A DNA stretch of 64,000 nucleotides from an uncultured bacterium. GTDB lineage: Bacteria; Bacillota_I; Bacilli_A; Erysipelotrichales; Erysipelotrichaceae. This document shows, in pieces, positions 1-64,000 of this stretch; within the stretch, counting starts at the first letter, position 1, and each line of letters begins with the position of its first letter. Under the pieces are notes generated by a model that was not told where the DNA came from, searched no databases, and worked only from the letters and a program-made list of their open reading frames with translations. The DNA is taken from assembly GCA_903847945.1 (NCBI GenBank), contig CAINEY010000002.1, forward strand, positions 1 to 64,000, in the 5' to 3' direction. The position numbers were made by a program, and so were the translations under genes.

Positions 1-2
1 CT

Positions 3-1508
3 TTGGGATACATCCTGATGGTTGTGCTCTCAAAGTTGGGTTTAAATAGAGATCAACAAAAAGCGAAACTGATTCTTGACGAAGCCAACATCAAAGCCGA
101 AGGCATGGTACGCCAGGCCGTGTTGGATGGAAAAACGCAAGTTTACGATTTAAAGCTTGCGGCAGAAAAAGAACTGAAAGAACAGCGCCGTGAACTTCAA
201 GACCATGAGCAGAAGCTCAGCCGTCGTGAAGACACGCTGAATTTCAGAGATGAAACGCTGACCTCGAAAGAAAAACAAATCGACGAAAAAAACCGACAAA
301 TTACTGACAAATTATCCAATCTAGAGAAGCTGGAAAAGGATCTGCAAATCAAACTTGACGGCCAGATCCATGAGCTTGAACGCATCGCCAATTTAAGCGC
401 GGCCGATGCCAAAACCGAGCTCTTTGAAGCTGTCAAACACAAAACCCGCAATGAACTCGAAGCGTACATCCGTGACCAGGAAGATGAGGCCCGTTTAAAA
501 GCCTCTGACATGGCTAAGGAAATCATCGGGGTGGCCATTCAGCGCTATGCGCAGGATGAGACCATTGAACGCACCGTGAGTGTCGTCAACCTCCCCAACG
601 AAGAAATGAAGGGCCGCATCATCGGCCGTGAAGGCCGCAATATCCGGGCCATCGAACAGGCTACCGGAGTCGATCTGTTGATCGATGACACCCCGGAAAC
701 CATCACCATCTCCTGTTTTGACCCGATCCGCCGCGAAGTGGCGCGTCAAGCCCTGGAGATTCTCTTGAAGGACGGCCGCATTCAACCGGGCCGCATCGAA
801 GAAGTCGTCAACCGCGTTCGCAACGAACTGCGTGAAACCATCATCAAGACCGGGGAAGATGCCTTGTTTAAACTCGGTATCGGACGAGTCGACAAAGAAA
901 TCGTCGAACTGGTCGGACGTATGCGCTTCCGATACAGTTATGGGCAGAATGCCTTGTCGCACATCATGGAAGTGGCCAAGCTCACCGGCATCATGGCAGC
1001 GGAGTTGGGACTTAACCAGCAATTGGCCAAACGAGCCGGACTTCTCCACGACATCGGGAAAGCCCTTGACTTTGAAATGGAAGGCAGCCACGTCGAACTG
1101 GGTGCTAAGATCTGTAAGAAACACGGGGAACACCACGTCGTGATCAATGCGATCGAATCGCACCACGGCGAAGTCAAACCCGACAACATCTACTCCATCT
1201 TGGTGCAATCCGCCGATACGCTCAGTGCTGCGCGTCCGGGTGCCCGTTATGAAGGCATGGAAAACTACATCAAACGGCTTGAGCAACTTGAAAAGATCGC
1301 CAACTCGTTTGAAGGGGTCGATAAGACCTATGCCATTCAAGCCGGCCGTGAGATTCGGGTCATCGTCCATCCCGAAAAGATGGATGATCTCGGGGTCCAT
1401 CGCATTGCCCGTGAAATCAAGGAGCGCATTGAAGCTGAAATGACGTATCCTGGTCAAATTAAAGTGACTGTGATCCGTGAATCTCGCGCTCAGGAAGTCG
1501 CCAAATAA
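3..1508 (+). CDS. rny: Ribonuclease Y (5' end cut by window edge)
   Basis: Membrane-anchored endoribonuclease that starts mRNA decay in Bacillota. The 501 visible residues begin with a short hydrophobic stub (GYILMVV), so the amino-terminal membrane helix is probably partly outside the window and the true start is not seen. Residues about 15-180 form a charged coiled coil. A KH domain follows at about 195-260, with the GRIIGREGRNIRAIE motif. An HD domain comes next, with the metal-binding HDIGKA at about residue 349 and SHHGE shortly after. The carboxy end matches the family. The stop overlaps the ymdB start (TAATG), so the two genes are translationally coupled, as in other Firmicutes. Identity is secure; only the start is uncertain. 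Confidence 0.95.
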   Translation: MGYILMVVLSKLGLNRDQQKAKLILDEANIKAEGMVRQAVLDGKTQVYDLKLAAEKELKEQRRELQDHEQKLSRREDTLNFRDETLTSKEKQIDEKNRQITDKLSNLEKLEKDLQIKLDGQIHELERIANLSAADAKTELFEAVKHKTRNELEAYIRDQEDEARLKASDMAKEIIGVAIQRYAQDETIERTVSVVNLPNEEMKGRIIGREGRNIRAIEQATGVDLLIDDTPETITISCFDPIRREVARQALEILLKDGRIQPGRIEEVVNRVRNELRETIIKTGEDALFKLGIGRVDKEIVELVGRMRFRYSYGQNALSHIMEVAKLTGIMAAELGLNQQLAKRAGLLHDIGKALDFEMEGSHVELGAKICKKHGEHHVVINAIESHHGEVKPDNIYSILVQSADTLSAARPGARYEGMENYIKRLEQLEKIANSFEGVDKTYAIQAGREIRVIVHPEKMDDLGVHRIAREIKERIEAEMTYPGQIKVTVIRESRAQEVAK

Positions 1509-2278
1509 TGAAGGTCCTCTTTATCGGGGACATCGTTGGAAAATCCGGAAGGGCAACAGTCAAAGCGCTGTTGCCCTCTTTAAAGCAAACCCACGGCATC
1601 GATCTGACGATCGCCAACGGGGAGAATGTGACCCACGGCAAGGGCATCAACGAAGCCCACTACAAGGAACTCTTGGCGATGGGCATCGATGTCATCACCT
1701 TAGGTAATCATGCCTTTTCCAAAGCCGAGATTTACACGTTCTTGGATAAGGCTGATCGTTTGATCCGGCCCGCCAACATCCTGCCCAAAGACAAAGGCCG
1801 ATCCTGGATCGAACTCAATGTCAAGGGAAACCCGGTCGTTGTCGTCAATTTGTGCGGCCAGGTGTTTATGGACACGGTAACGGAGTCACCCTTTATTACC
1901 ATGTCCAACCTGCAACGCCAGTTCAAAGACAAGATTGTCATCGTCGACCTGCATGCGGAAGCCACCAGTGAGAAAACAGCGTTTGCTTATCAGTATCAAA
2001 ACCACTGCTGTGCTGTTTTGGGAACCCACACGCATGTTCAAACTGCCGACGAACGGGTGATCGGATCCTGCGCTTTCATCAGTGATGTCGGCATGAGTGG
2101 GCCCTACGACTCGATCATCGGTCGAGATGTCAATGAAGTGCTCGATAAGTTCCACGGTCTGCATGTCCGTTCTTATACAGTCGGGGAAGGGGACGCTCAA
2201 CTGTGCGGGGTGGTTCTGGATATCGATGAAACTAATCGAAAAGCAAGATCCATCATGCGGATACAAATTCGACCTTGA
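1508..2278 (+). CDS. ymdB: YmdB-family metallophosphoesterase (cyclic-nucleotide phosphodiesterase type)
   Basis: A 256-residue protein of the family named after Bacillus YmdB, a dinuclear-metal phosphodiesterase shown in Bacillus to hydrolyse 2',3'-cyclic nucleotides and to affect RNase Y-linked phenotypes. Metal-binding motifs are intact: GDIVG with Asp8, NGEN at 37-40, GNHAF at 66-70, and a late GTHTHVQTADE segment. Length is normal for the family. The start codon overlaps the rny stop by one base, which fixes the start and supports a shared transcript with rny. It is cytoplasmic, with no signal sequence. Whether it hydrolyses cyclic nucleotides in this organism is inferred from the family. 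Confidence 0.92.
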   Translation: MKVLFIGDIVGKSGRATVKALLPSLKQTHGIDLTIANGENVTHGKGINEAHYKELLAMGIDVITLGNHAFSKAEIYTFLDKADRLIRPANILPKDKGRSWIELNVKGNPVVVVNLCGQVFMDTVTESPFITMSNLQRQFKDKIVIVDLHAEATSEKTAFAYQYQNHCCAVLGTHTHVQTADERVIGSCAFISDVGMSGPYDSIIGRDVNEVLDKFHGLHVRSYTVGEGDAQLCGVVLDIDETNRKARSIMRIQIRP

Positions 2279-2280
2279 TG

Positions 2281-2308
2281 TTGTGCCAACGCGCGCACAT
2301 GATATAAT
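2281..2308 (+). promoter_or_regulatory. Promoter for the ferredoxin gene
   Basis: TTGTGC at 2281-2286, a 16-base spacer and TATAAT at 2303-2308, with the extended -10 dinucleotide TG at 2300-2301. An AGGAGG ribosome binding site follows at about 2319-2324, before the ATG at 2332. Confidence 0.6.
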
Positions 2309-2331
2309 ATTCCCATAAGGAGGAAGTCAAC

Positions 2332-2508
2332 ATGCCTGTTATTGTAGCAAAAGATATTTGTATCGGTTGCGGCGCTTGCGTGGGCGTTTGCCCGACGGGT
2401 GCCTTGTCCTTGGATGCTGAAGGAAAGGCCGAGTGTGACGAATCGATCTGCATCGATTGCCTCGCCTGCATCGGTGTCTGCCCGACGGCGGCCATCAGCC
2501 AAAAGTAA
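2332..2508 (+). CDS. Small 2[4Fe-4S] ferredoxin
   Basis: A 58-residue protein with two complete clostridial-type ferredoxin motifs. The first cluster set is Cys10, Cys13, Cys16 and Cys20 followed by Pro. The second is Cys40, Cys43, Cys46 and Cys50 followed by Pro. Each motif would bind one [4Fe-4S] cluster, which makes this a low-potential cytoplasmic electron carrier. The ATG follows an AGGAGG site with good spacing. The gene has its own promoter and a terminator directly after the stop, so it is probably a single-gene unit. It sits just before miaB, a radical-SAM enzyme that needs an electron donor; a partnership is possible but not shown. Confidence 0.93.
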   Translation: MPVIVAKDICIGCGACVGVCPTGALSLDAEGKAECDESICIDCLACIGVCPTAAISQK

Positions 2509-2531
2509 ACCAAGCTCAGCTTGGTTTTTTT
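2507..2531 (+). terminator. Intrinsic terminator after ferredoxin
   Basis: Perfect inverted repeat AAACCAAG / CTTGGTTT with a five-base loop, overlapping the stop codon and continuing into a T run at 2525-2531. The miaB ribosome binding site follows at once, so some read-through into miaB is likely. Confidence 0.8.
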
Positions 2532-2541
2532 AAGGAGTCCT

Positions 2542-3978
2542 ATGATTAAACCCTACGTATTACCTGATCTGAAACAAGCCCAGCGACGTCAAAAAGGGGA
2601 GACCCCCATCGAACGGACGCTGTTTGATATCCCTGAAGTCTTGCGGACTGCCGGTAAGGGCAAGACCTACTTCATCCGGACCTACGGATGTCAAGCCAAT
2701 GAACGGGACTCGGAAACCCTCCGCGGTATCTTGGAAGCCATGGCATTTACATCCATAGAGTCGATGGAAGACGCCGATGTTATCCTGCTTAACACGTGTG
2801 CAATCCGCGAAAATGCCGAAAACAAGGTGTTTGGGGAGATCGGTCAAATCAAACGATTGAAACAAACCAATCCGGATCTGCTTTTTATGGTGGGCGGATG
2901 CATGACTCAGGAAGAGCATGTGGTCAACCGCATCTTAGCTAAACATCCGCAAGTGGATGTCATCTTCGGTACGCACAACCTGCATCGTATCCCACAACTC
3001 ATGCTTCAAGCTTATTACAGCAAAGAACGGGTCGTCGAAGTCTTCTCCAAAGAAGGGGAAGTGTATGAGAACCTGCCGGTCTCTCGCAACAGCTTAAGTA
3101 AAGCCTGGGTCAACATCATGTACGGGTGTGATAAGTTTTGCACTTACTGCATCGTTCCGTATACGCGCGGCAAAGAACGTTCCCGTTTACCTGAAGACAT
3201 TCTCTGTGAAGTTCGTGAATTGGCTTACCAAGGATATCAGGAAGTCACGCTCTTAGGCCAAAACGTCAACGCTTACGGAAAAGACCTCGATCTCAAGGTC
3301 GATTTTGCGGATCTTTTGGCGCAAGTCGCCCAATGCGGGATCCCGCGAGTTCGTTTCATGACCTCACATCCTTGGGATTTTACGGACAAAATGATTGAAG
3401 TCATGGCTACGCAACCGACCATCATGCCTTTCTTGCATCTGCCGCTACAATCGGGAAACGATGCCGTCCTGAAAATCATGGGACGACGTTACACGGCCGA
3501 TGCTTATCTGGATCTGGTGAATCGGCTCAGAACCCGCATGCCGCACTTGGCACTCTCCACCGACATCATCGTCGGTTTTCCAAATGAAACGGAAGAGCAA
3601 TTTGAAGATACGTTGAGGATTTTGGAGAAGGTGCGTTACGACAACGTCTATTCGTTCATTTATTCAGCTCGGGAATCAACTCCTGCTGCCAAAATGGAGG
3701 ACAATGTCCCGCAGGATGTCAAAGAAGCGCGCTTGAAGCGTTTGAATGCCGTGATCGGTGCCCATGCCTTAGAGAAGGCCAAGGCGATGGTGGGTCAAAC
3801 CGTGAGTGTCTTAGTAGATGGGCCTTCCAAAAAGAACCCGGCCATCTATAGCGGATACACTGATACCAATAAACTGGTCAATTTTGTACCAACAACGGCT
3901 CAAACCGGCCAGATCGTTCATGTCTTGATCGAATCGGCCCGGACTTGGACCTTACAAGGCAAGCAGGTTGCTAATTAA
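2542..3978 (+). CDS. miaB: tRNA i6A37 methylthiotransferase MiaB
   Basis: A 478-residue radical-SAM enzyme that adds the 2-methylthio group to isopentenyl-A37 of tRNAs reading UNN codons. The amino-terminal UPF0004 domain has three cluster cysteines in YGCQANERD, NTCAIRENAE and GGCMTQEE. The radical-SAM cluster is CDKFCTYC, followed by the IVPYTRGKERSR stretch typical of the family. A TRAM domain ends the protein. The ATG at 2542 follows AAGGAG at 2532-2537 and is preferred over the upstream in-frame TTG, which lies in the preceding terminator. A second, paralogous enzyme (mtaB) lies at 22645-23919; the CQANERD amino end marks this one as MiaB. Confidence 0.96.
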   Translation: MIKPYVLPDLKQAQRRQKGETPIERTLFDIPEVLRTAGKGKTYFIRTYGCQANERDSETLRGILEAMAFTSIESMEDADVILLNTCAIRENAENKVFGEIGQIKRLKQTNPDLLFMVGGCMTQEEHVVNRILAKHPQVDVIFGTHNLHRIPQLMLQAYYSKERVVEVFSKEGEVYENLPVSRNSLSKAWVNIMYGCDKFCTYCIVPYTRGKERSRLPEDILCEVRELAYQGYQEVTLLGQNVNAYGKDLDLKVDFADLLAQVAQCGIPRVRFMTSHPWDFTDKMIEVMATQPTIMPFLHLPLQSGNDAVLKIMGRRYTADAYLDLVNRLRTRMPHLALSTDIIVGFPNETEEQFEDTLRILEKVRYDNVYSFIYSARESTPAAKMEDNVPQDVKEARLKRLNAVIGAHALEKAKAMVGQTVSVLVDGPSKKNPAIYSGYTDTNKLVNFVPTTAQTGQIVHVLIESARTWTLQGKQVAN

Positions 3979-4005
3979 CACCTGGACTTGGTTTTGTATT
4001 ATAAT
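3975..4005 (+). promoter_or_regulatory. Probable promoter for the RNase J-like gene
   Basis: TATAAT at 4000-4005 with a weak TTAACA at 3975-3980 and a long 19-base spacer. The -35 overlaps the miaB stop codon. The transcript would carry the AGGAGG site at 4021-4026. Confidence 0.45.
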
Positions 4006-4032
4006 GAATGTAACGTTTTTAGGAGGACGATC

Positions 4033-5697
4033 ATGGAAGAATTACGCCTTTTCGCGTTAGGCGGCTTGGATGAGGATGGGAAGAACCTGACGGTCGTAGA
4101 GATCAACGGGGACCTGTTTGTCATCGATGCCGGATTAAAGTACCCTGACGCGGATCATTTGGGGATTGAAATGATCATCCCCGACTTTAAATACCTGGTT
4201 GAACACCAGAACAAACTCAAAGCCGTTTTTATCACGCAAGGCCATGACGACGTCATGGCAGCTCTACCGTACTTACTCAAAGAAGTCCAGGTGCCCGTCT
4301 ATACCACGCCGTTGACAGCGATGATTTTGGAAAGCTTACTCAAAGAGCATGACGTCAAGGATGCTCAGATTCACCGCATCAAGCGCAACGGCAGTTTCCT
4401 GATTGGACAACGCAGGATCAAAACCTTTGGGATCACGCACTCCATCATGGATGCCTTTGGGGTCGCCATTCACACGGACGCTGGTTACATCGTTTATACC
4501 GGGGAGTTCATCATCGATTTTGACATCAAGAACGAAGCCTTTGCCTGCGACATCACGGAGTTCTCGGAACTGGGTAAACAGGGTGTCTTGGCGCTGTTGA
4601 CCGAATCGGTAGGCGCCGACCGCCAAGGGCACACGTCTCCCAGTCATAAGATCGCCGGATATTTCGAAAAAGCTTTGGATGAAGCACCCAATCGCGTGTT
4701 GGTTTCACTCTATGAACAAAACATCTACCGGTTGATCGAGGTGTTGGATCTGGCCGCGAAGTATAAACGAAAAGTCTATTTCCATAACGAACACCAACGC
4801 AATCTTCTGCGTCATGTGGAAAAACTGGGCTATTACCGCATGCCGGTGGGCATCGAAGTCAGCAAAGAGAGCTTTGATAATACCCGGGAAGATTTGATCA
4901 TCATTGTCTCCGGAAGCGGACCCAATGTGTTCAAATCGATGTTGAAAATCGCGTCCAGCGAAGATCCGGCTATTGAACTTCGACCGTCGGATACGGTCGT
5001 GATTCTTTCTCCGATGGTACCTGGCACTGAAAAAGAAGCCGGAAGCATGGAGAATGAACTCTACAAGTGCGATGTTTCGGTCATTACGTTGGATCGACGC
5101 AAGGTCACCTCGATGCATGCGTCCATCGAAGACATCAAAATGATCACGTACTTACTCAAACCGACCTATTACATTCCTGTTCATGGCGAATATCGTCACC
5201 TGATCAACAACGCCAATGTCGCCCTCGACATGGGATTCAATGCCGCCAAGATCGTCGTGCTGGATAATGGACAGATCGCGACATTCAAAGATGGCGTTCT
5301 CAAAGACATGACCCAACTCATCAAACTCGATGAAGTCATGATCGATGGGAATGAGCATCTGGATGTCAGTGGATTGATCCTGCGCGATCGTGAACTTTTA
5401 TCGACCGATGGGGTGATCGTAATCGGCATGGTGGTCAACTTCAACACTAAGACCGTTATTGGTGGACCGGATGTGCAGTCCCGAGGCGTCATTTACCTCA
5501 AAGATGCCGACTACATCGTTAAAGATTTGGGATTCATCTTCGAAAACACCATCAATGAAGCGGTCAGCGCCAAGAAATATGACAACATGGGAGTTCGACA
5601 GGAAGCCAAAGACCGCATGTCCAAATACCTGTTGAAAGAGACCGGGAAGCGTCCGTTGATCATTCCGGTCATCGTCGAACTCAACCTACCGGAGTAA
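4033..5697 (+). CDS. rnjB: RNase J2-like protein with degenerate catalytic motif
   Basis: A 554-residue member of the RNase J family: beta-lactamase fold, beta-CASP domain and carboxy-terminal domain, of usual length. In active RNase J the metal site includes HxHxDH. Here the matching residues are Gln69, His71, Asp73 and Val74 (TQGHDDV), so two of the histidines are lost, and the later TGDF-type motif reads TGEF. The VHGEYR motif late in the protein is kept. In Bacillus the paralogue RNase J2 also has a weakened site and forms a complex with J1; from memory its gene lies close to spoIIIE/ftsK, as here. I therefore call it J2-like, probably a structural or weakly active subunit. The ATG follows AGGAGG at 4021. 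ftsK begins two bases after the stop. Confidence 0.8.
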   Translation: MEELRLFALGGLDEDGKNLTVVEINGDLFVIDAGLKYPDADHLGIEMIIPDFKYLVEHQNKLKAVFITQGHDDVMAALPYLLKEVQVPVYTTPLTAMILESLLKEHDVKDAQIHRIKRNGSFLIGQRRIKTFGITHSIMDAFGVAIHTDAGYIVYTGEFIIDFDIKNEAFACDITEFSELGKQGVLALLTESVGADRQGHTSPSHKIAGYFEKALDEAPNRVLVSLYEQNIYRLIEVLDLAAKYKRKVYFHNEHQRNLLRHVEKLGYYRMPVGIEVSKESFDNTREDLIIIVSGSGPNVFKSMLKIASSEDPAIELRPSDTVVILSPMVPGTEKEAGSMENELYKCDVSVITLDRRKVTSMHASIEDIKMITYLLKPTYYIPVHGEYRHLINNANVALDMGFNAAKIVVLDNGQIATFKDGVLKDMTQLIKLDEVMIDGNEHLDVSGLILRDRELLSTDGVIVIGMVVNFNTKTVIGGPDVQSRGVIYLKDADYIVKDLGFIFENTINEAVSAKKYDNMGVRQEAKDRMSKYLLKETGKRPLIIPVIVELNLPE

Positions 5698-5698
5698 T

Positions 5699-7816
5699 AT
5701 GGTTAAACGTCGCAGAACCAAAGAAACCAAACTGCTGATCTTCATTTACGCGCTTTTAGCTTTGGTCGTGTTGTTTATTGCTGCTGCACAATTGGGACCG
5801 ATCGGAGCCTTTATCGATCGCTTGATGATCGTACTTCTAGGATCAGGAACCCACTTGTTGTGGTATGGACTTATCGGATTATGGTTTCTTTATGCCCTGA
5901 TCTTTCGGAAATGGCCCCGTTTTCCGTGGAATCAATGGGTTTCAATCGGGTTGTTTCTCGTTGGACTCAGTTTAAGCAGTGTCGTCTTGCGATCCTCTGA
6001 ACCGTCGACCTTTGGTCAATGGTTGGATAAGCTGGGTGATTTGCTTTCAGGAACCTCTACAGCCGATGAAGGCGGGATCATTGCGCTGGTGCTTTACTAT
6101 GCCGTCTCTGCCTTGATCGAACGGACCGGAGCCATTATCGTGGCGGTCATCTCGTTTTTGATTGGGGGTTTGCTGCTCATCGACTATCATCAGCTCTGGC
6201 CAAGATTCAAGGCTGAAAAGGCCGAGAAAGCCGGTCGAACGATGATTGAAGAAGAGGATGAACCGATCACCCGCAAATCCGTCTTTATCGAACCGGATGA
6301 ACCGATCAGTTCCAGAAAAGGCAAAAAGGAAGCACCGATCTTGCCGGAAGTGACCACCAACTCCGCAGCGACCATCCATACGATCGGAAACTACACGTTA
6401 CCCTCAATCGAACTCTTGGATGAAGTCATTCAAAAAAGCAAATCTCAAGCCAATACGTCTGCTGCCAACACGAAAGGCAAGCGCCTGATCGAAGTCTTGG
6501 AACAATTTGACATTACAGCTACGTTAGTGGGAACCCACATTGGACCTGCCGTCACAAAGTTTGAAGTCAAACCGGACTCCAACATCAAGATCACGAAGAT
6601 CGCTAACATCCAAGATAACTTGAAGATGGAACTTCAAGCTAAAGAATTGCGGATCGAAGCGCCGATTCCCGGACGCAATGCCGTCGGCATCGAAATTCCG
6701 AATGCGGAAATGATTCCGGTCCGCATGATTGAAATGATGAAAGATCCTCAGGTGAGCGACCGCGGTAATCGCAAGCTTTTGGTGCCGTTGGGCAAAGACC
6801 TCATGGGTAAAGTCGTTGTGACGGAACTTGATAAACTGCCGCACTTGCTCATTGCAGGAGCAACCGGCAGCGGGAAAAGCGTCTGCGTCAATTCGACCAT
6901 TTCGACGTTGATGCTTAGGACATCACCGGATGAAGTCAAACTGCTTTTGATTGATCCCAAAAAGGTTGAGTTTACCGCTTATCACAACATTCCGCACCTC
7001 ATCTGTCCGGTCATTTCGGATGCTGCTGAAGCGGCCCGAGCTTTGAAAGTCGTGGTCATGATGATGGAAAACCGCTATGAAATCTTCTCTAAAGCCGGAG
7101 TTCGCAACATCGCAGGTTACAATGAGTTGCTGATCAAAAATCCGCAGGAACACCTGGAATACATGCCCAACATCGTGGTGATCATCGATGAATTGGCTGA
7201 CTTGATGATCGTTGCGGGAAAAGAAGTTGAATCCAGCATCCAGCGCATCACGCAACTAGCACGTGCGGCCGGTATTCACTTGATCGTTGCGACCCAACGG
7301 CCGTCGACGGATGTCATTACCGGCATCATCAAAGCCAACATCCCGTCGCGCATCGCGTTTGCGGTATCCAGCGGGATCGACTCACGGACCATTTTGGATC
7401 ACGTCGGGGCTGAACGCTTATTAGGATACGGGGACATGTTGTTCTATCCGGTCGGAGAACCCAGTTCGATTCGAATCCAAGGGGTCTTTGTGTCGGATGA
7501 TGAAGTCAAACGCTTGGCTCAAGCGACCTCGATCCAACGCAAACCTGTCTTTGACGATGCATTCCTCAACCTGGAAGATGATGAGGCGACTTTTGATAAC
7601 CGAAACTCGGCTGAAGATCCGATGTATCAGGAAATCAAGCAATTCGTGATTGAAACACGTCGTGCTTCGACCTCAACGATCCAGCGTCATTTCGGTTTAG
7701 GCTATAACCGTGCTGCCCGAATCATGGACATGTTGGAGAAACGCGGCATCATTGGCCCTCAAATGGGGGCGAAACCCCGGGAAGTATACGCTAAGCCTCA
7801 CGAAGGCGACAATTAA
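5699..7816 (+). CDS. ftsK: DNA translocase FtsK/SpoIIIE
   Basis: A 705-residue septal DNA pump that clears chromosome termini during division and directs XerCD-type dimer resolution. The amino end (about 1-170) has several membrane helices. A charged linker follows, then the alpha and beta motor domains with Walker A GATGSGKS at 387-394 and Walker B VVIIDELADLM. The carboxy-terminal gamma domain (about 640-700) has the winged-helix stretch that reads polar DNA sequences in this family. The length is shorter than Escherichia coli FtsK and normal for Firmicutes. The gene starts one base after the RNase J-like stop codon and is probably co-transcribed with it. The recombinase xerD is at 56357-57244 in this window. 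Confidence 0.96.
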   Translation: MVKRRRTKETKLLIFIYALLALVVLFIAAAQLGPIGAFIDRLMIVLLGSGTHLLWYGLIGLWFLYALIFRKWPRFPWNQWVSIGLFLVGLSLSSVVLRSSEPSTFGQWLDKLGDLLSGTSTADEGGIIALVLYYAVSALIERTGAIIVAVISFLIGGLLLIDYHQLWPRFKAEKAEKAGRTMIEEEDEPITRKSVFIEPDEPISSRKGKKEAPILPEVTTNSAATIHTIGNYTLPSIELLDEVIQKSKSQANTSAANTKGKRLIEVLEQFDITATLVGTHIGPAVTKFEVKPDSNIKITKIANIQDNLKMELQAKELRIEAPIPGRNAVGIEIPNAEMIPVRMIEMMKDPQVSDRGNRKLLVPLGKDLMGKVVVTELDKLPHLLIAGATGSGKSVCVNSTISTLMLRTSPDEVKLLLIDPKKVEFTAYHNIPHLICPVISDAAEAARALKVVVMMMENRYEIFSKAGVRNIAGYNELLIKNPQEHLEYMPNIVVIIDELADLMIVAGKEVESSIQRITQLARAAGIHLIVATQRPSTDVITGIIKANIPSRIAFAVSSGIDSRTILDHVGAERLLGYGDMLFYPVGEPSSIRIQGVFVSDDEVKRLAQATSIQRKPVFDDAFLNLEDDEATFDNRNSAEDPMYQEIKQFVIETRRASTSTIQRHFGLGYNRAARIMDMLEKRGIIGPQMGAKPREVYAKPHEGDN

Positions 7817-7831
7817 TGTCGCCTTTTTTTT
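7805..7831 (+). terminator. Intrinsic terminator after ftsK
   Basis: Stem GGCGACA (7805-7811), loop ATTAA, stem TGTCGCC (7817-7823), then eight T. The left arm is formed by the last ftsK codons and the loop contains the stop codon. Confidence 0.9.
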
Positions 7832-7841
7832 GGGCTCTCAA

Positions 7842-7870
7842 TTGACTTTACGCAGGGATACGCTTAAACT
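7842..7870 (+). promoter_or_regulatory. Promoter for the nucleoside-binding lipoprotein
   Basis: TTGACT at 7842-7847, 17-base spacer, TAAACT at 7865-7870. It lies between the ftsK terminator and the GGAGG site at 7892-7896. Confidence 0.55.
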
Positions 7871-7902
7871 GAAATTGGCATATTTTGCCATGGAGGAATG
7901 AA

Positions 7903-8973
7903 ATGAAGAAGCTGTTAGTCATTCTGTCGGCGCTTCTTGTCGTGCTCAGCCTGACGGCCTGTGCTCCGAAAGAAGAAGAACCGACCTACGAACTGGCTTT
8001 GGTCACCGACATCGGTACGATCGATGACAAGTCGTTCAATCAAGGCGCCTGGGAAGGCGTGAAGCAGTACGCTGAAGAAAACGACATTACGTATCAATAC
8101 TATCAACCGGCGGAAGCCACCACGGCTGCTTATGTCGAAGCCATTGGCCAAGCGGTTGACGGCGGTGCCAAAGTCGTCGTGACCCCGGGTTACATGTTCG
8201 CTCCGGCGATCCTGGAAGCCCAAGACCTGTATCCGGAAGTCAAATTCGTCCTGTTGGATGCCGATCCGCATGATGAGAACTACACCGAGTTCCGTATTGA
8301 AGACAATGTTTACTCCATCTATTACGCTGAAGAACAATCCGGCTTCTTGGCTGGCTACGCAGCGGTCATCGATGGTTATACCTCGCTGGGATTCATGGGC
8401 GGGATGGCCGTTCCGGCCGTCGTCCGTTTCGGTCATGGCTTCGTTCAAGGCGCTGAAGCAGCGGCTGTCGAACTGAATGTCGATGTTACCGTCAAGTATG
8501 AATACCTGAACTCCTTCGCACCGGATGACGCGCACAAGACGAAAGCCTTGGCTTGGTACTCCGAAGGCGTCGAAGCGATCTTCGTGGCTGCCGGCGGTGC
8601 TGGTCTGTCCGTTATGGCTGCGGCCGATACCCTTGACACCGCGAAAGTCATCGGTGTTGACGTTGACCAATCCAACCTTTCTGATTCCGTCATCACTTCG
8701 GCGATGAAGGGCTTAACGACTTCCGTCTATGAAGCGTTGGTTGACTATTATGCCGACGAATTCAAAGGCGGCGTCATCGAAACCCTCGATGTCACCAAAG
8801 ACGGTGTTGGTTTGCCGGAAGATTTCAGCCGTTTCACGACCTTCAATCAGGCCAAATACGACGAAATCTACGCCAAACTGGTTAACGGAACGATCGTCGT
8901 CAAAAAAGACGCCGCGAAAGTCATGGACTTGGTCTTGACCAAAGTCGTGATCACTCTCATCGGTTCTGAATAA
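7903..8973 (+). CDS. nupN: Nucleoside-binding lipoprotein of ABC importer (BMP/PnrA family)
   Basis: A 356-residue substrate-binding lipoprotein of the basic membrane protein (BMP/Med/PnrA) family, which in characterised members binds purine or other nucleosides. The signal peptide ends in the lipobox LTAC with Cys20 as lipid-modified residue. The mature part has the family's early Ser/Phe-containing stretch DDKSFNQGAWEG, and the GVDVDQS segment lies in the second lobe. The ATG at 7903 has GGAGG at 7892-7896. Codon use is strongly biased, as expected for a highly expressed gene. A terminator separates it from the ATPase and permease genes that follow, which gives a higher dose of binding protein. 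The nucleoside substrate is inferred from family and neighbours. Confidence 0.9.
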   Translation: MKKLLVILSALLVVLSLTACAPKEEEPTYELALVTDIGTIDDKSFNQGAWEGVKQYAEENDITYQYYQPAEATTAAYVEAIGQAVDGGAKVVVTPGYMFAPAILEAQDLYPEVKFVLLDADPHDENYTEFRIEDNVYSIYYAEEQSGFLAGYAAVIDGYTSLGFMGGMAVPAVVRFGHGFVQGAEAAAVELNVDVTVKYEYLNSFAPDDAHKTKALAWYSEGVEAIFVAAGGAGLSVMAAADTLDTAKVIGVDVDQSNLSDSVITSAMKGLTTSVYEALVDYYADEFKGGVIETLDVTKDGVGLPEDFSRFTTFNQAKYDEIYAKLVNGTIVVKKDAAKVMDLVLTKVVITLIGSE

Positions 8974-8991
8974 CCATTCCTCAGGCATTTG

Positions 8992-9020
8992 AAAAAGGCG
9001 GTTTCCAACCGCCTTTTTTT
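8992..9020 (+). terminator. Intrinsic terminator after nupN
   Basis: Stem GGCGGTT (8997-9003), loop TCC, stem AACCGCC (9007-9013), flanked by an A run and followed by seven T. Confidence 0.9.
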
Positions 9021-9021
9021 A

Positions 9022-9050
9022 TTGGTGTAAACGCTTAGATTTGATATAAT
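9022..9050 (+). promoter_or_regulatory. Promoter for nupOPQ
   Basis: TTGGTG at 9022-9027, 17-base spacer and TATAAT at 9045-9050 with extended -10 TG at 9042-9043. AAGGAG follows at 9058-9063. The importer's ATPase and permeases thus have a promoter separate from the binding protein. Confidence 0.65.
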
Positions 9051-9069
9051 TCTTGAGAAGGAGTTCACC

Positions 9070-10599
9070 ATGATCGATGTCATCGAATTAAGGAATATCA
9101 CCAAGATTTTCCCTGGGATCATCGCCAATGACGATATCACCCTGAAAGTGCGTCAAGGCGAGATCCATGCGTTATTGGGTGAAAACGGGGCAGGGAAGTC
9201 CACCTTGATGAGTGTGCTTTTCGGATTGTATCGGCCGGAGAAGGGATCCATCTTTATCAATGGCCAGGAAGCGCACATCGCCAATCCCAACGATGCCAAT
9301 CGTTACGGGATCGGGATGGTGCACCAGCACTTTAAGTTAGTCCATAACTTTACTGTGCTGGAAAATGTTGTCTTAGGGGTTGAAACCGTCCATAACGGCG
9401 TTCTGTCGATGGCGGAAGCCCGTAAGAAAGTAGTCGAGTTGTCCAAACGTTATAACCTGTTTGTGGAACCGGATCATCTGATTTCGGATATCTCAGTTGG
9501 GATGCAACAACGCGTCGAGATTTTAAAAATGCTCTACCGTGAAAACAACATCCTGATCTTTGATGAACCGACCGCGGTATTGACTCCACAGGAAATCGAC
9601 GAACTCATGAAGATCATGAAAGAATTGATTTCTGAAGGTAAGACCATTCTTTTTATCACGCACAAACTCAATGAAATCAAGGCGGTTGCCGATCGGGTTT
9701 CCATTTTGCGCAAAGGCCGTTTGATCGACACCGTTGATGTGGCGACTACATCGAAAGAGTCCCTTTCGGAGATGATGGTTGGACGTAAGGTCATGTTGGA
9801 AGTCGAGAAGAAACTGGCAGAACCCAAGGAAGTCATCCTTGAAGTTAAGAACATGTCCATCAAGTCCAAGCACCATGGAAAAAATGCGGTTCACAATGTC
9901 AGTTTCAAAGTACGCCGTGGAGAGATCCTCTGCATCGCCGGCATCGAAGGCAACGGACAAACGGACCTTGTGTATGGATTGACCGGTTTATCCAAACTCA
10001 GTTCCGGGGAGATTCACTATAAAAGCGTGAATTTGGCGGATAAATCGATCCGTTACCGCTCAATCAGTGGAATCGCGCACATCCCGGAAGATCGTCATAA
10101 ACACGGATTAGTTCTGGATTACAATTTGGCTGAAAACCTGATTCTTCAAACCTATTTCACCCCGAAGTTTCAAAACAAAGGGTTTTTGGATTTCAAGAAG
10201 ATCTACACCAATGCGGACCAAGTCATCCAGAAATATGACATCCGTTCCGGTAACGGATCCCGCTCTATCACGCGCAGTATGTCCGGAGGTAACCAGCAAA
10301 AAGCCATCGTCGGCCGTGAGTTGGAAACCAATCCGGATCTGTTGATCGCAGTTCAACCGACGCGGGGTTTGGATGTCGGAGCCATAGAATACATTCACAA
10401 AACCCTGATCGATCAACGCGATCAAGGGAAAGCTGTTATCTTGGTTTCACTTGAACTGAATGAAGTCATGAGTGTCAGTGACCGTATTCTGGTCATGTAT
10501 GAAGGGGAGATCGTCGGGCAAGCCGATCCCGCAAAAATTAGTCAACAGGAACTGGGGCTCTACATGTCCGGTTCGAAACGGGAGGAGGTCATCGAATGA
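9070..10599 (+). CDS. nupO: Nucleoside ABC importer ATPase (two fused nucleotide-binding domains)
   Basis: A 509-residue protein with two tandem ABC ATPase domains, the arrangement used by sugar and BMP-type nucleoside importers. Domain 1 has Walker A GENGAGKST near residues 36-44 and Walker B IFDEPTAVLTP. Domain 2 has the usual degenerate Walker A, GIEGNGQTD, and an intact SGGNQQK signature. The start ATG follows AAGGAG. Its stop overlaps the next permease by four bases (ATGA). It is peripheral on the inner membrane, bound to the NupP/NupQ pair. Confidence 0.93.
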   Translation: MIDVIELRNITKIFPGIIANDDITLKVRQGEIHALLGENGAGKSTLMSVLFGLYRPEKGSIFINGQEAHIANPNDANRYGIGMVHQHFKLVHNFTVLENVVLGVETVHNGVLSMAEARKKVVELSKRYNLFVEPDHLISDISVGMQQRVEILKMLYRENNILIFDEPTAVLTPQEIDELMKIMKELISEGKTILFITHKLNEIKAVADRVSILRKGRLIDTVDVATTSKESLSEMMVGRKVMLEVEKKLAEPKEVILEVKNMSIKSKHHGKNAVHNVSFKVRRGEILCIAGIEGNGQTDLVYGLTGLSKLSSGEIHYKSVNLADKSIRYRSISGIAHIPEDRHKHGLVLDYNLAENLILQTYFTPKFQNKGFLDFKKIYTNADQVIQKYDIRSGNGSRSITRSMSGGNQQKAIVGRELETNPDLLIAVQPTRGLDVGAIEYIHKTLIDQRDQGKAVILVSLELNEVMSVSDRILVMYEGEIVGQADPAKISQQELGLYMSGSKREEVIE

Positions 10600-11687
10600 A
10601 AGCATTCTTAGCGAAACCGACCGTTCAAAAGATCGTTGCGGCATTGTTGTCGATCTTCTTTGGTCTTATTTTCGGATTCTTGATTTTGCTGGTCGCCAGT
10701 TTGTTGCGTGAAAAGGCTTCCTATCCGTTTGACGCGTTCTATACGATCTTTACAGGCGGATTACGCTACACCGGATTGCGCGGGTTTGGGATCATTTTAC
10801 GTTTCATTTCGCCGATTCTATTGACGGGGTTGTCGGTTGGATTTGCCTTTAAGACCGGACTCTTCAACATCGGAGCTTCCGGACAGTTTGTTGCCGGTGG
10901 TTTTACTGCGGCGTACATCGCCATCAAGTGGACGTTTATTCCTTTGGAATACTTGTGGATTGTCGCTCTATTAGGCGCGGTTCTGGTAGGTGGGATCGTT
11001 GGGATGATCAGTGGATTGTTGAAAGCCTATCGCAACGTCAACGAAGTCATCAGTTCGATCATGCTCAATTACATTGCGATGATCACGGTCAGTAATCTGA
11101 TTTCCGTCATAAAAGATGCCAACAATCCGTCCCGGACCCAACCACCGTTGGCACGTATCCCAACACTGGGCCTCGATAAAATCTTTGGCAGCAATACGGC
11201 CGACATGGGGATCTTTATCGCCATTGCCGTAGCATTGTTAATCTATGTTGTGTTGGAGAAAACGACCTTCGGGTATGAACTCAAAGCCTGCGGATACAAC
11301 CGCAATGCCGCTCGTTATGCGGGAATCAATGACCGTTTAGGCATTACCTTATCAATGACGATCGCCGGTGCTTTATCGGGTCTTGGCGGTGCCTTGGTAT
11401 ACATTTCCGCCATCACCAAAGTCTTCGATTCGCTCTTAGTATTAGCTCCGGAAGGCTTTGACGGAATCTCCGTAGCGCTGTTGGGAATGAGCAATCCGTT
11501 AGGAATCATCTTCTCAGCCTCATTTATCGCCATCTTGAAAGGGGCCGGTCCTTCGTTGGCTCGCTCCGGATTCAATGATGAAGTCGTCAAGATTATGACA
11601 GCTGTCATCATTTATGCCAGTGCTTTCTCCCTGATTTTCCGCGAGAAACTTGGCGCATTGATTAATCGGAAGGGGACCAAATCATGA
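10596..11687 (+). CDS. nupP: Nucleoside ABC importer permease, first subunit
   Basis: A 363-residue polytopic membrane protein of the BPD_transp_2 (branched-chain/nucleoside) permease family, with about eight to ten hydrophobic helices. The cytoplasmic loop KACGYNRNAARYAGIN matches the coupling loop of this family. It overlaps the ATPase gene and the next permease by ATGA at both ends, so all three are translated together. It is longer at the amino end than NupQ. The nucleoside substrate is inferred from the adjacent BMP-type binding protein. Confidence 0.91.
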   Translation: MKAFLAKPTVQKIVAALLSIFFGLIFGFLILLVASLLREKASYPFDAFYTIFTGGLRYTGLRGFGIILRFISPILLTGLSVGFAFKTGLFNIGASGQFVAGGFTAAYIAIKWTFIPLEYLWIVALLGAVLVGGIVGMISGLLKAYRNVNEVISSIMLNYIAMITVSNLISVIKDANNPSRTQPPLARIPTLGLDKIFGSNTADMGIFIAIAVALLIYVVLEKTTFGYELKACGYNRNAARYAGINDRLGITLSMTIAGALSGLGGALVYISAITKVFDSLLVLAPEGFDGISVALLGMSNPLGIIFSASFIAILKGAGPSLARSGFNDEVVKIMTAVIIYASAFSLIFREKLGALINRKGTKS

Positions 11688-12649
11688 ACATCCTGGATAC
11701 CCTGTTCTTTCTCGTCAAGAATATGATTCCATACATGATTCCCCTCACGATCGTGGCTTTGGGTGGCATGTTCTCGGAACGTTCAGGGATCGTCAACATT
11801 GCTTTAGAAGGGATCATGGTGTTTGGAGCTTCGTTTGGAATCTTCTACATTTATTTCTTACCCAACCTGTTCCCACCGCAGATCACCCTCTTGATCGCTT
11901 TGGTAATCGCGCTGATTTCGGGGATGGTGTTCTCGTTGTTACACGCTTATGCCTCCATCAACTTAAAGGCCAATCAGACGATCAGCGGTACGGCCCTCAA
12001 CCTCTTTGCTTTAGCTTTCCATGATTTCATGGCTCGTCTGATTACGCCGAATGCGGTGGAAGGGGTTCGCTTCGAAAATGCGTTCCGTATCGTCAAAGTG
12101 CCTCTTTTGGGCGATATTCCTCTTATCGGGGACCTCTTGTTTAAGGATGTCTACATCACCACGTATTTAGGGATCGTGATTCTGATTGTGGCTTCATTCG
12201 TTCTCTACAAGACCCGTTTCGGGTTGCGATTGAGAGCGTGCGGTGAACACCCGCAAGCAGCCGACTCCGTCGGGATCAAAGTCAACCGGATGCGTTATGC
12301 CGGAGTCCTGATTTCCGGTGCCCTAGCCGGTTTGGGTGGATTAGTGCTTGTGGTCCCGTCGACAGTTGAATATACCGGAACCGTTTCGGGTTATGGGTTC
12401 TTGGCTTTGGCTGTTCTGATCTTCGGTCAATGGAAACCGACCAAGATCTTCTTGGCTGCGGCGTTCTTCGGACTCATGCAAGTCATTGCCAACTCCAGCG
12501 GACTCAGTTTCTTCACTGCACTGGGCATCAACAAGTATTTCTATCAGATCGTCCCGTTTTTGACGACGCTGATTGTGCTGACCTTCACCTCGTCGAAATC
12601 CGCCGCACCGAAAGCTGCGGGCGAACCCTACGATCCGGGTAAACGCTAA
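11684..12649 (+). CDS. nupQ: Nucleoside ABC importer permease, second subunit
   Basis: A 321-residue polytopic permease homologous to NupP, with which it should form a heterodimeric channel. The coupling loop RACGEHPQAADSVGIKV is clear, and the early segment FSERSGIVNIALEG is typical of the family. The start overlaps the nupP stop (ATGA). It is the last gene of the importer operon, followed at once by a bidirectional terminator shared with pncB. Confidence 0.92.
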   Translation: MNILDTLFFLVKNMIPYMIPLTIVALGGMFSERSGIVNIALEGIMVFGASFGIFYIYFLPNLFPPQITLLIALVIALISGMVFSLLHAYASINLKANQTISGTALNLFALAFHDFMARLITPNAVEGVRFENAFRIVKVPLLGDIPLIGDLLFKDVYITTYLGIVILIVASFVLYKTRFGLRLRACGEHPQAADSVGIKVNRMRYAGVLISGALAGLGGLVLVVPSTVEYTGTVSGYGFLALAVLIFGQWKPTKIFLAAAFFGLMQVIANSSGLSFFTALGINKYFYQIVPFLTTLIVLTFTSSKSAAPKAAGEPYDPGKR

Positions 12650-12652
12650 AAG

Positions 12653-12681
12653 AAAAGTGTGAGTCAATGACTCACACTTTT
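12653..12681. terminator. Bidirectional terminator between nupQ and pncB
   Basis: Fourteen-base arms AAAAGTGTGAGTCA (12653-12666) and TGACTCACACTTTT (12668-12681) are fully complementary and flanked by A and T runs. The pncB stop codon and last codons (from 12672, minus strand) lie inside one arm, so the terminator is built into the coding sequence. Confidence 0.88.
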
Positions 12682-14117
12682 TTATTTTTGTTGATCAGAT
12701 CGCGTTTGAGGTTCCAGAGTTTTTCACTCAAGTCGACATAGTAGGTATGGGGGTTGCGCAAACGTTTGACTTCATCCCACAAGGTATTCAGTTGAGCCTG
12801 GCAATACGCTTTGGTTTCAAGGGTGCTCTTCGGTGTATAAACCAGTTGTCCATTGACGAAGACCGGAACTTGCAGGGTTCTGAAGGTGTAATTGGTAATG
12901 GTTTTGGTTTTCCACGGGAAGTCCGGATCAAACAAGGTGTATTGATCCAAAGGAATCACTTCATCGGCTAAACAAATCAAGTCCGCGATCGCTTTATGGG
13001 TGTCATTGTCATAAAAGCGCACTAAGCGTTTTAAGCCGGGATTAGTGATCTTGGTGATGTTGTCACTGAGTTTGATGACCGGAATGATGTCGTCGCCGTT
13101 CTCGTAAGCTACGACTTTGTAGACACCACCCAAAACCGGATTGGATCGTGAAGTGATCAGGTTCTCACCAACCCCAAAGGTATCGATCTTGGCATCCTGG
13201 AGGATCAAGTCATCGATGATGTACTCATCCAAGGAGTTGGAGGCTACGATTTTGGTGTTGGTCAATCCGGCTTCATCCAGCATCACCCGGGCTTTCTTGG
13301 AGAGATACGCCAAGTCGCCGCTGTCCAGGCGGATCGCTTTGAGTTGATGCCCGTTGGGGATCAGATAATCTTTCGCCACGCGGATGGCATTGGGAACCCC
13401 GCTGCGCAGGGTGTCATACGTATCGACCAAAAGCACACTGTTATCAGGATTGACTTTGACATAGTTCAGGAAGGCTTCATACTCGGATTCATGAAGTTGA
13501 ATGTAACTGTGGGCGATGGTTCCCGAGATAGGAACATCGTACTTGATCCCGGCTAACGTGTTCGAGGTTCCGACACAGCCAGCGATCACCGCATCCCGAG
13601 CTCCTTCCAGCGCAGCGTCGATGCCTTGGGCTCGACGAGCTCCAAACTCCAACACGGCCCGTCCGCGGGAAGCGTGGACGATTCGAGCCGCCTTTGTGGT
13701 GACCAGGGTCGGATAGTTAATACAAACCAAGAGAAGTGTTTCAATGAGCTGAGCTTGAATGGTGGTGGCTCGAACGGTTACTAACGGTTCATTTGGAAAT
13801 ACTGGCGTTCCTTCTTCGACCGACCAGATATCCACGCTTATACGAAGATTGAGTAAATAATCCAGAAAGGCTTCATCGAATTTTGAGACCTTGCGCAGGT
13901 AATCGATGTCTTTCTGGGTAAACTTGAATTCTTTGATCACGTCGATCAGTCGATTCAAACCGTTAAAAATCATGAATCCGCCGTCATCGGGGACTTTACG
14001 GACGAACATGTCGAAGTAGGCAATGTCTTCATGCTTGTTTTCTTTGAAATACGTGTAAGCCATGGTGAACTCATAAAAGTCTGTGAGCAGCGGAAGTTGC
14101 TCGTAATTGATGGGCAT
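12672..14117 (-). CDS. pncB: Nicotinate phosphoribosyltransferase
   Basis: A 481-residue cytoplasmic enzyme that joins nicotinate to PRPP, the salvage entry to NAD. The amino end (PLLTDFYEFTMAY) and internal stretches EFGARRAQG, GTIAHS (with the catalytic histidine) and VDTYDT are typical of the family. The length fits the Firmicutes form. The ATG at 14117 is preferred over farther upstream starts because AAGGAAG precedes it at the right distance and the upstream reading frame runs through the promoter. It is transcribed away from the ymfF-like gene. The last codon sits in the shared terminator. Confidence 0.94.
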   Translation of the reverse strand: MPINYEQLPLLTDFYEFTMAYTYFKENKHEDIAYFDMFVRKVPDDGGFMIFNGLNRLIDVIKEFKFTQKDIDYLRKVSKFDEAFLDYLLNLRISVDIWSVEEGTPVFPNEPLVTVRATTIQAQLIETLLLVCINYPTLVTTKAARIVHASRGRAVLEFGARRAQGIDAALEGARDAVIAGCVGTSNTLAGIKYDVPISGTIAHSYIQLHESEYEAFLNYVKVNPDNSVLLVDTYDTLRSGVPNAIRVAKDYLIPNGHQLKAIRLDSGDLAYLSKKARVMLDEAGLTNTKIVASNSLDEYIIDDLILQDAKIDTFGVGENLITSRSNPVLGGVYKVVAYENGDDIIPVIKLSDNITKITNPGLKRLVRFYDNDTHKAIADLICLADEVIPLDQYTLFDPDFPWKTKTITNYTFRTLQVPVFVNGQLVYTPKSTLETKAYCQAQLNTLWDEVKRLRNPHTYYVDLSEKLWNLKRDLINKNKKV

Positions 14118-14129
14118 GGGGTTCTTCCT

Positions 14130-14178
14130 TTGTGTTTTCTTAGTTTCATTATATACTATTGAAAGAATGCCGAGACAA
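14130..14178. promoter_or_regulatory. Overlapping divergent promoters of pncB and the ymfF-like gene
   Basis: Minus-strand promoter for pncB: TTGTCT (14173-14178), 19-base spacer, TATAAT (14148-14153). Plus-strand promoter for ymfF: TTGTGT (14130-14135), 16-base spacer, TATACT (14152-14157). The two -10 boxes overlap by two bases, so only one polymerase could open this DNA at a time. Confidence 0.55.
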
Positions 14179-14180
14179 CC

Positions 14181-15389
14181 ATGAACCAAAACTACATCAC
14201 CCTCATCCCAACCGATAAATTTAAAGACACTCAGTTTTCCATTCGTTTTCTGGGTCCCAACCGGGAGCCGGACATTACGTATCGGGCGTTACTGGCGTAC
14301 CTTATGACTGATCGCAGTGTGACTTATCCCACTAAACAAGCGGTCAGTTTGAAGACGGATGAGTTGTTTGCGCTTAGCTTTGATGTTAAAGTCGGGGCTT
14401 ACGGAAATTACCACATGCTGGAATACCGATTCACCACCTTGAGCGAACGCTTTGCGCAGGAGAAGCATTTGACGCAAGCCATTGACTTTGCCTTGGCGTG
14501 CATCCAAAACCCGCTTATCACCCCGGAAACGCTTCTGGAAGCAAAGACGAACCTAAAAGCGGCTTTACAGCGCATTGAAGATAAACCCAATCAAAGTGCA
14601 CTTATCAGTGCCATGCGTTTGGGAGGAGAAGGGGAGCCGTTAGCCAACTTCAGCCAAGGCCGTCTCGACTTGATCGATTCCATTACCCTCGAAGACATCA
14701 CGGTTGCGCATCAACGGCTTCTAGCGAATGATCCCGTGTACATCATCGGTATCGGTGAACTCTCGAAGGAGCACCAGGCTTACCTCGAGAAAGTGTTTAC
14801 CCCCAAAGCGATGACGCTTCCCGCAGCTTATCGCGTCAGCACCAAACCCTTTAAAACGCAGGAAACCACGAAAGCCGTCAAACAGACAGCGTTGGTAAAT
14901 TTGTACGCGACTCATCGTTGCAATGCGGACTCCGATTACACCGCACTTCGCGTCATGACGTACCTTTTGGGCCAACTGCCCAACTCGCTCTTGTTTACGG
15001 AGATCCGAGAGAAACGAAACCTGTGTTACAGCATCTACTCGTCTCTGGTTCATTTTGACGGGGTATTAACCATTTCGACCGGCATCAGTGCCGATCAAAT
15101 CGACGCGGTCAATGCCTTGATCGAGATGCAAATTGAACGCTTGAGAACGGCGGATTATCCTATAGAATTGCTAGAGTCTGCCAAAACCTTGCTCATCAGC
15201 AACTATAAAGGGCTCAGTGATGATGTCCCGTCGTGGATGAATGTGGTCTTCTCCTTGTGGCTCAACGGAAAATCGTACGATCTTTCCGAAATGATCGAAG
15301 AGATTGCCAAGGTCAGTGCCCAAGATATCGCGACGGCAGCCGGGCGTTTGGTGCCGCTAAGCCGGGCAATCGTCAAAGGAGAAGACTAA
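14181..15389 (+). CDS. ymfF: M16-family peptidase-like protein, inactive type (YmfF-like)
   Basis: A 402-residue protein of the insulinase (M16) family that lacks the HxxEH zinc motif. The carboxy half has the arginine/tyrosine stretch FTEIREKRNLCYSIYSSL, typical of the non-catalytic partner in M16 pairs. Such proteins assemble with an active subunit, here the next gene. In Bacillus the homologous pair is ymfF/ymfH, and public annotation links that pair to EF-P 5-aminopentanol modification. The ATG at 14181 has no good Shine-Dalgarno site; the predicted leader is only about 17 bases. The stop overlaps the start of the next gene (TAATG). Confidence 0.88.
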   Translation: MNQNYITLIPTDKFKDTQFSIRFLGPNREPDITYRALLAYLMTDRSVTYPTKQAVSLKTDELFALSFDVKVGAYGNYHMLEYRFTTLSERFAQEKHLTQAIDFALACIQNPLITPETLLEAKTNLKAALQRIEDKPNQSALISAMRLGGEGEPLANFSQGRLDLIDSITLEDITVAHQRLLANDPVYIIGIGELSKEHQAYLEKVFTPKAMTLPAAYRVSTKPFKTQETTKAVKQTALVNLYATHRCNADSDYTALRVMTYLLGQLPNSLLFTEIREKRNLCYSIYSSLVHFDGVLTISTGISADQIDAVNALIEMQIERLRTADYPIELLESAKTLLISNYKGLSDDVPSWMNVVFSLWLNGKSYDLSEMIEEIAKVSAQDIATAAGRLVPLSRAIVKGED

Positions 15390-16678
15390 TGGAGAAATTC
15401 GTTGATACACTGCTGGATGAAGCGATCTATACCCAGATCCTTCCCAGCGGTTTAAAAGTCATCCTGTTGCATAAGAAAGACAACATCAACACGACCGCTT
15501 ATTTTGCCGTACCTTTTGGCGCATTAACGCTGACACAACGGTTGTCCGATGGAACCGTGATTCAACACGAACCCGGTTTGGCTCACTTCTTGGAACACAA
15601 ACTCTTCGAGAATCATCAAGGGATGGATGTGATGGAGCGTTTCAGTGCCTTGTCCTGCAACGTCAATGCGTTCACATCGTACACGGAGACCGTCTATTAT
15701 TTCAACACCTCCCGTCCGGATGTCCAGGAACCGTTGACGCTCCTGTTGGATTTCGTTCAATCCCTCAACGTCACCGCAGAATCCGTTGAGAAAGAAAAGA
15801 AGATCATCATTCAGGAACTTCGCATGTATCATCAAATGCCGGAAGCCCGTCTGATGTATGAAACCTATCGTGCTCTTTATCACAACCTGTCAGTCAAGTA
15901 TGACATCGGCGGCAGTGAAGCCAGTGTCACTGCAATCACTAAATCAGGGCTTGAAACGGCCTATCGAATGAATTACCACCCCTCCAACGCGGCAGTCGTC
16001 ATCGTGAGTTCCCAAGATCCTGCGGACCTTATGCGTGTGATCGAATCCAATTTGATCGCTCAGGCTAAGACCATCCTTCCAAGCTGGGTCAATGAAACCT
16101 CGCAAGAACCGCTTACGGTGGTCCATCGCCATAAACATATCCCGATGGACATTTCGGCCACCAAGATGACCTACACCTTCAAACTCGCACCGATTTCGGG
16201 AGATCCGATCGCTCGTCATCGCCACGAATGGGCTTTGAAACTTCGACTGGAGTTATTGTTCAGTTCACTCAATCCCCAGTATCAGCAATGGGTCGATGCC
16301 GGGATCATCCACGATTATTTCGGGTATGATGTGGAAATCAATGAGACGTATGCTTTTGTTCTGTTTTATGGGGAAACCGAGAATGAAGCACAGTTCACGT
16401 CATTGATCGATACCGTGTTGAAACAACCGATCGAACCGCTCTCGTCGTATCTCTATCAACTCAAGCGACGCTATCGTTCCTTTGCCTTCCGCTTACTGGA
16501 TGATCAGGATGATTATGCAGTACATACGATCCGAGGTCTGTTTACGGGAGTTACCTTGAATGACTCGTTACGCGTCCTGCAGGACATGTGCGAGCAAGAT
16601 CTCATCAATGCGGCAAAACTCATGGAAAACGTCCCTTCTGCAATTGTTGCCGTCACCCCGCGTAAAGTGGTTCAATAA
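15389..16678 (+). CDS. ymfH: M16-family zinc peptidase (YmfH-like)
   Basis: A 429-residue insulinase-family peptidase with an intact zinc motif HFLEH at residues 66-70 and the downstream glutamate region (KKIIIQELRMY). No signal peptide is seen, so it is cytoplasmic. The start overlaps the stop of its inactive partner by one base (TAATG), which supports a complex at 1:1. Natural substrates of this pair are not firmly known. Bacillus data connect it with EF-P post-translational modification, which is odd here because the EF-P of this organism (47064-47621) lacks the modified lysine. Confidence 0.9.
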   Translation: MEKFVDTLLDEAIYTQILPSGLKVILLHKKDNINTTAYFAVPFGALTLTQRLSDGTVIQHEPGLAHFLEHKLFENHQGMDVMERFSALSCNVNAFTSYTETVYYFNTSRPDVQEPLTLLLDFVQSLNVTAESVEKEKKIIIQELRMYHQMPEARLMYETYRALYHNLSVKYDIGGSEASVTAITKSGLETAYRMNYHPSNAAVVIVSSQDPADLMRVIESNLIAQAKTILPSWVNETSQEPLTVVHRHKHIPMDISATKMTYTFKLAPISGDPIARHRHEWALKLRLELLFSSLNPQYQQWVDAGIIHDYFGYDVEINETYAFVLFYGETENEAQFTSLIDTVLKQPIEPLSSYLYQLKRRYRSFAFRLLDDQDDYAVHTIRGLFTGVTLNDSLRVLQDMCEQDLINAAKLMENVPSAIVAVTPRKVVQ

Positions 16679-16707
16679 GCACGTTTGGTTGATCCAAACG
16701 TGCTTTT
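16677..16707 (+). terminator. Intrinsic terminator after ymfH
   Basis: Stem GCACGTTTGG, loop TTGAT, stem CCAAACGTGC, followed by TTTTCTT. The left arm starts in the stop codon. Confidence 0.85.
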
Positions 16708-16785
16708 CTTCCGTAAATAGTGCAACTATGAGCATTTGTATGATTTAACGTATTGTGGCACACTGGTCGCACACAGGAGGTTCGC

Positions 16786-17106
16786 ATGTTGAATCAAGTC
16801 GTAATTGTAGGTAAAGTCGTCAAGTTACCGGAAGTCAAGGAAACGTCGACCGGGGTCAAATTGGCCGAGTTGTTGGTGGAAGTCGATCGCAATTTCAAGA
16901 ACTCGCAAGGGGAGTATGAAACCGATCAGATCCAATGCACGCTCTGGCGAGGTATCGCCGAAAGTGCCATCGAACAATGCACCGTTGGATCACTCATCGG
17001 AATCAAAGGACGCTTACAAGCCAATGCGTTTGAAACCAAAGAGAATCGTCCGTTTCGGTACTGTGAAGTGATTGCCGAGAAAGTCTCCTTCCTGACCACG
17101 AAGTAG
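16786..17106 (+). CDS. Short single-stranded DNA-binding protein without acidic tail
   Basis: A 106-residue OB-fold protein of the SSB family (amino end MLNQVVIVGKVVKLPEVKET, then a conserved RNFKNSQGEYETDQIQCTLWRG stretch, quoted here in part). It ends in FLTTK and lacks both the flexible linker and the acidic DDDIPF-type tip through which housekeeping SSB recruits partners. It is therefore more like Bacillus SsbB, a DNA-uptake accessory, than SsbA. This fits the comG operon at 43780-47015. The ATG at 16786 follows AGGAGG; the in-frame TTG at 16753 has no such site. The stop codon lies in a terminator stem. No clear promoter was found in the 107 bases before it. Confidence 0.82.
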   Translation: MLNQVVIVGKVVKLPEVKETSTGVKLAELLVEVDRNFKNSQGEYETDQIQCTLWRGIAESAIEQCTVGSLIGIKGRLQANAFETKENRPFRYCEVIAEKVSFLTTK

Positions 17107-17134
17107 AAACGTCACCCGTTTCTACTTTTTTTTT
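17101..17134 (+). terminator. Intrinsic terminator after ssb
   Basis: Arms AAGTAGAAACG (17101-17111) and CGTTTCTACTT (17117-17127) with a short loop and a run of nine T at 17126-17134. The ssb stop codon is within the left arm. Confidence 0.9.
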
Positions 17135-17135
17135 G

Positions 17136-17141
17136 TATAAT
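17136..17141 (+). promoter_or_regulatory. Possible -10 box for the thyA operon
   Basis: A perfect TATAAT directly after the ssb terminator T run. No -35 match exists at 16-18 bases, since that place is the terminator stem. A start about seven bases downstream would give a leader of about ten bases beginning inside the GGGAGG ribosome binding site. Confidence 0.35.
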
Positions 17142-17157
17142 GAATGGGAGGTTTTCT

Positions 17158-18030
17158 ATGATCGAGTACCATGCGTTATTGGAACACATTTTGCGCGAAG
17201 GGGAGAAGCGCCCCGACCGCACCTCCACTGGGACAATCTCAGTGTTTGGCTACCAATTCCGGGTTGATTTACGGAAGGGTTTTCCCTTGTTGACCACCAA
17301 GAAAGTACACTTCAAATCGGTCATGCTGGAACTGTTGTGGTTCATCAGCGGCAATACCAACATCCGTCCACTCGTCTTAAACGGCGTACGCATTTGGAAC
17401 GAATGGCCATACGAGCGTTTTACGAAGTCCACGGATTACAACGGAGAAAGTCTGGATACCTTTATTGAACGGATCAAGAACGATGAAGCCTTTGCCTTTA
17501 AACACGGGGATCTCGGTCCGGTTTACGGCAAACAGTGGCGCGATTTTAACGGTGTCGATCAGCTGATGCAGTTGATTGACAGCTTAAAACATCATCCGTT
17601 CTCTCGTCGTCACATTTTAAGCGCCTGGAACCCGGCAGAAGTCGATCAAATGGCATTACCTCCATGTCACGTGCTCATGCAGTTCTATGTCTCGGCGGAT
17701 CGCAAATACCTGTCGTGTCAGTTGTATCAGCGCAGTGCCGATGTCTTCTTAGGCGTTCCCTTCAACATTGCCTCCTACGCGCTGTTAACTCACATGATCG
17801 CGCAAGTCTGCGGGTATGAAGCCAAAGACTTTGTCCATACATTCGGGGATGTCCATATCTACAACGATCACCTCGAACAAGTCAAGATTCAACTGTCTCG
17901 TAAACCCAAGCCGTTACCGACCTTAAAACTCAATCCGGCCATCACGGATATCACCGCGTTTACGCCGGCGGATATCGTTTTGGAAGGTTACGATCCCGAT
18001 CCGCTGATTCCGGCGAAAGTGAGCGTTTGA
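17158..18030 (+). CDS. thyA: Thymidylate synthase
   Basis: A 290-residue enzyme that methylates dUMP to dTMP using methylene-tetrahydrofolate. The dUMP-binding arginine region [10 protein letters not shown], the helix [12 protein letters not shown] and the active-site Cys170 in [12 protein letters not shown] are intact. The protein is somewhat longer than the 264-residue Escherichia coli enzyme, with an insertion after residue 75 as in the longer Gram-positive form. The ATG at 17158 follows GGGAGG. The stop overlaps the next start (TGATG), so the enzyme is coupled to dihydrofolate reductase, which regenerates its cofactor. Confidence 0.97.
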
Positions 18031-18497
18031 TGATTTCATTGATCGTCGCGATGGATCGAAAGGGCGGAATCGGTATACGCAATGCGATGCCGTGGAAGAT
18101 CCCCGGTGAACTGAAACAATTCAAAGCGTTGACCCTGAATCACAGCGTCGTCATGGGGCGGAAAACGTATGAAAGCATAGGTCATCCGTTAGTTCAACGA
18201 ACGAATTACGTCGTGACCACGAACCCCCTGTGGAAAGTCGACGGGGTAACCACGATCCATGATTTTAAAGAATTCTTGAAAAGACATGCCTCTTCATCGG
18301 AAACTGTCTTTGTCATCGGCGGAGCACAAGTCTTTGAAGCTGCTTTACCGTATGTCAGCACGATGTTCATCAGTCTTGTCGAAGGGGACTATGTTTGTGA
18401 TACGTTTTTCCCCGAATTGGATTGGAGTCATTTTAAGGCCATCGACGTCAAAATCTTCGAAGGCTTCATTCAAACCACGTATGAGAGGATTCCCTGA
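18030..18497 (+). CDS. folA: Dihydrofolate reductase
   Basis: A 155-residue NADPH-dependent enzyme that recycles the dihydrofolate made by ThyA. The amino end has the family's GIGIRNAMPWKIPGELKQFK stretch; the catalytic carboxylate is Glu rather than the more common Asp. VMGRKTYESIG and FVIGGAQVF bind NADPH. The start is the ATG at 18030 that overlaps the thyA stop; the preceding TTG is less likely. The stop overlaps the next gene (TGATGA). Antifolate sensitivity cannot be judged from the sequence. Confidence 0.95.
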   Translation: MISLIVAMDRKGGIGIRNAMPWKIPGELKQFKALTLNHSVVMGRKTYESIGHPLVQRTNYVVTTNPLWKVDGVTTIHDFKEFLKRHASSSETVFVIGGAQVFEAALPYVSTMFISLVEGDYVCDTFFPELDWSHFKAIDVKIFEGFIQTTYERIP

Positions 18498-19162
18498 TGA
18501 GAGCACTGATCGTTTGGGTCATGATGACCCTAGCCTGGCCTGCTTTGTTTATTAGTCGTTTAAAATCCAAAGCGTTTGATTTACCGGAACGTTTGCATCT
18601 GGCCCGTTTATGGTCAGGAATGGTCTTGCGTTTTTCGAAGGCCTACGTCAAGGTGCTCAACGAAAACCTGATTCCACTTGAAAACGGATATACGTTTGTA
18701 GCGAAGCATGTCGGAGCGTATGATGCGACGGTTCTAATGGCATCCAATCCCTTGGATGCATCGTTCTTCGTTCCGAAAACCGAGAAATGGCCGTATTTGA
18801 ACGGCTTTTGGTCATTGACCGAATCGATCCGTTTTACCTCGCAAACGGTAGAGAGTGATGCGGTGGAAGCCGGGCAGCGTTTGAAACATCAACAGAATCT
18901 GATGCTGCTACTCAATGATCTCAAAGGCAATCCGGTTGACCATAAACAGTTCAATGCCGCTTACTTGACCAAGACCGCCATTATCCCCGTCGCGCTGATC
19001 CGGACTGAACGCGTCGGTCGAAAAAAAGTCAAAGCGTTGGTTTCTTTCTGCACACCGCTTCATTTTGAAGAGTATGGAGAGTGGACACCCGATGCTCTCT
19101 ATCACGAGATCGATGCCCGCATAACAGCCGAAATGGCTGTCCATCAAGCCGTGAGCCGATAA
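18497..19162 (+). CDS. PlsC-like acyltransferase-family protein, divergent
   Basis: A 221-residue protein that I place, with caution, in the lysophospholipid acyltransferase (PlsC) superfamily. It keeps the catalytic HxxxxD motif as HVGAYD in FVAKHVGAYDATVL, an FVPKTEKWPYLNGFW stretch resembling the second block, and IIPVALIR resembling the last block. The FPEGTRS block that binds the phosphate is not recognisable; the equivalent region reads LLNDLKGNPVDHKQFN. An amino-terminal hydrophobic segment suggests membrane association. The gene overlaps dihydrofolate reductase and lies three bases before scpA, so it belongs to the operon. Substrate is unknown; it may be inactive or act on an unusual acceptor. 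Confidence 0.6.
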   Translation: MRALIVWVMMTLAWPALFISRLKSKAFDLPERLHLARLWSGMVLRFSKAYVKVLNENLIPLENGYTFVAKHVGAYDATVLMASNPLDASFFVPKTEKWPYLNGFWSLTESIRFTSQTVESDAVEAGQRLKHQQNLMLLLNDLKGNPVDHKQFNAAYLTKTAIIPVALIRTERVGRKKVKALVSFCTPLHFEEYGEWTPDALYHEIDARITAEMAVHQAVSR

Positions 19163-19165
19163 ATC

Positions 19166-19909
19166 ATGGCCTTTACCGTATCGCTCGATCATTTCAATGG
19201 TCCATTGGATCTGATGCTGCATTTGATCAAGGAGAAGAAACTTGATCTTTTCAACTTGGATCTGGATGTATTGGTCGATCAATACATTGATTTTATCCAT
19301 GCCAGTGAAGCCGCTCATTTGGAAGTCGCCAGTGAATACTTGGTGGAGTTGGCCAACTTGGTGGAATACAAGTCGAAACGATGCTTACCGATTGCGGAAC
19401 CGACATTGGAAGCCGATCCCTATCAAAAGGATACCAAGGACGATTTGGTAAGGCGGTTGATCGAGTACCAGAAATTCAAAGATATCTCTTTGACGCTCCA
19501 TTCACGGTATACTGAACGATTGTCTCAACTCGATAAACCGGCAGATAGCTTACTCATGGATCCTGACGTCGAGAGTACGGCCATCTATGATTCGGACGTA
19601 TACGATCTGATCAAAGCCATGCAACGGGTCGTCAGCCGATTCAAGATCAGTCATCCGCAGCAAGCCCGAATCCTCAAAACCGAGATTTCGCTGGATGCCC
19701 GGATCGAACAATTGCGTCAACGCTTATCCCCGCATCAGAAACATGTGGATCTGGAGTTTATGATGGCGGATGTGGCCGATCTGAATCACTTCATCGTAAC
19801 CTTTTTGGCGGTGTTGGAGCTCGTTCGGCAAGGGGATCTCGTCATCGATCACATCACGGAGACATCCGTTTACTTTACCGTAGGAGGTTCGCATGGAAAA
19901 CCCGCATAA
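19166..19909 (+). CDS. scpA: Segregation and condensation protein A
   Basis: A 247-residue kleisin that bridges the SMC ATPase heads in the chromosome condensin complex. The amino end FNGPLDLMLHLIKEKKLDLFNLD, a classic ScpA block (quoted in part), and the carboxy winged-helix part with FLAVLELVRQGDL are clear. It overlaps scpB by 17 bases, so the two are translated together. No SMC gene lies in the window. Confidence 0.95.
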   Translation: MAFTVSLDHFNGPLDLMLHLIKEKKLDLFNLDLDVLVDQYIDFIHASEAAHLEVASEYLVELANLVEYKSKRCLPIAEPTLEADPYQKDTKDDLVRRLIEYQKFKDISLTLHSRYTERLSQLDKPADSLLMDPDVESTAIYDSDVYDLIKAMQRVVSRFKISHPQQARILKTEISLDARIEQLRQRLSPHQKHVDLEFMMADVADLNHFIVTFLAVLELVRQGDLVIDHITETSVYFTVGGSHGKPA

Positions 19910-20438
19910 ATCGGTCTTGGATGGCATCATCTTCGTGTTTGGCGAAGAAGGCGTGACCTTGGAACAGCTGGCTTTAGCGATCGAATTCCCCAAGGATCTG
20001 ACCAAGATCCTCTTGGATGAATTGGTTTCTTATTATCAACACGATGAACGGGGTATGGAACTGGTCGTTTTCGGGGATACCTATAAGTTCATCACCAAGC
20101 CGTTTATCCGCCCGTACATTGAGCGGATCTTGACCTTGACCAAATCCCGTCAGTTATCGCAATCCGCTTTGGAAACCTTGGCAATTATTGCCTACAAACA
20201 ACCGGTCACCCGCATTGAGATCGAAGAGATCCGCGGGGTCAGTTGCGATCTGATGTTGCGTAAACTGATGGCGATGGATCTGATCCAGGAAGTCGGACGT
20301 TCAGAATCAGTGGGAAAGCCCATCCTGTACGGCGTCACGTCAAACTTCTTGGAAGTGTTTAAACTCATGAGTTTGGATGAACTACCCAAACTCCCCAACT
20401 ACCAGGACAGCTCTGAAGAAAGCCAGCTGTTCGAATAA
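19893..20438 (+). CDS. scpB: Segregation and condensation protein B
   Basis: A 181-residue double winged-helix partner of ScpA in the SMC-ScpAB condensin. The block SQSALETLAIIAYKQPVTR and the following EIEEIRGVSCD are diagnostic. Its AGGAGG site lies in the last codons of scpA. rluB begins one base after the stop, which matches the scpA-scpB-rluB order common in Firmicutes. Confidence 0.96.
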   Translation: MENPHKSVLDGIIFVFGEEGVTLEQLALAIEFPKDLTKILLDELVSYYQHDERGMELVVFGDTYKFITKPFIRPYIERILTLTKSRQLSQSALETLAIIAYKQPVTRIEIEEIRGVSCDLMLRKLMAMDLIQEVGRSESVGKPILYGVTSNFLEVFKLMSLDELPKLPNYQDSSEESQLFE

Positions 20439-20439
20439 C

Positions 20440-21171
20440 ATGGAGCGATTACAAAAAGTTTTAGCGAAAGCCGGTATAGCATCACGGCGAAAAGCAGAAG
20501 TCTTGATCCAAGAAGGACACGTTCAAGTGGATGGTGTCACTATCACCGAGATGGGATTCCAAGTCAAAAAGGGAAGTGTCGTGACCTTTGACGGTAAACG
20601 GTTAGCCGGTGAAAACAAAGTCTATTATGTCCTCAATAAACCCAAGAAAGTGCTCAGCACGGTCAATGATGATCGCGGACGTCCAACCGTTGTCGATCTG
20701 ATCGACAGTCCGGAGCGCATCTTTCCAGTCGGACGCTTGGATTACGACAGTACCGGAGTGCTGATATTAACCAATGACGGCGAGTTTGCGAATGAATTGA
20801 CGCATCCGCGTTTTCATCTTAAGAAAGTCTATGAAGTCCGTGTCAAAGGGATCATGTCTACCCAGCAGATCAAACAACTCGAACAAGGCATCCTGTTGGA
20901 TGACGTTATGACGCTGCCCACGAAAGTCGTCGTGACCCATAAGGACTTCGAGAAGGAACTGACCGAGTTCAAAATTACCCTCGTGGAAGGGAAGAACCGG
21001 CAGATCCGTCGTATGGCGGAAGCCTTGGGACTCACTTGCGTCCGTTTGCATCGCGCGAAGTTCGGCATTGTCGATCTCAAGGAACTCCCGGTTGGGCAGT
21101 ATCGCCGTTTAAAACCGATGGAAGTCAAACAGCTTCGGCAACTTGCCAACGAAGGAACGGTCAGCGACTGA
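20440..21171 (+). CDS. rluB: 23S rRNA pseudouridine synthase, RluB/RsuA family
   Basis: A 243-residue enzyme that isomerises a specific uridine in ribosomal RNA. An S4 RNA-binding domain occupies the first 60 residues (ERLQKVLAKAGIASRRKAE). The catalytic aspartate is in GRLDYDSTGVLILTNDG. The start is the ATG two bases after the scpB stop codon. The stop overlaps rsmE (TGATG). The RluB assignment rather than RsuA follows from gene order next to scpB and is an inference. Confidence 0.9.
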   Translation: MERLQKVLAKAGIASRRKAEVLIQEGHVQVDGVTITEMGFQVKKGSVVTFDGKRLAGENKVYYVLNKPKKVLSTVNDDRGRPTVVDLIDSPERIFPVGRLDYDSTGVLILTNDGEFANELTHPRFHLKKVYEVRVKGIMSTQQIKQLEQGILLDDVMTLPTKVVVTHKDFEKELTEFKITLVEGKNRQIRRMAEALGLTCVRLHRAKFGIVDLKELPVGQYRRLKPMEVKQLRQLANEGTVSD

Positions 21172-21866
21172 TGCATCAGTTTTTTGTGGAATCGAATTTA
21201 GACCTGAATCAGCTTGTTTACTTACCGGCTGACGTGTTGCGTCAAATCAAAACCGTGTTGAAACTGAAGCCCACGGAACTTGTCTGGCTCAGTAACGGGT
21301 CCAAACTGGTTGAAGGGTCACTTCAATCCGATTGGACTGTGCTCCCGAAGCGATGGATCGAAACCCCTCAACGATCAGTTCAGGTGGTTTTATATGCTGC
21401 TTTGATCCGCAAAGAACGCTTCGAATGGATGCTTCAAAAAGCAACGGAATTGGGCATCGACCGTATCGTCCCCTTGATTATGGAACGCAATGTCGTGAAA
21501 TGGGAAGATGAACCTCGTAAGCTTCAACGTTACACCGCCATTCTCAAAGAAGCAGCCGAACAGTGTCATCGAGTCGATATTCCGCATCTGGATGAACCGC
21601 AACGTCTCAAACAAGTGGATTTTAGCGGAACGGATAAGCTGTTGGTGGCTTACGAAGAGCTCTCTCAGACTCAACCGCTGAGTCAGATTCCTTTGACCGG
21701 TAAGTCTTTTGGCATCGTGATCGGTCCTGAAGGGGGAATCAGTGCTTCAGAGTTTGAATACCTAAAATCCAAAGAGGGGATCCCTGTTGGTTTGGGACCT
21801 CGGATTCTGCGAGCGGAAACGGCGGCTTTGGTGGCATTGACCACCCTCAACCTACGGATCGAATGA
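21171..21866 (+). CDS. rsmE: 16S rRNA m3U1498 methyltransferase
   Basis: A 231-residue SPOUT-fold methyltransferase acting on U1498 of 16S rRNA. The knot motifs GPEGGIS and LGPRILRAETA near the carboxy end bind S-adenosylmethionine. The block KATELGIDRIVPL is also typical. The start overlaps the rluB stop, and the stop overlaps the next ORF (ATGATG). Length is a little short of the usual 240-250 residues. Confidence 0.94.
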   Translation: MHQFFVESNLDLNQLVYLPADVLRQIKTVLKLKPTELVWLSNGSKLVEGSLQSDWTVLPKRWIETPQRSVQVVLYAALIRKERFEWMLQKATELGIDRIVPLIMERNVVKWEDEPRKLQRYTAILKEAAEQCHRVDIPHLDEPQRLKQVDFSGTDKLLVAYEELSQTQPLSQIPLTGKSFGIVIGPEGGISASEFEYLKSKEGIPVGLGPRILRAETAALVALTTLNLRIE

Positions 21867-22648
21867 TGAAAAAAGTCAGTTCACTTTGCCATCGTTATCG
21901 TCATGATCCCACCAAGAATCGTGCCGTAAAAAGCCTCAGTCGTCACATGATGGCTGAGATTTCAGGTATCGCCGGAGTTCGAGTGAAGATCTCGAAAACA
22001 GCGACCTTTTTTAATGCGATGATTCTCTATACATCGCTGACCAACAAAAAAGCGTTTGAGACCGCTTTTGAACGCCAACGAAAAGACTTGTCGGATCTGT
22101 GGGAAACGTTAAGCCGCCAAGAGAAAAATCTTCTGGCCAATACCCGGTTGGATGAAGTCAAGCTAAAGCTAACATCATTTATCGGATCTCAAGGCGATCG
22201 GATCTGGATCGCCTGTTTCGATGAATTGTTGAATGCGCTTTATGATAAGCGCATCAGCATTTTTGATCTCGATCAGTACTTTAAACTGTATACAGACTTC
22301 AAATCACGCCTGATCCCGGTGGAGCACTATGGTTTAGCACCTTTTAAACAAAGCTTCATCAATATCACTGTCCTGGATGTCCGTGAGGATTCGGTCCTCT
22401 TTGCGTATTTGCCGTTGAAGACGGCTATTCGAGTCACCTGTGACGAAAACTCAGATTACCGCTACGACGAGATTCCATTGGATCTGCAGCTCGATCTTAA
22501 CTCGATCGACAACCGGGCTTGGAGTACACTGCATGATGCATGGTGCACACAGAATGCCACTCAAGTCATGTCCATTCTGGTCGATCACGAACTAGCAGAT
22601 CCCCGGGTCATAAAAAAACTGAGAAAGTGGCTCAAGAAACACGCATGA
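21863..22648 (+). CDS. Hypothetical protein between rsmE and mtaB
   Basis: A 261-residue protein I do not recognise. It has no signal peptide and no membrane helix. The amino end is basic (HRYRHDPTKNRAVKSLSRHM) and the carboxy end is also basic (KKLRKWLKKHA). The middle looks alpha/beta. It is tightly packed: two ATG codons (21863, 21866) overlap the rsmE stop and its own stop overlaps the mtaB start, so it is translated with two RNA-modification enzymes. In Bacillus rsmE and mtaB are adjacent, as I recall, so this is an added gene. A role in RNA modification or handling is only a guess from position. Confidence 0.75.
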   Translation: MMKKVSSLCHRYRHDPTKNRAVKSLSRHMMAEISGIAGVRVKISKTATFFNAMILYTSLTNKKAFETAFERQRKDLSDLWETLSRQEKNLLANTRLDEVKLKLTSFIGSQGDRIWIACFDELLNALYDKRISIFDLDQYFKLYTDFKSRLIPVEHYGLAPFKQSFINITVLDVREDSVLFAYLPLKTAIRVTCDENSDYRYDEIPLDLQLDLNSIDNRAWSTLHDAWCTQNATQVMSILVDHELADPRVIKKLRKWLKKHA

Positions 22649-23919
22649 AGACCTTTTCGATTCAAACCTTGGGGTGTAAGGTCAATGCTTATGAATCCGA
22701 GTATTACCGTCAATGCCTGATCGAAGCCGACTACACTGAAGCCGAGTCTTTTGAAGACTGTGATCTGGTGGTCATCAACACGTGCACAGTCACCAATCAA
22801 GCCAGTTTCAAGAGCCGTCAACGCATTCATCAGGCAAAAAAACATAATCCCACCGCCAAACTGGTCGTAGTGGGATGTTACGTTCAATCGGATCATGTTG
22901 AACTTTCCGAGAAATATGCGATCGATCTTTTGATCGGCAGTGCCCAAAAAGATCAGTTTGCCGCTTTGGTTGCTCAATTAGACACCAAACCTGAAGCGGA
23001 TTACCGGTTGAACCGGACGTTTGAAGCCTTACCGATCCATGGATTCAAACATAAAACGCGAGCCTATGTCAAGATCCAAGACGGCTGCAATCAATTCTGT
23101 TCTTACTGCATCATTCCGTATACCCGGGGTCGTGAACGTTCATTGGATCCGGATTCCGTGATCCGACAAGTTAGCATTTTGGCTCAGGATCATCATGAGA
23201 TCGTCTTGGCTGGGATCCATACGGGTAAATACGGTTCAGATCTGGGAACCGATCTGGCCAGTCTGCTGTCCCGAATCTTGAAGGAAACACCGGTTCAACG
23301 GGTTCGGTTATCCTCCATCGACATCAATGAAGTCAACGATGCATTGATCGATGTGCTTAAGGATCCGCGTATGGCCCGACATTTGCATATCTCGTTGCAA
23401 AGCGGAGATGATGCGGTACTCTCAGCCATGAACCGGCCGTATACAACCGCTGTGTTTAGGAAACGGGTTCAAGCGATCCGTTTAGCTATCCCCATGGTCA
23501 GCATCAGCACTGACATCATTGTCGGATTCAGTACCGAAACCAAAGAGGCCTTTGAGAATACCCTTGCTTTTGCGCGTGACATCGGTTTCTCGTTCATTCA
23601 TGTTTTTCCATTCTCGGTACGCAAACACACTAAAGCCGCTCAAATGACCCAGTTGAATTCGGAAGCCGTAAAGAAAGAACGCGTCCATCGGATCGGCGAG
23701 TTGTCGAAGCAACTGCAGCTCCAGCGTTTTGAGTCTTTGGTAGGCACGACAGTCGACGTGTTGATCGAGCATCGCGATGGGCGAGGGGATCACGGGTACA
23801 GCAGTGCCTATGACGCCGTTTGTGTTCAATCGGAGACCCCTCAGCATGGTATAATTAAGGCAGTCGTGACCGGTTATGATGCCGATACGCTGTTCGCCAA
23901 ACCCTATGAAACTCAATAA
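22645..23919 (+). CDS. mtaB: tRNA t6A37 methylthiotransferase MtaB
   Basis: A 424-residue radical-SAM methylthiotransferase, paralogue of MiaB, that acts on threonylcarbamoyl-A37 of tRNAs reading ANN codons. The first cluster cysteines are in LGCKVNAYE, NTCTVTNQA and GCYVQ; the radical-SAM cluster is CNQFCSYC. The CKVN amino end separates it from MiaB. The ATG at 22645 overlaps the preceding stop codon. The reading frame runs 14 bases into murE. An extended -10 box that may serve murE lies inside its end. Confidence 0.94.
   Translation: MKTFSIQTLGCKVNAYESEYYRQCLIEADYTEAESFEDCDLVVINTCTVTNQASFKSRQRIHQAKKHNPTAKLVVVGCYVQSDHVELSEKYAIDLLIGSAQKDQFAALVAQLDTKPEADYRLNRTFEALPIHGFKHKTRAYVKIQDGCNQFCSYCIIPYTRGRERSLDPDSVIRQVSILAQDHHEIVLAGIHTGKYGSDLGTDLASLLSRILKETPVQRVRLSSIDINEVNDALIDVLKDPRMARHLHISLQSGDDAVLSAMNRPYTTAVFRKRVQAIRLAIPMVSISTDIIVGFSTETKEAFENTLAFARDIGFSFIHVFPFSVRKHTKAAQMTQLNSEAVKKERVHRIGELSKQLQLQRFESLVGTTVDVLIEHRDGRGDHGYSSAYDAVCVQSETPQHGIIKAVVTGYDADTLFAKPYETQ
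23847..23855 (+). promoter_or_regulatory. Possible internal promoter for murE
   Basis: TATAAT at 23850-23855 preceded by the extended TGG, inside the end of mtaB and 50 bases before the murE ATG. No good -35 was found. Confidence 0.35.
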
Positions 23920-25369
23920 ACTCTTCCCTAAAGCTAACCCAGTCGACATCAACTCGTTGATGTCAGATTCGCGACTTGCCCAAGACCATTCGCTCTTTTT
24001 CTGTTTGAAAGGCATGAAGCATGACGGACACCAACACATCGCTCAAGCGGTGGAGAATGGGGCGATCGCCATCGTGCACAGCGATGATTTGGCGACGTAT
24101 TTACCGTTTGTCGATTACATCAAAGTCGAGAACGTGCATGATGAACTCAACCGATGTGCAGCCCTCTTTTATGGCCAACCCTCGGAGAAACTAAAAATCT
24201 TCGGGGTGACCGGCACCAATGGAAAGACCACCGTGGCGAAAATCATCAAGTCCATCTACACCGCACACGCCAATACGGGGTACATCGGCACGATCGGCTT
24301 GGAATACAACCAGATCCAATCCAAACCGGATTACACGACACCGGAAGTCATTGCGTTGCATGAAACGCTGGATCGCATGGTCAAAGCCAAAGTTAAAGCA
24401 CTGGCCATCGAACTGTCCAGTCAAGGCATGGAACAGCACCGGGTGGATGCGTTGATCCTGAACACAGCTATCTTTACGAATTTGACGCACGATCATTTGG
24501 ACTATCACGGAACGATGGAGAATTACTACCAGGCCAAGAAACACATTTTCGATCTTTTACGTCCTGAAGGGGTCGCGTTGATCAATGTGGATGATCCCTA
24601 TGGTGTTCGTCTGATCGGGGAGTTGACGTGCAAAAAGAAAACGTATGCGATCGACGCTGTTGCCGATTATCAAGCCATCAACCTTCAGTATCATGGCGAT
24701 CACACCACGTTTGATCTGGTCCATCAGGGAACGATCACGAACGTCACCAGCAGCCTCTTGGGTCGATTCAATGTCCATAACGCCTTAGCGGCGATCGCCT
24801 GCTGTCATATGAATGGGATGCCCATGCAAGCCATCATTGATCGATTGGCAACGATTCCACAAGTCAGCGGCCGTTTGGAACATGTAAAAGCGGGCCAACC
24901 CTTCAAAGTGATCGTGGACTATGCCCACACACCAGACGGATTCGAGAAAGTCTTTGCTTACGCCATAGCCATCACCCCCAAAAAGAACAAGATCATCGCA
25001 GTCTTTGGCAGTGCCGGACTGCGGGACACCAAGAAACGTCCGATCCTTGGAGCGCTGGCCGATAAATACTGCGACAACATCATCCTGACCGAAGATGACA
25101 GCCGCAACGAGGATCCGGCGCAGATCGCCCAACACATTGCCGCTGGTATCACGTCGAATCGGACGTTGATCATCTTGGACCGTACCGATGCGATCCGTCA
25201 AGCCATCGAACTGGCCAATACCGATGATACGGTGTTACTCTTGGGAAAAGGACATGAGGATTTCATTATCCGTAATCACGGTAAAGAACCGTGGCCGGGT
25301 GATGTGGCCGTTTGTGAATCACTGATCCGTCAGTCGACGGGAGAAAAGGAGCTTGTTTATGAAGATTAA
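23906..25369 (+). CDS. murE: UDP-MurNAc-tripeptide ligase MurE
   Basis: A 487-residue Mur ligase that adds the third amino acid to the peptidoglycan stem. The ATP loop [13 protein letters not shown] and the carboxy-terminal domain with GKGHEDFI are intact. The substrate motif, DNPR in diaminopimelate enzymes, reads DDSR at 397-400. The arginine that contacts diaminopimelate is kept, so meso-diaminopimelate is the better guess than lysine, but the middle residues are unusual. The ATG overlaps the mtaB end; its own end overlaps deoC by 11 bases. It shows that this organism builds a cell wall. Other mur genes are not in the window. Confidence 0.93.
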
Positions 25370-26021
25370 TGCCACCATTGACCACACCTTGCTCAAACAG
25401 GACGCCACCTCGGCACAGATTGAACAACTCTGTGCCGATGCCCGCCGCTTTGAGTTTGCGACCGTGTGTGTCCACCCGATCTGGGTCAGTTTCTGCGCAA
25501 ATCATCTGAAAGGTTCGCCAGTCAAAGTCTGTACCGTCGTTGGATTCCCTTTGGGAACCAATGCGACCGCAGCCAAAGCATATGAAACCACCTTGGCCCT
25601 TGCGGATGGTGCGGAGGAAATCGACATGGTGCTCAACATCGGAGCCCTCAAAGACGGGAAACTGGATGTGGTGCGTCAGGATATCGAAGCCGTCGTCAAA
25701 GCTGCTCAAGGCCATGTTGTGAAGGTTATTCTCGAAACATGCCTGCTGACCCGTGAAGAAAAGATCGCTGCCTGTGAGACCGTGGTCGCAGCGGGCGCAC
25801 ATTTTGTAAAGACATCCACCGGTTTCTCCACCGGCGGTGCCACCGTTGAGGATGTCAAACTGATGAAGTCCGTGGTGGGTGACCGGTGTAAGGTCAAGGC
25901 CGCTGGCGGCGTCCGTTCCTACGCCGATCTGATGGCGATGCTGGAAGCGGGAGCCGATCGCATCGGAACATCCGCCGGTGTCGCCTTAATGACGCAAACC
26001 GAAGTCAAAACGAGTTACTGA
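25359..26021 (+). CDS. deoC: Deoxyribose-phosphate aldolase
   Basis: A 220-residue class I aldolase that splits 2-deoxyribose-5-phosphate into glyceraldehyde-3-phosphate and acetaldehyde. The Schiff-base lysine is in [14 protein letters not shown], and a second essential lysine is in [10 protein letters not shown]. The ATG at 25359 follows AAAGGAG; the TTG two codons earlier is less likely. It overlaps murE but is followed by its own intergenic space. With deoB (55177-56355), cdd and the nucleoside importer it forms a deoxynucleoside breakdown route. Confidence 0.95.
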
Positions 26022-26027
26022 AAGTTC

Positions 26028-26055
26028 TTGATTTATCGTTGGGGTTTGGTATAAT
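26028..26055 (+). promoter_or_regulatory. Promoter for rpsU
   Basis: TTGATT at 26028-26033, 16-base spacer, TATAAT at 26050-26055 with extended TG at 26047-26048. It is a strong promoter, as expected for a ribosomal protein gene. Confidence 0.75.
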
Positions 26056-26085
26056 TAGCACTGTGCCACGAAGGGAGGGTTGAAA

Positions 26086-26265
26086 ATGCCACGAGTCGTC
26101 ATTAAAGACAATGAAAATCTGGATGATGCGCTGCGCCGTTTTAAACGGAGTGTGTCCCGTAACGGAACCCTCGCCGAAACGCGCAAACGCGAATATTACG
26201 TCAAGCCGGGTGTCAAACGCAAACTGAAATCCGAAGCTGCGCGTAAAGCAAGCCGCAAGAAATAA
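26086..26265 (+). CDS. rpsU: Ribosomal protein bS21
   Basis: A 59-residue, very basic protein of the small ribosomal subunit, involved in initiation. [20 protein letters not shown] is the conserved S21 amino end. The ATG at 26086 follows GGGAGG at 26073-26078; an upstream in-frame TTG two codons before is not needed. It has its own promoter and terminator, and precedes phoH. Confidence 0.97.
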
Positions 26266-26286
26266 GAAGCCTCTGGCTTCTTTTTT
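26264..26286 (+). terminator. Intrinsic terminator after rpsU
   Basis: Stem GAAGCC (26266-26271), loop TCT, stem GGCTTC (26275-26280), then six T. Confidence 0.85.
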
Positions 26287-26290
26287 GTAC

Positions 26291-26296
26291 TATAAT
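26291..26296 (+). promoter_or_regulatory. Possible -10 box for phoH
   Basis: TATAAT five bases after the rpsU terminator T run, with no -35 match at normal spacing. AAGGAAGG at 26303-26310 follows. Confidence 0.35.
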
Positions 26297-26316
26297 CTAA
26301 TTAAGGAAGGTCACCC

Positions 26317-27279
26317 TTGATCCATAAAACCACTCGCCCTTTAGACCCTTTATCTTATGATGAATTCATGACCCTGGTGGGTCAATCCGATGAGAACCTC
26401 AGGTTATTGTCTCAGGTCTTCAATGTCGATTTCGTGCTTCGGGATAACCAGTTGATTGCCGATACGCCGGATGAACTGATTGTCAATCAATTGCAACGCA
26501 CGCTGAATAGCTTACTGCTCTTGATCCGGCAGGGGAAGACCCCCGATGAACGCGACATCATCTACCTCAGTCACTGCGTCATTCACAATCAGGAAGAAGC
26601 GTTCTTTAAACTCAATACGCGAATCATCGGTCGAACGACGGCCAATAAACCCATCTACATCAAAACCTTAGGCCAACAGCGCCTGATGGATGCCATGGCC
26701 AACTATGACTTGGTGTTTGTCAGCGGTCCTGCAGGAACCGGGAAGACTTATTTATCGGTGGTGTATGCTGTGGATCTTCTTAAGAAGGGGGACGTCAAAC
26801 GGATCGTCTTGACGCGTCCTGTGGTGGAAGCCGGTGAGTCCTTGGGATTTTTGCCCGGTGATCTCAAAGAAAAAGTCGATCCGTATCTTCGTCCCTTGTA
26901 TGACGGGCTCAATGACCTTTTGGGCAACGAACAAGTCGAACGCTACATCGAGAAGGGGATCATCGAAATCGCGCCCTTGGCGTACATGCGGGGTCGTACG
27001 ATGGAAGATGCCTTTGTGATCCTGGATGAAGCTCAAAATACGACCTCGACTCAAATGCTGATGGTCCTGACCCGCATGGGCTTTCGAACCAAACTCATCA
27101 TCAACGGGGATCAAACCCAAATCGACCTCAAACAACCCTCCGGATTTACCCAAGCCAAAGACATCCTCAAAGGTGTCAAAGACATCGCATTTGTGGAACT
27201 GACCGCTATGGACATTGTCCGTAACCCACTGGTTCAGCTGGTAATTGAAGCTTATTCGAAAAAAAGAGACGGATCCTAA
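26317..27279 (+). CDS. phoH: PhoH family ATPase
   Basis: A 320-residue cytoplasmic P-loop ATPase of the PhoH family, often neighbouring ybeY and thought to act in RNA metabolism. Walker A is GPAGTGKT; TRPVVEAGESLGFLPGDL and FVILDEAQNTT are the other family blocks. The start is a TTG at 26317 placed seven bases after AAGGAAGG; no ATG lies nearby in frame. The stop codon lies in a bidirectional terminator and overlaps the last codon of the convergent gene by four bases. Confidence 0.94.
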   Translation: MIHKTTRPLDPLSYDEFMTLVGQSDENLRLLSQVFNVDFVLRDNQLIADTPDELIVNQLQRTLNSLLLLIRQGKTPDERDIIYLSHCVIHNQEEAFFKLNTRIIGRTTANKPIYIKTLGQQRLMDAMANYDLVFVSGPAGTGKTYLSVVYAVDLLKKGDVKRIVLTRPVVEAGESLGFLPGDLKEKVDPYLRPLYDGLNDLLGNEQVERYIEKGIIEIAPLAYMRGRTMEDAFVILDEAQNTTSTQMLMVLTRMGFRTKLIINGDQTQIDLKQPSGFTQAKDILKGVKDIAFVELTAMDIVRNPLVQLVIEAYSKKRDGS

Positions 27280-27291
27280 TCCGTCTCTTTT
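27262..27291. terminator. Bidirectional terminator between phoH and the Na/phosphate symporter
   Basis: Arms AAAAGAGACGGAT (27262-27274) and ATCCGTCTCTTTT (27279-27291) are perfectly complementary with loop CCTA. The stop codons of both convergent genes (TAA, plus; TAG, minus) share the loop. Confidence 0.9.
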
Positions 27292-28973
27292 AATAAGGTT
27301 TCGTGTTTGGTGTGCACATCGACCGCTGAACGAGCGATGTTTTCGGCATGATCGGCGATGCGTTCCAGGGTTCCCAAGATATCGACGAAGACGCTGCTTC
27401 CGACCGCAGTCGTGCATTCTTGAGAACGCATGCGGTCGAAGTGACGCTGGCGGGCTTTGCGTTCCAGCAAGTCAATGTATTCTTCATCTTCCGTAACGGA
27501 GTCTTTGAGACTGTAATCGCCTTCACCATAGATGCGCAAGGCCCGGTTGAGCATGTGTTCCACGGTGTCATACATCCCGTTGATGTCTTCCTTGGCTGCC
27601 TCGGAGAAATCTTCCTTGGCATCAAACACCAGATCATAGAATTCGCCTAAGTTGGTTGCTAAGTCACCGATACGTTCCAGGTTCTTAACGATGGCCAAGT
27701 TGATCGACGAGTTGTCGATGTCTTTCTCACCCAAGGTTTCTTTAGAAATCTCCAACAGATAATCGGTGATCTTCGTGTCGATGTTGTTGATGACTTCTTC
27801 GATTTGATTGATGGAATCGACACTGATCTTGGGTTCTTTGTTGAAGAACGACCGGGTCGTAACCAGAATCTCAGAAGCCAGTTCACCCATTTTCATGGTC
27901 GCCCGTTTACTGATTTCCAACGCACCGGTAGGGAACTTGTGCGCTAATTTCGGATCGAATTCACTGGTGTTAACTTCGATACGTTCGCGTTCATCACCTC
28001 GAATCACCACTTTAATGAACATGACCATGTACTTGATGATCGGATAAAAGAGAATTGTTCCGGTGACATTGAAGATAATATGAGCAACCGACACTTGCAT
28101 CATGGGATTAAGATCCAAGCGATCGGTAATAAAGTCAATCAAGTGAATGTAAGGGTTGAGTAATAACAACGCAATCGTGGTCATCATAACGTTAAACAGG
28201 GTATGGATCCCGGCAGCGCGACGTGAAGCCAAAGATCCGCCCATGGCAGCTAAAGCAGCGGTCACTGTAGTCCCGATGTTAGCGCCAAACACAAACGGTA
28301 AAACGGCAGTAAAGCCAACTGCGCCTGTATCGTAGAGTTTCTGAATGATCCCAATTGAGGCACTGGAGGACTGGATGATGCCGGTCATGATAATACCGCT
28401 GAGAGTTGCCAGTAATGGTTGATGACCGAGCGCAATGGCAATGTTTTGGAAGTCAGCGATATATTTTAAGTTTTTCAACGCGTCGCCCATCAGCATCAAG
28501 CCATAGAAGAGTACCCCAAATCCCAATGTGATTTCACCCCAATAGGCATATTTGCGCCGTTTGGCAAACAGCAAGAGCATCGCACCGATGAAGACAAAGA
28601 GCAACGCATATTTTTCCACCTTGATTCCAATCAAGAAGGACGTGATGGTCGTCCCGATGTTGGCACCGAAAATGATCCCCACAGTTTGATCAAGTTTCAT
28701 AAGACCGGCACGGACAAAACCGATCGTAATGGCGGTCGTTGCCGAACTGGATTGAATGATGGACGTGACGATGATCCCGATAATGATACCCATCCAAGCT
28801 TTGGATGTGTACTTATCGATCAAGTCGCGTAAGCGATCTCCGGCCATGGACTTCAAACCGTCCCCCATCAGTTTGATGCCGTAAAGAAATAACCCTAGAC
28901 CCCCTAAAATCCCTAAGTATTCGATATCTGCCCAAGTCATAACCGGGCTTGCAGAAGCTAGTATATGGACCAT
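27276..28973 (-). CDS. Na+/phosphate symporter with PhoU-like tail (NptA/YqeW family)
   Basis: A 565-residue membrane protein of the Na/Pi cotransporter family. Two copies of the substrate motif QSSSA occur, at residues 74-78 and again near 200, each in a repeat of several membrane helices, with GANIGTT after both. The carboxy-terminal part from about residue 350 is soluble and helical, with two PhoU-like repeats (for example NLERIGDLATNLGE, LERIADHAENIARS). The ATG at 28973 follows GAGGAGGG. From memory the Bacillus homologue YqeW lies near mtaB-rpsU; here the gene is inverted and placed between phoH and ybeY, where Bacillus has the HD-domain gene yqfF. Confidence 0.92.
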   Translation of the reverse strand: MVHILASASPVMTWADIEYLGILGGLGLFLYGIKLMGDGLKSMAGDRLRDLIDKYTSKAWMGIIIGIIVTSIIQSSSATTAITIGFVRAGLMKLDQTVGIIFGANIGTTITSFLIGIKVEKYALLFVFIGAMLLLFAKRRKYAYWGEITLGFGVLFYGLMLMGDALKNLKYIADFQNIAIALGHQPLLATLSGIIMTGIIQSSSASIGIIQKLYDTGAVGFTAVLPFVFGANIGTTVTAALAAMGGSLASRRAAGIHTLFNVMMTTIALLLLNPYIHLIDFITDRLDLNPMMQVSVAHIIFNVTGTILFYPIIKYMVMFIKVVIRGDERERIEVNTSEFDPKLAHKFPTGALEISKRATMKMGELASEILVTTRSFFNKEPKISVDSINQIEEVINNIDTKITDYLLEISKETLGEKDIDNSSINLAIVKNLERIGDLATNLGEFYDLVFDAKEDFSEAAKEDINGMYDTVEHMLNRALRIYGEGDYSLKDSVTEDEEYIDLLERKARQRHFDRMRSQECTTAVGSSVFVDILGTLERIADHAENIARSAVDVHTKHETLLKETD

Positions 28974-28991
28974 TTTAAACCCTCCTCGTCT

Positions 28992-29000
28992 ATTTTAGCA
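28992..29000 (-). promoter_or_regulatory. Probable promoter for the Na/phosphate symporter
   Basis: On the minus strand TAAAAT (28992-28997) preceded by the extended TGC. No convincing -35. Confidence 0.4.
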
Positions 29001-29056
29001 TCTCTCCCCCCAGTTTTATCGATGAGTTTGCGAACAACTCCGTCTTGACAAACGTA

Positions 29057-29065
29057 TGGTATAAT
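29057..29065 (+). promoter_or_regulatory. Extended -10 promoter for ybeY, seven bases before the start codon
   Basis: TGG then TATAAT at 29060-29065; the ATG of ybeY is at 29073. Initiation would fall on or next to the A of ATG, so the message should be leaderless. A TTGACA lies at 29045-29050, too close (9 bases) to act as a standard -35. Confidence 0.55.
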
Positions 29066-29072
29066 AAGACCG

Positions 29073-29522
29073 ATGAAATTCAGCCTGATAAACCATACAT
29101 CCAATCGTGAACTAAAAACATTTCGATCGGACATCACGCAGCTCAACAAAACTATTTCAACAACCTTATCGTTGCCTAAAACCTTCAGTTATGCGTTGAT
29201 CCTGATCGACGACTCAGCGATGCAGGAGATGAACAAAACCTATCGTCAGCTGGATAAAACCACGGATGTCATCAGTTTTGCGCTCAATGATGGAACACGG
29301 GATCGAGGGAAGTTTATCGATGAGTTAGGCGACATCTTTATCAGTGTCGACGCCGTTTACCGGCAAGCCGAGGCATATGGCCACAGTGTCCGCCGTGAGT
29401 CTCTGTTTCTGATTGCTCATGGCATCTTGCATCTGTTAGGTTACGATCACATGACTCTTGACGAAGAGAAGATCATGTTTGATTTACAGAAGGAGCTCTT
29501 AAGTGACCTCGCCCCGCGATAA
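29073..29522 (+). CDS. ybeY: Endoribonuclease YbeY (rRNA maturation)
   Basis: A 149-residue zinc-dependent single-strand endoribonuclease for 16S rRNA 3' processing and ribosome quality control. The metal motif AHGILHLLGYDH has the three histidines in the H-x3-H-x5-H pattern. TTDVISFALND matches the family block. There is no ribosome binding site before the ATG, and the -10 box is seven bases away, so translation is probably leaderless. The end overlaps dgkA by 20 bases, beginning the operon ybeY-dgkA-cdd-era-recO. Confidence 0.94.
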   Translation: MKFSLINHTSNRELKTFRSDITQLNKTISTTLSLPKTFSYALILIDDSAMQEMNKTYRQLDKTTDVISFALNDGTRDRGKFIDELGDIFISVDAVYRQAEAYGHSVRRESLFLIAHGILHLLGYDHMTLDEEKIMFDLQKELLSDLAPR

Positions 29523-29871
29523 CCCGATCCAGCGCATTATCAGAAAATTCGCTTATGCTTTTGAAGGCCTGTTTGACGGAATGATGCACGATTTCAGCAT
29601 TCAGCTGCAGTTTGGCTTTGCAACTTTTGCCTTGCTGGTGGCCTGGTTTATGCGTTTTACCATCATGGAGACCGCGATCTTGCTGATCTGTATTGGATTG
29701 GTGCTATGCTTTGAATACCTCAACAGTGCGTTGGAGTCTATGATCGACCATCTGGAACCGAAGTTCTCCAAGGAAGCCAAAGTCGCCAAAGACTTGGGTG
29801 CCGCTTCGGTCGGGCTCAGTGCCCTTATCAGTCTGATTGTTGGTTTACTCTTCATCGTTAATCACCTCTAG
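29503..29871 (+). CDS. dgkA: Undecaprenol/diacylglycerol kinase
   Basis: A 122-residue membrane kinase with three hydrophobic helices. In Gram-positive bacteria this family phosphorylates undecaprenol, recycling the lipid carrier of wall synthesis. The active-site block EYLNSALESMIDH and KDLGAASVG near the carboxy end are intact. The start is a GTG at 29503 placed seven bases after AAGGAG (29490-29495), inside the end of ybeY. The cdd ribosome binding site overlaps its stop codon. Confidence 0.93.
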   Translation: MTSPRDNPIQRIIRKFAYAFEGLFDGMMHDFSIQLQFGFATFALLVAWFMRFTIMETAILLICIGLVLCFEYLNSALESMIDHLEPKFSKEAKVAKDLGAASVGLSALISLIVGLLFIVNHL

Positions 29872-29878
29872 GAGCCCT

Positions 29879-30280
29879 ATGAATCACGAAACTCTCTTAA
29901 AACTGGCTTTTGAAGCCATGGATAACGCGTATGCGCCGTATTCCCATTACCATGTAGGTGCGTGCGTCCTGACCAAGGATGGGAAGACCTTTATCGGTGC
30001 TAACATCGAAAATGCCTCGTTTGGGGCGACGAACTGCGGTGAACGCAGTGCCGTTTTTGCGGCGTATTCGCATGGGTACCGCAAAGCCGATATTGAAGCC
30101 ATTGCCATCGTTACCGATGGGGATCGCGTCGCGGCCCCCTGTGGGATCTGTCGTCAGGTTCTTTCGGAATTGATCGACGCCAAAGCCCCGATCATCTTGT
30201 CCAATGGTAAAGAAACGGTCATTGAATCCGTGGAATCCCTGTTACCGATGCGTTTCACGTCGGAGGACCTCAGCGAATGA
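29879..30280 (+). CDS. cdd: Cytidine deaminase
   Basis: A 133-residue zinc enzyme that converts cytidine and deoxycytidine to uridine forms. The zinc and catalytic residues are in NCGERSAV (Cys and Glu) and PCGICRQVL (two Cys). NIENASFG is the substrate loop. The ATG at 29879 follows TAGGAG. The stop overlaps era (ATGA). It feeds the salvage route supplied by the nucleoside importer. Confidence 0.96.
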   Translation: MNHETLLKLAFEAMDNAYAPYSHYHVGACVLTKDGKTFIGANIENASFGATNCGERSAVFAAYSHGYRKADIEAIAIVTDGDRVAAPCGICRQVLSELIDAKAPIILSNGKETVIESVESLLPMRFTSEDLSE

Positions 30281-31176
30281 AGTTCGGATTTGTCGCCTTG
30301 ATTGGGCGGCCCAATGCCGGTAAAAGCACGTTGGTCAACCGCATCATGGGTGATAAAGTCTCCATCGTGTCCGATAAAGCTCAAACCACCCGCAACAGCA
30401 TCAAGGCCATTCATTCAACGCCTGAGGCCCAGGTGGTTTTTATCGATACACCCGGGATCCACAAACCTTCGCATGAACTGGGAAAGCAACTGAATCGATC
30501 AGCAGTCAATGCCTTGGAAGGCGTCGATATCATCTATTTCTTGATGGACGCCAGCAAGCCCTTTGGGACTGGCGACAAGTATGTGCTCGAGCTGTGCAAA
30601 AAGGAGAAGTTGCCGATCTTTTTAATCTTCAACAAGATCGATCTGTTATCGAGAGAAGAGTTGATCCTGCGCTTGACCGAGCTCAATGACTTAGGATATT
30701 TCGATGAGATCATTCCCATCAGCGCCTTGACCAATGATAACGTCGATCGCTTGCTTAAAGTCACCGTGGATCGATTACCGGAAGGGGATGCGCAGTATCC
30801 CACCGAGATGACAACAGAATATCCGGAGTCGTTCTTCATTACCGAAATCATCCGTGAACAGGTATTGACCAGCACGTCGGAAGAAATCCCGCATTCAGTA
30901 GCCATCATTATCGACAACCTGAAAGAAGATAAGAAAGCCATGTTAATCCAAGCCAGTATTTTGGTCGAACGGGATTCCCAGAAATCCATCTTGATCGGAA
31001 AACAAGGGCAGAAGATCAAAACGATCGGATCACGGGCGCGTTTGACCCTCGAAGGTCGATACGGCAAGCGCATCTTCTTGGACCTCATCGTTAAGACAGA
31101 GAAGAATTGGCGCAACGACCAGCAGAAACTCAACGCCATCTCCAAACAGAATCTAGGCCAAACCGACCATGAATGA
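30277..31176 (+). CDS. era: GTPase Era
   Basis: A 299-residue GTPase for 16S rRNA maturation and small-subunit assembly. G1 GRPNAGKST, G3 DTPG, and G4 NKID are present, followed by a carboxy-terminal KH domain with KSILIGKQGQKIKTIG. It overlaps cdd by four bases and recO by eight. It works at the same rRNA end as YbeY, encoded earlier in the operon. Confidence 0.97.
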   Translation: MKFGFVALIGRPNAGKSTLVNRIMGDKVSIVSDKAQTTRNSIKAIHSTPEAQVVFIDTPGIHKPSHELGKQLNRSAVNALEGVDIIYFLMDASKPFGTGDKYVLELCKKEKLPIFLIFNKIDLLSREELILRLTELNDLGYFDEIIPISALTNDNVDRLLKVTVDRLPEGDAQYPTEMTTEYPESFFITEIIREQVLTSTSEEIPHSVAIIIDNLKEDKKAMLIQASILVERDSQKSILIGKQGQKIKTIGSRARLTLEGRYGKRIFLDLIVKTEKNWRNDQQKLNAISKQNLGQTDHE

Positions 31177-31921
31177 CCGTCTCGATGTGTTTGTCTTACA
31201 AGTCACTGATTACAAAGAACACGATGCCCTGGTGAAGACGCTGAGTCAAACCCATGGGCTTTTGACCTTCATCGCTAAAGGACTTTTAAAACCGGAAAGC
31301 AAGAACGCATCGGCTTGTCAGCCGTTCTCCGAAGCCAACTTCACCTATGACCATCAGGAAGGCAAAGGGCTGCAGATCCTGCATTCGGCGACTATGATCG
31401 AGAGTCATCGTAAACTGCGCGAGGATTTATCCAAGCAAGTCGTTATGGCGGTCATCGTCGAGTTGCTTGAGCAAGTCCTGGAAGACAACTACGACCCATC
31501 GCTCAGTGATGAGGTTCACAAATCGCTGAAAGTCGCAGTCGAAGGACTGGAAACCACGGATAAGCCGTTGAATGTGTTGGTGTTCTTTCTGGTGCAAGCC
31601 TTATCCTGGTTGGGCATCGAACCTCAAGTCGATGAGTGTACGGTTTGCGGAGAGTCCAAAATCAATTCGATCTCGATGGATGAAGGGGGATTTGTGTGCT
31701 CGGATTGTCAAAAGGAACTGCAAAGTCCGATCTTTACCGCAGAGTTTCTGTATGCCTTCCGCATCGTCAATAAAGTCGATCTCTCCAATGTCAAACGCTA
31801 TCTGACCTATCAGGCTCCGTCGATGGAACTGGTGGATTATCTGTATGATTTTCTGGCTTTTCACGGTAACCTCTCACTAAAATCGTGGGCATTCCTAAAG
31901 AAATGGTCTATAATAAACTAG
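31169..31921 (+). CDS. recO: DNA repair protein RecO
   Basis: A 250-residue mediator that loads RecA on SSB-coated DNA with RecR. It has an amino-terminal OB fold ([19 protein letters not shown]), a helical middle, and a zinc finger formed by CTVCGE and CSDCQ near residues 155-180. Last gene of the ybeY operon. The stop lies a few bases before the glyQS ribosome binding site. Confidence 0.93.
31909..31914 (+). promoter_or_regulatory. Possible -10 box for glyQS-dnaG-rpoD
   Basis: TATAAT inside the last codons of recO, 24 bases before the glyQS ATG. No -35 consensus at the usual distance. Confidence 0.4.
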
Positions 31922-31938
31922 ATATTAAGGAGCACGCC

Positions 31939-33309
31939 ATGTCAGTACCCTTCGAAACCATTGTCAGTCACGCCAAGAACACCGGATTTGTCTTTCAGGG
32001 GTCCGAAATCTACGGCGGACTCGCCAATACGTGGGATTTCGGCCCGTTGGGCATCGAACTCAAAGACAACATAAAAAAAGCCTGGTGGTTGAAGTTTATT
32101 CAAACCAATCCGTACAATGTCGGGATCCAATCCGCCATTTTGATGAATCCGCGCGTCTGGGAAGCTTCAGGACACTTGAGCACGTTCAGCGACCCACTGA
32201 TGGATTGCAAGCACTGCAAGACCCGTCATCGGGCCGACAAACTCATCGATGCTTTCTCTAAAGGAAGCGTCAATGCCTCGACGTTGTCGAAGGAAGCCAT
32301 GGAAGACTACATCAAGACCCAGAAGGTTCCGTGTCCAAACTGCGGTTCACATGACTTCACAGAGATCCGTCAATTCAATTTGATGTTTAAGACCTTCCAA
32401 GGTGTTGTTGAAGATGCGAAGAGTGCCATTTACCTGCGCCCTGAAACGGCCCAAGGCATGTTTGTCAACTTCAAGAATGTTCAGCGTTCCATGCGCAAGA
32501 AAATTCCGTTTGGAATCGGTCAGATCGGTAAGTCGTTCCGCAATGAGATCACCCCGGGGAATTTCATTTTCCGGACGCGTGAGTTTGAACAAATGGAACT
32601 GGAGTTTTTCTGTAAGCCCGGCGAGGACCTGCAGTGGTACGACTATTGGAAGACCACTTGCATGACCTGGTTAACCGATTTGGGACTTCAACCCGATAAC
32701 CTTCGTATCCGTGAACACGACAAAGAAGAGCTTTCGTTCTATTCTGCCGGAACCAGTGATATCGAGTACCGCTTCCCGTGGGGCTTCGATGAGATTTGGG
32801 GCATTGCCGATCGCACGGATTACGACCTTAAACAACATACCAAATTCTCCGGTGAGACGCTGGATTACCTTGACCCGATCACCAACGAACGCTATGTGCC
32901 CTATTGCGTTGAACCGGCTGTCGGGGTCGAACGCCTATTCTTATCGTTCCTAACGGACGCTTATGAAGAACAACAACTGGAAAACGACACCCGGGTTGTG
33001 TTGCATTTCCATCCTTATTTAGCCCCCTATAAAGCCGCCATCTTGCCGCTGAGCAAGCAGTTGGGTGAACAAGCCATGGCCTTGCGCAATCAGCTCGCTG
33101 GACAATTCATGGTCGATTACGATGAAACCGGTTCGATCGGTAAACGCTACCGCCGGCAGGATGCCATCGGTACCCCCTATTGCATCACGGTCGATTTTGA
33201 GACGGCCAATGACGGAAAAGTCACCGTCCGTGACCGTGATACGATGCAGCAGGAACGTTTGCCCATTGCCGATGTTGCCGCCTTCCTTCAATCCAAGATC
33301 CAATTCTAA
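31939..33309 (+). CDS. glyQS: Glycyl-tRNA synthetase, homodimeric type
   Basis: A 456-residue class II synthetase of the single-chain type found in some Firmicutes, Mollicutes, archaea and eukaryotes, not the alpha/beta type. Motif 2 lies in [20 protein letters not shown], and motif 3 in [15 protein letters not shown]. The carboxy-terminal anticodon-binding domain starts near residue 355. Cysteine pairs CKHC and CPNC in an insertion around residues 95-140 look like a zinc site. The ATG follows AAGGAG. First gene before dnaG and rpoD. Confidence 0.96.
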
Positions 33310-33318
33310 AGGAGCCCC

Positions 33319-35091
33319 GTGAGCCGAATCTCAGACGACGACATCAACGCGATTCGCAAGCGAGCTGACATCACCGAAATCATTCAGCGCTATCTTCCTG
33401 TGATTAAAAAGGGGAAGAATTTTAGTGCAGTATGCCCATTTCATGATGACCACGATCCATCGTTATCAATTGCCCCGGATAAGCAGATCTACAAGTGTTT
33501 CGTTTGCGGTGCCGGTGGTAATGTGTTTACCTTTGTACGGGACTACGAAAAGATTTCCTTTACTGAGGCCGTCATCAAGGTTGCCGATATCGTCAATTAT
33601 CCGCTCTCGGCTACAGTTGCGACCCTTCAAGCGGCCATCCCTTTAGAACATCTACGTCTGCATGCGCTCTTACAGGAGATGATCAACTACACAGCGTATG
33701 TGTTAAAGTCCAGCGATTCGATCGGCGCCAAGGCGTACTTGAATCAACGCGGGATCGATGATGAACGGATCCGCAAATTTGATATCGGACTCAATCTTGA
33801 TAAAAACCAAACCAGTTCATTTCTGATGGCCAAAGGTTATACGTTACAGGAATGTGTCAGTGCCAACGTGACTCGAATCTCCGAGAGCGGGCCCAGTGAC
33901 GTTTTTTATAACCGCATCCTCTTTCCCATCCATGATGCGACCGGACATCCGGTCGGCTTTACCGCCAGAACGCTGAATCCCAACGAACCCAGTAAGTACA
34001 TCAACTCCTCGGAAACCCCGGTCTATGTCAAGGGAAAGCTGTTGTACAACTATCACCGGGCACTGCCTAATGCCAAACGAGCGAAACAACTCATCTTGGT
34101 GGAAGGGGTCACGGATGTGATTGCCTTTGATCGGGCAGACATCACAAACGTTGTCGCAACTTTGGGAACGGCCTGTACGTCACAACAGATCCGACTCATC
34201 CAACAGGCCAGTACCCGCGTTCTGTTGTGTTATGACGGGGACAATGCCGGTCAAACCGCCGCGTTCAAGATCGGGAAGCTCCTGTCAACGTTTAAACTGA
34301 CCGTGGAAGTCGTCCTTAACACCACGGGGATGGATCCGGATGACATTGCCCGATCTAAAGGACCTTCAGCACTGAAAACGCTGATCGAAACCAAAACAGC
34401 GTACTCCGATTTCGTTTTTACCTACCTCAAGTCCCGTTTTGATTTGTCCAACTACACCCAGAAGAAAGAGTTTGCCCGGGTCGTGCTTGGGGAGATCGAA
34501 TCGCTCGGTGATGCTTTTGATCAAGCAACGCTCATGCAACGGCTTAGTGAGTCGACCGGGTTTACCACAGAACAATTGAGCTTATTGCGGGAGAAGAAGC
34601 CGGTGGTGATCACCGAAACGTCACGACCGCTTCCCAATATATCAACCCCCAAAACCATCAAAACCTGGGCCGAGTATGAGATCCTGGGGATGATGTTGCG
34701 GAGTTTACGGGCTGCTGTGGAATACAAAGATCATTTGGGATTTCTTAATGATCCGCTGCACGATCAGTGTGCGTTGCTGATTTTGGATTATTATCGTAAA
34801 AATGATAAAATAGAAGTTGCAGATCTGATCAATCGAATTGAAGACCCCAAACAGGTCCAATTGATCACCGATCTTTCCGAAAACGAAGTTTACTACAAGG
34901 AATATCGTGAAAAAGCCTTGCAGGATGCCATGATTCGTGTCAAAATCAATCGGCTGGACACCACCATCGATCAGATCAAAGATCAGATCACCCATGAAAT
35001 CTCCCACACGGAGAACCAGCGCTTATTGACCCAACTCACGCAACTGCAAAAAGAGCGACGCGCGTTAGTCCAACAAACCCAAGGAGGCTAG
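33319..35091 (+). CDS. dnaG: DNA primase
   Basis: A 590-residue primase that makes RNA primers at the replication fork. The CHC2 zinc finger has Cys39, His42, Cys60 and Cys63. The TOPRIM domain has [11 protein letters not shown] and CYDGDNAG. The carboxy-terminal helicase-binding part is divergent, as usual. The start is GTG at 33319 after AAAGGAG. An internal promoter for rpoD lies in its 3' part. The order dnaG-rpoD is conserved in Firmicutes. Confidence 0.95.
34783..34811 (+). promoter_or_regulatory. Probable internal promoter for rpoD inside dnaG
   Basis: TTGGAT at 34783-34788, 17-base spacer, TAAAAT at 34806-34811 with extended TG at 34803-34804. It lies about 280 bases before the rpoD start. 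Confidence 0.5.
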
Positions 35092-35092
35092 T

Positions 35093-36817
35093 ATGTCACA
35101 GAAATTTTCAACGCTGGATGAGTTACGCAATCATCTGGTTGACACGTATAAAACCAAAGGAGCCGTCACCAATGAACAGGTGACTGCTGAGTTGGAAGAG
35201 TTCAATCTTGGGGATGAAGACAACTCCGCCTTCCTCGACAGCTTGATCAAAGCGGGAATCGTCTTGACTGAAGATGTGGATATCGTCGCTGACAAGGATC
35301 TTGACAGCCAACTCCTGGCTGACAGCATCGAAACGCTGGAAGAACAACTCTCCGAAAGCGAAGATCCCGATGAGATCGAAGAAACCATCAGTGACCTCAA
35401 TTATAACGCGACGACTCAAAATCGCGTCAACGATCCGGTCAAGCAGTACCTCAAAGAAATCGGCCGCGTCGAATTACTCAATACCGAACTCGAGAACGTT
35501 TACGCCATTCAGATCGCGGAAGGGGTCGTCGCTGCCGAAGCCCTAAAGAACCTGGTGATCCAGGCGTTGAAGACATTACCTGTGCCGGTAGCGCATCCTG
35601 AGCACGTTCTTCAGTTTAATCTGACGGATGTGGCCGCCCTAACGACCCTCCTCGATGAACACGGGGAAACCTTCATCGAAGCGGCTTATGCACATTATCG
35701 CAGTCACTTCTTTAATCTCAAGTTTGAAAGTTTGGATGTCATCCTCAGCGACATCACCACCTTCGAACAGATCCAACCTTTGAAAGACTACCTCAACATG
35801 TCCTCTGAGGACGAGTTTGCGCAAGTCTATCATCGTGTGTCCTATCGCATTCGCCAAACCCTCAATGATCCTCAAATCAACATTGATGAACAGGGTCTTT
35901 TGGTTCGATTCTTCTTCTTTACGATTCTGTATGAACTGCCGAAACATGCGGCAGCCATTACCGGCTACCGCAACGCCTTATCGACCGGGGATTACGCCAA
36001 AGATGAACTGATCTCTGCCAACTTGCGCTTGGTGGTCTCCATTGCCAAGAAATACGTGGGTCGCGGGATGCTGTTTCTGGATCTGATCCAAGAAGGTAAC
36101 ATGGGCTTGGTGAAAGCCGTTGAGAAATTTGACCACACCAAAGGGTTTAAATTCTCGACTTATGCCACCTGGTGGATCCGCCAAGCCATCACGCGGGCCA
36201 TTGCCGATCAAGCTCGAACCATCCGAATTCCCGTCCATATGGTCGAAACCATCAACAAGATCACGCGGATTCAACGCACCTTGGTTCAGCTCTATGACCG
36301 TGAACCGACCGATGAAGAGATCGCCGTCGCGGCCAATATCGGGATCGAAAAGATCATCGAAGCCAAGAAGAGTGGCTATGACATCGATTCGGACTACATC
36401 GAACAACTCAACAACAAAGTCGAAAGCACGACCCGTTTGACCTCCGAAAAGGTCCGTGAAATCAAGAAAATCGCCATGGAACCGGTCTCGTTGGAAACGC
36501 CGATCGGGGAAGAAGACGACAGCCATCTCGGCGATTTCATCGAAGACAAAGATGCCTTATCCCCGGATGAGTACGCCAACATCCAGCTTCTCAAAGATGA
36601 AATCAACAGCGTCCTCGAGGGATTGACCGAACGCGAAGAGAAAGTCTTGCGTTTACGTTTTGGGCTTATCGATGGACGGACCCGCACCCTGGAAGAAGTC
36701 GGTAAACTCTTCAACGTCACGCGTGAACGCATTCGACAGATCGAAGCCAAAGCGCTGCGTAAACTCAAACACCCTAATCGCTCGAAGAAACTGCGCGATT
36801 TCATGGATAAACTCTAA
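35093..36817 (+). CDS. rpoD: Primary sigma factor RpoD (SigA) with a long insertion
   Basis: A 574-residue housekeeping sigma factor, much longer than Bacillus SigA (371 residues). Region 1.1-like sequence occupies the first 80 residues, followed by an acidic stretch and region 1.2 at about 113-144 ([18 protein letters not shown]). About 150 residues of poorly conserved sequence come next, up to residue 300. Regions 2.1-2.4 then start at [16 protein letters not shown] and include [16 protein letters not shown]. Region 4.2 ends with [20 protein letters not shown]. The insertion sits where Escherichia coli sigma-70 has its non-conserved region. The ATG follows AAGGAGG. The stop overlaps trmK (TAATG). 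Confidence 0.96.
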
Positions 36818-37473
36818 TGCCGCTTAGCCGTTTGGATCTGTTGGTGAGCCTGATCGACCCGTGCACCTTAGCCGTCGACATCGGAACCGATCACGGCTAT
36901 CTGGCGTTGAAGCTACTCCAAAAAGGCATCACCCAACGGGTCATTGCCACTGATCTGCGCCCCTTACCGCTGAAACAAGCCCAAAAAACATTTGCACAGG
37001 CAAATGTTTTTGACGGAATCTCGTTTGTAGTCAGTGATGGGTTGTTGGCCATTAATGACCAACCCGACACCGCGATTCTGGCCGGAATGGGCGGGGATTT
37101 GATCATCAAGATCATAACTCAAAGTTTAGATCGTTTTCAGCGCATGCAGCAAATCGTTGTCCAGCCTAACTCACACATCGAAAAGGTCAGGCAGTTTGCC
37201 TTCAGTCATGGTTTTATGATTACCCAAGAGCGAATCACGTTTGAGGGGTTCTATTACATCGCACTATCGCTGACCCCTTCGAATCGCCCCATCTTCGTTA
37301 ATGAAAAACTCGCCTATTTGGGCGAGTTGTTGACGATCGACGATCCGATCTACTTTGAGTATCTTCAGTTTGAAACAAACCGTTTGAAAACCATTCTGTC
37401 TCAACATTCCCACGCCGACGTCGCTCGGCGACAGTTGACGTGGATCATGGAACGACTAGACGGACAAGGGTAG
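36817..37473 (+). CDS. trmK: tRNA m1A22 methyltransferase TrmK
   Basis: A 218-residue SAM-dependent methyltransferase for adenine-22 of tRNA. The SAM site is DIGTDHGYLA, and AGMGGDLI matches the family's catalytic block. The start overlaps the rpoD stop. It lies directly after the sigma gene as in Bacillus, but the Nif3-family gene usually found next (yqfO) is absent. Its last 18 bases overlap the end of convergent ispH. Confidence 0.92.
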   Translation: MPLSRLDLLVSLIDPCTLAVDIGTDHGYLALKLLQKGITQRVIATDLRPLPLKQAQKTFAQANVFDGISFVVSDGLLAINDQPDTAILAGMGGDLIIKIITQSLDRFQRMQQIVVQPNSHIEKVRQFAFSHGFMITQERITFEGFYYIALSLTPSNRPIFVNEKLAYLGELLTIDDPIYFEYLQFETNRLKTILSQHSHADVARRQLTWIMERLDGQG

Positions 37474-38379
37474 GTAGAAATCTTCCTTATCGACATTGCG
37501 TCCGGCAGCGACCGCCTTTAAATAGCTAGTCACTTCATCGATCAGAAAGCGTGGCGTTGAGGCTCCGGCGCTGACCGCCACCGTTTCTACTCCATCAAGT
37601 TCTTCTAGATTCAACTCCGTCAACCGCTGTATCGCGATGACGGTTTTTATTCCGCGGTTACGGGCGATTTTAGCCAACATCGCCGTGTTGTTGGACCGTT
37701 TGTCCCCCACGATGATCACCGCATCCACGAGTGCCGGAAGTTTCAGAATTGCTTCTTGTCGCATGCGGGTCGCACTGCAGGTCTCATCACTGATGATGGC
37801 TTGCGGATATCGCTGCTTGATGGCGTCCAGAATGGCTGCGATGTCCAGCGTACTCATCGTAGTTTGATTGGTCACAAACAACTTTTGGGCATAGATCTGA
37901 GGCAAAGGCTGGGTTGGATCGATCAGCGTGATTCGGGAAGGAGAGAGCCCTAGAGCTGCTTCGGGTTCGGGATGACCCGGTTGACCGATGTAGAGGATCT
38001 CATAGCCGTTGTCCAAGTAGGACTGCATGAGCTGTTGGGTCGAATAGACATCTTCGCAAGTCGCATCCATCGTCATTAAACCGCGGGCTCTCGCTTGAAC
38101 CATGACTTGGGGGGAGACACCATGGGCCGTAATGATGACCAGGCCTTCGCTGATGGTTTCCAAAAGTTCTAAGCGGGTTTTTCCCTTGGAATCCAAGGAG
38201 GTAATGCCCAGCTGGGCTAAACCGTCGATGACGGACTGATTATGAACGAGTTCGCCCAGGATGGTGATGGGCAGATCCGGGTGTTCCTGACGGGCTTTCT
38301 TGGCTAATTCAATAGCTTTAAAGACGCCTTTACAGAAACCTCTGGGTATGACATCCAAGACTGTTTTGAGTGTTGTCAT
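37456..38379 (-). CDS. ispH: HMBPP reductase (IspH)
   Basis: A 307-residue iron-sulfur enzyme for the last step of the MEP pathway, giving isopentenyl and dimethylallyl diphosphate. The three cluster cysteines are in RGFCKGV, DATCEDV and DETCSAT. Substrate histidines are in GELVHNQ, TAHGVSP and GHPEP. There is no ribosome binding site before the ATG at 38379. The -10 box (TATGAT) is only six bases upstream, so the message is probably leaderless. The 3' end overlaps trmK on the other strand by 18 bases. Confidence 0.95.
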   Translation of the reverse strand: MTTLKTVLDVIPRGFCKGVFKAIELAKKARQEHPDLPITILGELVHNQSVIDGLAQLGITSLDSKGKTRLELLETISEGLVIITAHGVSPQVMVQARARGLMTMDATCEDVYSTQQLMQSYLDNGYEILYIGQPGHPEPEAALGLSPSRITLIDPTQPLPQIYAQKLFVTNQTTMSTLDIAAILDAIKQRYPQAIISDETCSATRMRQEAILKLPALVDAVIIVGDKRSNNTAMLAKIARNRGIKTVIAIQRLTELNLEELDGVETVAVSAGASTPRFLIDEVTSYLKAVAAGRNVDKEDFYLPLSV

Positions 38380-38385
38380 GGGTTA

Positions 38386-38413
38386 ATCATAACACATTTT
38401 ACTTTTGACCCAA
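38386..38413 (-). promoter_or_regulatory. Promoter for ispH giving a leaderless message
   Basis: On the minus strand TTGGGT (38408-38413), 16-base spacer, TATGAT (38386-38391) with extended TGT. Six bases separate the -10 box from the ATG. Confidence 0.6.
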
Positions 38414-38420
38414 AAGCCCT

Positions 38421-38426
38421 TATAAT
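38421..38426 (+). promoter_or_regulatory. -10 box of the DEAD-box helicase gene
   Basis: TATAAT ten bases before the ATG at 38437. TTGACC at 38405-38410 is only ten bases upstream of it and overlaps the ispH -35 on the other strand. Predicted leader of about four bases. Confidence 0.5.
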
Positions 38427-38436
38427 AGTGTGGCTT

Positions 38437-39765
38437 ATGAACATTACACTTGAAACCTACTTATCCACCCTTGGATTTAAAACTCCGACGGTGATCCAAT
38501 CCAAGACCTTTGACGTCATCCTTGAAGGACGTGACGCCATTGCCGTCTCGAAAACCGGTACGGGAAAAACGTATGCGTATCTTTTCCCCGCGCTTAACCG
38601 CATCGACGTCACTCGTAACGTTACGCAGCTTCTGATTTTGGTTCCCACGATGGAACTGGTCAAGCAAGTCGTTGCGGCGATTCAACCCCTGAAAGAGCTC
38701 CATGAGGGCCTACGCGTCAAAGGTATCGCCAAGGGATCCGATCGCTTGGCCGAAGATGCTCTGCATCCTCATGTGGTGGTGGGTACTTTGGGTCGTCTGA
38801 ATGCCTTATTTGTCGAAGAAGCCGTGCTTCAGCTTCAAAACCTGTCCATGGTCGTCATTGACGAAGCCGACATGATGCTGGAAAAGAGCACGATCGATGA
38901 TTTGGATGCCCTGATGGATAAACTCAATGCGCCGCGTCAGACCCTGGTCTTCAGCGCTACCGTTCCCGACAACCTTAAAACCTTCATCAAACAGTACTTG
39001 ATTCGTCCACTGATGATCCAAGTTGATGAAGATCAGCTCTTTGATCCGAAAGTCAAACACGTCTTGATACCGCTCAAACACAAGGATGCCAAAGCCGTCT
39101 TGGCTCTGTTTGAAGTCATTCGTCCGTATGTCGCGCTTATTTTCTTCAATCATCTGGATGAACTGCAATCCTTCAGTCAAGCCTTGAATGAACGCAACCT
39201 GCGACATCTGGCGCTTCACGGAAAACTATCGGCCCGTGAACGCCAACAAAATCTCGCTCAGATCCGTCAAGGTCAAGTCTCCTACGTGCTCAGTACCGAC
39301 CTGGCTGCCCGAGGGATCGATATCCCCGAAATCAGCGATGTCATTTCTGTAGGACTACCTAAAGACTTAGATTTCTACGTGCACCGTTCCGGTCGTACCG
39401 GTCGTGCCGGCCGCAGTGGAACCAGTTACGTGTTCTATTCGACCGCTGATGATGCGGGGATCCGTAACCTGATCAATCGCGGGATTGCCTTCGAACATCG
39501 AAACCTGGCCCAAGGGGAGCTCAAGATCCTGCGGCCGTATGGTGTAGCCTATGCTTTTAAAAAGAAGGAAGCCGATAAAGAGATCTCCCGACTGGTCAAC
39601 AGCAAACCGGTTCAAGTCAAACCTGGTTATAAGAAGAAACGGGAAGCCGAGATCGAACGAATCAAACGCCGTAAACGCCGAGAGATGATTCAGGCGTCCA
39701 TCAAGGCACAGCAAAAGCAGAAAAGCAAACTCAAACAAATCGAAAAAGGAAATCAGCACGACTGA
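38437..39765 (+). CDS. cshB: DEAD-box RNA helicase (CshB-like)
   Basis: A 442-residue ATP-dependent RNA helicase. Motif I is SKTGTGKT, motif II DEAD (VIDEADMML), motif III SAT, and motif VI HRSGRTGRAG. The carboxy tail is highly basic (RRKRREMIQASIKAQQKQK) and should bind RNA. From memory Bacillus cshB lies between ispH and ispG-side genes, as here. No ribosome binding site is seen and the -10 is ten bases from the ATG, so initiation is nearly leaderless. The alternative GTG at 38428 would fall before the predicted transcript start. Confidence 0.93.
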   Translation: MNITLETYLSTLGFKTPTVIQSKTFDVILEGRDAIAVSKTGTGKTYAYLFPALNRIDVTRNVTQLLILVPTMELVKQVVAAIQPLKELHEGLRVKGIAKGSDRLAEDALHPHVVVGTLGRLNALFVEEAVLQLQNLSMVVIDEADMMLEKSTIDDLDALMDKLNAPRQTLVFSATVPDNLKTFIKQYLIRPLMIQVDEDQLFDPKVKHVLIPLKHKDAKAVLALFEVIRPYVALIFFNHLDELQSFSQALNERNLRHLALHGKLSARERQQNLAQIRQGQVSYVLSTDLAARGIDIPEISDVISVGLPKDLDFYVHRSGRTGRAGRSGTSYVFYSTADDAGIRNLINRGIAFEHRNLAQGELKILRPYGVAYAFKKKEADKEISRLVNSKPVQVKPGYKKKREAEIERIKRRKRREMIQASIKAQQKQKSKLKQIEKGNQHD

Positions 39766-39775
39766 TTTCCTTTTT
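39743..39775. terminator. Bidirectional terminator between helicase and ispG
   Basis: Arms AAAAAGGAAATCAG and CTGATTTCCTTTTT with loop CACGA. Both convergent genes end at it; the helicase stop codon is in the structure. Confidence 0.9.
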
Positions 39776-39777
39776 GT

Positions 39778-40845
39778 TTAGAGGTTATTGTCCAGAATAT
39801 ACTGGTTGATTTCTTCGATCAACTCTTCGACGATGTGTTCCTGCGGAACGGTTCGGATGAGTTGACCTTTTCGGAAGAGTAAGGCAGACTGATGCCCGCC
39901 GGCCACCCCGATATCGGCCCGGGCGGCTTCTTGCGGGCCATTGACCGCGCACCCCATGACAGCCACCGTGATGTCTTTTTGGATCGTATCCAGATAAGCT
40001 TCGATCTGTTTTGAGATGGGCAACATATCATACTGAATGCGTCCACAGGTAGGGCAAGCCACCAGATTGGCTACTTTTGAGTACAAGCCGAAGGCGCGAA
40101 GCAACTGCTTGGCCACTTTGACTTCTTCGACGGGATCGTCGCTGATGGAAATGCGGATCGTATCCCCAATGCCCTGATTAAGGAGTACCCCTAAGGCTGC
40201 CGAGGACTTGATGGCGGCTGTCAATAAGGTTCCGGCTTCGGTAACGCCCAAATGGAGGGGGTAGGGGAAGATCTTGGAGGCTTTTTCGTACACATCGATG
40301 ACCAGTTGCGGTTCCGTTGATTTGAAGGAAAGCACGATGTCTTCAAAATCCAGGGCTCTTAAGATATCGATGTGGCCTTGAGCCGATTCGATCATGGCTT
40401 CGGCACAGGGCTCACCATATTTCGCCAACAGAGATTTCTCCAACGATCCCGAGTTGATGCCGATCCGGATGGGGATCTTTTTGGCTTTACAGGCCAGGAC
40501 GACTTCTTTGACCTGTTCCGGGTTTTTGATGTTGCCGGGATTGAGTCGGATCTTGTGGATCCCGTTTTCAATGGCCATCAGCGCGAGTTTGTAGTTGAAG
40601 TGGATATCGGCTACCAGAGGGACCTTTGAAGCTTCGACAATGGGTTTGATCGCTTTAGCATCTTCTTCATCCAGAATCGCTAAACGGATGATCTCGCATC
40701 CAAAACTCTCCAAGGCTTTGATCTGGGCGATCGTGGCTTCCACATCTTTGGTTTTGGTGGTAGTCATGGATTGAATCAAGACTTTATTTTGGCCTCCCAG
40801 TTGGAGGTCTTTGACCCAGACGGGTCGGGTTTCTGTTCGTTTCAT
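39778..40845 (-). CDS. ispG: 4-hydroxy-3-methylbut-2-enyl diphosphate synthase (IspG)
   Basis: A 355-residue iron-sulfur enzyme of the MEP pathway, acting just before IspH. An amino-terminal TIM barrel is followed by the cluster domain with ACPTCGRIQYD and VMGCAVNGPQEA (three cysteines) and the conserved Glu. The ATG at 40845 follows AGGAA at good spacing; a longer upstream reading is unlikely because it crosses the divergent promoter. It diverges from the PBP2 gene. Confidence 0.96.
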   Translation of the reverse strand: MKRTETRPVWVKDLQLGGQNKVLIQSMTTTKTKDVEATIAQIKALESFGCEIIRLAILDEEDAKAIKPIVEASKVPLVADIHFNYKLALMAIENGIHKIRLNPGNIKNPEQVKEVVLACKAKKIPIRIGINSGSLEKSLLAKYGEPCAEAMIESAQGHIDILRALDFEDIVLSFKSTEPQLVIDVYEKASKIFPYPLHLGVTEAGTLLTAAIKSSAALGVLLNQGIGDTIRISISDDPVEEVKVAKQLLRAFGLYSKVANLVACPTCGRIQYDMLPISKQIEAYLDTIQKDITVAVMGCAVNGPQEAARADIGVAGGHQSALLFRKGQLIRTVPQEHIVEELIEEINQYILDNNL

Positions 40846-40862
40846 AAGGGTTCCTGTTTTCA

Positions 40863-40871
40863 AGTATACCA
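40863..40871 (-). promoter_or_regulatory. Promoter for ispG
   Basis: On the minus strand TATACT (40863-40868) preceded by extended TGG. It overlaps the region needed by the divergent PBP2 promoter. Confidence 0.5.
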
Positions 40872-40879
40872 CAAACCCG

Positions 40880-40885
40880 TATAAT
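40880..40885 (+). promoter_or_regulatory. -10 box of the PBP2 gene, six bases before the start codon
   Basis: TATAAT at 40880-40885, ATG at 40892. The GGGAG between them is too near the ATG to be a ribosome binding site. Start of transcription should coincide with the ATG. Confidence 0.5.
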
Positions 40886-40891
40886 GGGAGT

Positions 40892-42940
40892 ATGCCCGTA
40901 CGTGCCCCAAAAGATCGCACCGCGAAATCGATTCAAGCGGATGCGTTTAATGCTGATACACTGTTTGCTCATCGCTTAAAGATTCTGATTGTAGTGATCG
41001 TTTTCTTGTTTGGTTCCGTGTGGATCAATCTTTACAGTATCCAAGTGCTGCGTACCGAAGAGTACGATCAGAAACTGGAAGCTTTCACAAAAAGCTACTT
41101 GAATCTGCCCTCGCAGCGTGGCATCATCTTCGATCGCAACGGCAACGTTTTGGTATCCAACCAGGAACGTCTTTCGATCATGTATTATCCGCCTAAAAAC
41201 ATCTCTACGGACGAAGAATGGGAGCTCGCTTTTCGGTTTGTAGACTATTTCAGCATCAGTACGGAGAATCTCTATTTTCGCGATCTTCAAGACCTCTACA
41301 TTCTGCTCAAACCTGACGAAGCTTCAGCTAAGATTACCGAGGCGGAATGGACAGCTTATCGGGATGGGGAATTGGATGATGTGGACATCTACCAGTTGAA
41401 ATTATCCCGCATCAGTGAATCCGATGTGGCTCAATTTGATGAACGTACCCGAAAAGCCTACATTGTCTTTTCACTTATGAATAAGTCGCCTTATAACAGT
41501 CTTAAAGTGATCAAAGATAATTGCACCCTTAGTGAAATTGCCTTCCTGTCTGAAAACAATACGCTCTTCCCGGGTTTTGATGCACAAATTTATTTCGATC
41601 GGTCGTACCCCAATGGGTTATTGCTGAGTACGCTTTTAGGAACGGTCACCACGTCCAAACAAGGTCTCAGCTCAGAAAGTTTACTGTATTATCTGGCTTT
41701 AGGGTACTCCCGCAACAGCTCGATCGGGAAAAGCGGTTTGGAAGCGCAGTATGAATCGTTATTGAAAGGCCAAGACGGACTCTATCAAGTCTTGTATGGG
41801 GAGAACGGACTGGCTGAGTTTACGGAGGTTCAATCGGGAAGTGTCGGGCAGGATCTCTACTTAAGTTTCGATACGGATCTGCAAGTCAACTCCGAACGCA
41901 TCATTGCTCAGCTCTATGATCAGTTTAAACGCGAGAGTATCCGAAAATACCTCGAAAACATCAATATGATCGTTATGGATCCTCACAATGGTGACATCTT
42001 GGCCATGGTTGGTTTGGGTCGAGACGAGAATGGCCTGCTGTACAATGACCCGACGTTGACCTACACGCAGTCCATGGCTATCGGTTCTACCATCAAAGGT
42101 GCCACCGTCTATATGGGGCTTTCTGAAGGCGTTATACGTCCGGGTGAAGTCATCGATGATACCCCAATCAAGATCGCTGAAACGAAACTCAAAGGCTCCT
42201 GGAAGTATCTGGGAAGACTTAATGAGATCCAGGCGATCGGATTATCCAGTAACGTGTACATGTTTCATATTGCTATGCGTTTAGGTGGAGCTACCTATCA
42301 ATATGACAAACCCTTAAGCATCGATATCAGTACGTTCGATTTGATGCGCAATTACTACAGTCAGTTTGGCTTAGGCGTTCAAACCGGTTTGGACGTCCCG
42401 TTTGAAGCGACGGGGTATAAGGGATCTGCGACATTGGGAGGACATTTGTTGGACTTTGCCATCGGGCAGTACGATACATACACCGTCATGCAGCTCGCTC
42501 AGTACGTCTCCACCATCGCCAATAACGGCGTACGCGTCCAACCTCGAATCTTGCTGAAAGCGACGCAACACAACTCCGATGTTGTCACGTATGAGAACAA
42601 CGTCAAAGTGCTGAATGCCTTAGATAATCTTGGAGCTTTGAAACGGGTTCAGATGGGTTTTCGGTATTGCATCGATGGGACGCTGTGCGGTGGTCTTCGA
42701 ACCTTACCCGTTACCTCGGCAGCCAAGACGGGTACCGCTGAAACGTTTGTTTTGGATGCGAAAAACAACCTTATCGATTCCTATAACACCTTGATGATTG
42801 CCTATGCGCCTTATGAGAATCCGGAAGTGGCCATTGCGTGCGGAATCCCCAATGCGTACAGTGTTGTGCGTTCAGCCGGCAATGCGTGCGGAGAAGTCAT
42901 TCGTGAAGTGCTCAATTATTATTTCAGTAGAAACAATTGA
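40892..42940 (+). CDS. pbpA: Class B penicillin-binding protein (PBP2 type transpeptidase)
   Basis: A 682-residue monofunctional transpeptidase of cell elongation. One membrane helix lies near residues 30-50 (ILIVVIVFLFGSVWINL). A dimerisation domain with the RGIIFDRNGNVL block follows. The transpeptidase domain has SxxK as STIK with Ser399 and Lys402, SxN as SSN, and KTGT in SAAKTGTAE. The usual proline-glycine before the serine is Ile-Gly here. The dimerisation domain is long, with an acidic insertion near residues 110-200. ATG 40892 is chosen because the -10 box ends six bases upstream; the message is probably leaderless. rpmG follows, as in the Bacillus pbpA-rpmGA order. Confidence 0.92.
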   Translation: MPVRAPKDRTAKSIQADAFNADTLFAHRLKILIVVIVFLFGSVWINLYSIQVLRTEEYDQKLEAFTKSYLNLPSQRGIIFDRNGNVLVSNQERLSIMYYPPKNISTDEEWELAFRFVDYFSISTENLYFRDLQDLYILLKPDEASAKITEAEWTAYRDGELDDVDIYQLKLSRISESDVAQFDERTRKAYIVFSLMNKSPYNSLKVIKDNCTLSEIAFLSENNTLFPGFDAQIYFDRSYPNGLLLSTLLGTVTTSKQGLSSESLLYYLALGYSRNSSIGKSGLEAQYESLLKGQDGLYQVLYGENGLAEFTEVQSGSVGQDLYLSFDTDLQVNSERIIAQLYDQFKRESIRKYLENINMIVMDPHNGDILAMVGLGRDENGLLYNDPTLTYTQSMAIGSTIKGATVYMGLSEGVIRPGEVIDDTPIKIAETKLKGSWKYLGRLNEIQAIGLSSNVYMFHIAMRLGGATYQYDKPLSIDISTFDLMRNYYSQFGLGVQTGLDVPFEATGYKGSATLGGHLLDFAIGQYDTYTVMQLAQYVSTIANNGVRVQPRILLKATQHNSDVVTYENNVKVLNALDNLGALKRVQMGFRYCIDGTLCGGLRTLPVTSAAKTGTAETFVLDAKNNLIDSYNTLMIAYAPYENPEVAIACGIPNAYSVVRSAGNACGEVIREVLNYYFSRNN

Positions 42941-42947
42941 CGCTGTA

Positions 42948-42956
42948 TGCTATAAT
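42948..42956 (+). promoter_or_regulatory. Extended -10 promoter for rpmG
   Basis: TGC then TATAAT at 42951-42956. TTGACG at 42937-42942 is only eight bases upstream. An AAAGGAG site follows, before the ATG at 42982. Confidence 0.55.
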
Positions 42957-42981
42957 GCTTTAGAAAAAAGGAGACCCACCC

Positions 42982-43131
42982 ATGAGAGACGCCATTACCT
43001 TTAAATGCACGGTCTGCGGTGAAGAGAATTACATCAGCACCCGCAATAAGAAGAAGCACCCGGAAAAAATGGAAGTGAAGAAATTTTGCCCGCGTTGCAA
43101 CAAGCAGACAGCGCACAAAGAAAGAAAATAA
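42982..43131 (+). CDS. rpmG: Ribosomal protein bL33
   Basis: A 49-residue basic protein of the large ribosomal subunit. It is the zinc-binding (C+) form, with Cys9, Cys12, Cys36 and Cys39. The stretch NYISTRNKKKHPEKMEVKKF is typical L33. The ATG follows an AAAGGAG site and has its own promoter. A terminator follows. Bacteria with a zinc-free copy elsewhere regulate the two by zinc supply; no such copy is seen here. Confidence 0.96.
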   Translation: MRDAITFKCTVCGEENYISTRNKKKHPEKMEVKKFCPRCNKQTAHKERK

Positions 43132-43148
43132 GCCTCACGGCTTTTTTT
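43129..43148 (+). terminator. Intrinsic terminator after rpmG
   Basis: Short stem AAGCC / GGCTT, loop TCAC, then a run of T to 43148. The ATG of the next gene is seven bases after the T run. Confidence 0.7.
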
Positions 43149-43154
43149 ACATCC

Positions 43155-43748
43155 ATGGACATTATCACGGTTAAAGTCGGGATCCTACAAACCAATTGCT
43201 ACATCCTAAAACAGGGGGGAAAAGCCGTCGTGATCGATCCCGGAGCCAAAGTTCAACGCATTGTGGATGCTTTGGGCGAATCTCAGGTGTTGGCGATCCT
43301 TTTGACGCATGGTCATTTTGATCACATCGGAGCCCTCAATGATCTATTGGCCGTCGTGTCGGTACCGGTCTATCTGAACCCTGAGGATGAACCGTTGCTC
43401 AAAGATTCCCAGCTGAATTATTCCTTCCCCAAACGATTTACGGTCGATGCACCGACCAAACCTTATCCAGTCAATCTGGAATTGGGCCCCTTCAAATTCG
43501 AGGTTATCGATTCGTCCGGACATACCGAGGGATCCGTGATGCTCAAGATCGGTGACCACCTGTTTAGCGGAGACACACTGTTCAAACTCAGTGTTGGACG
43601 AACGGATCTGAAGACAGGAAATCCAACTGCCATGAAGCAAACCTTGCGCAGCATCAAGTCGCTTCACGGTCCGTTGACCATCTGGCCGGGTCATGAGGAA
43701 CCCACAACCCTTGAGGACGAGCTGAATCAGAATCCGTATTTACGATAG
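43155..43748 (+). CDS. Metallo-beta-lactamase-fold hydrolase (YqgX/glyoxalase II-like)
   Basis: A 197-residue hydrolase. The binuclear metal motif THGHFDHIGA (HxHxDH) is complete, with further ligands in SSGHTEGSV, FSGDTLF and GHEEPTT. Similar proteins are annotated as hydroxyacylglutathione hydrolases, but the substrate in Firmicutes without glutathione is uncertain. The ATG at 43155 has no ribosome binding site and begins directly after the rpmG terminator, so expression by read-through is likely. The next structure is the hairpin at the comGA start. Confidence 0.9.
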   Translation: MDIITVKVGILQTNCYILKQGGKAVVIDPGAKVQRIVDALGESQVLAILLTHGHFDHIGALNDLLAVVSVPVYLNPEDEPLLKDSQLNYSFPKRFTVDAPTKPYPVNLELGPFKFEVIDSSGHTEGSVMLKIGDHLFSGDTLFKLSVGRTDLKTGNPTAMKQTLRSIKSLHGPLTIWPGHEEPTTLEDELNQNPYLR

Positions 43749-43755
43749 GAGAATC

Positions 43756-43800
43756 GGTTTCCGTCGCATATCATCAGGTATGACGCCGGAAACCTTTTTT
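43756..43800 (+). terminator. Terminator-like hairpin containing the comGA start codon
   Basis: Left arm GGTTTCCG (43756-43763) pairs perfectly with CGGAAACC (43787-43794). The stem continues inward through CG and CATA/TATG pairs with one mismatch and one bulge, to an eight-base loop at 43771-43778. Six T follow at 43795-43800. The comGA ATG (43780-43782) is in the inner right arm. It looks like an intrinsic terminator for the rpmG-hydrolase unit and also hides the start codon of the comG operon. Confidence 0.7.
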
Positions 43801-44649
43801 AAACGTTGGATGACCTTAGCGATCCAACGGAAAGCGACGGATCTTCATCTTCGATTTGAGGAGGGGAGAGGAACGTTGGAACTGCGGACTCCCAAAGGGA
43901 TGATCAAACTCAAAGAAACGACGGATCAAAGCTTACTCGAGTACCTTAAGTTTAAAGCCAATTTGGATTTGTTTCTGGGATTTACACCTCAAACCGGACA
44001 TACCAGCCTTTTGATAGGTCAACAACGCATCCACTTGCGGATTGCCTATCTCCATACGTTGACTTACGATCACATGGTCATCCGTATCCTCAATCCACCA
44101 CGATATCTCAAACCTCACGATCTCTTTACACCAAGCGATGCAATGCGAATACAAGAGTGTTTATATTCGACAAATGGCTTGATTTTGATCGCTGGAGCGA
44201 CAGGCAGCGGCAAAACAACCACGTTATATACGCTGCTCAATCACGTTCAATCGCGCAAAATCGTTACGATTGAAGACCCTATTGAGGTTCATTACCCGTT
44301 TCTGACACAGATCCAAATCAATCCGCGACAGAATTTGACGTTTGAATCCGCCATCAAACAAGTGCTTCGTCATGATCCGGATATCATCGTGATCGGTGAG
44401 ATCCGAGACGAAGTTGAGGCTAAAGCTGCCCTACGAAGTGCCTTGACCGGACATTTGGTGTTGTCGACGATTCATGCACGTTCAGCCTTGCAAACCATCG
44501 ATCGCCTCACCAACTTGGGGCTAGATCGTCAAGAGATCCTAAATACCCTCGTTTTAGTCATTCATCAGGAACTGGTGGATGAGCCTCATGGAAAGAAAGT
44601 TCACTATGTACTTTACCCAACGCTTGAACCAGCTACTGAGACAGTTTAA
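43780..44649 (+). CDS. comGA: Competence ATPase ComGA
   Basis: A 289-residue type II/IV secretion ATPase that powers assembly of the DNA-uptake pseudopilus. The amino end has the block RKATDLHLRFEEGRG. Walker A is GATGSGKTTT, the Asp box is TIEDPIEVHYP, Walker B is DIIVIGEIRD, and the His box is HLVLSTIHA. The protein is shorter than Bacillus ComGA (356 residues). The start is not marked by a ribosome binding site; ATG 43780 gives the usual distance to the ATDLH block, while ATG 43810 is an alternative. It overlaps comGB by 71 bases. Confidence 0.93.
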   Translation: MTPETFFKRWMTLAIQRKATDLHLRFEEGRGTLELRTPKGMIKLKETTDQSLLEYLKFKANLDLFLGFTPQTGHTSLLIGQQRIHLRIAYLHTLTYDHMVIRILNPPRYLKPHDLFTPSDAMRIQECLYSTNGLILIAGATGSGKTTTLYTLLNHVQSRKIVTIEDPIEVHYPFLTQIQINPRQNLTFESAIKQVLRHDPDIIVIGEIRDEVEAKAALRSALTGHLVLSTIHARSALQTIDRLTNLGLDRQEILNTLVLVIHQELVDEPHGKKVHYVLYPTLEPATETV

Positions 44650-45556
44650 GTCGGGATCGATATCCGATGCATTATGGCTCGAACTTTTGGAGAGTGGTGC
44701 TAGTTCTCAGGAGATCCAATGGCATTTTGGGTCCTTGGAAACCATAGAAAACCGTATTCTTCGCCTATCCTCGTCTGAACGTCGACAATATGTGCTGTAT
44801 GAGAATCACCTATCATCTCGACAAGCGTTGTGGTGGGTGTTGAAACAGCGTCAGGATCGACAAGGGTTCAAAAATTCACTCTGGCAAGCACTGGCCTATC
44901 CCGTCTTATTGTTTGGACTGGCATTTGTCATGATTCTCCTACTCAATCACCTCATGATTCCACGTGTATCAGGGCTATTTGAACTATCAACAACAAATCA
45001 ACCGACAGCTACCCATTTCGTCGGACTATCCATTTTGGAGTTGGTTAATCTATTGATGATTCTGCTGGGACTGATCGTTGCGCTAATCCCTGGTAAAACT
45101 CGCGATTCACTCATCATTCGTTACTATTCACACCCCATCTTGAGCGATTATCGAATTCTTATCTCGACACAGTTTGTGGATTGGACGACAAAAGGTTTGC
45201 AGTACGGATTATCGGTTCAAACCATCCTAACTCTAATGGCTTTGAGTAACGATCCCATACTGAGTCATTGGGCCGGTGTTATTCAACGTGAACTGGAGAA
45301 CGGGTACACCTTGGCGGATGCTGTTGGACATATGGATCAGTGCCTAAAGGTACTCTTTGCACGACACGACGAGGATCAACCTTTCGAAAACCGACTCTCT
45401 CGACATTATGGATTGATGTCACGAAGGGTTGATTCCTTGATCAAACGATGGCGAATGATGGGATTAGGCTGGGGATACCTCAGTTTTGGGTATCTTATTT
45501 TTACAGCTTATCAGATTATGTTTGAGCCGATTCGGCAATTGGAGCAACTCTTGTGA
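44579..45556 (+). CDS. comGB: Competence pseudopilus membrane platform ComGB
   Basis: A 325-residue type II secretion F-family inner-membrane protein. The block FKNSLWQALAYPVLLFGLAF is the recognisable T2SF entry to the first membrane helix; a second helix group lies near residues 150-170, and a last helix near the end. A second T2SF-like block is divergent. Start codon choice is open: ATGs at 44579, 44588 and 44609 are all in frame and lack a good ribosome binding site. It overlaps comGA, and ends overlapping the GTG of comGC. Confidence 0.85.
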   Translation: MSLMERKFTMYFTQRLNQLLRQFKSGSISDALWLELLESGASSQEIQWHFGSLETIENRILRLSSSERRQYVLYENHLSSRQALWWVLKQRQDRQGFKNSLWQALAYPVLLFGLAFVMILLLNHLMIPRVSGLFELSTTNQPTATHFVGLSILELVNLLMILLGLIVALIPGKTRDSLIIRYYSHPILSDYRILISTQFVDWTTKGLQYGLSVQTILTLMALSNDPILSHWAGVIQRELENGYTLADAVGHMDQCLKVLFARHDEDQPFENRLSRHYGLMSRRVDSLIKRWRMMGLGWGYLSFGYLIFTAYQIMFEPIRQLEQLL

Positions 45557-45843
45557 ACAAAGGCTTTACATTGATAGAAATGGTGGTTGTCGTGGCTGTT
45601 ATCGGCGCTTTGTTTTTACTGACGATTCCGAATGTCTCCTTGGTTCTGGATCTTTTTCTTGAGAAAGGTTGCCAAGCTCAATTGAAAGTCATCGATACCG
45701 CCCTGATCGAGTATCGGTTAATGCAGGATGAAGAGGCTCAATCCATTGAGGATCTGGTAGATGCCGAACTAATCTCTGAGGCACAAACAACATGTCAAAC
45801 ACAACTCATCAGTATCGAAGACGGAAAGGCAACCCTGAACTAA
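45553..45843 (+). CDS. comGC: Major competence pseudopilin ComGC
   Basis: A 96-residue prepilin. The leader is very short (MNKG), cleaved before Phe5, and Glu9 is the conserved +5 residue in GFTLIEMVVVVAVIGAL. The hydrophobic helix follows, then a small soluble domain with two cysteines (QTTCQTQ and KGCQAQ). It is the main subunit of the DNA-uptake pseudopilus. It starts with GTG overlapping the comGB stop (GTGA). Confidence 0.95.
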   Translation: MNKGFTLIEMVVVVAVIGALFLLTIPNVSLVLDLFLEKGCQAQLKVIDTALIEYRLMQDEEAQSIEDLVDAELISEAQTTCQTQLISIEDGKATLN

Positions 45844-45844
45844 T

Positions 45845-46147
45845 ATGACCCTCACTGAAGTGGCAGTCATGATGATAATTGTGGGAACACTCAGTGTCAC
45901 CACATCACTTCCAAGGTTGGAAGATCCCTTTCTTGATGATCTTTTTCGATCCGATATTTTTCATACTCAATTGCTTGCTCTTGCTTACTCCCAGAAACTC
46001 TATTTGGATGAACGTTGGGGAATCGAGGTTTGGTTCAATGCTAATGGTAACATCAATGAACCGGTTACCAAGACCTTTCAACAGGGTGATGTTGTTTTAC
46101 GTTTAGGAACAGGTCGATTTGATGTCCCGCGGCTATCTGACGATTGA
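45845..46147 (+). CDS. comGD: Minor competence pseudopilin ComGD, without leader
   Basis: A 100-residue pseudopilin-like protein. MTLTEVAVMMIIVGTLS corresponds to the mature pilin start, with Met at +1 and Glu at +5, so the start codon stands exactly where the prepilin leader is normally cut. A stop codon (TGA, 45836-45838) lies three codons upstream in this frame, so no leader can be encoded. The carboxy end VLRLGTGRFDV resembles the end of Bacillus ComGD. Identity rests on position, the pilin helix and this ending. Confidence 0.8.
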   Translation: MTLTEVAVMMIIVGTLSVTTSLPRLEDPFLDDLFRSDIFHTQLLALAYSQKLYLDERWGIEVWFNANGNINEPVTKTFQQGDVVLRLGTGRFDVPRLSDD

Positions 46148-46286
46148 AACCGCGCTCAGTATCATTCTGGTTATGATGGTGTTGGAGTTGTTCGTGACCA
46201 TTGATCAGCATCGAAGCGAGCTTGAGTACACTTTACTCGAAGGGGACTCCACATGCGACGTGGTTTGTTTACTCACTCAGGAATGA
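46122..46286 (+). CDS. comGE: Minor competence pseudopilin ComGE (54 residues)
   Basis: A short protein in a different frame between comGD and comGF. It starts MSRGYLTIETALSIILVMMV: leader MSRG, cleavage before Tyr5, Glu9 at +5, then a hydrophobic helix, closely resembling the ComGE start GFSTIETMSAL in Bacillus. It is about half the length of Bacillus ComGE (about 115 residues). It overlaps comGD by 26 bases and comGF by 34, which fits the packed comG operon. The short soluble part means it may be reduced, but the pilin signal is convincing. Confidence 0.8.
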   Translation: MSRGYLTIETALSIILVMMVLELFVTIDQHRSELEYTLLEGDSTCDVVCLLTQE

Positions 46287-46660
46287 CCCTGATCGATGTT
46301 GTGTTGGCGCTTTTAGTATTAATTATGCTACAGCCGATTTTGCTCTCTTCCTTAACTTTTGCGTCTAGAACAGATTTTCAATGGAATTATCGACAGAATC
46401 AACTGGGCATCCTGCAGTTGCGGCGTAAAATCGCTTTAGGCGTTGATCTGTTGCTTAACTCCTCCTCGTTATCCCTAACAATCAACGATCAACGACTCAC
46501 GTTTGTCTGCCAGGATGGACTCCTCAATCAACAACCTGGATCGATGCCTTTTCTTTATGGTTTGGATTCTTGTTCGTGGATTCGTAGAGGTCAGTTGATT
46601 ATTCTTTCGTTTAGTGAAGGGGAGGTCTCCCATGAGCTCATCGTCGGGATGTGGACGTAA
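46253..46660 (+). CDS. comGF: Minor competence pseudopilin ComGF
   Basis: A 135-residue pseudopilin. The leader ends in SG and the mature start is MTLIDVVLALLVLIM, with Asp rather than Glu at +5. The rest is a small soluble domain with FVCQDG and DSCSWIRRG, resembling the ComGF ending with hydrophobic strands. The ATG follows GAAGGGGAC. It overlaps comGE and comGG. Confidence 0.8.
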   Translation: MRRGLFTHSGMTLIDVVLALLVLIMLQPILLSSLTFASRTDFQWNYRQNQLGILQLRRKIALGVDLLLNSSSLSLTINDQRLTFVCQDGLLNQQPGSMPFLYGLDSCSWIRRGQLIILSFSEGEVSHELIVGMWT

Positions 46661-47015
46661 AGGGTTTGTATTGCTGACCCTTCTCCCAATCATACTGGTG
46701 CTTCTATCGTTTCTGAGTGTCTATTCGCTTGAAGTTTATCGTCAAACCGTCCAACAACGGTTATTGGCTTCCATGGATCGCTTCTCGTTGGTCGAAATGA
46801 CGGTGATCCATCTGGCTATTCAACAATTTCTAACTTACGATCCACATGATTTTGATCTTGAACTGGGAGGGTATGAGATTAGCGTCATTTTTGAGGATGA
46901 GACAGCGACAATTATCTACGATGAGAGCGAAGAGCTGTATGGAATTATGAGTTTTGATTTGGTGTTCGGGTACGTCACTCAGTACCGACTTGAACGAAAC
47001 AGTGATTCTGATTGA
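46632..47015 (+). CDS. comGG: Minor competence pseudopilin-like protein ComGG
   Basis: A 127-residue protein with a basic amino end (GCGRKGF) followed by a hydrophobic helix (VLLTLLPIILVLLSFLSVYS) and a small acidic soluble domain. It lacks the Glu at +5, as does Bacillus ComGG. The ATG at 46632 is six bases after GGGGAGG and is preferred over 46614. Last gene of the comG operon; the stop codon lies in the -35 box of the efp promoter. Confidence 0.78.
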   Translation: MSSSSGCGRKGFVLLTLLPIILVLLSFLSVYSLEVYRQTVQQRLLASMDRFSLVEMTVIHLAIQQFLTYDPHDFDLELGGYEISVIFEDETATIIYDESEELYGIMSFDLVFGYVTQYRLERNSDSD

Positions 47016-47039
47016 CATTTTTCATTCTTCCACTAAAAT
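47012..47039 (+). promoter_or_regulatory. Promoter for efp
   Basis: TTGACA at 47012-47017, 16-base spacer, TAAAAT at 47034-47039. A consensus -35 overlapping the comGG stop codon. AGGAGG follows before the ATG. Confidence 0.75.
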
Positions 47040-47063
47040 TAGAGTGTTAAACAGGAGGTTTGT

Positions 47064-47621
47064 ATGATTATCGTCAACGATTTAAGACCAGGAATTACGT
47101 TTGAATATGAAGGGAACATCTTTACGGTTCTCGACACGCAACACAACAAAACCGCCATGCGCGGCATGATTATCAAAGCGAAAGTCAAGAATCTTCGCTC
47201 GGGAGTCATCAATGAGTTGTCCTTTACCGGCGGTGACAAAGTGGAACCCGCCCACATCGACAAGAGCGAAATGCAGTATTTGTATGATAGTGGAGATGCC
47301 TTGGTCTTCATGAACACCAGCACCTACGATCAGATCGAAATCCAGAAGTCGGCCTTGGAAGCTGAGATCTCCTTCTTAAAGCCCAACGATAACGTGAATG
47401 TCGTGTCCTATGAGGGGGAGATCTTAGGCGTCGTTCTTCCGGATAAAGTGTCCCTTCAGGTCACTAGCACCGAACCGGCTGTCAAAGGGGATACCGCGAC
47501 TTCGGCGATGAAGAATGCCGTGTTGGAAACCGGACTGGAAATCAAAGTCCCGATGTTCATTGAAGAAGGCGAGATGATCGTCGTCAACACCTCGGACGGA
47601 AAATACGCTGGACGCGCCTAA
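47064..47621 (+). CDS. efp: Elongation factor P with Met at the modification site
   Basis: A 185-residue translation factor that relieves ribosome stalling at polyproline. It aligns without gaps to Bacillus EF-P from memory over nearly its full length (MIIVNDLRPG at the start, the GEGKY-like DGKYAGRA at the end). In Bacillus the tip of domain I is PGKGAA with Lys32 modified; here the tip is TAMRGM with Met32 and Arg33. Lysine and the canonical arginine at the tip are thus missing. The rest of the three domains is intact. It has its own strong promoter and is followed by the FMN riboswitch. Confidence 0.95.
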   Translation: MIIVNDLRPGITFEYEGNIFTVLDTQHNKTAMRGMIIKAKVKNLRSGVINELSFTGGDKVEPAHIDKSEMQYLYDSGDALVFMNTSTYDQIEIQKSALEAEISFLKPNDNVNVVSYEGEILGVVLPDKVSLQVTSTEPAVKGDTATSAMKNAVLETGLEIKVPMFIEEGEMIVVNTSDGKYAGRA

Positions 47622-47661
47622 TCCGCTTTACATTTCTTACATTTTGAGCTACACTATCACT

Positions 47662-47767
47662 ATCTTCAGGGCAGGGTGAAATTCCCTACCGGCGGTATAC
47701 CCCGCGAGCCATTGGCATGAACCGGTGCAATTCCGGTGGCGACAGTAAAGTCTGGATGAAAGAAGAT
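47662..47767 (+). promoter_or_regulatory. FMN riboswitch (RFN element)
   Basis: The closing helix is formed by ATCTTC at the 5' end and GAAGAT at the 3' end. Internal RFN landmarks are in order: AGGGCAGGGTGAAATTCCC, TACCGGCGGTA, CCCGCGAGCC, CCGGTGCAATTCCGGT, and GACAGTAAAGTCTGGATG. It lies directly upstream of ribU and should reduce ribU expression when FMN is plentiful. Confidence 0.96.
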
Positions 47768-47817
47768 AAAATATCTTTTTGATATTTGAGCCCTGGGATC
47801 ATTCTGGGGTTTTTTAT
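47768..47817 (+). terminator. Expression platform of the FMN riboswitch
   Basis: A hairpin AAATATC / GATATTT around a T5 loop is followed by a terminator hairpin CCCTGG / CTGGGG (with G-T pairs) at about 47791-47809 and six T. The first hairpin may be an antiterminator part, so FMN control is probably at transcription. Confidence 0.7.
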
Positions 47818-47835
47818 TGAAAGGAGCACGAACCC

Positions 47836-48417
47836 ATGAAAAATCATCGTTTACGGTTGTTGACGTTGTTGAGCATGATGATCGCCTTATCATTCTTGTT
47901 GCAGTACTTTGAGTTTCCGATTCCGGCCCTCTTCCCGGCGTATTTGAAGATCGATCCCAGTGATATCCCTGCTTTGTTTGTTGGTCTGTTTATTGGCCCG
48001 GTTCCAGCCGTCATCGTGGAGCTATTGAAGAATGTCCTTCACGCGATCTTCATCTCCAAAGATCCCAACTTCTCCGGTGAAATAGCCAACTTCTTCGCCG
48101 GAGTGGCCTTCATCCTTCCGGTCGCGTGGACAGCCACATTTCTGCGCAAGAATCTGGAACATTACACCTTCAAACAAACCCTCATACGCTTATTACCGGC
48201 CTTCGTGTTAGCAGTCATCTCGATGACCGTCATGATGGCCCTGGTCAATTATTTCTTCTCGTTTCCGCTCTATGGGATGACGGAACACAGCGTCAAAGTC
48301 AGCGGAGTGATTGCGGTAACCCCGTTTAATCTGTTTAAAGGGGTGCTGCTTTCCATCATCGCGTTGGCCATCTACCCCAACATCAAACCCTTGTTTATTC
48401 GTTTTTTGTCCCGATAA
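47836..48417 (+). CDS. ribU: Riboflavin transporter RibU (ECF S-component)
   Basis: A 193-residue membrane protein with about six helices, the substrate-binding subunit of an energy-coupling-factor transporter for riboflavin. Its first block LPAYLKIDPSDIPALF-like sequence (here FPAYLKIDPSDIPALFVG) and the GPVPAVIVELLKNVLH block match the family. It needs the shared EcfAA'T module, which is not in the window. Control by the FMN riboswitch directly upstream confirms the substrate. The ATG follows AAAGGAG. Confidence 0.95.
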   Translation: MKNHRLRLLTLLSMMIALSFLLQYFEFPIPALFPAYLKIDPSDIPALFVGLFIGPVPAVIVELLKNVLHAIFISKDPNFSGEIANFFAGVAFILPVAWTATFLRKNLEHYTFKQTLIRLLPAFVLAVISMTVMMALVNYFFSFPLYGMTEHSVKVSGVIAVTPFNLFKGVLLSIIALAIYPNIKPLFIRFLSR

Positions 48418-48421
48418 ATCA

Positions 48422-48447
48422 AAACAGTTCCTTGTGAACTGTTTTTC
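48422..48447 (+). terminator. Intrinsic terminator after ribU
   Basis: Stem AAACAGTTC, loop CTTGT, stem GAACTGTTT, then TTCTT. Confidence 0.8.
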
Positions 48448-48482
48448 TTGCTCGTCCCAGGCTTTCGGTGAGCGGTGCTTTT

Positions 48483-48491
48483 TGGTATAAT
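48483..48491 (+). promoter_or_regulatory. Extended -10 promoter for the tail-anchored protein and cmk operon
   Basis: TGG then TATAAT at 48486-48491, 16 bases before the ATG at 48508. Predicted leader about ten bases. Confidence 0.55.
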
Positions 48492-48507
48492 AATCCAGAG
48501 GTGTCCT

Positions 48508-49173
48508 ATGGAAAGTCTATCCAGAGTTAAAAAGAATGCGGAATTACGGCAAGCCATCGAAAACAGCCGCGAAAGCGAACTCTCTTCAGAGGCGTTGTCC
48601 ACGTTTGCGGATCGGCTCAACCGCATCAGTCCGGATTTGAGCTCTGTCGAACCGGTTTCGCCGGCTTCACCGGAACTCTCGCGTCATGCGAAAGGGGAGA
48701 GCGATCAAGGCTTTGCCCCGTATGTCTCTCCGCTAGATCCAGCTTTTCACCACGATTACCTCAATGAATTCATCGATGAAGTCAAACATTACAATGTCAA
48801 GAAAGGGTATGCTGAACCGTCACCAGTAGAAGCGACTGGATCACGTCCAATACCGACCCCTAAGACTGTTCAAACTCCGGCAGATGATGATTTGACGCTT
48901 GAAATCAAGAAAGTCATCGCCGACGACGAACCGGAGTTTGCCATCGAAGAAAAGCCCAGTCCTGAAGATACCCAGGAATTAGTGGGTGTGCTCGAAGAAA
49001 CCGCTAAAATCAAGATCAAACTTGAAAGTGTCGATAAAGAGCTTTTGGAAATGAACCGCAATGTCAACCGCTCGACTCGAGCGTTGAATGTGATCACCTG
49101 GTTCTTGGTCATCATCTTAATGAGCATGCTGTTATTTGCCCTTTATTGGATACTTACCACAGAAGGAATGTAA
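48508..49173 (+). CDS. Hypothetical tail-anchored membrane protein upstream of cmk
   Basis: A 221-residue protein I do not recognise. Residues 1-50 are polar and helical. A serine/proline/glutamate-rich linker runs through about 45-135 (for example VEPVSPASPELS, PIPTPKTVQTPA). A helical stretch at about 155-190 (EETAKIKIKLESVDKELLEMNRNVNR) looks like a coiled coil. A single membrane helix near the carboxy end (VITWFLVIILMSMLLFALYWI) leaves only six residues outside. The layout (long cytoplasmic part, tail anchor, no signal peptide) suggests a cytoplasmic adaptor on the membrane, possibly in division. It starts the operon with cmk, overlapping it by one base (TAATG). Confidence 0.75.
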   Translation: MESLSRVKKNAELRQAIENSRESELSSEALSTFADRLNRISPDLSSVEPVSPASPELSRHAKGESDQGFAPYVSPLDPAFHHDYLNEFIDEVKHYNVKKGYAEPSPVEATGSRPIPTPKTVQTPADDDLTLEIKKVIADDEPEFAIEEKPSPEDTQELVGVLEETAKIKIKLESVDKELLEMNRNVNRSTRALNVITWFLVIILMSMLLFALYWILTTEGM

Positions 49174-49850
49174 TGACGATCAATATTGCTATCGACGGCC
49201 CTGTCGCTTCAGGCAAAAGTACCATTGCCAAACGACTGGCCGAACTTTTGAATTATGTCCACATCGATACCGGTGCCATGTATCGGGCTGTTGCTATCAA
49301 GGCGGCCCGACTCCACCTCGACTGGGAGAATGAACCGGCGCTTTTTCGAATGCTGGATTCAACGGATTTTGCCTTTACACCGACCGGAGAGCTGATTGTC
49401 GACGGAGTTGCGGTTGGCTCGGATATCCGGACCCAGGAAGCTGCGATTGGAGCCTCGACCGTCTCCAGACATCCGTTGATCCGAGCACGATTGGTGGCTA
49501 TCCAACAAGCCATCACCCGATCCAAAGGATTTATTTTGGATGGTCGGGATATCGGAACGGTCGTGTTACCGGATGCTGAACTCAAGATCTTTCAAGTGGC
49601 GGATGTTCGGGAACGCGCCAAACGGCGTACAGCGGAGTATGTAGCCAAAGGCTTGACCGTTGACTTTGACGAAGTTTTGGAAGATTTGAAACAACGGGAT
49701 GCTAATGATATGAACCGCCAACACTCTCCGCTGACGAAAGCGGAGGATGCGGTCATTGTCGATACCAGTCACCTCACCATTGAGGAAGCCGTGGCGCTGA
49801 TCTTGCCTATGGTCCGGGAGAGAATCCGGAGAACGGAGACCCATGATTGA
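49173..49850 (+). CDS. cmk: Cytidylate kinase
   Basis: A 225-residue kinase that phosphorylates CMP and dCMP. The P-loop is GPVASGKST, and DTGAMYRAVA and LDGRDIGTVVLPDA are family blocks. The ATG at 49173 overlaps the preceding stop; an upstream in-frame start at 49146 would lie within the last gene's membrane-helix codons and is unlikely. It overlaps der by eight bases. Confidence 0.96.
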   Translation: MTINIAIDGPVASGKSTIAKRLAELLNYVHIDTGAMYRAVAIKAARLHLDWENEPALFRMLDSTDFAFTPTGELIVDGVAVGSDIRTQEAAIGASTVSRHPLIRARLVAIQQAITRSKGFILDGRDIGTVVLPDAELKIFQVADVRERAKRRTAEYVAKGLTVDFDEVLEDLKQRDANDMNRQHSPLTKAEDAVIVDTSHLTIEEAVALILPMVRERIRRTETHD

Positions 49851-51153
49851 CGGTGTCATTGCCATTGTCGGCCGACCCAATGTCGGTAAATCCACCCTGT
49901 TTAATCGAATCGTCGGAGAACGCATCTCCATCGTTGAAGATGTCCCGGGAGTGACCCGGGATCGTTTGTACGCCAAAGCCAATTGGTTAACGAAAGATTT
50001 TCGCGTGATCGATACGGGAGGCCTTCAACTGGCTGAACAGGACTATCAAAAAGAGATCCGTTTACAGGTGGATATCGCCATCGAAGAAGCGGATGTCATC
50101 GTGTTTGTGGTCAATGCTCAGGAAGGTCTGACCGAAGATGACCGATACATCGCCAAGCTCCTTCATAAAACCAAGAAGCCCGTTCTATTAGCGGTCAATA
50201 AGGTCGATAATCAAGCCCTCATCGATAACAGCTATGCGTTTTATGCCTTGGGTTTTGATGATCTGATCCTGGTATCCAGTACTCACGGAATCGGGGTCGG
50301 GGACCTGTTGGATAAAGCGATTGCTCATTTTCCGCAACGTGCGCTTAAAGACTATGAAGGTAAGATTGCCTTTGCCATCATCGGTCGTCCGAATGTCGGA
50401 AAATCGTCTTTAGTCAACGCCATTCTGAATCAGGATCGCGTCATCGTTTCGGATATCGAAGGAACCACACGGGATGCAATCGACACGCCGTTTACCCATG
50501 ATGGACGCGAGTATGTCGTCATCGATACGGCAGGGATCCGCAAAAAAGGCAAAGTCTACGAAAAAATCGAGAAATACGCTGTGCTTCGCTCTCTGCAAGC
50601 CATCGAACGGGCCGATGTTATCGTGTTTGTCATTGATGGGGTAGCGGGGATCCGCGACCAGGACAAGCATGTGGCTGGATATGCGCATGAAGCCGGAAAA
50701 CCCATCCTGATCCTTTACAACAAGTGGGATGGCGTCGAAAAGGACGAACACACGATGTCGGAGATCACCAAGAAGATCCGGGATGCGTTCGTTTACCTCA
50801 GTTATGCGCCGATCCTCTTTGTTTCGGCAAAGACGCGTCAACGGGTCCATCAGATCCTGCCGCAAATCGACAACATCAACAACTATTCGCAAATGCGGAT
50901 CCAAACCAGCGTCATCAATGAAGTGTTGGCCGATGCGCAACGCATTACACCGCCTCCGTCCCACAAAGGACAACGCTTGAATATCCTGTACGGGTCACAG
51001 GTTTCGGTGGCACCACCGACCTTTGTGTTGTTTGTCAATGACCCGCAACTTCTGCATTTCTCTTACCGGCGTTACCTTGAGAACCGGTTGCGTGAAGCCT
51101 TTATCCTTGAAGGCACACCGATCCGGATCATCGCCAGAAAGAAGGACCAATAA
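49843..51153 (+). CDS. der: Ribosome-assembly GTPase Der (EngA)
   Basis: A 436-residue protein with two GTPase domains in tandem and a carboxy-terminal KH-like domain. Both P-loops are intact (GRPNVGKSTLF near residue 10, GRPNVGKSSLV near 185), and NKVD / NKWD give the base-specificity motifs. It acts in large-subunit assembly. It overlaps cmk and is joined to gpsA without a gap. Confidence 0.97.
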   Translation: MIDGVIAIVGRPNVGKSTLFNRIVGERISIVEDVPGVTRDRLYAKANWLTKDFRVIDTGGLQLAEQDYQKEIRLQVDIAIEEADVIVFVVNAQEGLTEDDRYIAKLLHKTKKPVLLAVNKVDNQALIDNSYAFYALGFDDLILVSSTHGIGVGDLLDKAIAHFPQRALKDYEGKIAFAIIGRPNVGKSSLVNAILNQDRVIVSDIEGTTRDAIDTPFTHDGREYVVIDTAGIRKKGKVYEKIEKYAVLRSLQAIERADVIVFVIDGVAGIRDQDKHVAGYAHEAGKPILILYNKWDGVEKDEHTMSEITKKIRDAFVYLSYAPILFVSAKTRQRVHQILPQIDNINNYSQMRIQTSVINEVLADAQRITPPPSHKGQRLNILYGSQVSVAPPTFVLFVNDPQLLHFSYRRYLENRLREAFILEGTPIRIIARKKDQ

Positions 51154-52146
51154 ATGAACATCGGCATTATCGGCAGTGGCAGTTGGGGGACCGCTTTAGC
51201 TCAAGTCTTGACCGACAACCAGCATGATGTGGTGATTTGGGGTCGAGAACTCGATGAAGTGGTGGATATCTCCCGCTATCATCGCAATGAACGCTATTTT
51301 CCGGGCCAAGTGCTCAATGACACCATACAAGCGACCTTGAACTTCGATGATCTTTTAGATCGTGAACTGTTGATTTTAGCGGTTCCGACAGCAGCCATTG
51401 AAACGGTGAGCCAACAGATCAACCGGGAGTTCAAACATCCCGTGATCATCGTCAACGTCGCCAAAGGTTTCCACCCGGTCACCCACCAGCGCTTGTCGCT
51501 GGTCATCAAAGAAACCATCGAACCTTCGAAACTGACCGCGGTGGTCTCGTTGATCGGACCCTCTCATGCCGAAGAAGTGGTTCAACGCATGTTGACGGTC
51601 GTCAATGCGGTGTCCGACAATGAAGAAGCCTCTAAGATCGTCCAAACGACTTTCTCCAATGCGTTCTTTAGGGTTTATCGCAACACCGACGTGATCGGGG
51701 CTGAAATCGGGGTTGCCGTTAAGAATGTCATCGCCGTTGCCTCAGGCATCCTTTCAGGGCTTGGCTACGGCGACAATGCTCGTGCCGCACTCATTACCCG
51801 CGGTCTGGCCGAAATCTCGCGCTACGGGGCTTATTTCGGCGCAAAACCGGAAACCTTCTTAGGATTGACCGGGGTAGGGGACTTGGTCGTAACCTGTACG
51901 TCGGTCCATTCCCGCAACTTCCAGGCTGGCTTACAGATCGGTCAGTTCGACAGTGCGAAAATCTTCTGGGAAACCAACTCGAAAACCGTGGAAGGGGTCC
52001 ATGCGGCCAAAGTCGTGTATGAAGAAGCCAAGGCCTTAGGCATCGACATGCCCATCACCGAAGAAGTGTATAAAGTTCTCTATGAAGGCGCAACGCCGTC
52101 TCAAAGCGTCTTGCGCTTGATGACCCGAGAACTAAAAAGCGAATAA
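51154..52146 (+). CDS. gpsA: Glycerol-3-phosphate dehydrogenase (NAD(P)+)
   Basis: A 330-residue enzyme that makes glycerol-3-phosphate for phospholipids from dihydroxyacetone phosphate. The Rossmann motif is GIIGSGSWGTALA. The catalytic lysine lies in GVAVKNVIAVASGI. The start directly follows the der stop codon. Bacillus has spoIVA between gpsA and hbs, as I recall; here HU follows directly, in line with no sporulation. Confidence 0.96.
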   Translation: MNIGIIGSGSWGTALAQVLTDNQHDVVIWGRELDEVVDISRYHRNERYFPGQVLNDTIQATLNFDDLLDRELLILAVPTAAIETVSQQINREFKHPVIIVNVAKGFHPVTHQRLSLVIKETIEPSKLTAVVSLIGPSHAEEVVQRMLTVVNAVSDNEEASKIVQTTFSNAFFRVYRNTDVIGAEIGVAVKNVIAVASGILSGLGYGDNARAALITRGLAEISRYGAYFGAKPETFLGLTGVGDLVVTCTSVHSRNFQAGLQIGQFDSAKIFWETNSKTVEGVHAAKVVYEEAKALGIDMPITEEVYKVLYEGATPSQSVLRLMTRELKSE

Positions 52147-52147
52147 T

Positions 52148-52177
52148 TTGATGATTTTAACGTTAAGGTGCTATGAT
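52148..52177 (+). promoter_or_regulatory. Promoter for the HU gene
   Basis: TTGATG at 52148-52153, 18-base spacer, TATGAT at 52172-52177 with extended TGC. GGAGG at 52191-52195 follows. Confidence 0.65.
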
Positions 52178-52202
52178 ACCCTTAGGAAATGGAGGAACTT
52201 CT

Positions 52203-52487
52203 ATGAACGAAGTATTCAACAAGAAATCCCTAGCTGATGCCGTTGCCGAGGAATTGGGTGTATCTAAGAAAGCAGCGCTTGAAACTGTTGATCTAGTATT
52301 AGATACCATCATTGCTCATGTTAAAGCCGGGAATAAAGTCGACCTAGCCGGTTTCGGTAAGTTCGAAATCAAACGCCGTGATGCCCGAATCGGAATCAAT
52401 CCAAAAACCAAAGAAAAAATCCACGTTGCCGCCTCGAAATCCCCGTCGTTCAAAGCCGCCAAAGGCTTCAAAGACGCTGTTAAATAA
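52203..52487 (+). CDS. hup: Nucleoid protein HU
   Basis: A 94-residue histone-like DNA-binding protein that bends and compacts DNA. The dimer core block LAGFGKFEIKRRDARIG and the arm INPKTKEKIHVAASKSPSFKA (quoted in part) are typical. The ATG at 52203 follows GGAGG; an earlier in-frame ATG would lie before the ribosome binding site. A single-gene unit with its own promoter. Confidence 0.96.
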   Translation: MNEVFNKKSLADAVAEELGVSKKAALETVDLVLDTIIAHVKAGNKVDLAGFGKFEIKRRDARIGINPKTKEKIHVAASKSPSFKAAKGFKDAVK

Positions 52488-52512
52488 CATCAGAACCGTG
52501 TGTTCTTAAGGA

Positions 52513-53193
52513 GTGTTGACTATCGATATCCTACTCTACATTTTGGCCTTGGTCATTACGATTTGGGCTCAATCCAAAGTTCAGAACGCTTACCAGCATT
52601 TCGCCAAAGTCGCCAATGAACGCCGCTTAAGCGGTTATGCCGTTGCGCGGGACATTCTCAACCGTAACGGCCTTTATAACGTTCAGGTGCAAGTCAGTCA
52701 AAACGGACTTCTCAGTGATCACTACGACCCGAAATCCAATACGGTCAATCTGTCACCGAAGGTCTACAACGATGCCAGCATCGCTTCCGTGGCGATAGCT
52801 GCTCATGAAGTCGGTCACGCCATGCAGTATGCAGAAAACTACAGTATGGTAGGGGTACGAAACAGTTTGTTACCCCTCGCTATTGTTTCCGGACATGCCG
52901 GATGGATCGTTCTCATCATCGGCTTGGCGGCCCGTATCGATATCCTGTTTCTGGCCGGGATCATTATGGTCGGAATCATCGGGCTCTTCCAGCTCTTCAC
53001 TTTACCTTTGGAATTCGATGCTTCTAAGCGGGCTTTAGTTCAACTGAGTGATGGCGGGTATGTCAATACCGATGAGGTAGCCGATGCGAAAGAGATGCTG
53101 TCAGCTGCAGCCCTGACTTATGTCGCCGCACTGGTCGCCACGCTCTTACAAATCCTTCGCTTTGTCATGATCTACGGACGTCGTCGAAATTAA
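52513..53193 (+). CDS. Membrane zinc metallopeptidase (YugP family)
   Basis: A 226-residue membrane protease of the YugP family. The zinc motif is HEVGH in AIAAHEVGHAMQYAE. Hydrophobic helices are at the amino end, two more around 120-160, and one near the end. DHYDPKSNTVNLS precedes the active site as in the family. The start is unclear: GTG 52513 and TTG 52516 both fall on or too near AAGGAG (52508-52513), whereas the codon at the ideal distance (52522) is ATC. I use the longest frame, which matches the family's amino end. Confidence 0.9.
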   Translation: MLTIDILLYILALVITIWAQSKVQNAYQHFAKVANERRLSGYAVARDILNRNGLYNVQVQVSQNGLLSDHYDPKSNTVNLSPKVYNDASIASVAIAAHEVGHAMQYAENYSMVGVRNSLLPLAIVSGHAGWIVLIIGLAARIDILFLAGIIMVGIIGLFQLFTLPLEFDASKRALVQLSDGGYVNTDEVADAKEMLSAAALTYVAALVATLLQILRFVMIYGRRRN

Positions 53194-53216
53194 AGGATCC
53201 AAACGGATCCTTTTTT
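53192..53216 (+). terminator. Intrinsic terminator after the zinc peptidase
   Basis: Stem AAAGGATCC, loop AAAC, stem GGATCC, then six T. The left arm begins in the stop codon. Confidence 0.85.
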
Positions 53217-53252
53217 ATAGGAAGAAGGGAAGTCAGTAGCGTAAGAAGGGCC

Positions 53253-53621
53253 ATGAACACTCCCTACTTATCCCGTGAAGATCTGATCCCTGCTTCGACA
53301 TTTCTTGGTGGCGACTGTGGTTTTGACCGGGTTTACCTCAATGGTTTAGCCCCGGGTTCCTTACTGATCTCGAATGCACCCTACATGATCGTCAATTCAA
53401 ATGGATTACTGGCTGGTGTTGACGAGCGATTTACACGTTTTGAAGTAGTCAATCAAGGGATTACCGAAAAAATAGTGACACTAAATTGGAAGACGGATTG
53501 TGAAAACCAAACCTCAGCCCTTACTCCGATGACGAGTGGGATCAGCGAACTCCCAGTTCCCATTATCCTTATGATTGTCAGTGTGGTCTATCTCGCCATT
53601 TTGCGCAGGATCCGCCGATGA
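53253..53621 (+). CDS. Small hypothetical protein with C-terminal membrane anchor
   Basis: A 122-residue protein I do not recognise. There is no signal peptide at the predicted start. Residues 1-95 look like beta strands and carry two cysteines (GGDCGFD and TDCENQ). A carboxy-terminal hydrophobic helix (LPVPIILMIVSVVYLAIL) ends in the basic tail RRIRR, the layout of tail-anchored or sorting-signal proteins, though no LPxTG is present. The ATG follows AGAAGG. It overlaps the next gene by ATGA, so the two form a module. Codon use is less biased than in nearby housekeeping genes. Confidence 0.7.
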   Translation: MNTPYLSREDLIPASTFLGGDCGFDRVYLNGLAPGSLLISNAPYMIVNSNGLLAGVDERFTRFEVVNQGITEKIVTLNWKTDCENQTSALTPMTSGISELPVPIILMIVSVVYLAILRRIRR

Positions 53622-55111
53622 AAAGGTTGACTTGGTTACCCTGGTTCGTTGGGATCTGTTTTGTATTCATCACTCAGCGGGTTAATGCCGCAGACTTTCT
53701 GCCTACCACAAAAGAAGAGCTGAATTTCGAGATCAACAGCATCGAGGTCAGTGAGTCGTCGATGACGATTACCGGCTGGGCACTGATTACCGACGCTCAA
53801 CACTACCGTAGTTCGGCAGATCACAAAGTTTGGATCGAAATCCTCTCATTAACGCATCACCTAGTGATCGAAGCTCAAATCACGCCGATCAGCATGACAT
53901 CGATCTCGCTTCAGGCCGGTCAATCACTTTGTCCCGATAACGTCTACTTTTCGACAACATGCAATTACGATTATGATCATGTGGGATTTAGTGCAGTCAT
54001 CGATCTGTCGATGCTAGTCAAAGGGGAACAGTACACAACGAATATCCTGTTTTCTGCGCTTAATGCCAATGTTCAACGCAAGACACCGCTCTACTACCCC
54101 ATTATTGAACCAGTGACGAGGATGGTAGGGGACTACCGCTTCTCTGCCATCTCATCTTTGGATGATACGACACTAAGAATCTCTGCAACTCCCGTCTATG
54201 CCCGTAAAGAACCCACCAAAACATCAGCAATCTGGGCTTATGGAACCAATTGTTCAACCAGTTATGCCAATCGACTGTACTTTAGGTATGGAGCCACCTT
54301 CAATAACATACTCAATCGTTTTCCCATCGATAATCAGACCTACTATGCGATGAGCGCAAAGCTGGATATTTGTGTCGACGGACGGCGACGTATCGTTGAG
54401 GGCACGCAATTTAATCCGGTATGGATCTCCAGTTTGTTTGTTGAATACTCCGGTTCGCCCTTAACAATACGTTCAGAGTTAGTGAACACCGCTCCTGTGA
54501 TATCCGCTACTGATCAGACTGTCATGGTCGGCGAACCTGTCAATTTATTGAGTTTTGCGTCAGCTTATGATGCTGAAGAAGGCGATATCAGCCACAAAAT
54601 CGAAATTTCAAGCGATTACCGGGATCAAGCCGGAAACTACATCGTGACGTATCTTGTGGTAGACAAATACGGCTATACGGGATTAAAAACTATTCGATTA
54701 ACCGTGGTTGAACCTGATAACTCACCCCCGTACATCACAGCATTTGATAAAACCATCCTCCAGTTTATCCACTTTGACCCCTATCATGATGTCTTCGCTC
54801 ACGATTTAGAAGAAGGGGACATCACGCAAAGAATGTACGCTTCAGGAGAAGTTAATTCCGATAAACTGGGGATTTATGTGGTCTGTTACACTGTAGAGGA
54901 TTCCAAACGGCTTAGCGATGTGCAGTGTATTCAAGTAACGGTAATTTCTTATCTGGATACGTTATCAAGATATCGAATGATTTCAATTCTAAATCCATTT
55001 TATAATGAATCGTATCCAACGAGTTGGATCCAACACCTAGATGTCATACATAATCTTAAAGAAATGAGCATTCCTCTAATCTCGATACAATTACTAAAAA
55101 AGCCCCGATAG
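53618..55111 (+). CDS. Secreted protein with tandem DUF5011-like (bacterial Ig) repeats
   Basis: A 497-residue exported protein. A signal peptide occupies the first 24 residues, ending in VNA-AD. Residues about 30-280 are a region I do not recognise, rich in beta strands, with cysteine pairs (for example SLCPDN and TTCNYD). Two Ig-like repeats follow at about 290-366 and 368-444, each opening NTAPVI or NSPPYI and containing EEGDI, then a YTV/YLV-DxxG strand, features of DUF5011 domains. The last 45 residues are AT-rich, have no anchor and do not look like part of a fold. Likely a cell-surface protein acting with the small protein before it. Function unknown. Confidence 0.75.
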   Translation: MKRLTWLPWFVGICFVFITQRVNAADFLPTTKEELNFEINSIEVSESSMTITGWALITDAQHYRSSADHKVWIEILSLTHHLVIEAQITPISMTSISLQAGQSLCPDNVYFSTTCNYDYDHVGFSAVIDLSMLVKGEQYTTNILFSALNANVQRKTPLYYPIIEPVTRMVGDYRFSAISSLDDTTLRISATPVYARKEPTKTSAIWAYGTNCSTSYANRLYFRYGATFNNILNRFPIDNQTYYAMSAKLDICVDGRRRIVEGTQFNPVWISSLFVEYSGSPLTIRSELVNTAPVISATDQTVMVGEPVNLLSFASAYDAEEGDISHKIEISSDYRDQAGNYIVTYLVVDKYGYTGLKTIRLTVVEPDNSPPYITAFDKTILQFIHFDPYHDVFAHDLEEGDITQRMYASGEVNSDKLGIYVVCYTVEDSKRLSDVQCIQVTVISYLDTLSRYRMISILNPFYNESYPTSWIQHLDVIHNLKEMSIPLISIQLLKKPR

Positions 55112-55118
55112 GGGCCTT
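55102..55118 (+). terminator. Weak terminator after the surface module
   Basis: Stem GCCCC, loop GATA, stem GGGGC, followed by a broken T run. The stop codon is in the loop. Confidence 0.45.
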
Positions 55119-55154
55119 CTATATGTACTACAAACTATTCTCAACAATACTTCG

Positions 55155-55170
55155 CATAATGTATATTATG
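55155..55170. repeat. Short inverted repeat in the deoB 3' region
   Basis: CATAAT, four bases, ATTATG, in an AT-rich 65-base space between the convergent surface-module and deoB genes. It has no T run strong enough for a standard terminator. Function unknown. Confidence 0.4.
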
Positions 55171-55176
55171 TAATAT

Positions 55177-56355
55177 TTAGATCAGATCCTTCAAGTAGGA
55201 TTCCCCGTACGCTGGCAATGTAATCCCGAAGTTTTCTGCGACGGTAGCTCCGATGGCTCCAAACCCCTTTCGTTGAGGCAGGCTGCCCGTTTTAATTGTT
55301 GAAGGAGTGTACGCAATGAATGGGACATACTCACGGGTGTGATCAGTTCCGGCAAACGTTGGATCGTTTCCGTGATCGGCGGTAAGTATGATCAGATCAC
55401 GATCATCGAGCTTATTGATGAGGTGACCCAGTTGGCGGTCAAACAACTCGATTTCCTTTCCATAACCGATTGCATCACGGCGATGGCCCCACAACGCATC
55501 GAAATCGACTAAATTAACAAAACAAAGTCCGGTAAACGGTTTATCGGCTAAAGACAAGGTAATATTCATCCCGTCCTCATTGCTTTTGGATTTGTAAGCT
55601 TCGGTAATCCCCTCTCCATCAAAAATATCTTTGATTTTACCAACAGAGATGACATCAAAGCCACTGGATTTTAAGTGATCCAGAACCGTCTTACCAAAAG
55701 GTTTCAAGGCGTAGTCGTGGCGGTTACTGGTGCGTTTGAATGATCCCTTACCTGAACCGATGAACGGACGAGCAATAATACGACCGACTCGCCATTCCGG
55801 CTTCATAGTGAGTTCTCGGGCAATTTCGCAGCAGCGATATAATTCATCAAGTCCAAAGGTTTCCTCGTGACACGCAATCTGCAAGACCGAATCCGCGGAG
55901 GTGTAGACGATCATAGCTCCGGTTCGCATGTGTTCTTCACCCAGCTCATCAATGATCTCGGTTCCGCTGGCGGATTTATTCCCGATTACGGGATGACCGG
56001 TACGACGGCTGAGCTCTTGGATCAGATCAGCAGGAAATCCAGTGTCGGTAAACGTAACAAACGGGACATCAATGTATAAACCCATGAGTTCCCAGTGACC
56101 GGTCATGGTGTCTTTTCCCAGACTGATCTCAGACATCTTTCCGTAAGCCCCTGTCGGACGATCAACCGGAGCCACATGCTTAAGCGGGTGAAGATTACTG
56201 ATACCCAAACGTTGTAAATTGGGGATGTTGAGCGGCATCGCTTTGGCAATGTTTCCGAAAGTATCGGACCCATGATCGTTGTAGTTGGCGGCATCGTGAG
56301 CGGCTCCGATTCCCAAGGAATCCATGACGATGACAAAGATGCGTTTGAAATTCAT
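55177..56355 (-). CDS. deoB: Phosphopentomutase
   Basis: A 392-residue alkaline-phosphatase-superfamily mutase that interconverts (deoxy)ribose-1- and 5-phosphate. Metal-binding blocks: [15 protein letters not shown] with the first Asp, [13 protein letters not shown] with the phosphorylated threonine, [11 protein letters not shown], and [19 protein letters not shown]. The ATG at 56355 follows AAGGAGAG, and begins two bases past the xerD stop. Its product feeds deoC. The xerD-deoB order is also found in Bacillus. Confidence 0.96.
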
Positions 56356-56356
56356 A

Positions 56357-57244
56357 CTACTCTCCTTTTCCTTTTGGATGGTGTTCATCATAAGCATTTC
56401 GTAAGCGTTTCTCTTCAATGTGCGTGTAGATTTGAGTGGTTTTGATGTCGCTGTGACCCAAGAGTTCTTGAACGACTCGAAGGTCGGCGCCACCGTTGAG
56501 TAAGGCTGTGGCAAAGGAATGACGCAGCTTGTGAGGCGTCAAATGCGTGGTTAGACCCAATTGACGTTCGCGTTGAACCAACATCGTATAAACGTATTGG
56601 CGACTGATTGGTCTCCCCTTCTTCGAAATAAAGACCAGGGTCGTGCGGGTGGTTTGCCACAAGGGTCGAACATTCACCAGGTAGTGACGAAGGTTGGATT
56701 TCGTCGCATCCGCCATGGGGACGATGCGTTCTTTATTTCCCTTCCCCAAGATCCGTAAAAATCCCTCATCCAGAAAGACTTGATTCAATTGGAGTGTGAC
56801 CAACTCGGTCACCCGCAATCCACAGGAATACAAGAGGTCGATCATCGGTCGATCGAGCTCAAGATTACCGCTCTCACTTTCCAGGAGGATGTCGACATCT
56901 GAAAGTGGAACCGTTTGAGGCAAGTGCTCGATTTTCCGTATTCCGGGAAGTTTTTCGGTGGGATTATCCCAGATCGGTTCCCGATCGCAAACAAAGGCAT
57001 GAAATCCGCGCAAGACGGACCGGTGTCGCAAGACAGATGCGTTGGTTTGAGTGGCCTGAAGTTGATCCAAATATTCGGAGATTGCCCCCGTATCGATCAT
57101 CGATAATTCCCGTTGATGATTCAACTGAAATGACCGATAGTGATCCAGATCGCTCATATAGGCACTGACTGTGAGTTTTGACCGACGCAATACGTAAGTC
57201 AGATGATGCCGGTACAGCTCAATGGCTTCATCCCAGCTGATCAT
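56357..57244 (-). CDS. xerD: Tyrosine recombinase XerD
   Basis: A 295-residue tyrosine recombinase that resolves chromosome dimers at dif, activated by FtsK. An amino-terminal SAM-like domain (about 1-90) is followed by the catalytic domain with Arg in CGLRVTELV, Lys in GKGNKER, HKLRH, LGHSDI and the nucleophile Tyr in TTQIYTHI. No mobile-element genes are nearby, so a housekeeping role is favoured. Its start overlaps the recN stop (ATGA). Confidence 0.93.
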
Positions 57245-58899
57245 ACGCTTAGGGAAGCTTGGAGCGTATCCAGAAGCTCTTTGGCTGCGCTGAGCGAACT
57301 GGAAGAACTGGTTCCTGTAGAGATCTGACTGAGCTCATGGATCCGCTGATCATAATCCAAGACTTGGATTGTTGTTTGAGTGGCCTGCTCGCGTTGGGTC
57401 TTTGAGACCAGGTAGTGGGAATCCCCGCACGCTGCGACTTGTCCCAAATGGGTCACGGCAAAGACTTGCGAGGAATGGGCAATCCGATGCATCTTTTGAC
57501 CAATGGCCGTGGCAACTCGTCCGGAGACTCCGGCATCGATCTCATCGAAAATGACCGTTTCTATGCCTTGAAGTTCATTAAAAATGACTTTGAGCCCCAA
57601 CATCAACCGGGACAGTTCACCCCCACTGGCGACCTTCGTCAGCGGTTTTAACAATTCACCCGGATTCATGGAAATCAAAAATTCAGTTTGATCATAACCG
57701 CTTGCGGAATCGGCACCTTCCGACAGCAAGATCGTAAATCGAGCTTTGTCGAGGTAAAGATCCCGGCATTGCCGGATCACCAATTCTTCCAGCTCATGTG
57801 CTTTTTGGCTGCGTATTTGACTCATGGTTTGAGCAAAATCACGATAACGACGATAAGCCACGTCGACTCGCGTCTGCAGCTCAGCCAAGATTTCATCGCG
57901 GCGGTTGATCAGATTGATGCGTTCATCGATATCCTGGCGCTTCTCCTTGATGGCGGCGATCGAAGGGCCGTATTTCTTCTTGAGTTTACTGAGCGTGTAA
58001 AGGCGTTCCTGTATCGCGTTAAGCTCACCCTCATCAAAACTCATCAAACTCTTGATTTGCTTCAGATCCGCGATCTTATCGATCAATTCATAATAAAGAT
58101 CATTGATGTTGGACGTCGTCGCGGCGATCCGTTCGCTCTCTGAAATGGATTTGAGTTCACGCAACGCCAAATGAAGTTTCTCCGATACCCCGTTCTGTTC
58201 ATCCAAGTGGGTCATGGCCGCATCCAAATGAAGCACTATTTTCTCGTAAGCCATCATTTCTTTTTGCTGCTCTTCGAGCTGAACATCCTCGTTCTCGATC
58301 AACTGGGCCTGATCGATTTCTTGGGCTTGGAACAGAAGAAACTCTAACTCATCGGGGTTTAAAACTGACTTTTGTTTTTGAGCGAGATCCTGACGCAATG
58401 CATCGAACTCATGATAAGCCTGTTTGAGTTGTGTTAAGGCTGATTTATCATTAACGAATCGATCCAGTAATCCCAAATGCGACTTGTCATTGAGTAAGTA
58501 CTGCGTATCGTGTTGATTGTGGATGTCAATCAAGAAAGCCCCGATCTCTTTAAGTAAACTTACCGTTACGGGCCTTCCGTTAAGTTTTGAGGTAGACTTC
58601 CCCTCTTTGTCGCATTCCCGGGTGATCGATATGTTTCTATCCACCGCATACCCGGCCAGATTTAGGGTTTGGATGACCGTTTCGTTGGAAACCTCAAACT
58701 GACCCTCCAAAAAAGCCTTGGAACTCTCATGACCCACAGCATCACTGAGAAAACGATCGCCTAAAAGAATGCCGATCGCATCGATCAGAATGGACTTCCC
58801 TGCCCCGGTCTCTCCGGTGAATACGCTAAAACCGGACCTGAAGCTTAAGGTCACGTCTTGAATCAAGATGAAATTCCGGATGGTGAGTTGTGTGATCAT
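57241..58899 (-). CDS. recN: DNA repair ATPase RecN
   Basis: A 552-residue SMC-like protein for double-strand break repair, of normal length. Walker A GETGAGKS is at residues 29-36. Two long coiled coils flank a central hinge. The ABC signature is SGGELSRLML and Walker B is VIFDEIDAGVSG. The ATG at 58899 follows GGAGAAG. The TATAAT box at 58911 is just upstream, so the transcript may begin at or within that site. It heads recN-xerD-deoB. Confidence 0.95.
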   Translation of the reverse strand: MITQLTIRNFILIQDVTLSFRSGFSVFTGETGAGKSILIDAIGILLGDRFLSDAVGHESSKAFLEGQFEVSNETVIQTLNLAGYAVDRNISITRECDKEGKSTSKLNGRPVTVSLLKEIGAFLIDIHNQHDTQYLLNDKSHLGLLDRFVNDKSALTQLKQAYHEFDALRQDLAQKQKSVLNPDELEFLLFQAQEIDQAQLIENEDVQLEEQQKEMMAYEKIVLHLDAAMTHLDEQNGVSEKLHLALRELKSISESERIAATTSNINDLYYELIDKIADLKQIKSLMSFDEGELNAIQERLYTLSKLKKKYGPSIAAIKEKRQDIDERINLINRRDEILAELQTRVDVAYRRYRDFAQTMSQIRSQKAHELEELVIRQCRDLYLDKARFTILLSEGADSASGYDQTEFLISMNPGELLKPLTKVASGGELSRLMLGLKVIFNELQGIETVIFDEIDAGVSGRVATAIGQKMHRIAHSSQVFAVTHLGQVAACGDSHYLVSKTQREQATQTTIQVLDYDQRIHELSQISTGTSSSSSLSAAKELLDTLQASLSV

Positions 58900-58910
58900 G
58901 GCTCTTCTCC

Positions 58911-58916
58911 ATTATA
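58911..58916 (-). promoter_or_regulatory. -10 box for the recN operon
   Basis: TATAAT on the minus strand, 11 bases before the recN ATG. No clear -35. Predicted leader about five bases. Confidence 0.45.
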
Positions 58917-58947
58917 CCCTAGACTTGCAGATTCCTAGACCTCAGTG

Positions 58948-59787
58948 CTAATGGTTTCGCACGAGGATCTCATTGATGATGGACATAGTGGCCGACGAAT
59001 CAACCGATAACGCGCTTAACCCGATTTTGACCTGAGAACTGAGCCGGTCAATTTCGTTTAGCGCCAGGTCCATTCCCTGAAGGGCAACCATCGTCGTTTT
59101 ATGATTTTGTGCATCGCTATTGTTGGATTTTCCCAAGGTTTGGGTATCTTGTGTCAACTCCAGCACATCATCCTGGATCTGAAAGAGGACTCCCAGTTTT
59201 TCGCCGATGGCCATCAAGGCAGGGGCTTCCGTTTCACGTCCATCCAAGATTGCTCCCAGTACCAAAGCAGCCCCTAAGAGTTTCCCTGTTTTGAGGATGT
59301 ACATGTCGGTGATTGCTTCGACAGTATCGAGCTTTTCAAAGACATCACTGTCTTGTCCACCGATCATCCCATGGATCCCGGAAGCGTCCGCCAAGACACG
59401 GCAACACGCTAATTTTTGAGCTGGGTCCAATGGCAGGTCCAACACCGTCTCAAAGGCAGCATTGAGTAGTCCGTCTCCGGCTAGAATCGCTGTGGCTTCG
59501 TCGTATGCCTTATGAACCGTCGGTCGTCCGCGACGCAGATCGTCATTGTCGAGTGCCGGCAAATCATCGTGGATCAATGAGTAAGTGTGAATCATTTCGA
59601 GTGCGCATGCGACATCAACCGCGGAATCGCTCAACACCCTGACTTGAGAGAGCACCAAACGGGGACGCAACCGTTTTCCGCCCCCCAATAAGGCATAGCC
59701 CATGGCTTGTCCGGTACGGGTCGATGACCAGGATTGACTCAGTTGCTTAAGTCGGGTTTCAATGCGATCAAGATTCGGTGTTGCCAT
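58948..59787 (-). CDS. ispA: Farnesyl/geranyl diphosphate synthase
   Basis: A 279-residue short-chain prenyl diphosphate synthase. The first aspartate motif is DDLPALDND and the second is DDVLE in FQIQDDVLELTQD. GGGKRLRPRL and LIHDDLPA are typical. It uses the isopentenyl diphosphate from the IspG/IspH route to build precursors of undecaprenol. It overlaps xseB by 20 bases. The dxs gene often found nearby is not present; recN follows after its own promoter. Confidence 0.94.
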   Translation of the reverse strand: MATPNLDRIETRLKQLSQSWSSTRTGQAMGYALLGGGKRLRPRLVLSQVRVLSDSAVDVACALEMIHTYSLIHDDLPALDNDDLRRGRPTVHKAYDEATAILAGDGLLNAAFETVLDLPLDPAQKLACCRVLADASGIHGMIGGQDSDVFEKLDTVEAITDMYILKTGKLLGAALVLGAILDGRETEAPALMAIGEKLGVLFQIQDDVLELTQDTQTLGKSNNSDAQNHKTTMVALQGMDLALNEIDRLSSQVKIGLSALSVDSSATMSIINEILVRNH

Positions 59788-59971
59788 ATGATTTGATCAG
59801 TTCCTGAACCTTTATTTCAAAACCTTTAAGTTGTGCATCGCATGATTTGACTAGGCTTAAGCCTTCTTCAAACAAGGCAATCGCTTCTTCCAATGGGATG
59901 TCATTCTTTTCCAGAGCATTCACAATGGTGCTCAGGCGTTGCATGGAGACTTCGAAGTTATTTTTTTCCAT
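59768..59971 (-). CDS. xseB: Exodeoxyribonuclease VII small subunit
   Basis: A 67-residue helical protein, normal for XseB. The block NFEVSMQRLSTIVNALEKND and the following PLEEAIALFEEGL are diagnostic. It overlaps xseA by 14 bases and ispA by 20. Confidence 0.94.
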   Translation of the reverse strand: MEKNNFEVSMQRLSTIVNALEKNDIPLEEAIALFEEGLSLVKSCDAQLKGFEIKVQELIKSYGNTES

Positions 59972-61295
59972 AAGATTCCTTTCCGGTGATGGTGGTTTTC
60001 AATTCACCGTCGTTAAGTTGGACAATCAAAGCATCCCCAACGTTAGCGTCATGGACCGATCGCAAGGCTTGCTGATCCTTCTTAGCGATGGCATAGCCGC
60101 GTTGGAGGACACTGAGCGGAGAATACGCATTGAGCAATCCCAATTGAGCCGCAAAAGCGTTTTGGCTTGCGGTGAGGCGCTGCAGGATCCCGGCAGGCAA
60201 CCGCTGTTGGGAACGTTCCAAGGCGTTGGAGTAACCGTGAATGGTCTGGAGGGCACTGAGTTGCAGGCGCTGACGCAATGTTTGTAGAGCCAACGCTTTC
60301 GGCGCAACCGTCGCACTGAAGTTCAAGAGTCGTTGGGTCAGCATGGTCAGGTTCATCGCGGAATCCTGCGTAATCAGCTCCGGATTCGACCACAAGGGAT
60401 GATGCGTGAGTGGGGTTAAGGTGAGTTGGGACTGTCGCAGCTGTTGGTTCATCAGACGGATCACCGTCAGACGTACCTGTTCGAGTTCGCCTTTGACTTC
60501 GCGGAAATCACGGACGACGCTTTGTGCTGCAGCCGTCGGGGTCGCTGCCCGAACATCGGCCACATAATCCGCGATCGTAGTGTCCACTTCATGACCGACC
60601 CCGGTCACTACCGGAGTCCTCATTTGACTCAATTGTCGCGCAACGCTCTCATCATTGAACGCCCAGAGATCCTCGATTGATCCCCCGCCTCGGGCCAGAA
60701 TCAACACGTCCTGTCCCTCCTGATCGGCCTGAATCAAGGCTTTAATGATTTGAGAAGGAGCTCCCTCACCCTGAACCAAGGTAGGATACACCTGTAAGGT
60801 TAGTCCAGGCCATCGCAGTCCCAGCGTTTTTTGGATGTCTTTGAGGGCTGCAGTGTTGGCTCCGGTGATGATTCCGATGCGTTGCGGGTAGCGCGGCAAG
60901 GATTTCTTGCGGTTGGGATCAAAGAGCCCTTCGGCGTACAGTTTCTTCTTTAAGGCTTCGAAACGCAGATACAGATCCCCCACCCCATCCAGATTCATCG
61001 TGGTGACCGAAAGTTGAACTTTGCCCTGGGGCGGATAAACCGTAACGGATGCCCGAATCATGACCTGATCCCCATCCTTGGGTTTAAACGTTACTGATTG
61101 GGCTGCATTGGCAAACATGACGCATCCAATGCTGGCCATTTCATCTTTGAGCGTGAAATACCAGTGTCCGCTGCGATGGGAGGTAAAGTTGGAGATCTCC
61201 CCTTTCAGCCAAAAACCCCGAAATGCGGGGTTTGATTCCAGGGTCGTTTTCAAGACCGCTAAGAGCTGAGAAACACTGTAGGCGGCTTGCGTCAT
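59958..61295 (-). CDS. xseA: Exodeoxyribonuclease VII large subunit
   Basis: A 445-residue subunit of the single-strand exonuclease. An amino-terminal OB fold (AFRGFWLKGEISNFTSHRSG, in part) is followed by the catalytic domain with GIITGANTAALKDI, ARGGGSIEDLWAFND and TGVGHEVDTTIADYVAD, then a coiled coil. It starts in overlap with the nusB stop (ATGA). Confidence 0.95.
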   Translation of the reverse strand: MTQAAYSVSQLLAVLKTTLESNPAFRGFWLKGEISNFTSHRSGHWYFTLKDEMASIGCVMFANAAQSVTFKPKDGDQVMIRASVTVYPPQGKVQLSVTTMNLDGVGDLYLRFEALKKKLYAEGLFDPNRKKSLPRYPQRIGIITGANTAALKDIQKTLGLRWPGLTLQVYPTLVQGEGAPSQIIKALIQADQEGQDVLILARGGGSIEDLWAFNDESVARQLSQMRTPVVTGVGHEVDTTIADYVADVRAATPTAAAQSVVRDFREVKGELEQVRLTVIRLMNQQLRQSQLTLTPLTHHPLWSNPELITQDSAMNLTMLTQRLLNFSATVAPKALALQTLRQRLQLSALQTIHGYSNALERSQQRLPAGILQRLTASQNAFAAQLGLLNAYSPLSVLQRGYAIAKKDQQALRSVHDANVGDALIVQLNDGELKTTITGKESYGKK

Positions 61296-61672
61296 AGCTG
61301 ATCCAAAACGGCGTTGATGAAGGCGTAGGAGTCCTCACTGGAGTATTCCTTGGCGATCTCCACCGCTTCGTTGATGATGACCGAGCGGGCGGCTTCGTCC
61401 AAGGCAAATTCACTGATGGCCGCCAAAAGAATGGCCCGATCCAAAGCCAACAAACGTTCATACTTCCACTCACTGGAAAGATGTTCCTGGATGAACTGGG
61501 CATATGTCGCTTCATGATCGATGAGGTTATAGAGGTTATTAAGTAAGTAGTCACCGGCTTCGGTGCCTTCGCGCAACTGTTCATCCACGATGATATTGGC
61601 GATGGATTTTCCCAGCAAGAGGTGCTGATAGAGGTAAGTGACCAGTTGGAATCGGAGTTGGTGTCGTGTCAT
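61292..61672 (-). CDS. nusB: Transcription antitermination factor NusB
   Basis: A 126-residue all-helical protein that with S10 forms the rRNA antitermination complex. The end block ALDEAARSVIINEAVEIAKEYSS and FINAVLDQL are typical. Two starts are possible: ATG 61672 with a weak AGGA, or GTG 61687. The -10 box at 61691 would start the transcript close to the GTG, so the ATG is preferred. First gene of nusB-xseA-xseB-ispA. Confidence 0.92.
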   Translation of the reverse strand: MTRHQLRFQLVTYLYQHLLLGKSIANIIVDEQLREGTEAGDYLLNNLYNLIDHEATYAQFIQEHLSSEWKYERLLALDRAILLAAISEFALDEAARSVIINEAVEIAKEYSSEDSYAFINAVLDQL

Positions 61673-61690
61673 AAGTCCTGCTTTCACCCT

Positions 61691-61699
61691 ATTTTACCA
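61691..61699 (-). promoter_or_regulatory. Extended -10 promoter for nusB
   Basis: TGG then TAAAAT (61691-61696) on the minus strand. Initiation would give a short leader before the ATG at 61672. Confidence 0.45.
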
Positions 61700-61706
61700 T
61701 ACCCAT

Positions 61707-61731
61707 AAAAAAACGCCCATTACTGGGCGTT
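61707..61731 (-). terminator. Terminator after the Asp23 gene
   Basis: On the minus strand AACGCCCA, loop GTAA, TGGGCGTT, then T7. The stop codon of the gene is in the loop. Confidence 0.85.
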
Positions 61732-62049
61732 AAAATTGAATCCGATGACGTTCACATCGACCTCATCACACGCAATACCGGTCATGTCGAGGATGGCTTT
61801 ATGGACCTTGTCCTGGACTTTTTGACAGGTTTTCTGCACGTGCTGGCCATAACGAACCTTCAGATCAATGGCAATCGAGAGTTTATCGTTCTCGATCTTG
61901 CAGTTGACGGAATTCTTAAAGGTTGAATTCTCGAGGACAACGCCGTTGTCTTCCTGAGCGGAAATGAAGGCAATGCTGGAGAAGACATCCCGTTTCAGCA
62001 CGATAGTGCCGTTTTCGTTGTCGCTGATTTTGATCATTGTTTTTGCCAT
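61720..62049 (-). CDS. Asp23/Gls24 family envelope-stress protein
   Basis: A 109-residue member of the Asp23 (DUF322) family, small alpha/beta proteins linked to cell envelope homeostasis in Gram-positive bacteria. The block DLKVRYGQHVQKTCQKVQDKV is typical. In Firmicutes one such gene (yqhY) precedes nusB, as here. The ATG at 62049 follows GGAGGAG; the upstream alternative is not needed. Single-gene unit with promoter and terminator. Confidence 0.9.
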   Translation of the reverse strand: MAKTMIKISDNENGTIVLKRDVFSSIAFISAQEDNGVVLENSTFKNSVNCKIENDKLSIAIDLKVRYGQHVQKTCQKVQDKVHKAILDMTGIACDEVDVNVIGFNFNAQ

Positions 62050-62064
62050 AACTCCTCCACGGAC

Positions 62065-62073
62065 ATTATAGCA
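62065..62073 (-). promoter_or_regulatory. Extended -10 promoter for the Asp23 gene
   Basis: TGC then TATAAT (62065-62070) on the minus strand. The -35 is poor. Confidence 0.5.
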
Positions 62074-62097
62074 CACCCTTAGCGGGTCTACGCAAGC

Positions 62098-62853
62098 TTA
62101 GTTATCGAACCACTTGGCGATGAGTTCATCCAACTTGCCGTTAGCTTTGAGCGCATCGATGGCGGCATTGACTTCATCCAGCCATTCCGAACCTTCCGGC
62201 AAAGCGACACCCAAACCACTGATGTTGGCCAGTTTTTCATGAACCAGATCAAACATCGCCAATTCCGGGAAAGCCGTAATGAATTCTTCGGCCACCGAGG
62301 TATCCACCAGCATGAAGTCGATCCGTCCGACTAAGATTTCCTGAACGATAACATCGTGTTTGTCCCGAATGTCCAAGGTGAAGTTGAAGTCGGATTTGAG
62401 GTTGTTCAAGGCGATTTCCTGAATGGTGCCCAATTGGGTAGAAGCCACCAAACCGGTCAGATCGTCAATGGAATCATAGCCCTTTTCAGCCAGGAAGAGC
62501 ACGGTGAAGGCTCCGCCTTCTTCTTTATAGATCTGCGAGAAATCCACGGATTCTTCCCGTTCCGGAGTCACGGACATCCCGGAAATGGCCAAGTCACCGG
62601 TACCGGCTTGTAAAGCGCCGATGATGCCGGAGAAGGCAGTGTCGACCCATTTAAAGGTCACGCCCATTTCTTCGGCGATGAGTTCTCCGAATTCGATGTC
62701 GAATCCGACGAATTTGCCAGCGGTATCTATGGATTCATACGGAGGATAGTCGGCAGAAACCAGAACGATCAGTTCTTCTTTTTCTGCGGGTTTGGGGGTA
62801 CAACCCGCCAAGACGGTGATCAGGATGAGGGATAAGACAAGTAGCTTTTTCAT
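62098..62853 (-). CDS. Amino-acid ABC importer binding lipoprotein
   Basis: A 251-residue periplasmic-binding-protein type lipoprotein of the polar amino-acid family. The lipobox is LAGC with Cys18. The block SADYPPYESID followed by GKFVGFDIEFGELIAEEMG is the usual ligand-binding entry, and GDLAISGMSVTPERE the second. Substrate (glutamine, arginine, cystine or similar) cannot be set from the sequence. The ribosome site AAAGGAA precedes the ATG. It is last in an operon permease-ATPase-binding protein on the minus strand. Confidence 0.92.
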   Translation of the reverse strand: MKKLLVLSLILITVLAGCTPKPAEKEELIVLVSADYPPYESIDTAGKFVGFDIEFGELIAEEMGVTFKWVDTAFSGIIGALQAGTGDLAISGMSVTPEREESVDFSQIYKEEGGAFTVLFLAEKGYDSIDDLTGLVASTQLGTIQEIALNNLKSDFNFTLDIRDKHDVIVQEILVGRIDFMLVDTSVAEEFITAFPELAMFDLVHEKLANISGLGVALPEGSEWLDEVNAAIDALKANGKLDELIAKWFDN

Positions 62854-62871
62854 GAGTTGTTGTTCCTTTCG

Positions 62872-63594
62872 TTAAATCATGTTGGCTAAGAACGTTTTAG
62901 CGCGTTCCGATTTCGGAGCGCTGAAGAAGGTTTTCGTTTCGGTGACTTCCAGAATCTCGGCCTGATTCATAAAGATGATGTAGTCGGCCACTTCCTGAGC
63001 AAACTTGATCTCATGGGTCACGATGATGTTGGTCATTCCGATGTGATTGAGGTTTTTGATGACTTTGAGCACTTCTTGGGTCATTTCGGGATCCAAGGCA
63101 CTGGTTGGTTCATCAAAGAGCATGGCGATGGGTTTCATGGCCAAGGCACGGGCGATTGCAACGCGTTGTTTTTCACCCCCCGAGAGTTGATGAGGGTAGT
63201 TATCCAGACGGTGCTGCAAGCCGACTTCGGTCAAATACTTCACAGCGACGTCCTTGGCTTCTGCTTCGTTCATCTTCTTGACTTTGCGTAAGGCGAAGGT
63301 AACGTTGTTGAGGGCGCTCATGTGAGCGAAGAGGTTGAAGTTCTGGAAGACCATACCGATTTTTTCCCGCACTCGATTGAGTTGTTTTCGGTCCTTGACC
63401 AGGTCCACGCTATCGATGATGACGGAACCGGTGGTCGGCACCTCCATCAGGTTGATGCACCGCAACAAGGTGCTCTTCCCGGCTCCCGAGGAACCAATGA
63501 TGGCATAAGTCTTCTCGGGTTCGAATTCGATCGTGACATTTTTGAGGACGACCGTGTCCCCAAAGCTTTTAGAGACGTTGAGAAGACTAATCAT
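62872..63594 (-). CDS. Amino-acid ABC importer ATPase
   Basis: A 240-residue ABC ATPase of the GlnQ/HisP type. Walker A is GSSGAGKST, signature LSGGEKQRVAIARAL, Walker B MLFDEPTSALDP, H-loop VTHE. It overlaps the permease gene by eight bases. It energises uptake of the ligand bound by the lipoprotein that follows. Confidence 0.95.
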   Translation of the reverse strand: MISLLNVSKSFGDTVVLKNVTIEFEPEKTYAIIGSSGAGKSTLLRCINLMEVPTTGSVIIDSVDLVKDRKQLNRVREKIGMVFQNFNLFAHMSALNNVTFALRKVKKMNEAEAKDVAVKYLTEVGLQHRLDNYPHQLSGGEKQRVAIARALAMKPIAMLFDEPTSALDPEMTQEVLKVIKNLNHIGMTNIIVTHEIKFAQEVADYIIFMNQAEILEVTETKTFFSAPKSERAKTFLANMI

Positions 63595-64000
63595 AGCTCA
63601 GGGCCCTTTCCAGTTTCTTTCCGAAGAAACTAAGGATCATGTTGAGCACCAGATATAAGATCATGGTGATCAGGTAGGGTTCAAAGTAACGGTAAGTCAC
63701 GGATGAGGTCATCTGAGTTCGGCGCATCAGTTCCGTAACCCCGATAACGGAAACCACGGAAGTTTCTTTGACCAAGGTGATGAACTCATTCATGATCGCC
63801 GGCAAGACGTTGCGCAACGCTTGCGGAACCACGATGTTCCAAGTGATGTCCCAGTTCTCTACACCTAAGGCATGGGCGGCTTCGATTTGGCCTTTATCGA
63901 TGCTTTCGATGCCAGCTCGCAAGACCTCAGACAGGTACGCTCCGGAATTCAGCGAGAAGACGATCAGGGCCGACACCATCACATCGGGTACCCATCCCGT
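63587..64000 (-). CDS. Amino-acid ABC importer permease (5' end beyond the window)
   Basis: The 137 visible residues are the carboxy-terminal part of a HisM/GlnP-type permease; the frame is open to the window edge. The coupling loop EAAHALGVENWDITWNIVVPQALR (quoted in part, EAA motif) and the following helices are typical of the family. The usual length is about 215-230 residues, so about 80-90 are missing. The true start and any promoter are outside. Confidence 0.93.
   Translation of the reverse strand, partial: TGWVPDVMVSALIVFSLNSGAYLSEVLRAGIESIDKGQIEAAHALGVENWDITWNIVVPQALRNVLPAIMNEFITLVKETSVVSVIGVTELMRRTQMTSSVTYRYFEPYLITMILYLVLNMILSFFGKKLERALSYD

Follow-up and report, generated by a model that had tools for sequence, protein, structure and literature searches.

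We analyzed a 64-kb window (64,000 nucleotides, the whole stretch of DNA under study) from an uncultured bacterium of the Erysipelotrichaceae. In this window, comGA lies between a gene for a yqgX-like hydrolase with a metallo-beta-lactamase fold and the remaining comG operon, in which comGB, comGC, and small pilin-like ORFs overlap (Table 1). The best NCBIfam model for the 289-aa comGA ORF is ATPase_ComGA, with a score of 250 bits, which is below the curated cut-off of 300; the ComGB and ComGC matches are both under their curated cut-offs as well. The hydrolase gene is itself preceded by a short terminator-like hairpin (43130-43155), which directly follows an rpmG-like ORF and is ∼7 nt from the hydrolase ATG (43155); this ATG also has no Shine-Dalgarno sequence. 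Downstream of the comG operon, an FMN riboswitch (Rfam RF00050) at 47658-47812 and then a terminator precede a membrane protein gene at 47836, which probably encodes a riboflavin transporter.

Table 1. Features of the comGA locus and of the second competence-type promoter in the window
Feature	Position	Strand	Basis
Hydrolase, metallo-beta-lactamase fold (yqgX-like)	43155..43748	+	Pfam Lactamase_B, E 2.7e-28
−35 element TAGGA, sigma-H type	43746..43750	+	AGGA at exactly −33 from the start in aligned competence promoters of 8 congeners
Terminator-like hairpin across promoter, predicted transcription start, and start codon	43756..43794	+	Fold, z-score, compensatory pairs
−10 element GCATAT, core CATA at 43767-43770	43766..43771	+	C(A/G)TA-like core at −13 to −10 in aligned promoters
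Predicted transcription start, leader of 0-2 nt	43778..43780	+	Inferred from the −10 position
comGA, predicted leaderless ATG	43780..44649	+	NCBIfam NF041000 ATPase_ComGA, E 1.9e-74; same start in congeners
T tract, six T, directly 3′ of the hairpin	43795..43800	+	Sequence
comGB, comGC, small pilin-like ORFs	44579..47015	+	NCBIfam ComGB, E 5.7e-17; ComGC, E 5e-18
Terminator abutting the second competence-type promoter	53193..53212	+	Terminator scan of both strands
Second promoter of the same class: TAGGA 53219-53223, CGTA 53240-53243, ATG 53253	53219..53252	+	Alignment
u124 family gene, 122 aa, predicted leaderless start	53253..53621	+	Same promoter geometry in relatives from six congeners

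The hairpin between the two genes has an outer stem in which 43756-43763 (GGTTTCCG) are paired with 43787-43794 (CGGAAACC), and inner pairs (GCATA..TATG) with one mismatch and one bulge. In a 57-nt fold, it reaches −22.2 kcal/mol with a z-score of −4.9, and no dinucleotide shuffle was as stable; similarly, a 50-nt version has a z-score of −5.4, and no shuffle folded equally well. Having a stable stem-loop followed by a U tract, the structure has the form of an intrinsic terminator, and it ranks first among all hairpin-plus-T-tract structures on both strands of the window (−20.2 compared with −17.9 for the next). The strong terminator shape with six T at 43756-43800 described in the original prediction is thus confirmed. 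We note that the −10 core CATA is complementary to the TATG at the start, so that part of the inner stem is expected in any case as a by-product of a leaderless promoter. The 73-bp stretch at the hairpin is present as a single copy in the genome, and we therefore rejected a dispersed repeat at this site.

The comGA ATG at 43780 lies within the hairpin stem, and no Shine-Dalgarno sequence precedes it, as had been noted originally. Several observations support that this is the right start. The equivalent position is used in all seven congeneric comGA genes, with the N-terminal residues aligned and at a fixed distance from the promoter described below, which lies upstream of 43780. The original prediction had also considered that comGA might instead start at 43810 from a downstream promoter, in which case the hairpin would merely be the 3′ end of the upstream operon. 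Although the ATG at 43810 shares the comGA frame and is not part of the hairpin, neither a Shine-Dalgarno sequence nor a sigma-70 promoter precedes it, and the starts in the congeners led us to reject it as extremely unlikely.

The claim that no promoter separates the hydrolase stop from comGA did not hold. This interval contains a sigma-H type promoter (TAGGA/GCATAT) that overlaps the hairpin, and the TAG stop codon of the hydrolase gene (43746-43748) doubles as part of the −35 box. Based on a comparison of the regions upstream of comGA orthologues, AGGA-N16-C(A/G)TA-N9-ATG precedes the gene in seven of the seven congeners that have it. The −35 box and the N11 spacing match the sigma-H consensus for the competence promoters of Listeria, AGG(A/G)WWW-N11/12-RRMGAAW (PMC4754846), while the −10 core is C(A/G)TA in most of the aligned promoters, compared with GAA, or the textbook GAAT, of sigma-H. 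A consensus scan returned no sigma-70 promoter for comG, and we rejected such a promoter as the driver of the operon; the scan misses the comG promoter because this promoter is not of the sigma-70 type. We predict from these alignments that comG is preceded by a sigma-H/ComX-type competence promoter overlapping the hairpin, and the proposed contrast between this locus and known competence promoters is not supported. In other genera of the family, GCGAATATA is found before comGA.

The same promoter precedes other competence genes. A pattern search of eight congeneric genomes, combining the motif with a fixed distance to an ATG, gave 50 hits compared with 19 in a reversed control, and a tighter variant of the pattern gave 38 hits compared with 3 in controls and additionally recovered comEA of one congener (G003). 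Many of the remaining hits opened no real ORF. Among the matched ATGs that did, family searches identified comGA, comFA, dprA, comK, and a gene for a ComEA-like lipoprotein, together with two uncharacterized families (u124 and u110) and the gene for an ABC transporter ATPase, which has this promoter geometry in two genomes (L084 and L093). Homologues from the same genomes were then aligned by start codon; this second step, which is not independent of the first, adds promoters with weaker −10 boxes and results in a set of 49 aligned promoters, or 50 when comEA of G003 is included. Among the 49, G at −32 is invariant (49/49), and A at −30, C at −13, and A at −10 are present in 47, 45, and 48, respectively. 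The genome analyzed here (G000) contributes six members, i.e., comGA, comFA, dprA, comK, comEA, and the u124 gene at 53253. A scan of this genome allowing one mismatch gave 55 hits compared with 24 in the control and is too noisy to be used alone, yet it recovered dprA. Family-wide, the strict pattern gave only scattered hits outside the genus and, of the four that were read, two opened ORFs (188 and 277 aa) without a recognized competence identity; these observations argue that the leaderless motif in its exact form is largely confined to the genus.

As related cases, competence is under SigH control in Staphylococcus aureus and Lactobacillus sakei. In the genome analyzed here, a sigma factor gene occupies the classic sigH position between rlmB and nusG (in the order cysS, mrnC, rlmB, sigma, nusG, rplK), and the best NCBIfam models for its product include SigH. 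A SigH-related sigma gene with a Sigma-70 r2 domain is present in seven of the eight congeneric genomes, the eighth of which is 57% complete. The protein of one congener (G007) matches TIGR02859 with an E value of 4e-22 but scores far below the curated NCBIfam cut-offs for SigH. We infer that SigH recognizes the motif common to the com promoters.

The com genes of the genus appear to be leaderless. When a Shine-Dalgarno sequence was scored at ≤ −6 kcal/mol with the com starts fixed, none of the 49 congeneric com starts had one, compared with 18 of 25 comGA starts of other genera (median −10.2). Such a sequence was detected in 31 of 46 genes of the window, for which the best start was freely chosen, a more generous procedure than that with fixed com starts. 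The com starts thus combine the lack of a Shine-Dalgarno sequence with a fixed distance from the −10 element to the ATG that would place +1 at the start codon. Based on the position of the −10 element and standard promoter geometry, RNA from the com promoters is predicted to begin at, or no more than about 2 nt from, the A of the ATG. Some of the other genera keep the promoter together with a leader and a Shine-Dalgarno sequence (e.g., L001, L005, L030, and L031). Two non-congeneric comGA genes, L034 (in G009) and L006, have no Shine-Dalgarno sequence and are preceded by AGGA-N16-GTAA-N9-ATG or CGAA-N9-ATG; a leaderless comG may therefore reach beyond the genus.

With its predicted start after the 5′ arm of the hairpin, the comG mRNA could not fold the hairpin, and a fold of 43780-43840, representing RNA without the 5′ arm, is not significant (z-score of −1.1). 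Most likely, the upstream hydrolase transcript ends at the hairpin as its intrinsic terminator, and the hairpin sits astride a sigma-H (ComX-like) promoter that would make a leaderless comG mRNA. According to this model, RNA begun upstream would hold both arms, so that the hairpin would fold, terminate transcription at the T tract, and bury the comGA start. RNA started by SigH would hold the 3′ arm only, would be neither terminated nor masked, and would leave its 5′ AUG free for the ribosome. The terminator would thereby act as a one-way insulator, with comG remaining silent until its own promoter is used, and not as a switch within the comG mRNA. The original prediction that comG is kept off by both termination and a hidden start is consequently expected to apply to read-through RNA; it does not extend to the competence transcripts, which are predicted to lack the hairpin.

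In the scenario first put forward for this locus, the hairpin is a regulated attenuator: transcription of comG comes from upstream and is terminated at the hairpin, which also hides the start and is opened by an antiterminator, an RNA-binding protein, or a translating ribosome. The strength of the hairpin, the burial of the ATG in the stem, and the termination and masking expected for read-through RNA fit this scenario, as does the conservation of the pairing, which the original prediction had proposed as a check. Three congeners (G001-G003) retain the hairpin in this register with a different sequence (AACTTCTGT/ACAGAAGTT); among the four sequences (G000-G003), both partners differ in 5 pairs, a modest number, and the paired cells amount to 93% in this register compared with 32-48% in slid versions. 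However, the hairpin is overlapped by a conserved promoter with a geometry that would set the RNA start at the ATG and past the 5′ arm, and a need for any of the three opening factors is not supported. Moreover, the other three congeners with comGA (G004-G006) have no hairpin at the start and carry a terminator just before the −35 box instead, which speaks against the comG mRNA carrying a conserved on/off switch. Finally, no alternative antiterminator fold was seen at the hairpin, no Rfam family matches there (the sole match in the window being the FMN riboswitch at 47658), and read-through RNA, even if opened, would have no Shine-Dalgarno sequence for comGA. Altogether, we regard a regulated attenuator as very unlikely.

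The placement of terminators across the com genes supports the insulator model. A hairpin plus T tract straddling the start is present at comEA in eight of eight genomes, with stems that differ from the comGA stem, and at comFA in the genome analyzed here. Altogether, 15 of the 50 promoters, many of which are related sequences and not independent events, have a straddling terminator, compared with about 0.2 (0.18) expected from shuffles. The location of the terminator tracks the upstream gene. When the stop codon of the gene before it touches the −35 box, as for comGA of G000-G003, comEA, and G000 comFA, the terminator lies across the start; where the gap is at least 11 nt and an upstream gene is in reach (comGA of G004-G006, comFA of G001 and G002, comK, u124, and u110), it is located before the −35 box. 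This pattern fits a terminator that belongs to the upstream gene and not a regulatory structure of the comG mRNA. As exceptions, dprA in eight genomes and the ABC transporter gene in two abut the upstream stop codon without a terminator, and insulation is therefore not universal.

It is also conceivable that the element has a dual use, i.e., that it not only terminates the upstream transcript but was also selected to lock the translation of comG read-through RNA, or is an operator palindrome acting at the DNA level. This idea draws on the presence of straddling hairpins at three of this genome's six known com genes (comGA, comEA, and comFA) and on two u124 promoters that carry a straddling hairpin in addition to an upstream terminator. 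The u124 case also counts against the insulator model, as termination may not require every straddling hairpin. However, the sequence and length of the stems vary among genes and clades, with no common operator sequence evident, and the simpler need for a terminator where a stop codon abuts the promoter covers comGA, comEA, and comFA of this genome. We therefore consider a dual use unlikely.

The u124 gene downstream of the second promoter in the window belongs to a family for which the congeneric homologue gave no Pfam match. The end of this gene is overlapped by a 497-aa ORF (53618-55111), and a similar ORF follows the u124 homologue in two congeners (G001 and G002); u124 and the following ORF are possibly a new competence-linked operon. 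The u110 family consists of small proteins of ∼110 aa ending in ..NWWM.YYS..TYYR.. and has the same promoter in seven congeners (L055, L061, L094, L096, L188, L187, and L193); these proteins are weakly reminiscent of phage late regulators and had no significant family match. The gene before comK (L182 and L190) is RidA-like in the genome analyzed here and encodes a cysteine-rich tail (..DGESCSNGSCCG), and the ORF upstream of comK ends in a similar tail (..C(T)DGTCCG) in the other congeners.

The comG and comE promoters of Listeria monocytogenes are sigma-H-dependent and resemble the promoters described here in their class (−35 AAAGGATTT, N11, −10 GARGAAT), spacing, and targets (PMC4754846). 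They differ in their distance to the gene, given as 19 nt for comG and 22 nt for comE, whereas ∼9 nt separate the end of the −10 core from the ATG here; in addition, the genes described here have no Shine-Dalgarno sequence and a C(A/G)TA −10 core, and comK, comFA, and dprA are also under this promoter. The cin-box (TACGAATA) regulon of streptococcal ComX/SigX similarly has an alternative-sigma motif common to late competence genes; in contrast, the promoters analyzed here resemble sigma-H promoters in their clear AGGA −35 box, and the regulon includes comK itself.

Leaderless mRNAs beginning at the A of the AUG are known in other Bacillota, i.e., in Streptococcus pneumoniae (PMC6212727), Streptococcus agalactiae (PMC4448216), Streptococcus pyogenes (PMC6431027), and enterococci (PMC7724050), and those of S. 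pneumoniae were directly shown to be translated, and efficiently so (PMC6212727). They make up 8-9% of transcripts in streptococci and <1% in enterococci, where they have no functional enrichment (PMC7724050). Here, by contrast, the prediction of leaderless mRNAs covers the known members of a single inducible regulon that share one alternative-sigma promoter. We tentatively raise the idea, which we think rather improbable, that the whole competence regulon of the genus is leaderless on purpose: expression would pass a double gate, consisting of SigH at the level of transcription and of conditions favoring 5′-AUG (70S) initiation at that of translation, and straddling terminators would render read-through RNA truncated and untranslatable.

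Like known intrinsic (rho-independent) terminators, the comGA hairpin has a G+C-rich stem, a short loop, and a T tract, and is located where the upstream gene ends; unlike them, it lies across the promoter, predicted transcription start, and start codon of the next gene, and only RNA begun upstream is predicted to be able to fold it. The parts, i.e., sigma-H competence promoters, leaderless mRNAs, and intrinsic terminators, are known, while their arrangement is new. A literature search of incomplete coverage, and hence a weak negative, found no report of a wholly leaderless competence regulon or of start-straddling terminators as one-way insulators.

Altogether, our findings point to a compact way of insulating an inducible gene, in which the terminator is sited so that only foreign transcripts would fold it. 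Moreover, a puzzling hairpin has led to a testable regulon comprising comGA, comEA, comFA, dprA, comK, and two uncharacterized genes under one promoter that predicts leaderless messages, and this shared promoter provides an anchor for finding new competence genes. Finally, our analysis suggests that SigH control of competence extends to the little-studied order of Erysipelotrichaceae-type bacteria, with comK downstream of SigH.
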